A stretch of DNA of 21,337 nt from a virus (IMGVR_UViG_3300023184_000589:1-21337); one strand, 5' to 3'; counted from the first letter of the stretch, positions 1 to 21,337 are shown. Program-made: numbers and translations. Notes: a model not told the origin generated them from the sequence alone.

Positions 1-418
1 CACTAGTTCCTGATGTACCGCTAGTTCCTGCTGATCCTGAAGTTCCTGCTGATCCTGAAGTACCTGATGTACCACTAGTTCCTGAAGTACCTGCTGATCC
101 TGAAGTACCTGCTGATCCTGAAGTACCACTAGTTCCTGATGTACCGCTAGTTCCTGCTGATCCTGAAGTTCCTGCTGATCCTGATGTGCCTGATGTACCT
201 GATGTACCTGATGTACCACTAGTTCCTGCTGATCCTGATGTACCTGATGTACCTGATGTACCACTAGTTCCTGCTGATCCTGATGTGCCTGATGTACCTG
301 ATGTACCCGATGTACCTGATGTACCACTAGTTCCTGCTGATCCTGAAGTTCCTGCTGATCCTGATGTTCCAGCAGATCCTGACGATCCTGATATCCCGCT
401 AGTTCCTGATGATCCTGG
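1..418 (-). repeat. 9-bp-period repeat encoding Gly-Thr/Ser-Ser/Ala units
   Basis: On the coding strand this stretch is built almost wholly from 9-base units such as GGATCAGCA, GGTACATCA and GGAACTAGT/GGAACTTCA, arranged in larger near-identical blocks. Each unit encodes Gly-X-Y. Near-identity at DNA level, beyond what the protein needs, points to recent expansion by slippage or unequal recombination. The array reaches the window edge, so its full length is unknown. Confidence 0.9.
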
Positions 419-1066
419 TACACCGGTACCCATAGTTTCTATAACTGTTAGGTGAGCATAGTCTTGTGCATCTACAGTAACTCCAGCAGGTATTCTTATT
501 TGAATAGTATGAGAGCCAGCTGATAGATTCTCCACGTTAAATAAGCAAGGTATTGTGGCATGAACATTTACCGAGTTAAAGAAAAACGTTGTTGATGCAA
601 CAGTTACACTGTCTACAACTAGATCAAATTGTTTTGAGCCTAAACTCGAAGGAACATATGCAGAAAAGCTAAGGTTAAACATTAATGTACTACCAGCAAC
701 AGATGTATATGAAGTTGTCCATTCAGTTACTATAGTAGAACCTGATCTCGTAGTAGCCGGAACATTATCTAATAGTTGTATTATATTAAGATAGCCTCCT
801 GATGCTCCAGAAGAACCGCTAGATCCTGATGTTCCTGAAGATCCATTAGAGCCGCTAGTTCCTGAAGATCCCGTTGCACCGCTTGTACCTGAAGATCCAG
901 TTTTTCCTGCGGATCCGGAGGATCCAGAGGATCCAGATGCTCCCTGTGCTCCAGCACTTCCCCCAACAGAAACCTCCTGCCACTGATATCCATTCCAGAC
1001 ATATAATGTACCTGGATCGCCAATAAACGATTGACCTATCTTGGGATTTAATGGATATTTAGCCAT
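1..1066 (-). CDS. Tail fibre protein with Gly-X-Y repeats (3' end outside window)
   Basis: The reading frame opens at the ATG ending at 1066 and stays open to the window edge, giving 355 visible residues without a stop. Residues 1-33 have the NPKIGQ...YVWNGYQWQ pattern common at phage fibre N-termini. Residues about 36-91 are a first Gly-X-Y tract rich in Ser, Thr and Ala. Residues about 92-211 form a beta-rich domain that could be a jelly-roll-like trimeric fibre domain. From about 213 a second, very regular Gly-X-Y tract (GTS, GSA units) continues past the edge. Pro is nearly absent from the repeats, so this is not classical vertebrate-type collagen, but the period-3 glycine suggests a triple-helical or extended trimeric rod. 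The likely role is host recognition at the tail tip, inferred from composition and from the other fibre genes at the opposite end of the window. The receptor-binding end is not visible. Confidence 0.8.
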   Translation of the reverse strand, partial: MAKYPLNPKIGQSFIGDPGTLYVWNGYQWQEVSVGGSAGAQGASGSSGSSGSAGKTGSSGTSGATGSSGTSGSNGSSGTSGSSGSSGASGGYLNIIQLLDNVPATTRSGSTIVTEWTTSYTSVAGSTLMFNLSFSAYVPSSLGSKQFDLVVDSVTVASTTFFFNSVNVHATIPCLFNVENLSAGSHTIQIRIPAGVTVDAQDYAHLTVIETMGTGVPGSSGTSGISGSSGSAGTSGSAGTSGSAGTSGTSGTSGTSGTSGTSGSAGTSGTSGTSGTSGSAGTSGTSGTSGTSGTSGSAGTSGSAGTSGTSGTSGTSGSAGTSGSAGTSGTSGTSGTSGSAGTSGSAGTSGTSGTS

Positions 1067-1074
1067 TGATAATT

Positions 1075-1103
1075 AAAAAATGATATTATTTTTTATTATC
1101 ATT
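1075..1103 (-). terminator. Weak AT-rich hairpin and T-run after the DUF3008 gene
   Basis: AATGATA (1079-1085) and TATCATT (1097-1103) can pair as a 7-bp stem with an A/T-rich loop, and on the minus strand a run of six T follows. The stem overlaps the end of the DUF3008 gene and lies just upstream of the fibre start. The stem is weak, so this may only attenuate transcription. Confidence 0.3.
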
Positions 1104-1496
1104 AATCCAGTCTCTGTAATCTTTAAGATTTTCTAGATTCTTTTTTCCTTTCTTAGTTTGCTTAGATTCAGGATCAAGAAAAGGAACTACTTTACCTGGT
1201 CCTTTCGGATGGAAAGAAGGAATTTTATCCGAGCCAATAGGTTCTAAGCTAACTGCAATCTCTCCGGTAATACCTTCATTCACATCTTCATCAACATGAT
1301 GTGGTAGATTCTTGTGTTTTGTAGAAGCATATTTTTCAAGTTCCTTCTTAGTCATACTATCTGCAAGATTCATGATGGCTTTCTTGTATTTTGGATTGAG
1401 ATCAGAAGGCTTCATTGCTCCAACCTTTATTGCATAGGCCTGGGCCATTAATCGTTGTTGTGATGTACTAACTGATTTTTCGTTAATATTTTTCAT
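1086..1496 (-). CDS. DUF3008-like small protein
   Basis: A 136-residue protein whose residues about 13-66 carry the pattern QQRLMAQAYAIKVG...K..I..LADSMTKKEL.KYASTKHKNLP. This matches my recollection of the DUF3008 family, small proteins common in phages and bacteria that have a conserved QQRxMG/AxAY start and a TKHKGLP end. The function of the family is unknown. The rest (about 67-136) is charged and ends in Lys-rich sequence with no recognised motif. The leader is A/T-rich with no Shine-Dalgarno, and a candidate promoter motif lies 33 bases upstream of the ATG. The gene is separated from its upstream neighbour by a good intrinsic terminator, so it is probably transcribed on its own or with the fibre gene behind it. 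Confidence 0.7.
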   Translation of the reverse strand: MKNINEKSVSTSQQRLMAQAYAIKVGAMKPSDLNPKYKKAIMNLADSMTKKELEKYASTKHKNLPHHVDEDVNEGITGEIAVSLEPIGSDKIPSFHPKGPGKVVPFLDPESKQTKKGKKNLENLKDYRDWINDNKK

Positions 1497-1529
1497 AAAA
1501 ATTATGTAATTTTTTTATATATTATATAT

Positions 1530-1537
1530 TATATATC
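1530..1537 (-). promoter_or_regulatory. Candidate promoter element GATATATA before the DUF3008 gene
   Basis: GATATATA on the minus strand lies just after the terminator of the preceding gene and 33 bases before the DUF3008 start. The same 8-mer occurs at four other gene junctions here. It is followed by further TATATAAT-like repeats, so the exact element is ambiguous. Confidence 0.4.
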
Positions 1538-1540
1538 CAC

Positions 1541-1571
1541 AAAAAAAGGACTTATAAATATAAGTCCTTTT
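1541..1571 (-). terminator. Intrinsic terminator
   Basis: AAAAGGACTTATA (1544-1556) is a perfect inverted repeat of 1559-1571. On the minus strand the stem is followed by seven T (1547-1541). The right arm overlaps the last codons of the 79-residue gene, which ends at 1552. Because the arm also begins with a T-run on the plus strand, it could work in both directions, but no plus-strand gene needs it. Confidence 0.7.
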
Positions 1572-1791
1572 GTTTCTTGTCCCATTCACTTTGTGTTATG
1601 GGATTAGAGGATAAATCCCAATTCTTATCTGGATTGATAATTTTCTTTTTAGATTTGTACCAGTCATTGAAGGTCCAAATAAATCGATTATATCCTTTGC
1701 CGACTAAGGCAAATCCAGTATCTCCCGGTTGAATAGCCATTGGCGATTGAGGGGGAGCATAAAATTTTGTTTCTGAATTACTCTTTGACAT
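1552..1791 (-). CDS. Small protein, paralogue of its upstream neighbour
   Basis: A 79-residue protein of unknown function. Its N-terminal half matches the gene just upstream (1778-1963): both have MSK..N.ET..Y.PP, then IQ.GD.G.ALV.K, then F.DW.K. This copy has an extra C-terminal tail of about 25 residues. The ATG overlaps the upstream gene by 14 bases, indicating translational coupling. I recognise no catalytic motif. The PGDTGFALVGKGYNRFIWTF stretch looks like a small beta-barrel pattern, but that is only an impression. The gene ends inside a strong terminator hairpin. Confidence 0.7.
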   Translation of the reverse strand: MSKSNSETKFYAPPQSPMAIQPGDTGFALVGKGYNRFIWTFNDWYKSKKKIINPDKNWDLSSNPITQSEWDKKQKDLYL

Positions 1792-1963
1792 TTCCTTTAT
1801 TCTCTTTTTTTGTCCAATCTGAAAAATTCATGATTGTGTCTTCCTCAAAAGTTTTATCAAAAGCTTTTTTAACTAGAGCATAGCCTTTATCACCTTTTTG
1901 GATTTTCTTAATGGTTTTTGGCGGTGTATAAGAACTTGTTTCTGGATTTTTTGTTTTTGACAT
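1778..1963 (-). CDS. Small protein, paralogue of its downstream neighbour
   Basis: A 61-residue unknown protein that shares the order MSK / NPET / YTPP / IQKGDKGYALVKK / F.DW.KK with the 79-residue protein that follows it. The two are best explained by tandem duplication and divergence. The start lies two bases before the stop of the 69-residue gene upstream, and its own end overlaps the next start by 14 bases, so all three are probably translated from one message. It is rich in Lys and small polar residues and has no signal peptide or membrane segment. Confidence 0.65.
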   Translation of the reverse strand: MSKTKNPETSSYTPPKTIKKIQKGDKGYALVKKAFDKTFEEDTIMNFSDWTKKENKGNVKE

Positions 1964-1965
1964 TT

Positions 1966-2175
1966 TTAGTTGCCTACGACAGCCTCTATTTTTGATTTTG
2001 TGATTTGGGTTGTCTCAAATCCTCCGACTGAACCATCTAAGTATTCAGCCATTTTAGTTTCAACGTCCAGAACAGATTCACCAGATACTAAAAATTCTGC
2101 TTTTTTGTAAACAGGATCTCCGTTCTTGTTAACCTCTCCAGATTCGAAACTAGTTTTAACTACGTAATAGCTCAT
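1966..2175 (-). CDS. Small protein resembling the DUF4494 type
   Basis: A 69-residue protein with the order Y-x-V-K-x-S-F-E ... G-x-x-x-Y-K-K-A-E-F-L-V-S-G-E-S-V-x-x-V-E-x-K ... TTQITKSKIEAVV. The layout (beta strand, charged turn, strand ending in LV, helix with conserved Glu, final strand with I-x-K-S-K) resembles what I remember of DUF4494, a small family found mainly in Bacteroidota and their phages. This comes from pattern memory, not a search, so it is tentative. It is the second gene of a run of small genes behind the Hc1-like gene, and its ATG is preceded by an A-rich stretch. Confidence 0.55.
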   Translation of the reverse strand: MSYYVVKTSFESGEVNKNGDPVYKKAEFLVSGESVLDVETKMAEYLDGSVGGFETTQITKSKIEAVVGN

Positions 2176-2199
2176 TGTATTTTTGTTTTAATGGGTTAA

Positions 2200-2379
2200 T
2201 TAAGATTTTTGTTTTTTAAACTCCTGCACTTCTAATCTAAGTTCTTGTGCAAGCTTTTTTAACCCCTGCATAGCTTTTCTTATTCTGCTACCAGCTGCTG
2301 CGTTACCTTTGTCGAAGAATTTTTCAGCGTCTCCTTGAGTGCTTTCGATTAAAGCTTTAATTTGTTCGAATTTTTCCAT
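2200..2379 (-). CDS. Hc1-like (bacteroidal histone H1-like) DNA-binding protein
   Basis: Reading from the ATG ending at 2379 gives 59 residues: MEKFEQIKALIESTQGDAEK, then FFDKGNAAAGSRIRKAMQGL, then KKLAQELRLEVQEFKKQKS. The pattern of a helical Ile/Leu start, D.EKF..KGN.AAG.R.RKAMQ.LKKLAQE.R.EVQE matches the Hc1-like histone H1 family as I know it from Bacteroidota chromosomes, where these small basic helical proteins bind DNA. Its presence in a phage strongly suggests the host phylum and a host origin. Possible roles are condensing phage DNA, acting on host chromatin, or mimicking a host regulator; none is shown by the sequence. An exact TATAAATA lies 23 bases upstream on the same strand. Confidence 0.85.
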   Translation of the reverse strand: MEKFEQIKALIESTQGDAEKFFDKGNAAAGSRIRKAMQGLKKLAQELRLEVQEFKKQKS

Positions 2380-2401
2380 GATTTAATTTTTTAATTGTTA
2401 C

Positions 2402-2409
2402 TATTTATA
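2402..2409 (-). promoter_or_regulatory. Possible T4-type late promoter TATAAATA before the Hc1-like gene
   Basis: TATAAATA, the T4 late promoter consensus, occurs on the minus strand in the 55-base gap between the 187-residue gene and the Hc1-like gene, ending 23 bases before the ATG. Position and orientation fit. However, the same 8-mer also occurs by chance inside two coding regions (15155-15162 and near 21134), so the match alone is not decisive. Confidence 0.4.
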
Positions 2410-2434
2410 CTTGTTTATTACTGATTGTTTCATC

Positions 2435-2998
2435 TTATCTGCTAATTAGAACAGATTTTTTTGTTGATCCTTGTTGAACAGACCAATTTGTTCCTATATA
2501 AGAAATAATAATTGACTTCATAAACTCAATATATTCTCCCTTACCGTCGAATTCTAGATTGTCCTGAATTTCATCATATATTCTATTGATCTTAGGATTT
2601 GTTTCCAGATAGCTGCTTAAACATTTTGATGCGTATTCCATTATTCGCGAAATCTCATTTCCCCCTGCCTTGAATTTCATAGTGTTAGGCTGCGGGACTT
2701 CCTCTTTCTCTACTGCTATGTCTTCTATTAATTCATGGGAAATCTCATTCAATGTAAGTACACAGTATGAATTTTTAGGTCCATCGATAACTTCATTATT
2801 AGAGTATTTACCAATTATAAAATGGAATCCTTTTTCTTTCCCCCCTTTTTCATCTTCTATATTAAAGAAGTAGTTATAAAGATCCCCGTTTTTTACCAAT
2901 AGGAATGGGGAAGTTCCAAATCCATCCGATTCATGAATTGCTTTTGAATCCATGTCATTTATTTTAAATTGTTCGAATGTAGATATTATTCTTCTCAT
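2435..2998 (-). CDS. Unknown protein with a capsid-targeting-like N-terminus
   Basis: A 187-residue protein with no recognised domain. Its start, MRRIISTFEQFKINDMDSKA followed by IHE-S, resembles a T4 capsid-targeting peptide: a short amphipathic aromatic segment (STFEQF) followed by an I-x-E site, where cleavage would fall after Glu23. The body alternates beta-rich segments (residues about 29-64) with a helical C-terminal part (about 110-175). The ATG overlaps the TGA of the ligase-fusion gene (ATGA), so translation is coupled and this is the last gene of a four-gene operon. The leader-peptide pattern recurs in two other genes of the same operon. Function is unknown; an internal virion protein delivered to the host is a reasonable inference. 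Confidence 0.75.
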   Translation of the reverse strand: MRRIISTFEQFKINDMDSKAIHESDGFGTSPFLLVKNGDLYNYFFNIEDEKGGKEKGFHFIIGKYSNNEVIDGPKNSYCVLTLNEISHELIEDIAVEKEEVPQPNTMKFKAGGNEISRIMEYASKCLSSYLETNPKINRIYDEIQDNLEFDGKGEYIEFMKSIIISYIGTNWSVQQGSTKKSVLISR

Positions 2999-5022
2999 TT
3001 TGTAATTTTATTTTTCTGTATTTTTTTTAAAGATTTGATTTCAAGATCTGCAATTTTGCTTTCTGATATGAGCTCTTCGGATTCTTTTATTCCCTTTCCG
3101 TTAATTGAAGAAAGTAAACTATTGTAGAATGAAGAAACCCCCGGTGGAACTAATTTTTTGAATTCTAAAAAGTTCTCTTCTTCTATTGCTTTTCTAACTT
3201 CGGTTCCTGATTTAGATCTAGGTGTTTCTACCACCTCTATTTCTTTAGGGAAATCCCCGCCAGCTTTTTTAAGGTAATCCGCTTGTTTTTTATAGTCCTC
3301 TATCCTATCATCTCCTGCCCCAATTAGATTAACTTTATATCCCATTTCTTTAGCTATTCCGTATATCACGCCTAAAAGACCTTTTTTTGCAGTGAAATAT
3401 CCAGTAATCAAACTCGGATTATCTTTAACTACAGATTCCATATATTTTGAAACAAGATCTTCAGCGAAGGGTGATTTTCCAGATTTGTTATGTCCAGGAT
3501 GTACCACAGCAACTATACTCGGTAAATCGTTCTTCTCCTTAAGGAATTTTGCCATTTTTAAATGACCGTTATGGAAAGGCTGGAATCTGCCAACCAATAA
3601 ATTAACTTCCTTAAGCTCCGGTGCTTTCTCTTCCTCAACAACATTAGGCTTTTGTATATCTTTCTTAGATGTATCAATTGTTTCTAATGTTGAAATGAAT
3701 TCATTATATGAATAGAAGTGATCGTCGTCCTTAGATGCCTCTTCAGATTCACTAGTTACGTAATCCACCTTTTTTGGTTTTAAATTATTTCTTTTAAAGT
3801 CCAAGAATGAAGGCATTTCAGATTCCATCACAGCAGGTTTAGTATCTTTAATGCCTACCTTTTTCTCTATCGAAGACACTACAGAATTAAATTGATCTAT
3901 TATGCCGGGTGTTATTATTCCACCAGCTCTTTTTTTAATTTTTCGGAAAGAATTAAGAATAAGTTTAAATAGTGATTCAAAAGATTCATCTTCATCTAAG
4001 TACTTTAATACTCTTCTGTCGGTTACAAGATTTTTATTTAATCTAAAATCATCTTTCTTTAAATACTCTGGCTCTTGAAAATCCGCTCCTTCATATTTGT
4101 ACGCGTACTCATCAAGGAATTTAGAGAAAACGTCAGAGATAAAAGAAATATATCTTTCGTCTTCAGTAGAACCATTAACTTCAAAAGTATCTACTCCATT
4201 TTCTAGTATGAAATTCATCACATCTAATATGGTGATACCTAAAAAATCGCTAGGTTTTTCTTCTGTTCTTTTCTTAGCTTTAGATTTAGCAAGCTCTGTG
4301 AAAACCGGATCTACCATCTTAGATAATATAGGTTCCTGTTCTTCCTCCTCTTCACCGAATCTAAAAACTATCCCTTCTATTGGTTTTTGGAGATCAGCAT
4401 TTAGTGCTGTTTTTTTCAATTCTGGATTAAGTACACCAATAATAAAAGCAACAAAGCTTCTGGTTTTATACTCAGTTACAAGATCTTCAAAGGGGGTTCT
4501 TAAAAAATCTAATATCTTATCCTTCTGTTCTTTCCCTAAATATCCCTGAAAAATAATAGGAGGTCTTTCAACACCTAATAAATCAGCCCAATTATCTAGA
4601 TCGTTCTTTCCTTGTATTGTTCCTTTTGGCTTACCTAATTGATCTTTTTTATGAACATAAGAAAGAATTAAATTATTCTTAGGAACTTCATCATAAACAA
4701 TCTCTACTGGAGCACTGTTTGCAAAGTACTCTAATCCAAATCTCCATCCTCTAGGGATTTCTTTAATTATATGGGGAGGTAAAGACTCTATGTATTGAAT
4801 AGGTTTTTCGTAGTACTTCATTAAAGTCCTATCGACCAAAGTTATCGGATTTCTTTGATCCCTTTTGTAAAAATTGAATTTTCCCGTTTCTATATCCCTT
4901 TCGAACATAAAAGCAGACCCGTCCATTTTCTCATTAACGGTGACATAAGTATTGAAAAGGTTATCAACAAAATCCTTTCCTTTCTTATTATAGAGATCAT
5001 ATAAATGACTAATTCCTGCCAT
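2995..5022 (-). CDS. Fusion of ATP-dependent polynucleotide ligase domain and HIGH-motif nucleotidylyltransferase
   Basis: A 675-residue protein with two catalytic modules. Residues about 25-250 carry ligase/covalent nucleotidyltransferase motifs: motif I EKMDGS with Lys32 as the likely AMP-accepting lysine, a motif III-like FGLEYF around Glu98, motif IV EGIVF around Glu216, and a motif V-like SKMVDP with Lys235. Residues about 251-470 are a helical, acidic linker. Residues about 473-640 are a nucleotidylyltransferase of the HIGH superfamily: LLVGRFQPFHNGHLKM (H484-x-x-H487), then GAGDDR, then SKSGTEVRKAI, the ISSTxxR-like motif. Relatives of the second module include NMN adenylyltransferases and cytidylyltransferases; the substrate cannot be read from sequence. 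The ligase half may be an RNA ligase, because phages of this type often encode them. The gene follows the Pol-beta-type nucleotidyltransferase by 10 bases. Together these suggest nucleic-acid end repair or modification, or NAD metabolism. Confidence 0.8.
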   Translation of the reverse strand: MAGISHLYDLYNKKGKDFVDNLFNTYVTVNEKMDGSAFMFERDIETGKFNFYKRDQRNPITLVDRTLMKYYEKPIQYIESLPPHIIKEIPRGWRFGLEYFANSAPVEIVYDEVPKNNLILSYVHKKDQLGKPKGTIQGKNDLDNWADLLGVERPPIIFQGYLGKEQKDKILDFLRTPFEDLVTEYKTRSFVAFIIGVLNPELKKTALNADLQKPIEGIVFRFGEEEEEQEPILSKMVDPVFTELAKSKAKKRTEEKPSDFLGITILDVMNFILENGVDTFEVNGSTEDERYISFISDVFSKFLDEYAYKYEGADFQEPEYLKKDDFRLNKNLVTDRRVLKYLDEDESFESLFKLILNSFRKIKKRAGGIITPGIIDQFNSVVSSIEKKVGIKDTKPAVMESEMPSFLDFKRNNLKPKKVDYVTSESEEASKDDDHFYSYNEFISTLETIDTSKKDIQKPNVVEEEKAPELKEVNLLVGRFQPFHNGHLKMAKFLKEKNDLPSIVAVVHPGHNKSGKSPFAEDLVSKYMESVVKDNPSLITGYFTAKKGLLGVIYGIAKEMGYKVNLIGAGDDRIEDYKKQADYLKKAGGDFPKEIEVVETPRSKSGTEVRKAIEEENFLEFKKLVPPGVSSFYNSLLSSINGKGIKESEELISESKIADLEIKSLKKIQKNKITK

Positions 5023-5032
5023 GTTTTAAATT

Positions 5033-5965
5033 TTAACCAATTGTATTTATTTCTGATGGTATTTCTAGTCCAGCTCTTTCAAGATATTCCAAAAATCTTT
5101 GCTTTATTTCAGGCAACCTTTCACGGAGATCAAACTTTGGATCCCCGATTATCTTTAATAGCGCTTCAAATGTTTTAACATCATCTGGTTTATAACCAGG
5201 ACCTAAAGCAAAGTTTATAAATTCCTGTGGATCTCTAGTTACAAATCTTTCACTTCCTTCTAATTTCTTAGAGTGTTTCAATCTGGGTATTCTTGTTCCT
5301 TTATATGACTTGGTGTGCCAGTATAAACCATCGCTAAGAATCAATACAGGAGCATTATAATCCATTATTTCTCCAGCTTCATCTGTATCTATTACTTCTT
5401 TTCTAGCGGACAGTATAGCTGATAAAAGCCAATTTCTGTGTGCTGACTTATATTTGCTCTCGTCTGCTTTATAGTTAGGCGAATAGTAAATAAAATCTGC
5501 CCATTCCATACTGGAAAGAGGTATAAGATCCAATTGGACTATTCCTTTTTGCTGATCCCCTTCTATGGGCCACCCTAAGCTAACTATGTTAAGTCCTTTG
5601 AGATAATTTATTTCGGGTTCGAATCCAAGAGCACCTGCTAATCCAACTCTTAATATAGAATTAACTGCTGCAGAGCATTCCTTAGGACTTATACCATGTT
5701 GGGTGGCAAACAAATTAGAATCATATCCAAGATCAAGATCACCTGATGTATCGTCCATGTTTTTTTTCTTTCCGATACTACCTATTATAATATATTCTTC
5801 ACCATACTTATCCTGGTCTATGCCAAGAATAGGAAAAAGAAGTTCTTTAATGCTGGCTAGGGTTTTTGGAAATTCATCCTCACGAATTCTCCTTGAGGTC
5901 TTTATGGCTGCGCCACCCTCAAATAATTTAAAAAATCCAGAGAAATTTAAAATCCTATCTGTCAT
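5033..5965 (-). CDS. Pol-beta-superfamily nucleotidyltransferase with capsid-targeting-like leader
   Basis: A 310-residue protein with the signature of the Pol-beta nucleotidyltransferase superfamily: GSIG at residues 62-65, then SGDLDLGYD with the paired aspartates D76 and D78, and a third acidic strand VQLDLIPL with D146. All three metal ligands are present, so it is probably active. Residues about 170-310 are mostly helical and could bind the acceptor substrate. The family includes tRNA CCA-adding enzymes, poly(A) polymerases, antibiotic nucleotidyltransferases and toxin-like MNT proteins; I cannot choose among these. The N-terminus, RILNFSGFFKLFE followed by GG, looks like a T4-type capsid-targeting peptide with an L-F-E cleavage site after Glu16. 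The ATG shares one base with the upstream TAA (TAATG), so it is translationally coupled to the 179-residue gene. Confidence 0.8.
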   Translation of the reverse strand: MTDRILNFSGFFKLFEGGAAIKTSRRIREDEFPKTLASIKELLFPILGIDQDKYGEEYIIIGSIGKKKNMDDTSGDLDLGYDSNLFATQHGISPKECSAAVNSILRVGLAGALGFEPEINYLKGLNIVSLGWPIEGDQQKGIVQLDLIPLSSMEWADFIYYSPNYKADESKYKSAHRNWLLSAILSARKEVIDTDEAGEIMDYNAPVLILSDGLYWHTKSYKGTRIPRLKHSKKLEGSERFVTRDPQEFINFALGPGYKPDDVKTFEALLKIIGDPKFDLRERLPEIKQRFLEYLERAGLEIPSEINTIG

Positions 5966-6504
5966 TACTTCTTGTTAATTTTATCATAATATCTTCCCAT
6001 AGCACCAGTTAGATAGCTGCTATATTGTTTCTCGTCATCATTTTTAGGATGAAGCGGTTCGTAGTTTTTACCAAAATATTTTTTACCCTTAAGTGCCCCT
6101 GATTTATAGAAATCCTCTGCATCCTTCTCTGTGACGTTCTTATCCCCTATTTTTTCTTTCTCCCAGTCATCTAGGACATTCTTCTTTTTGGACTTAAGTT
6201 CATCTTTAGACATTTTAGAATAGCTATCTTTAGAATCGCCTTTAAAAAAAAAGTCCGCAATAGCAGCTCCCGAACTAGCTATCAACCTACCAAACAAAGG
6301 CAAAATCGAATTAATTCTGTTTATCGTAGCCTTACCTCCGTCTCCTCCTACAGGATCTGAATCAGCTCTAAGCTTATCGTACTCATACTCCATATTTCCG
6401 TCCACCTTTCTAAGCCATCTGCTTAGTTTGGTGTTTCCCTTGTAATAATCGGTTTCGCTTTCAACTAAAGATTCGGTAAAACTATCAAATTTCTGTATCC
6501 TCAT
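5965..6504 (-). CDS. Probable internal virion protein with capsid-targeting-like leader and hydrophobic segment
   Basis: A 179-residue unknown protein. Its start, MRIQKFDSFTESLVE followed by SE, is the best match in the window to the T4 capsid-targeting sequence (compare MKTYQEFIAE of T4 internal protein III). Cleavage after L-V-E would fall at Glu15. The remaining protein is highly charged and Lys-rich, but has one hydrophobic, Ala/Gly-rich stretch at residues about 66-90 (INSILPLFGRLIASSGAAIADFFF) that could be a membrane-active helix. It is the first gene of the operon and has a candidate promoter motif 17 bases upstream. An internal, injected protein is the most economical reading, but nothing shows an enzymatic role. 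Confidence 0.75.
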   Translation of the reverse strand: MRIQKFDSFTESLVESETDYYKGNTKLSRWLRKVDGNMEYEYDKLRADSDPVGGDGGKATINRINSILPLFGRLIASSGAAIADFFFKGDSKDSYSKMSKDELKSKKKNVLDDWEKEKIGDKNVTEKDAEDFYKSGALKGKKYFGKNYEPLHPKNDDEKQYSSYLTGAMGRYYDKINKK

Positions 6505-6520
6505 TTGTGGAATTTTTTTT

Positions 6521-6528
6521 TATATATC
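6521..6528 (-). promoter_or_regulatory. Candidate promoter element GATATATA before the packaged-enzyme operon
   Basis: GATATATA followed by A-rich sequence lies between the uvsW stop (6536) and the ATG at 6504, with 16 bases between element and start codon. Its context, GGATATATAAAA, is close to the copy before the DUF3008 gene. It would drive the four-gene operon 6504-2435. Confidence 0.45.
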
Positions 6529-6535
6529 CTTAAAT

Positions 6536-8077
6536 TTAAAGTTTTATCTTGTATATTTTATATTCAAAGGATTCGTTCTTATAAATCTGTATTCTAGCCT
6601 CAGAGTGTTTCATTAGGTAGTTTTGGTACTTAGGGCTGGAAAAGTCATCCACAAAGTCAATAATATTAACTTTATCCTTGCCCTCCATCTTTCTCATACC
6701 CCTACCCAAGCTCTGCTTAATTAGAACCTCGCTCTTATAAGATTCAACTAAAAAGATATTATGTAGATTATTTATGGAAATCCCCGTCGAGAAAGTTCCG
6801 TATGTGGCAATCAGTATTTTATTTGCTCCTGATGCCATTCTTGTTTTATATTCCTCCCTTAGACCTTCGTTGGTGTCACCATCAACATAGAAAACCTCCT
6901 TATCGCTATTCTTCTCTCTAAGTAGATTCCATATCTGTTTACCGTATTCATCCTTAACAGATTGAAATAATACAAGGGAATTCTTTGAGGTCTTTCCTAT
7001 AAAGTCCACCACATAATTAAGTCTTTTCTTGCTTTCGATTACTAGTTTTCTTTCCAGATTATAAACCTCGTTTCCCTCTAGGTTGTTATTGTTAAGCTTT
7101 AGATCAGCAAGTTTATCTTTGTATTCTTTTTCTAGCCAATCCATAACAACTATCTTGATCGAAACAGGAGTTGCATAGTTATTATCAAAAAGGAAACTAG
7201 GGGATATCTCAACTATAAGTGGACCGAGGAATTGCTGGATTGTTAGGTAATCTGCAGTTCCTCTTTTAGTTAACGTACCTGTTAATCCGAATCTCCACGT
7301 TGAGTGCATACAGTGTGCAACAATCTTTTTGATAGACATACTGTTCGTGTGATGAGCTTCGTCAACAAAGACAAGATCTGCTTCTTCGAAAAATTCCTGA
7401 TCTTGTTTAACCAGGGATTGGAATGTACCGATAATAACGTCACATCCTTCTCTTAATTTAGATCCCCCGCCAATTTGTTGTATTTTAGATCCAAGTTTAT
7501 GTAACCCATAGTCTTCAAAATCTTCACTCCCCTGGAAAACCAGGTTGGTACTAGGAACGATCATAAGGAACTTTCTAATGAGTCCTTTCTGTTTAAGGTA
7601 TGCAAATATCATGAAGGATATTAAAGTCTTACCTGATGACGTTGCAACCTCTGAAATTGAGTATCTGTATTTGATTAGCTTCCATGCAGTTTCGATTTGA
7701 TAATCTCTGGGCATTTTTTCCGGATCGCCGCCAATACCGCCAGCAAAAAATTCATTAACCCACTCAGTGTATTCTTCTAGGGTTAGATCATCGTTAACTA
7801 TTTTATCAAGACCGTTTATCTCAATTTTAATACTGTAGTCTTCGCCAATTTGTAAAACCTCTCTCCATAGTCCTATTGGAACCCTCCAGTAATGGCCTTT
7901 CTTGTCTATGAAACAAATACTTCCGTCCCATATTTTTTTTTTTTTCACCAAGGGGTGGAAAAAATGATTATGAATTTTCTTAGTTAAAGATAATTCTAAT
8001 TGTTTTTTTTCCACCTCCTCCGTGTAGCTTTTCAATATTAAAAATTGCGAATCAGGGGAGACATCAAACTCTAGCAT
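6536..8077 (-). CDS. uvsW: UvsW-like recombination helicase
   Basis: A 513-residue superfamily 2 helicase. The N-terminal part (about 1-115) has KKKIWDGSICFIDKKGHYWR...PIGL, the same layout as the T4 UvsW N-terminal domain (WDGRIRLLD...LPFGL). Helicase motifs follow: a Walker A variant ATSSGKT with K150, GGGSKL and GTFQSLVKQ around 203-225, DEAH at 239-242, FGLTGTL at 263-269, GTFSTGISINNLH at 427-439 and QSLGRGMRK at 455-463. Length and order match T4 UvsW, which unwinds branched DNA, promotes branch migration and helps switch from origin- to recombination-dependent replication. The ATG follows the homing endonuclease stop by one base. UvsY lies on the far side of that insertion, so the T4 uvsW-uvsY neighbourhood is conserved. 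Confidence 0.92.
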   Translation of the reverse strand: MLEFDVSPDSQFLILKSYTEEVEKKQLELSLTKKIHNHFFHPLVKKKKIWDGSICFIDKKGHYWRVPIGLWREVLQIGEDYSIKIEINGLDKIVNDDLTLEEYTEWVNEFFAGGIGGDPEKMPRDYQIETAWKLIKYRYSISEVATSSGKTLISFMIFAYLKQKGLIRKFLMIVPSTNLVFQGSEDFEDYGLHKLGSKIQQIGGGSKLREGCDVIIGTFQSLVKQDQEFFEEADLVFVDEAHHTNSMSIKKIVAHCMHSTWRFGLTGTLTKRGTADYLTIQQFLGPLIVEISPSFLFDNNYATPVSIKIVVMDWLEKEYKDKLADLKLNNNNLEGNEVYNLERKLVIESKKRLNYVVDFIGKTSKNSLVLFQSVKDEYGKQIWNLLREKNSDKEVFYVDGDTNEGLREEYKTRMASGANKILIATYGTFSTGISINNLHNIFLVESYKSEVLIKQSLGRGMRKMEGKDKVNIIDFVDDFSSPKYQNYLMKHSEARIQIYKNESFEYKIYKIKL

Positions 8078-8078
8078 G

Positions 8079-8864
8079 TTATTCTTTTTTATTCACTTTT
8101 ATATTCCATTCTGAAATGGTATTATTTTTTACTCTTTGCCTGGTAGCATTAAAAAATCTAGAGCACTGTGAAATGTTATTGAAAACAATAAGATCTCCTG
8201 TTTCTATATTTTTTGCTTCCACGGTTTTTGAATTTTTTTGTTCTTTGTTTATATTACTATTTTTTATTCTCTCTTTAGTTTCCTCTGAGTGCTCTCTTTT
8301 TTCTAAACCTTTTGATATTTTATTTCTGTGACTATCTGATAATCTTTTACCTGTATGTGCTTTTGATAATCTTTCCTTAGTTATATCGGATAGCTTAATA
8401 CCCTTTCTTTTTTCCGATGCTTTTTTTCTTCTTTCCTCTGACCACATTTTATTTTCAACCCCTTCCTTTCCCTTATTAGCCTCCGAAATCTTTTTTTTAT
8501 GATCCTCTGTTATTTTTAACCCATATCTAAATGATTTTTTTCCAACATATTTCCCTTTTAAAGAGTTTGATATTTTTTTTGAGATCTCCGGACTTGTCAT
8601 AAAAAGCGATCCCCCAGGGGCTAGATTATATCCGACACTTGGGTCCCTTGAATTTAGCTCCTTTATCCAAAAAATTTCTCTTTCGTTCAATTCATTATAA
8701 TCTTTACTGTATTCTATTATTTCTTTCTTAAAATTATCTATCCCTAATTCAGATATAGCTTTTTTGATTAAAATGCCACTGCCATAATAATTAGGTTTAT
8801 AATTTTTCTCTTGCCCTATATAAATCAAGCCGGTAATTACATTCGTTATTTTGTAAATATTCAT
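8079..8864 (-). CDS. Free-standing GIY-YIG homing endonuclease with NUMOD3/NUMOD1 repeats
   Basis: A 261-residue protein. Residues 2-4 (NIY) and 15-17 (YIG) form the GIY-YIG motif, followed by YYGSG at 26-30 and NEREIFWIKEL at about 60-70, with GYNLAPGG at 78-85 closing the nuclease domain. Residues about 92-205 hold five or six NUMOD3-like helical units (pattern SEE.KKKISEA.KGK), which contact the DNA minor groove in relatives. Residues about 213-255 look like a NUMOD1 helix-turn-helix (AKNIETGDLIVFNNISQCSRFF). This is the Seg-type architecture of T4-like phages. It sits between uvsY and uvsW without intron signs. The DNA looks more AT-rich than its neighbours and shows heavy Lys/Asn/AGA codon use, consistent with independent acquisition. 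It promotes its own spread by cutting alleles that lack it. Confidence 0.9.
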   Translation of the reverse strand: MNIYKITNVITGLIYIGQEKNYKPNYYGSGILIKKAISELGIDNFKKEIIEYSKDYNELNEREIFWIKELNSRDPSVGYNLAPGGSLFMTSPEISKKISNSLKGKYVGKKSFRYGLKITEDHKKKISEANKGKEGVENKMWSEERRKKASEKRKGIKLSDITKERLSKAHTGKRLSDSHRNKISKGLEKREHSEETKERIKNSNINKEQKNSKTVEAKNIETGDLIVFNNISQCSRFFNATRQRVKNNTISEWNIKVNKKE

Positions 8865-8869
8865 TCATC

Positions 8870-8877
8870 TATATATC
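8870..8877 (-). promoter_or_regulatory. GATATATA element between uvsY and the homing endonuclease
   Basis: GATATATA directly follows the uvsY stop codon (TAAGATATATA) and ends five bases before the homing endonuclease ATG. If it is a -10-type element the transcript would be almost leaderless, so its role at this site is doubtful. The copy may have been carried in with the mobile gene. Confidence 0.3.
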
Positions 8878-9321
8878 TTATTTTACTGTGGAGCCTCTTA
8901 AATAGTCTTCAAGAGATATTCTGGATTTCACCCCATATAGCATATGATCCACAGTTTGTATAGTTTGATCTATGAATTTTCTGTGGCTTTCAACAAGCTC
9001 TATCTTTTCTGCTATCTCGGTCAAATCGCCATCAATCAGTACTGTTTTTTCATTTGCCCCATATCTAACGTCGCTTCTCTCCGAGTAGTCTTTTAACTTC
9101 TTAGCTTTTTCTACTCTTTCCTTAGAATTAAGTTTAGATACAATTGCTGCTAACTTATAGCTGTATTCCAATAAAACTTGACGCTGACTGAACAGATCTA
9201 CCTGAGCTTTAGCAAGGGTCTTTATATCCTTCATCTGAATAGCTATTACTTGTATTGTTTCTTTCCATTCAGCTCTCTCGTTTTCGAAGATCTTACTGAA
9301 ATCTGTTTTTTCCGTTGACAT
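8878..9321 (-). CDS. uvsY: UvsY-like recombination mediator
   Basis: A 147-residue, mostly helical protein. The segment from residue about 76, KLKDYSERSDVRY...EKTVLIDGDL, followed by about 45 residues ending HMLYGVKSRI, parallels the T4 UvsY C-terminal half (LDYYSGRGD...YEKSEMKTVLSADKD ... ALDAIKSRGFAIKH). T4 UvsY loads UvsX recombinase onto gp32-coated single-stranded DNA. Identification is by motif order and length, supported by position: only a homing endonuclease separates it from uvsW, and gp32-like and primase genes lie just upstream. The start codon immediately follows the previous stop, suggesting coupled translation. Confidence 0.75.
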   Translation of the reverse strand: MSTEKTDFSKIFENERAEWKETIQVIAIQMKDIKTLAKAQVDLFSQRQVLLEYSYKLAAIVSKLNSKERVEKAKKLKDYSERSDVRYGANEKTVLIDGDLTEIAEKIELVESHRKFIDQTIQTVDHMLYGVKSRISLEDYLRGSTVK

Positions 9322-9570
9322 TTAAAATAGTTTATTTTTATCTTTATTCCTGTTGTTAGTTAGAGTTACTACCTTAAGAGTATTTTTACTTTTCTCTTTC
9401 TTCTTTTCCTTAGGCTCGTTTATCACGGGTTCTTCAAATTCTATGCTAACCTGACCCATTACATTGTCCTTTAGCTTAAGTGGAAATTTTATACGAGGCG
9501 AAGCTCTCTCATCGCATTCTTTTTCCCATTCTCCCGTTTTATCGGTTCCTGAGCTAGGATCACTTATCAA
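9322..9570 (-). CDS. Small unknown protein between primase and uvsY
   Basis: This frame has no ATG near its start. The open frame reaches upstream to a TTG at 9654, but that would overlap the primase gene by 95 bases. I prefer the TTG ending at 9570, inside the ATTGATAAGTGA that carries the primase stop, which gives 82 residues and a short coupled overlap. The protein begins ISDPSSGTDKTGEWEKE, has a possible beta segment (MGQVSIEFEEPVI) and ends in a Lys-rich tail (KEKKKEKSKNTLK...). No family is recognised. Its place in the replication/recombination block and its end abutting the UvsY start suggest a small accessory protein of that machinery. Confidence 0.55.
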   Translation of the reverse strand: MISDPSSGTDKTGEWEKECDERASPRIKFPLKLKDNVMGQVSIEFEEPVINEPKEKKKEKSKNTLKVVTLTNNRNKDKNKLF

Positions 9571-10624
9571 TAAAATATCTAAGGTCAAGTGCTTCGTTGG
9601 TAAAGTAGTTATCAAATCTCTTAATTTTTTTCCCAGTCGTTCTAAGATGAACAACTAGATCATTAAGATCCCATTTCCTGTTCTTTGTTATATCGTTCTC
9701 TTCTAAGAATTTACCCCAGTTGAAAACTGTAAATCCTTTTGCCAAAAGATCTACGCTTTTTTCTATTCCTGCTTTGTCCCAGTCGTACCAGTATCTTAGA
9801 TCGTCTATTTCAAAAGGAAATCTATTCTCAACCGAGCAAAGTCCAACGGAATTTGTCCACATCCAAGAATCCATTGGTCCTTCAAATATGGTAATTGGCT
9901 GGCCAAAATCTAAGAATCCTATACCAAAAACATAAGATATTGGATCGATTGTTCTTGCTTTTTCTATGAGCTCAACATCTTTCAAATTTAGTAGTTTTTC
10001 GTAAATACCACTTAATTTGTAAGTGAGATATTTAGATGAACCCTTTATTGAATTCATGTTTCTAACTTGTAGACCGATTATCTTATCATCGGGGGTAAGA
10101 TTAAAAAGAAATAACCTTTCCTTCTTACCATCCCAGGCAAATCTAGAATCTATTCTCTGATTTCTTCTTTGAATGTATCTTTGAATTTTAGATTCACCAA
10201 CTTCCTGAAGTCCCAAAGAACTCATAAAGTCTGCTCTCTTTATTAGGATATCTGATATGTCGTTATCGAAGAAATAGCTGATGTCTACCTTTCCGTAAAC
10301 AGTTCTTCTCTTTGTCCTATTTTCTTCAATGATTTTTTTTATATTATCCTTTTCGCTTCCCGTTAGCTTATTGAATAAGCCAAAATCTTTTAAAAGCGAT
10401 ATCGAATCTTTAAATATTCCGCATCCCCCATTATAGCATTTATATGCCATCGTATCCATATAGAAATTCCCACGCTTCTTTTTAGCATCGTGTGAATCCC
10501 CACAATACGGACAAGAGAAATTCAATCGGTTACCTGCCTTATAAACAATTTGTTTTGCAGCGTTACCCTGAAATTCCTTACTAAGAATTACTCCTATTAG
10601 ATCCTCTATTTTTTCTGGTTGCAT
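9560..10624 (-). CDS. DnaG/gp61-like DNA primase
   Basis: A 354-residue primase. A CHC2-type zinc-binding site is seen as C38-P-Y-C41 ... C63-Y-N-G-G-C68. A TOPRIM domain follows, with the conserved Glu in ITIFEGPMDS (E248), then YWYDWDKAG (D281, D283) and a late KWDLNDL segment at 318-324. This matches the T4 gp61 type, which synthesises RNA primers for lagging-strand replication with the gp41 helicase. The ATG is preceded by the terminator hairpin of the gp32-like gene and not by an A-rich leader (UUUUUAUCCC precedes the start), so expression is probably lower than that of the SSB gene upstream. Confidence 0.9.
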   Translation of the reverse strand: MQPEKIEDLIGVILSKEFQGNAAKQIVYKAGNRLNFSCPYCGDSHDAKKKRGNFYMDTMAYKCYNGGCGIFKDSISLLKDFGLFNKLTGSEKDNIKKIIEENRTKRRTVYGKVDISYFFDNDISDILIKRADFMSSLGLQEVGESKIQRYIQRRNQRIDSRFAWDGKKERLFLFNLTPDDKIIGLQVRNMNSIKGSSKYLTYKLSGIYEKLLNLKDVELIEKARTIDPISYVFGIGFLDFGQPITIFEGPMDSWMWTNSVGLCSVENRFPFEIDDLRYWYDWDKAGIEKSVDLLAKGFTVFNWGKFLEENDITKNRKWDLNDLVVHLRTTGKKIKRFDNYFTNEALDLRYFIDK

Positions 10625-10630
10625 GGGATA

Positions 10631-10659
10631 AAAAAGGGGACAGCTGTAAAGCCGTCCCC
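10631..10659 (-). terminator. Intrinsic terminator between SSB and primase genes
   Basis: GGGGAC (10636-10641) pairs with GTCCCC (10654-10659), with an inner GCT/AGC extension across one mismatch and a GTAA loop. On the minus strand the stem is followed by five T (10635-10631). It begins about 15 bases after the SSB stop and ends about 7 bases before the primase ATG. It probably reduces read-through, allowing high SSB and low primase levels. Confidence 0.8.
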
Positions 10660-10673
10660 GGTTAAGTTATCTA

Positions 10674-11642
10674 TTAAAGATCGTTATAAAGATCCTCTAG
10701 TGAAGATGAAGATGAGCTAGTGCTAGATCTAGAAGGTGCTTCTGATCGGGCAGGCTCTTCTTTCTTAACTGAAGAGCCAGCTTTAGTTTGCGTAGTCTCA
10801 GCATAGATATCATTTGATGAACTAGAAGGTGCACTCTTTGTAGGAGCTGAACTAACACCTCCGATAATTTCATTAATGATACGTGCTTCGGGTACAGTGT
10901 TTTTAATAACACTCATAACCTTGTCTGTCGTTTCATCATCCCAATCTTTGTAATCAAAGCTTGTTAGATTCTTTGGGCCTTCGTTTAAGTATTCCAAGAT
11001 AGAGTTCATGTCATCTTGATTTTTCTTCATTGGCTTGTCATTCACTTGAATTGGACATTTGTCGCCAACAAAAGAACATAAATCGTAGTTGTTCCATTCG
11101 CCTACTTTTCTAACCTGAACTGCGAATAATTTTCCTTCAAATAAATCAAAAGGATTTGATGGTTCACCATACTCTGGTTGAAGCTGTGCCTCCACAAGGT
11201 CATTTAGTTTTTTACCGAATTTGAAGATCATGATTTTACCTTCTAGTTCTGGTTTGTTTTTGTCCTGTACAATTTGGACTAAAGAATAGTAATCCTCTTT
11301 TCTGGAGAATTTTTTAGCTAATTCCTGATCAGCAGCTGAATGTGAATTTTTCAATTTCCAGAAAAGATCCTTAAGAATTGATCTTTTCCCCACTGTTGAA
11401 GGGCAGTCTACAGAAAATGAATTTCCACTAACAGGATCGTTTAAGTAAACGTAGTACTTGTGGATTTTAGATTTTGCTGGATTAGCTGGATTTGGTACGA
11501 ATCTAATTAAAGATTTGTAAACCCCGTCTTTACCGTCCTCTGGATAAGGTTTGTAAAATTCAAGGTCTTTTCCTGCTCCTTGTTTAGCGGTTGGGGTTAC
11601 GAACGCCTCTGCGTCGAGATTGAAGATGTCTAAATTACTCAT
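10674..11642 (-). CDS. 32: gp32-like single-stranded DNA-binding protein
   Basis: A 322-residue protein with T4 gp32 layout. It has a short N-terminal segment (LDIFNLDAEAF), a core with F-Y-K-P-Y-P...YKSLIRFVPNP and HKYYVYLNDPVSG...VDCPSTVGKRS, then KFGKKLNDLVEAQLQPEYGEPSNPFDLFEGKLFAVQV, and a Ser-rich flexible linker (about 263-312) ending in the acidic tip LEDLYNDL, close to the gp32 C-terminus that recruits replication partners. It coats single-stranded DNA during replication and recombination. The cysteine-rich zinc site of T4 gp32 is not evident: after CPSTVG the expected CPxC is replaced by KRSILKDLF. The A-rich leader upstream and the terminator downstream suggest its own regulation. 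Confidence 0.9.
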   Translation of the reverse strand: MSNLDIFNLDAEAFVTPTAKQGAGKDLEFYKPYPEDGKDGVYKSLIRFVPNPANPAKSKIHKYYVYLNDPVSGNSFSVDCPSTVGKRSILKDLFWKLKNSHSAADQELAKKFSRKEDYYSLVQIVQDKNKPELEGKIMIFKFGKKLNDLVEAQLQPEYGEPSNPFDLFEGKLFAVQVRKVGEWNNYDLCSFVGDKCPIQVNDKPMKKNQDDMNSILEYLNEGPKNLTSFDYKDWDDETTDKVMSVIKNTVPEARIINEIIGGVSSAPTKSAPSSSSNDIYAETTQTKAGSSVKKEEPARSEAPSRSSTSSSSSSLEDLYNDL

Positions 11643-11702
11643 GATTTTTTAAATTTAATTTTTAGTTTTAGTTTTTGTTTTACTTTTGTTTCTTTTGATT
11701 TT
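11643..11702 (-). promoter_or_regulatory. A-rich leader of the SSB gene, possible autoregulatory site
   Basis: The 60 bases before the SSB start read on the coding strand as an almost G-free, A-rich tract containing AAAACTAAAACTAAAAATTAAA repeats. T4 gp32 represses its own translation by binding an unstructured A/U-rich leader. This leader has the composition needed for the same mechanism, but I see no clear pseudoknot. It could also be simply a strong A-rich Bacteroidota translation leader. Confidence 0.35.
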
Positions 11703-12023
11703 TTATTTTTCCGTTAAAATTATTTTTTTTCTACTTATATCTTGTTTTAACTTGTATTCTTCCTTTATTAGACTGACTATACTAGGATAAAATCCTGTGC
11801 TATGTGTTTTCATTAGAGCACAGGATACGTCACCGTAGTGAGCTTGTAAATAGCTTATACGATTACTTCCGGGTTTGGTTATCTTGGTGATAACGCTCAG
11901 TAAATTTAAAGATTGATTAATTGCCTCTTCTAGGGAGTTTAGATACTCCACCTTTTTAGAAAAATAGTTTAAATTACTAGAGGCTTGTTGCGAGTTCTGG
12001 TTCAAAATTTCCTTTAATTCCAT
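11703..12023 (-). CDS. Small helical unknown protein upstream of SSB
   Basis: A 106-residue protein of unknown function. Residues 1-45 are Asn/Gln/Ser-rich and predicted helical (ELKEILNQNSQQASSN, then VEYLNSLEEAINQSLNLLSV). A central segment (ISYLQAHYGDVSCALMKTH) and a Lys-rich C-terminal helix follow. There are no catalytic motifs. Its ATG lies 47 bases inside the end of the RuvC-like gene, so the overlap is long but in keeping with the compaction here. An in-frame later start is not obvious. Its place between resolvase and SSB suggests a replication/recombination accessory, which is position-based inference only. Confidence 0.6.
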   Translation of the reverse strand: MELKEILNQNSQQASSNLNYFSKKVEYLNSLEEAINQSLNLLSVITKITKPGSNRISYLQAHYGDVSCALMKTHSTGFYPSIVSLIKEEYKLKQDISRKKIILTEK

Positions 12024-12684
12024 AAATTTCCTTTAATTCTTTCTTTAAATACAATGTTATCCAAGTTGCGTCCACAATATCATCAATCGGTTTGTTAACT
12101 ACCTTAGCTGGTGTTATCCACTCAGTTTTGTTAGTTTCTAATATATTAGCAAAGTTTGCTAAGTTTGTTTCATTCTCTTTGTAAATACATAGAGAATTAT
12201 ATAGTTCGTCTTTTTTAGCATTACCCTTTAAGGCGAACTTTTTAATAGAGGTAGGGGAGAAAACGTGAAACTTGTCTGCTCCGACCCTATCTATTATTTT
12301 TTTTCTTAGTAGGGCAGTAGCCATAGAGATGTCTATTAGTGCATTACCATTAGACGAGAAGCTTAATCCCTCCATAGCAACATGAAATTCGGAATCACCC
12401 ATAATTTCTTCTATAGCGTTCCATAACGAATCCACAATCTCTAAGAAATAAACTATTTTGATTCTTTCTCTTCCTGTGTAATCTTTGGGCAATTCCTTCT
12501 TATCTAAAAAGATAAATCTAAAATCATTCTCAGTATCTAATATCGAGAATGGCTTCTTTGTGTTCTTTCTAAGAGATTCTGGGGTTCTATCGGATCTTGT
12601 TAAAGATCCCCAAGTGTATTTACCGTCCTTATAACAACAGAATGCTGGGGAGTTTATAGAAAAATCTATTCCTACTATATTCAT
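11977..12684 (-). CDS. RuvC-like Holliday junction resolvase (RNase H fold)
   Basis: A 235-residue protein with the four acidic positions of the RuvC family in order: D7 in NIVGIDFS on the first strand, E105 in HVAMEGLSFS, and the C-terminal pair around D202 and D205 in IDDIVDATWITLYL. The FSPTSIKKFALKGNAKKDEL stretch at about 142-161 matches the K-x-x-x-G-x-A-x-K-D/E region before the last helix. Such enzymes cut four-way junctions symmetrically. T4 uses the unrelated endonuclease VII for clearing branches before packaging, so this phage probably has a RuvC-type substitute. The start is an ATG after an AT-rich 17-base gap. Confidence 0.85.
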   Translation of the reverse strand: MNIVGIDFSINSPAFCCYKDGKYTWGSLTRSDRTPESLRKNTKKPFSILDTENDFRFIFLDKKELPKDYTGRERIKIVYFLEIVDSLWNAIEEIMGDSEFHVAMEGLSFSSNGNALIDISMATALLRKKIIDRVGADKFHVFSPTSIKKFALKGNAKKDELYNSLCIYKENETNLANFANILETNKTEWITPAKVVNKPIDDIVDATWITLYLKKELKEIYGIKGNFEPELATSL

Positions 12685-12701
12685 ATAATAAAATTTACGG
12701 A

Positions 12702-12938
12702 TTAAACAGCAGGATGAACCATCTGACCAACAGCTCCTGTGTAACCATAAACTTTAGAAAGCTTTTCGAAACAAGATTTCATTTGAGTATCAGTTAGGCA
12801 GTTTACTAAGTCGTTTAGCACTCTTTGATCGTTACCTGCAGCTGAAACTAGAAGATTTTTCATTTGGTCTTTTTCACCACCTAGTGGCTGACCATACTTC
12901 ATTTCGTTTAATTCTTTTACGTCTGAAAACTTTTTCAT
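12702..12938 (-). CDS. Small unknown protein
   Basis: A 78-residue protein with an acidic/basic N-terminus (KKFSDVKELNEMKYGQPLGGEKDQMKNLL) and a helical middle (NDLVNCLTDTQMKSCFEKLSKVYGY). It has two cysteines separated by eleven residues and a hydrophobic C-terminus. No family is recognised. An A-rich leader precedes the ATG, with a candidate promoter motif about 20 bases upstream, so this gene may head the replication block that follows. Confidence 0.65.
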   Translation of the reverse strand: MKKFSDVKELNEMKYGQPLGGEKDQMKNLLVSAAGNDQRVLNDLVNCLTDTQMKSCFEKLSKVYGYTGAVGQMVHPAV

Positions 12939-12957
12939 TTTTAGTGTTTAATTTAAT

Positions 12958-12965
12958 TATATATC
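12958..12965 (-). promoter_or_regulatory. Candidate promoter element GATATATA at the head of the replication block
   Basis: GATATATA immediately follows the stop of the tail-tube-like gene (TAAGATATATAATTAAA) and lies 20 bases before the ATG at 12938. It marks the boundary between structural genes and the replication/recombination genes. Confidence 0.45.
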
Positions 12966-13514
12966 TTACTTTGCTTCAAGAACTATATCTATATAGTTAC
13001 ATTTGAAACCTAAGTTAAATGCGCTGTATGTGGGGTTATTGTTGGTATAATTCAATTCAAGTTCAGAAAATGAAGTGAATAGAACCTCCTGAAAGGTTAC
13101 CGACATAACTATGTTGCCCTCGTTGTCCATTATCCTTAGAGGTAGAGCTTGAATAAATACTTGATCGTTGGCAAAATTTAGGAAATCAAGAACAGTATCC
13201 AGCATTATAAAGTAGTTAATAAACCCGTCAGCCATCTTAAAATTCATATTAAAGTCCTTTGAGAAAAGGTCCTGTATTGGTGTAGCACTCTTGTAAGCTA
13301 TCTTTTTACCTAAATTTCTAACCTGCTCAACAGAATCTATAGCAAGTCCAGGGAACCCCACCGACTGTATTGTACTATTTACATACTGGGCGACATCATC
13401 AAAAGGTATTGGTTGTTTCTTAATATAGTCCTCATACTTCTTTGTTACCCTTTCAGAGAAGAATCCTCTAGGGAAGTTGAAGTAAAAGCTATTTGATTTT
13501 GGATTAAGTAACAT
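12966..13514 (-). CDS. Probable tail-tube-fold structural protein
   Basis: A 182-residue protein. The opening FYFNFPRGFFS strand, the FNMNFKMADGFINYFIMLDTVLDF middle and especially the C-terminal run (ALPLRIMDNEGNIVMSVTF, then SFSELELNYTNNNPTYSAFN, then LGFKCNYIDIVLE) follow the strand order of phage tail-tube subunits such as T4 gp19 or the tube-like baseplate proteins. Length is close to gp19 (163 residues). I cannot tell a tube subunit from a tube initiator or baseplate relative. It lies two bases after the 742-residue structural gene, supporting a tail assembly role. Confidence 0.55.
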   Translation of the reverse strand: MLLNPKSNSFYFNFPRGFFSERVTKKYEDYIKKQPIPFDDVAQYVNSTIQSVGFPGLAIDSVEQVRNLGKKIAYKSATPIQDLFSKDFNMNFKMADGFINYFIMLDTVLDFLNFANDQVFIQALPLRIMDNEGNIVMSVTFQEVLFTSFSELELNYTNNNPTYSAFNLGFKCNYIDIVLEAK

Positions 13515-13516
13515 GC

Positions 13517-15745
13517 TTATTTAATATTTGATAATATAAAAGGTTCTAAAATTCCATTTGCTGCAGTTTTAAATTGTGCCTTAGTTAATTTAGGATACTG
13601 GATATATCCGGGTTTTCCGGGGGTGAGGAAGTAATTAACTATAGCTTGATCCTCCCATCCAGTAGCTAAGTAACCCTGTATCTGTGCTGATAATGCAGAT
13701 ATTAAAGCAGTTCCTGTCAACTGCTGACCTGAATTTGTTGTTGTTGTGCTTCCTGAATATGTCCCGGTGTTTCCGCTAGATGCAGGCTCTATAGTCTGGA
13801 ATATTGGTTTAGGTGCTTGCTGTTTAACTGTTTCACTCCCAACAATCATGGCTCCGGAGCTTACCCCCGAAGGGGTAGCAGTAACGGTAACCGTTGGTTC
13901 AACAGTAGGTGATACTATCACTTCGCCTTCTTTTTTCCAATATCCCCAGAATAAAACTGATGTTGATTCATTAGATACTGGAGTTTGCGTCACAATGGGA
14001 ATCTGGGCAATTGTTTCATTTGAACCTATTTGAACACTCTGTGTTCCAGCTGCTGTTTGAACAGTCACATTTCCATTAGTTATAAAAAATCTACGATCAG
14101 TAAATTTAAGAACCTTAGATGATTGTGATTCGTCAATCTTAAAAGCAAGCTCGCCCAAAGCTGGCTTTGCTATATTATTATCTTGTAGAGATGGAACGTA
14201 ATTTTTATTTCCCGCATCGTCAAGAAATGCAATTTTATAAAGACCGCTATTGCTAAGATCTATCGCAACGGGTATTCCGTTAGGACCTTCTTTAATAAAT
14301 TTGAATTTATAGTAGTTATCAAAAGGCGATATTGAAACAGTAAGTTTTCCGACGCCCAAAGCAGTAACATCTGACGTCCCGTTATTCTGCGTTAGATTTC
14401 CGTTCGTAAAAGATAGATTTGCTGCAGTTGCAGTTACGTAGTTCTGTTGTATGAAGACATTAGTATACTTAATTATTTCTCTTGGAATAGGCACATTATT
14501 AGAACCAACACTAATAGAAGAAGCAGAGTAAACTCTATTATAGATTTTCTGAACTTGCGGTAGATTCTGAAGCTTTATAGGAGTTATTGTTGTTCCCCAT
14601 TGAGCAGGATTATTAGAAGCATAAGTTGATATTCTGATGACTCTACTTTGATCGGCACTGTTTATTAAAGACATTGTATACCTTAAAAAGAATGACGAAG
14701 AATAAGCAGCATTCTTTACGATAGGTCTATAGTAATTAGGTGAATCATAAGCGGTAGTTTGTGTCGACTCGAATCGAGAAGTCTCTATTATAGCAGCACC
14801 AATTTGTTCTAATACCTCTATTTGATGGCTTATATAATAGCTGTTACCTATAGAATTTTGGAATAATACGAAATCCTCTACGAATCCCTCATTATCAGTT
14901 GCATAATACTCAAAAAATTGGCCCTTATTTGATTCTTTTATAGTAGCACCTATATTAGAAAAAGGATCTTCTTGTTCTAAAGAAAGTAGTGCTATTCTTG
15001 CAGAATCATATCTACTGTATCCTTCATAATCAGTAGTGCTTTGTACCTGCCAAACTGAGATTCTGATCGGTGCATCAGAAACAAATCCATCACCGCTTTG
15101 ACTTATTAAAGAAGCTAATGTCTGAGGTCTGAAATAATCAGATGCGGAAAGATATTTATAGTTCATATCTTTAAGATTAGGTATCTTGATTTCAAAATAC
15201 TTATCATAAATATTTGACCCTATAATTACCGGATTGGGATTAAGCTCATAGTCCTGTTCGGTACCTTTCTTAAGAAGTATTTGGGAAGCAGTCACGTAAT
15301 TTAAGTTCTGATCTTGAAATTCTATTTTAAGAATTATCCCATCTATATTTGAAAGGTTATACCCAGCTCTAATATGGTATTTAACCGAATCATAAATAAC
15401 CAAAAGATTTGATGGAAATACTATCGGGAGGTCATCAGTGTTAGTTAACTGATCTGAATAATCATTAAACGGTATTATTAAATTCGAATCTAAAGTAACA
15501 AAAGAGTTTGTGCTTATCTGTACCACGCTATTGCTAGCTGTGTTATGCGTTAGATCGTAGTCGCCATTAGGATTAAATATCTGTACAGCATCATCCTGAT
15601 ATCCATTAATAAGTTTATCATATCCTATTGTTGTTGGTCCGCTGTTAACAAAGTGATCCTCTGGCTGCGGTTGATCAGCATACATGTACTCCATTAGGAG
15701 ATATGGTGTAAGCTGAACGAATTTTGATGTTGTGCTGTAAGCCAT
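13517..15745 (-). CDS. Large beta-rich virion structural protein
   Basis: A 742-residue protein of unknown family, likely a tail or baseplate component. It is rich in Asn, Ser, Thr, Tyr and Ile with many short beta segments, and has no signal peptide or enzymatic motif. Residues about 1-560 appear to be successive beta domains. Residues about 590-670 form a Thr/Ser/Pro-rich flexible linker (SPTVEPTVTVTATPSG, then a TGTYSGSTTTTNSG tract). The last 70 residues form a small helical domain (ALSAQIQGYLATGWEDQAIV...LTKAQFKTAANGI) that might be a docking module. Its neighbours are a tail-tube-like gene and fibre genes. A fibre-attachment or baseplate role is inference from context. Confidence 0.7.
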   Translation of the reverse strand: MAYSTTSKFVQLTPYLLMEYMYADQPQPEDHFVNSGPTTIGYDKLINGYQDDAVQIFNPNGDYDLTHNTASNSVVQISTNSFVTLDSNLIIPFNDYSDQLTNTDDLPIVFPSNLLVIYDSVKYHIRAGYNLSNIDGIILKIEFQDQNLNYVTASQILLKKGTEQDYELNPNPVIIGSNIYDKYFEIKIPNLKDMNYKYLSASDYFRPQTLASLISQSGDGFVSDAPIRISVWQVQSTTDYEGYSRYDSARIALLSLEQEDPFSNIGATIKESNKGQFFEYYATDNEGFVEDFVLFQNSIGNSYYISHQIEVLEQIGAAIIETSRFESTQTTAYDSPNYYRPIVKNAAYSSSFFLRYTMSLINSADQSRVIRISTYASNNPAQWGTTITPIKLQNLPQVQKIYNRVYSASSISVGSNNVPIPREIIKYTNVFIQQNYVTATAANLSFTNGNLTQNNGTSDVTALGVGKLTVSISPFDNYYKFKFIKEGPNGIPVAIDLSNSGLYKIAFLDDAGNKNYVPSLQDNNIAKPALGELAFKIDESQSSKVLKFTDRRFFITNGNVTVQTAAGTQSVQIGSNETIAQIPIVTQTPVSNESTSVLFWGYWKKEGEVIVSPTVEPTVTVTATPSGVSSGAMIVGSETVKQQAPKPIFQTIEPASSGNTGTYSGSTTTTNSGQQLTGTALISALSAQIQGYLATGWEDQAIVNYFLTPGKPGYIQYPKLTKAQFKTAANGILEPFILSNIK

Positions 15746-15756
15746 TTAATTTTAAA

Positions 15757-16602
15757 TTATTTTCCGAATTGTAAAAATCTTGGTGAATAATGAACGCCAA
15801 ACCCAATATAGAATCCGGGCAAAGGTCCTGTAGATACACCAAATATTCCGTAGCCAATCTGAACACCGAGTCCAAACTCCTTTCTAGCTGCTTTTAATGT
15901 TTTTCTAGTATCTGGATTATCGGTAATATCAAAGGAGTTAATGTCATTAAAAGTTAAACCGGGATAAGTTGTTGTTACCCTTGTCATCATTCTTTTTGTT
16001 TTATGATCTCTGTATATTCCTGTTGTGATGTCTATGTTTTGTTCTAGAATCAAAGAAGTAAGACCAGGTAAAATTGTAGATATGTATTTAGTTGAGTCCG
16101 ATGGATCAACACGAAGACTTATCGTATACGGAGTTTTCCCTGTTATTTTTAGCTTATTATTTCCTGACATTGTAGGATTATGTAAAAAATTAATAGATTC
16201 GTCTCCATTTGAATCCTTTACAATAGTAGAAGCTATTTTAACGCTATCCCTAATTTCTGTTACTACGTTTATTACAGTATTCGGGGTGTTTCCTCTACCG
16301 CTAGATTTTAAACCTAGTTGATGGATTAGCTCTTTCTGACTTTTAGAAAGATCCGATACTTTTAGCTCATAAGCTGATTTTTCTTGAATCAGATGTTCGT
16401 TTTCAGACTTAATAGTTCTTACACTATCTAAAGATGCTAGATAGTTGTTGTGCTCTCTTTTAGCTTCCGCTTCCATGTGAGCTGTCTCCCCGCATTGCTT
16501 TAAAAACAGCAGGATCATAATAACAATAACAGCAAGCATTAAAAATCTGCTGCTTAATACCGAAGATACTTTTAAAAGTGTATCCTTATTTAATAGTTTC
16601 AT
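15757..16602 (-). CDS. Membrane-anchored coiled-coil protein with Gly/aromatic C-terminus
   Basis: A 281-residue protein with one strong transmembrane segment at residues about 20-34 (FLMLAVIVIMILLFL) preceded by basic residues, then a coiled-coil stretch at about 42-100 (EAEAKREHNNYLASLDSVRT, SENEHLIQEKSAYELKVSDL). A beta-rich middle follows, and the C-terminal 45 residues are Gly/aromatic (FGLGVQIGYGIFGVST...GFYIGFGVHYSPRF). That ending resembles phage proteins I remember from Bacteroidota with an inner-membrane anchor, coil and glycine-rich tail. A spanin-like lysis role, linking inner and outer membranes, is possible; a host-envelope or superinfection-exclusion protein is an alternative. 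The ATG overlaps the upstream coiled-coil gene by 17 bases. Confidence 0.7.
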   Translation of the reverse strand: MKLLNKDTLLKVSSVLSSRFLMLAVIVIMILLFLKQCGETAHMEAEAKREHNNYLASLDSVRTIKSENEHLIQEKSAYELKVSDLSKSQKELIHQLGLKSSGRGNTPNTVINVVTEIRDSVKIASTIVKDSNGDESINFLHNPTMSGNNKLKITGKTPYTISLRVDPSDSTKYISTILPGLTSLILEQNIDITTGIYRDHKTKRMMTRVTTTYPGLTFNDINSFDITDNPDTRKTLKAARKEFGLGVQIGYGIFGVSTGPLPGFYIGFGVHYSPRFLQFGK

Positions 16603-16852
16603 ATATAGCTTCTTTTTTTTTCCATTTTAAACCCATCGGATCCAACTGACCCTCACCGTATTTTTCTGATAAATTAAGAGAAAAACTTTTTTCTCTGCTC
16701 CTGCACTCTTCTAGTTCTTGGATTAATTCAGATGATCTTATTTCCATCTTCTTTATCGTCTCTTCTACCGTCATTATTTCGCCATGGATTCTAATAAAGT
16801 CCTGCGAGATACTTAAAACATCTTCTTTTTCTTTTTTAGTTAGATTTATCAT
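16586..16852 (-). CDS. Small coiled-coil protein upstream of the membrane protein
   Basis: An 88-residue, almost entirely helical protein with heptad-like spacing (LTKKEKEDVLSISQDFIRIH, then MTVEETIKKMEIRSSELIQE and LEECRSREKSF). It has no signal peptide and ends with WKKKEAIYETIK. It overlaps the membrane protein gene by 17 bases, so the two are coupled and may act together. No family is recognised. The start is preceded by an A-rich leader (AAATAAATAAAAAA). Confidence 0.65.
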   Translation of the reverse strand: MINLTKKEKEDVLSISQDFIRIHGEIMTVEETIKKMEIRSSELIQELEECRSREKSFSLNLSEKYGEGQLDPMGLKWKKKEAIYETIK

Positions 16853-16866
16853 TTTTTTATTTATTT

Positions 16867-18603
16867 TTAATTGGCTCCTCCCCCAGTTTTAGCAGTTGCA
16901 TTAGTTGCAGTTACAATTACAGGTGCAGCAGAAACTATAGTTCCGATACTATAAATATCTGACAATGATATGTATCCGCTAGTGCCATCACAAGTTTTCC
17001 AGAATATTCTAGGATTACCATTAGTAGTACTAGCTACGCCCAAGTATGTTAGATCAACATAGCAGCTTTGCATAGCATAGGCATTCAATGTAAGTTGTGG
17101 TCTAAAACTAACGTAATATTGAATAGTCTTAACCGTATTTTTTGTGGTGTGATAATTAAACACCAAACCGTTTATCTTATAGCTTTGACCTGCAGAAATA
17201 TCATTAAGGAATATTCTATATGTATTGTTATATCCCTTATTGTATAATCCATCAACGTCATTACTACTATAAGTAGGTATTCTGATATAAACCTCATAAT
17301 TAGCTGAATAGTTATATGATGTTGGAGTTGCAAGTATTAGATTACTGTCCCAGTAAGCAAGCGAAGTTAGATCCATCACGTTATAAACGGTGGATGGAGT
17401 CGTTGTGCTTAAACCCCAAGGGAATGCGCTGACTGAAATTGTGGATGATCTAACTTCTTTTACTCTTTTAACAGGATATAGATATGGGCCTCCGGTAGCA
17501 CCAGCAGGTTGACCCCCGGTAGATCCGAATGTAGTCTGGAGATGTTTACCTGAGGATACACTTCCTCTAGGCTTAGCTGATAATATGGGAGCATTTTTAT
17601 AGTCAAAAAACTCAAAGGCTGAATCTTGAGCACTAGAAGATAGTATCGATATACCAGCAGTAGAAGTTGTGGTTCCTGTTGGTGTGCTTTTCCCCGCACT
17701 GAAAACATACTGTCCCGACGAGTCATTGGTAATTTGAACCTTTATAGGTATTCTAGAGATTAAACTCGCAGAAGACAAAGTTAAATTCGAAGAAGATATA
17801 GAAATATCGCTACCTACACCAACTGTTGTGTTTGAGTACAGATAGAAATCACCGGTTCCGCCTAGATTAAAATCATTAACTGATGTTATTTTTGCGCTCT
17901 GCCCATATAAAAGTGTTCTTGCAGTATAAGAGTCTATGGTAATTCCTAATAACGATGAGATTTCAAAATTACCAACGGAAGTGTATCTCAATGAAGCTGA
18001 ATTACCCAAAGTTCTCCAATAGAATGAGGGTACACCTGTGGAAATTGCACCAGTCTTAGAAAAAGATAATATAGGTCTAGTTATTTGATCCTCAGTAGAC
18101 ACTAATAACTTGCTTCTAGTTGGATTTATACCTGACGCTGAAGAATAATCATCGTCTATAACTAAAGATGTATTAGACTCGTTTAAATTCCCGCTTTTTA
18201 TACCTACTGCATACTTATCAATTACACCTGCAGGTCCAACTATTCCGTCATATACAGCAAAATAAGAGGAATTAAATAATGAATATCCGCTATATGACCA
18301 AGAACCGGTAGTACCTAATACGTTTACCGGGTAGTCGCTACTATTAGAATCTATCCACAAATCAAAAGGATTGCCTGATGTTGGTGCATCATCAAGTTTT
18401 GACCAAAGGGTTCCTCTTAGACCTGTTGGCCCAGTTAAACCGGGGTTTCCGGCAGGACCATCATATCCATTAGGTCCTTTAGAACCCTGATGTCCATTCG
18501 GGCCCACAGCAAAAGAAAGAATCTGATCAAAATTATAATTAATCTTCCTTTTTATATCCGAAGCTGAATCTCCAGTAAAAATATATTTAGTGTTAAAGTG
18601 CAT
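16867..18603 (-). CDS. Collagen-like tail fibre protein, third of the tandem paralogues
   Basis: A 578-residue fibre protein. Residues about 15-31 (IKRKINYNFDQILSF) match the start of the neighbour (KVNSNFSDLLSF) and probably form an attachment or trimerisation helix. Residues 34-64 are a collagen-like Gly-X-Y tract with Pro, ending LRGTLW. Later landmarks shared with the next gene upstream are FYWRTLGNSASLRY around residue 195 and a long Ser/Thr-rich beta region. The C-terminal 200 residues differ from the paralogues, as expected for a receptor-binding part. The last residues (TNATAKTGGGAN) are flexible. Confidence 0.85.
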   Translation of the reverse strand: MHFNTKYIFTGDSASDIKRKINYNFDQILSFAVGPNGHQGSKGPNGYDGPAGNPGLTGPTGLRGTLWSKLDDAPTSGNPFDLWIDSNSSDYPVNVLGTTGSWSYSGYSLFNSSYFAVYDGIVGPAGVIDKYAVGIKSGNLNESNTSLVIDDDYSSASGINPTRSKLLVSTEDQITRPILSFSKTGAISTGVPSFYWRTLGNSASLRYTSVGNFEISSLLGITIDSYTARTLLYGQSAKITSVNDFNLGGTGDFYLYSNTTVGVGSDISISSSNLTLSSASLISRIPIKVQITNDSSGQYVFSAGKSTPTGTTTSTAGISILSSSAQDSAFEFFDYKNAPILSAKPRGSVSSGKHLQTTFGSTGGQPAGATGGPYLYPVKRVKEVRSSTISVSAFPWGLSTTTPSTVYNVMDLTSLAYWDSNLILATPTSYNYSANYEVYIRIPTYSSNDVDGLYNKGYNNTYRIFLNDISAGQSYKINGLVFNYHTTKNTVKTIQYYVSFRPQLTLNAYAMQSCYVDLTYLGVASTTNGNPRIFWKTCDGTSGYISLSDIYSIGTIVSAAPVIVTATNATAKTGGGAN

Positions 18604-18612
18604 ATCTGTATC

Positions 18613-20325
18613 TTAAAATGCTGTTGAATTTGTAGTGTACATTACCCCGCATTTACTTCCCGATATATTACCGCCATATGCGCTATAGTAAACTTTAAAC
18701 CATCTACTGGTTCCTCCTGTAGAACCAGATCCTTTTATATTCATAATCGTAAAATCTATATGTGAAACCCCTATAGCAGTGGCTCCAGTTAAATCTATAG
18801 CCTGGACAGAACCAGAAGGAGCATAAGGTGGATCACTAAAGGTATTAGTCGTGTTTAGCCCTAAGAATCTAATGTATTTACTATCGGAATCTGTTCTGAC
18901 GCTAAAGCTAATTGCTTCGTAATCGTTTAACATGTTTAGCCATCCGCCATTGTTATCAGTACCGCTTCCACCCGTTGCTGGTGTCCATAAGCAAACCCCT
19001 ACTGTATCGGAAGGACCATATGTTCCAGGACTGATAACAAAATCCGAACCATTATTTGCATTTATTCTCTGTGACTGTAGTCCAGTAGCTGAATATACTG
19101 CACCTGGTATTGCGGTATACCACTGAACAGTAATAGTCGGACCTCCCAGGTTGGTAGGGGCGGTAATAGTAGCTGTAAGAGACTGCGGCGGTTGTATTGA
19201 GTTAATTCTTTTATTATACCAAACTTCACCATTAGCTTTAACATCGAAAATAATTTCGCTTGAGGTGTAAGCAAGAAATAATCTAGATGCTCTACTTGAT
19301 ATAGTATTTAGTGATCTGTATGAAAGGTTGCCCGAATTTGCCTTTGTGCTTTCTAGCCAAAGCGGGGGTAGTGATGAATTTAATGTATTAGTAAAACTAA
19401 AAGTAAGAGGCATCTCGAATTTATTTCCCCCCGCAGCTATAGTGTATTTCATGTTTCTATTGGATAGTAGCATACTTCCAGTAGAAGAAAAATTAAATAT
19501 AATTTTACCCAAAGCTGATATAGTAAGTCCCTGGCTTCCGCTAAGATTCAGGTTGAATCCAGTAGAATTATATATTGAGTTAGTTCCTCCATTGCTTGTT
19601 GTTGATAGATTTAATTGGCCAGAAGGAATATCAAAAAATAAAGAATCCCCAATTTTCCAAGAAAGCCCATATTTTAAAGAGGCAGATGTAGATGTAGAAG
19701 ACCAATAGAATCTAGGTATTTTAGAATTAAAAGATCCGTTTGACCCGTAATTGCTTTTGCTAAATGTCATCAGATTTTTTCCGGTTGCTCCTCCGTCAAT
19801 GGCTATAATTACTTTAGAATATTGCGGGTTTGCACTTGCTGTAGCACCAGCTGAAGACAGAGAGTTATCGCTAAGTACTAAGGTATAATCGGAGGGATTT
19901 ATTGAAGTTAAGGTATATCCAGTATAAGAAGAATTTCCGACCGATGTTTGAATATTAGGATAAAGTCTAAATATATCCTGGGAAAGAATACCAAATCCAT
20001 ATTGGTTCCAACCAGAGGATGTAGAAAATTGATATATTGGATTGCCTAAGCCTAGTCCGGTATTCAACCAAAAATCATTATTAATATATCCGGTTGATCC
20101 TGGATTTGTATCACTTATAGTCCAAATACTTCCTCTTTCCCCCATATCACCATAAGAACCAATCGGACCAGTTTGCCCAGTATCGCCCTGAGGTCCTTGA
20201 TCACCTATCTTACCATAAGGGCCTCCACCAAATGACAATAGATCAGAAAAGTTGGAGTTGACTTTATCAACTAGAACCTTCTGATTGTCTCCTTCTTGTA
20301 TTCTTAGTAATTTTAAATCCGGCAT
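18613..20325 (-). CDS. Collagen-like tail fibre protein, second of the tandem paralogues
   Basis: A 570-residue fibre protein with the same plan as its downstream neighbour: N-terminal KVNSNFSDLLSFGGGP, a Gly-X-Y tract at 35-65 (GPYGKIGDQGPQGDTGQTGP...), then SIWTISDTNPGS, a domain with FYWSSTSTSASLKY, and a distinct C-terminal domain containing YYSAYGG and one cysteine in SKCGVMY. The shared NYNF/NSNF helix, glycine tract and FYW...SASL landmarks make paralogy clear, while the C-termini have diverged. It begins nine bases before the end-to-start junction with the next fibre and is preceded by a candidate promoter motif. Confidence 0.87.
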   Translation of the reverse strand: MPDLKLLRIQEGDNQKVLVDKVNSNFSDLLSFGGGPYGKIGDQGPQGDTGQTGPIGSYGDMGERGSIWTISDTNPGSTGYINNDFWLNTGLGLGNPIYQFSTSSGWNQYGFGILSQDIFRLYPNIQTSVGNSSYTGYTLTSINPSDYTLVLSDNSLSSAGATASANPQYSKVIIAIDGGATGKNLMTFSKSNYGSNGSFNSKIPRFYWSSTSTSASLKYGLSWKIGDSLFFDIPSGQLNLSTTSNGGTNSIYNSTGFNLNLSGSQGLTISALGKIIFNFSSTGSMLLSNRNMKYTIAAGGNKFEMPLTFSFTNTLNSSLPPLWLESTKANSGNLSYRSLNTISSRASRLFLAYTSSEIIFDVKANGEVWYNKRINSIQPPQSLTATITAPTNLGGPTITVQWYTAIPGAVYSATGLQSQRINANNGSDFVISPGTYGPSDTVGVCLWTPATGGSGTDNNGGWLNMLNDYEAISFSVRTDSDSKYIRFLGLNTTNTFSDPPYAPSGSVQAIDLTGATAIGVSHIDFTIMNIKGSGSTGGTSRWFKVYYSAYGGNISGSKCGVMYTTNSTAF

Positions 20326-20354
20326 TTTTTCTACGAAATCTTAATAAGTTATTG

Positions 20355-20362
20355 TATATATC
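20355..20362 (-). promoter_or_regulatory. Candidate promoter element GATATATA between fibre genes
   Basis: GATATATA overlaps the stop codon of the first fibre gene and lies 30 bases before the ATG at 20325. It is flanked by a 6-base inverted repeat (TTATTG at 20349-20354 and CAATAA at 20362-20367), which could make a small hairpin or an operator-like site. Confidence 0.4.
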
Positions 20363-21337
20363 AATAAGTGAAAGATCCCCCAGAACCTCCGGTGGGCCCA
20401 CTTGCCGCAGTGCTTGCCGACCAAGGCTGATACGCTCTATAGTAAACTGTAGTTAGGCCAGATCCAGCAACTCCCCTAGCAATAGTAAGTTCTATAGTCG
20501 GAGATAAGAAAGGAAGTGTTACTTTAGTTACACAAGAAGCAGAAGCTCCTGTCCCAACACCGATAAACTTGAAACCTGTTGCTGATGTTCCAGGTGAATC
20601 CGAACTGTTATGGACGGTTATGTTTATTGACTCCCCCATTTGAAGTCCACCGGATCCTCCCCAACCAAAATCAGGGTCGTTATATAATCCTAGCCCTACG
20701 TGTTGTCCTGATACTATAGCGGGATTAATTATCATCATATTCCCGTTATCTAAAGGGGATCCTACAGTTGATGAAGTTCTTGATATGAAATACCAATTTA
20801 TTGCTGTAGCCCCAGTATAACCAATAGTTCCAGCATTTGTTGAAGGGTAGGTTATGCTTTCCACCACTTTATTCATTTTAAGCTTGCCCTTAGTGGAAAG
20901 CCAGAATTCTTTTCCTGTAGAGTTTTCTAGCGAAAGATGGTAAACAGTCTGTGAAAGTCCTGCATATGTATCACCGGTTCTTGTTGATTTAAATCCAGCT
21001 GTTCCTGTTGGTGTTATTATAGTATGTGGTGTATCTGGAGCTACAGTAGTTATTGAACTGATTGGATCTCGAAATCCCCCTGTTGTTCCAGATATATTTA
21101 AATATTGACTAGTAATGTTCAATTGATCCGGGGTATTTATATTATACCCTCCGGTTGAGTATATTCCAGAACTTGAATCTGTTCCATAGGATATGTCCGT
21201 ACCCTTTTGTGAAATCATATTCATAGAAGAAAATCCTCCTTCAAATCCACCAGAAGCTCCTATTGTCAGTGATCCACCAGGTATTCTAAGGCCTAAAGAA
21301 TTTTCTGTTGGTATCGTGGATGGCCAATAGAAAAAAG
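20361..21337 (-). CDS. Tail fibre protein, first of the tandem paralogues (5' end outside window)
   Basis: The frame is open to the window edge, so the apparent ATG at 21224 is internal. The upstream residues read FFYWPSTIPTENSLGLRIPG and align with the FYW...SASL landmark of the two following fibre genes, placing the missing N-terminus (helix and Gly-X-Y tract) beyond the edge. About 325 residues are visible. The C-terminal part (GSGGLQMGESINITVHNSSD, LTTVYYRAYQPWS, ending GPTGGSGGSFTY) differs from the other copies apart from the YY-x-A-Y element also seen in the second fibre. Confidence 0.85.
   Translation of the reverse strand, partial: FFYWPSTIPTENSLGLRIPGGSLTIGASGGFEGGFSSMNMISQKGTDISYGTDSSSGIYSTGGYNINTPDQLNITSQYLNISGTTGGFRDPISSITTVAPDTPHTIITPTGTAGFKSTRTGDTYAGLSQTVYHLSLENSTGKEFWLSTKGKLKMNKVVESITYPSTNAGTIGYTGATAINWYFISRTSSTVGSPLDNGNMMIINPAIVSGQHVGLGLYNDPDFGWGGSGGLQMGESINITVHNSSDSPGTSATGFKFIGVGTGASASCVTKVTLPFLSPTIELTIARGVAGSGLTTVYYRAYQPWSASTAASGPTGGSGGSFTY

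Follow-up and report, generated by a model that had tools for sequence, protein, structure and literature searches.

The locus described here raises the question of what function is served by a single viral protein that joins a ligase-type domain to a nucleotidyltransferase (NTase) domain with HIGH-type motifs. The window, i.e. the whole stretch of viral DNA that was analyzed (IMGVR_UViG_3300023184_000589, 21,337 nucleotides), contains an uninterrupted reading frame on the minus strand, from an ATG at 5022 to a stop codon at 2997-2995, and the plus strand of 2995-5022 is full of stop codons. The original prediction, that one protein combines a ligase-type domain with an HxGH/SGTEVR nucleotidyltransferase, is borne out by the fold and profile evidence. 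The motifs are all present in the product (EKMDGS, residues 31-36; FGLEYF, 95-100; EGIVF, 216-220; HNGH, 484-487; SGTEVR, 605-610), although the location of the gene on the minus strand had been missed. Modeling of the whole protein with AlphaFold2 (AF2) from 38 family members gave a mean pLDDT of 76, both domains being well predicted and the linker (residues ~394-467) mostly disordered. Comparison of the model with the PDB by Foldseek ranked T4 RNA ligase 2 (Rnl2) first, followed by NMN and NaMN adenylyltransferases; the ligase fold anticipated for residues 1-250 is thus present. The fusion gene comprises the following features.

2995-5022, minus strand: fusion gene, 675 residues; RNA-ligase-like domain, helical domain, disordered linker and HIGH (NMNAT-like) NTase domain (reading frame, AF2, Foldseek)
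4243-5022, minus strand: ligase-like adenylyltransferase domain, residues ~1-260, with K32, R54, E98, E216 and K235 (fold, motifs, HMM)
4927-4929, minus strand: codon of K32, the predicted adenylylated lysine of motif I, EKMDGS (conservation)
3838-4242, minus strand: helical domain, residues ~261-395 (AF2 secondary structure, alignment)
3796-3810, minus strand: linker motif SF406LDF409, a CTS-like aromatic-x-x-Phe (alignment)
3694-3708, minus strand: linker motif Y439NEF442I, CTS-like (F442 in 56/57 members)
3100-3618, minus strand: HIGH nucleotidyltransferase domain, residues ~469-641, with HNGH, GDDR and SGTEVR (Pfam, NCBIfam, profile, fold)

The N-terminal half is a Rnl2/RNA_ligase-type adenylyltransferase domain containing motifs I, Ia, III and IV and one motif-V lysine. 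Foldseek matched it to 2hvr (T4 Rnl2; E = 1.4e-6) and also to 1s68. Motifs I (KxDG), Ia (R), III (E) and IV (EG) of the nucleotidyltransferase fold are represented by K32, R54, E98 and E216, four residues that are kept together and lost together across the family. Position 32 is a lysine in 47 of 57 distinct family members and N or D in decayed lineages; its place in motif I is the correct one for the adenylylated residue, the role that had been predicted for it. The Pfam family RNA_ligase (PF09414) scored 15.7 bits against a cut-off of 27 for the window protein (E = 0.017), and the cut-off of 27 was reached (1e-6) by the orthologue L015 of genome G004, with neighbours in frame. The family HMM scored 25.3 bits against a bacterial (Enhygromyxa) RNA ligase, the best of 1400 shuffles reaching 9.2. 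The gene of this bacterial ligase adjoins a gene for an HD-polynucleotide-kinase-like protein, the two forming, in Enhygromyxa salina (L219, 2926-4877), a cellular RNA-repair pair related to the phage ligase. The sequence match of the ligase half to T4 Rnl2 itself was not significant, and a sequence-profile search of the PDB with the alignments of the ligase and of the Polβ protein described below gave nothing convincing, matches being obtained by fold comparison alone.

Motif V of the fusion reads K235-M-V237, not KxK as in T4 Rnl2, and V237 is present in 53 of 57 members. The equivalent residue of Rnl2, K227, is the second motif-V lysine, which is required for self-adenylylation of that enzyme (PMC3149579). 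Loss of this lysine was considered as a sign that the ligase domain does not self-adenylylate and depends on the HIGH domain; it was not retained as diagnostic, K-V-I being found at this position also in an Rnl5-like ligase of the related genome G003. The valine nevertheless favors a very unlikely alternative, in which the HIGH domain would adenylylate 5'-phosphate ends directly (App-RNA) and leave only strand joining to the ligase domain. HIGH enzymes join AMP to phosphate monoesters, as this alternative requires, but none is known to act on polynucleotides, and both the K-V-I ligase from the same genome group and the conservation of K32 argue against it.

The C-terminal half is an NMNAT-type HIGH domain. 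It contains the HxGH and (S/T)xxxxR motifs in the expected fold and was matched by Pfam CTP_transf_like (PF01467; 27.4 bits against a cut-off of 21; 4e-6) and by NCBIfam TIGR00125 (4e-8). Profile comparison with NMNAT structures gave 1e-10, and Foldseek retrieved archaeal NMNATs (target TM ~0.72). The equivalog for NMN adenylyltransferase, TIGR01527 (NadM), was not reached (22.4 versus 181.2 bits).

A single-sequence query of IMG/VR retrieved 78 loci, on contigs of up to 434 kb. The fusion cannot be due to chance or misassembly since nearly all of these loci show the same full-length protein, the others being cut by contig ends; it is complete in some 70 IMG/VR contigs, many of which come from large phages. 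A further scan yielded 197 relatives, and 80 of them were retained. The fusion is also carried by LR756500 (462 kb). Five records of 634-735 kb match the ligase half only, and the three examined in full end before any NTase domain. A genome-contig scan of cellular assemblies returned partial relatives only, and BFVD contains one full-length match, named merely 'cytidyltransferase-like'.

A Polβ-type partner is encoded in the same overlapping gene string as the fusion. The neighbors of the fusion gene are as follows.

2435-2998, minus strand: 187-residue protein; start overlaps the fusion stop (ATGA); found in 72 loci
5033-5965, minus strand: Polβ-fold nucleotidyltransferase, 310 residues (GSIGKK...SGDLDLG...QLD), directly upstream of the fusion gene
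5918-5965, minus strand: N-terminal tag of the Polβ protein (MTDRILNFSGFFKLFE followed by GG), predicted capsid-targeting sequence and prohead-protease site (homologues, pLDDT)
5965-6504, minus strand: 179-residue protein with a CTS-like start (MRIQKFDSFTESLVE); stop overlaps the Polβ start codon; found in 44 loci
6536-8077, minus strand: UvsW-type helicase, the syntenic anchor (Pfam ResIII, 6e-22)

The AF2 model of the Polβ protein (pLDDT 90) was matched by Foldseek to Pol beta/mu and Cid1 with probabilities of up to 0.99, yet with E about 4e-3. The GS...DxD...D signature of Polβ enzymes is present, G62, S63, D76, D78 and D146 being invariant in the alignment of homologues, and no Pfam, PHROG or NCBIfam family was assigned at the thresholds used. 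A homologue was found in 68 loci, nearly always directly beside the fusion gene. The 187-residue protein is joined in frame to the fusion protein in three loci (L020, L097 and L099). A gene for a GIY-YIG/NUMOD3 homing endonuclease (8079-8864, minus strand) directly precedes uvsW, where T4 has segE, and was found in only 4 loci. A probable uvsY (8878-9321, minus strand; Pfam UvsY, E = 0.027, below the cut-off) is positioned beside uvsW. The T4 gene rnlB is separated from uvsW and uvsY by a few genes, and in S-CREM2 uvsY is followed by uvsW and then by the virion cytidylyltransferase gene, located 3 genes after uvsW. Elsewhere in the window, tail-fibre-like genes (186-1023 and 16867-20325) contain collagen-like Gly-rich repeats, and a plus-strand reading frame at 186-455 (PDVPDVP) is apparently the antisense artefact of a repeat of this kind.

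The same domains recur in other arrangements. In phage Atu_ph07, a relative of the ligase (22.5 bits; best shuffle 6.6) overlaps a relative of the Polβ protein (1e-59), and a HIGH enzyme is encoded elsewhere in the genome. Downstream from this pair (L089, 6609-9225), three similar proteins in tandem (PLYRGI...) are possibly ADP-ribosyltransferase-like effectors, a guess from the motif. A protein of Microcystis phage Mel-JY01 has the order reversed, the NTase preceding the ligase. Used as a query, it matched 304 viral-contig stretches, of which 80 were kept; in 39 of these 80 marine loci, a single frame contains both HIGH and ligase motifs, with a P-loop kinase motif as well in 20 of the 39. 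The kinase of L119, the one locus in which a Pfam match was checked, matches AAA_33/zeta toxin. Several marine loci (L119, L123, L172 and others) encode long polyproteins combining a zeta-toxin/AAA_33-like kinase, a HIGH NTase and a ligase, in which junctions of the LIE/GG type could be prohead-protease sites (the slash marks the putative cut). Direct kinship of the window ligase with the marine GHMxHPFD-type ligase was not significant at the sequence level; in LR756500, a marine-type ligase that has the lysine is directly followed by a K32-less fusion. Motifs and gene order hinted at Polβ and ligase homologues in phages Moby (gp048/gp050) and X1 (WEM34317/WEM34319), but profile comparison did not support them, the sole supported relatives in these phages being the NTases Moby gp051 and X1 WEM34320. 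S-CREM2 gp156 and gp160 were likewise rejected as ligase or Polβ partners, their PHROGs showing no such family match.

The observation that NMNAT is the nearest solved fold raises an alternative that we regard as unlikely, although by no means negligible: the HIGH domain would be a true NMN adenylyltransferase rebuilding NAD+, with phage NadV or host NMN, during anti-phage depletion. As part of the same reading, the ligase would use NAD+ (or ATP) as AMP donor, and the NMN product would be recycled by the fused HIGH domain. A NadV-type protein (PF04095) was found in 6 of 10 large relatives, in three of which (G002, G003 and G008) no HIGH NTase other than the fusion was detected, and, as in NadR, a P-loop kinase is present in marine homologues. 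The remaining 4 relatives, whose contigs may be incomplete, yielded no NadV. Against this reading, the ligase is devoid of domain Ia, with which LigA binds NAD, an NMNAT is already encoded by the host, and the Polβ protein would be left unexplained.

Certain lineages have retained the protein following loss of catalytic residues. In the L058 lineage, K32 is replaced by N, E98 by V, A or L, and E216 by D, and SGTxxR is gone. The L051 lineage lost the HIGH motifs and retained those of the ligase. Inspection of the sequences showed that the motifs are intact in L006, L014 and L017. HIGH-motif decay and Polβ loss go together: by HMM search, the Polβ gene was present in all members with intact HIGH motifs except L026 and L099, and no homologue was found in any member with decayed HIGH motifs. 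In the UvsW tree, the decayed lineages form two groups, and L101, a member with intact motifs and a Polβ gene, is placed beside one of them. This placement would mean two losses, although the length of the branch leaves a single loss possible. Pairwise dN/dS in the folded domains of the L058 lineage was ~0.01-0.1, as in intact members, values that are rough because many dS are near saturation. Purifying selection acting on motif-less lineages indicates that catalysis is not the whole function; judging from the sequences, the protein must have a non-catalytic role, in the decayed lineages at least. As a side observation, the 735-kb phage LR756501 (L081) encodes a K32-less ligase-like protein and a separate regular RNA ligase (53% to the Enhygromyxa enzyme).

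These lineages bear on the possibility, doubtful in our view, that the fusion is mainly a structural or packaging virion protein of enzymatic descent (a scaffold or internal head protein) in which catalysis is dispensable. The L058 and L051 clades lost the HIGH motifs, the L058 clade lost K32 too and, where tested, evolves under strong purifying selection, and the 634-735 kb phages that were examined retain only the ligase-like half, without K32. The helical domain, kept in all aligned members including those without the NTase, and the linker motifs are among the most persistent parts, F406 and F409 being invariant in the alignment although most of the linker has a pLDDT below 50. Against a primarily structural role, most of the family retains complete, co-conserved active sites in both domains together with the Polβ gene.

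The linker motifs resemble signals for targeting to the phage head. T4 internal proteins begin with MKTYQEFIAEA or MKTFKEFT, and Y439NEF442I of the fusion is comparable to the MKTYQEFI of IPII/IPIII. In T4 IPIII, residues 4 and 7 mediate targeting, and residues 8 and 10 permit cleavage (PMC9026906). A T4-type tag consists of ~10 N-terminal residues with aromatic residues at 4 and 7, I or L at 8 and E at 10, removed by the prohead protease. The fusion has no N-terminal tag, its YxxF/FxxF motifs being internal and devoid of the Glu needed for cleavage; another FxxF is found at the in-frame junction to the 187-residue part in L020, L097 and L099. In the Polβ proteins, a variable N-terminal tag ends with [LIVMF]xE/GG in 57 of 59 homologues, and residues 8-17 have a pLDDT below 50 in the AF2 model. 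In G003 (400 of 434 kb; L222-L241), 47 of 506 predicted genes start with a CTS-like pattern, versus 11.8 expected from internal methionines; this fourfold excess possibly corresponds to dozens of injected proteins. S-CREM2 gp154, an NTase relative by PHROG family, has a perfect tag (MKNFSSFLTEA) and was reported in virions, its authors allowing for a contaminant of the virion preparation (PMC10665884). The original prediction had paired the domains correctly; it did not foresee their wide spread, the reversed marine order and the Polβ partner, nor the signs of head targeting and the lineages devoid of catalytic residues.

A further alternative is a host take-over effector, the module nucleotidylating host proteins or a small metabolite. 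Injected T4 Alt modifies the host RNA polymerase (PMC9026906), certain Polβ enzymes are toxins, and MenT3 is among the weak Foldseek matches of the Polβ protein. Such a role is highly improbable, since both the relationships of the ligase and its fusion to kinases indicate action on nucleic-acid ends.

We tentatively favor a reading, somewhat short of probable, in which the fusion is a nucleotidyltransferase that travels in the phage head and enters the cell with the injected DNA, serving RNA-end repair and/or NAD supply. Judging from the tag-like motifs, the Polβ protein would be targeted to the head and cleaved at LxE/GG, and the fusion would be targeted by its internal, probably uncleaved, motifs. 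Lys32 would take AMP, enabling the ligase domain to seal, or at least to 5'-adenylylate, broken RNA, most probably tRNA cleaved by defence RNases of the host. By analogy with the proposal made for RlaP, the Polβ partner may restore missing 3' nucleotides ahead of sealing. The HIGH domain would condense ATP with a phosphate monoester, most simply NMN to form NAD+, the substrate being the least certain step, and the NAD+ would replace the pool depleted by host defence or serve as AMP donor. RNA-end repair is favored on three grounds: the relationships of the ligase, the Polβ partner and the fusion to a kinase in marine relatives. Counting against it, most genomes searched also encode one or two ordinary RNA ligases, by which general tRNA repair would already be covered; L026 and L099, with intact motifs and no Polβ gene found, count against the favored reading. 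A more elaborate scheme, which we consider improbable, is an injected, self-recycling, NAD-coupled RNA repair system: the ligase would take AMP from NAD+, the NMNAT-like domain would turn NMN back to NAD+ with ATP, and the co-injected Polβ protein would restore nucleotides, some phages having later made the protein a non-catalytic head component.

The NTase set recurs in very distant T4-like and giant phages, in various domain orders and seemingly built for virion delivery. If the favored reading is correct, phages bring an RNA-repair or NAD-restoring activity along rather than wait for its expression, which bears on how phages survive rapid tRNA cleavage or NAD destruction by host defences. 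The same reading would also assign a testable role to the numerous 'cytidyltransferase' proteins of marine phages, and would exemplify an enzyme that became non-catalytic and was nevertheless retained.

Each domain of the fusion belongs to a known superfamily, and copies of the fusion are already present, unannotated, in public databases. In the available portions of the non-subscription literature, no description was found of the Polβ pairing, the reversed marine version, the head-targeting signature or the retained pseudoenzymes. UniProt A0A6J5NWC5, from an uncultured Caudovirales phage, has the whole architecture (30% identity over 666 columns) but is named only 'cytidyltransferase-like', with no function proposed. 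T4 Rnl2 (rnlB; PF09414) shares with the fusion its fold, the order and spacing of motifs I, Ia, III, IV and V, and the proximity of the gene to uvsW, whereas the fusion has Val in place of the second motif-V lysine, a different C-terminal part and a fused HIGH domain. Archaeal-type NadM (1EJ2, 1F9A; TIGR01527) has the same fold and the GRFQPFHxGH and SGTEVR motifs; the fusion differs by a GDDRxxDY segment and by a score far below the equivalog cut-off. Cyanophage proteins of phrog_395 and phrog_3041 (S-CREM2 gp154; S-PM2 Q5GQJ8 and A0A0M6VVW4) contain a related HIGH domain, and gp154 is further similar in its position after uvsW, its head-targeting N-terminus and its reported presence in virions; in contrast to the fusion, cyanophage cytidyltransferases either stand alone or are combined, in another order, with a ligase-like family of a different type (GHMxHPFD). 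The RlaP Polβ and RNA ligase pairs of jumbo phages embody the same concept of a Polβ enzyme beside an RNA ligase, although the RNA-repair section of that report mentions no HIGH fusion (PMC7824862). Finally, KVP40-type NMNAT/Nudix (NadM) and NadR are, like the fusion, phage HIGH enzymes with a second fused domain, the partner being here a ligase instead of a Nudix or kinase domain.
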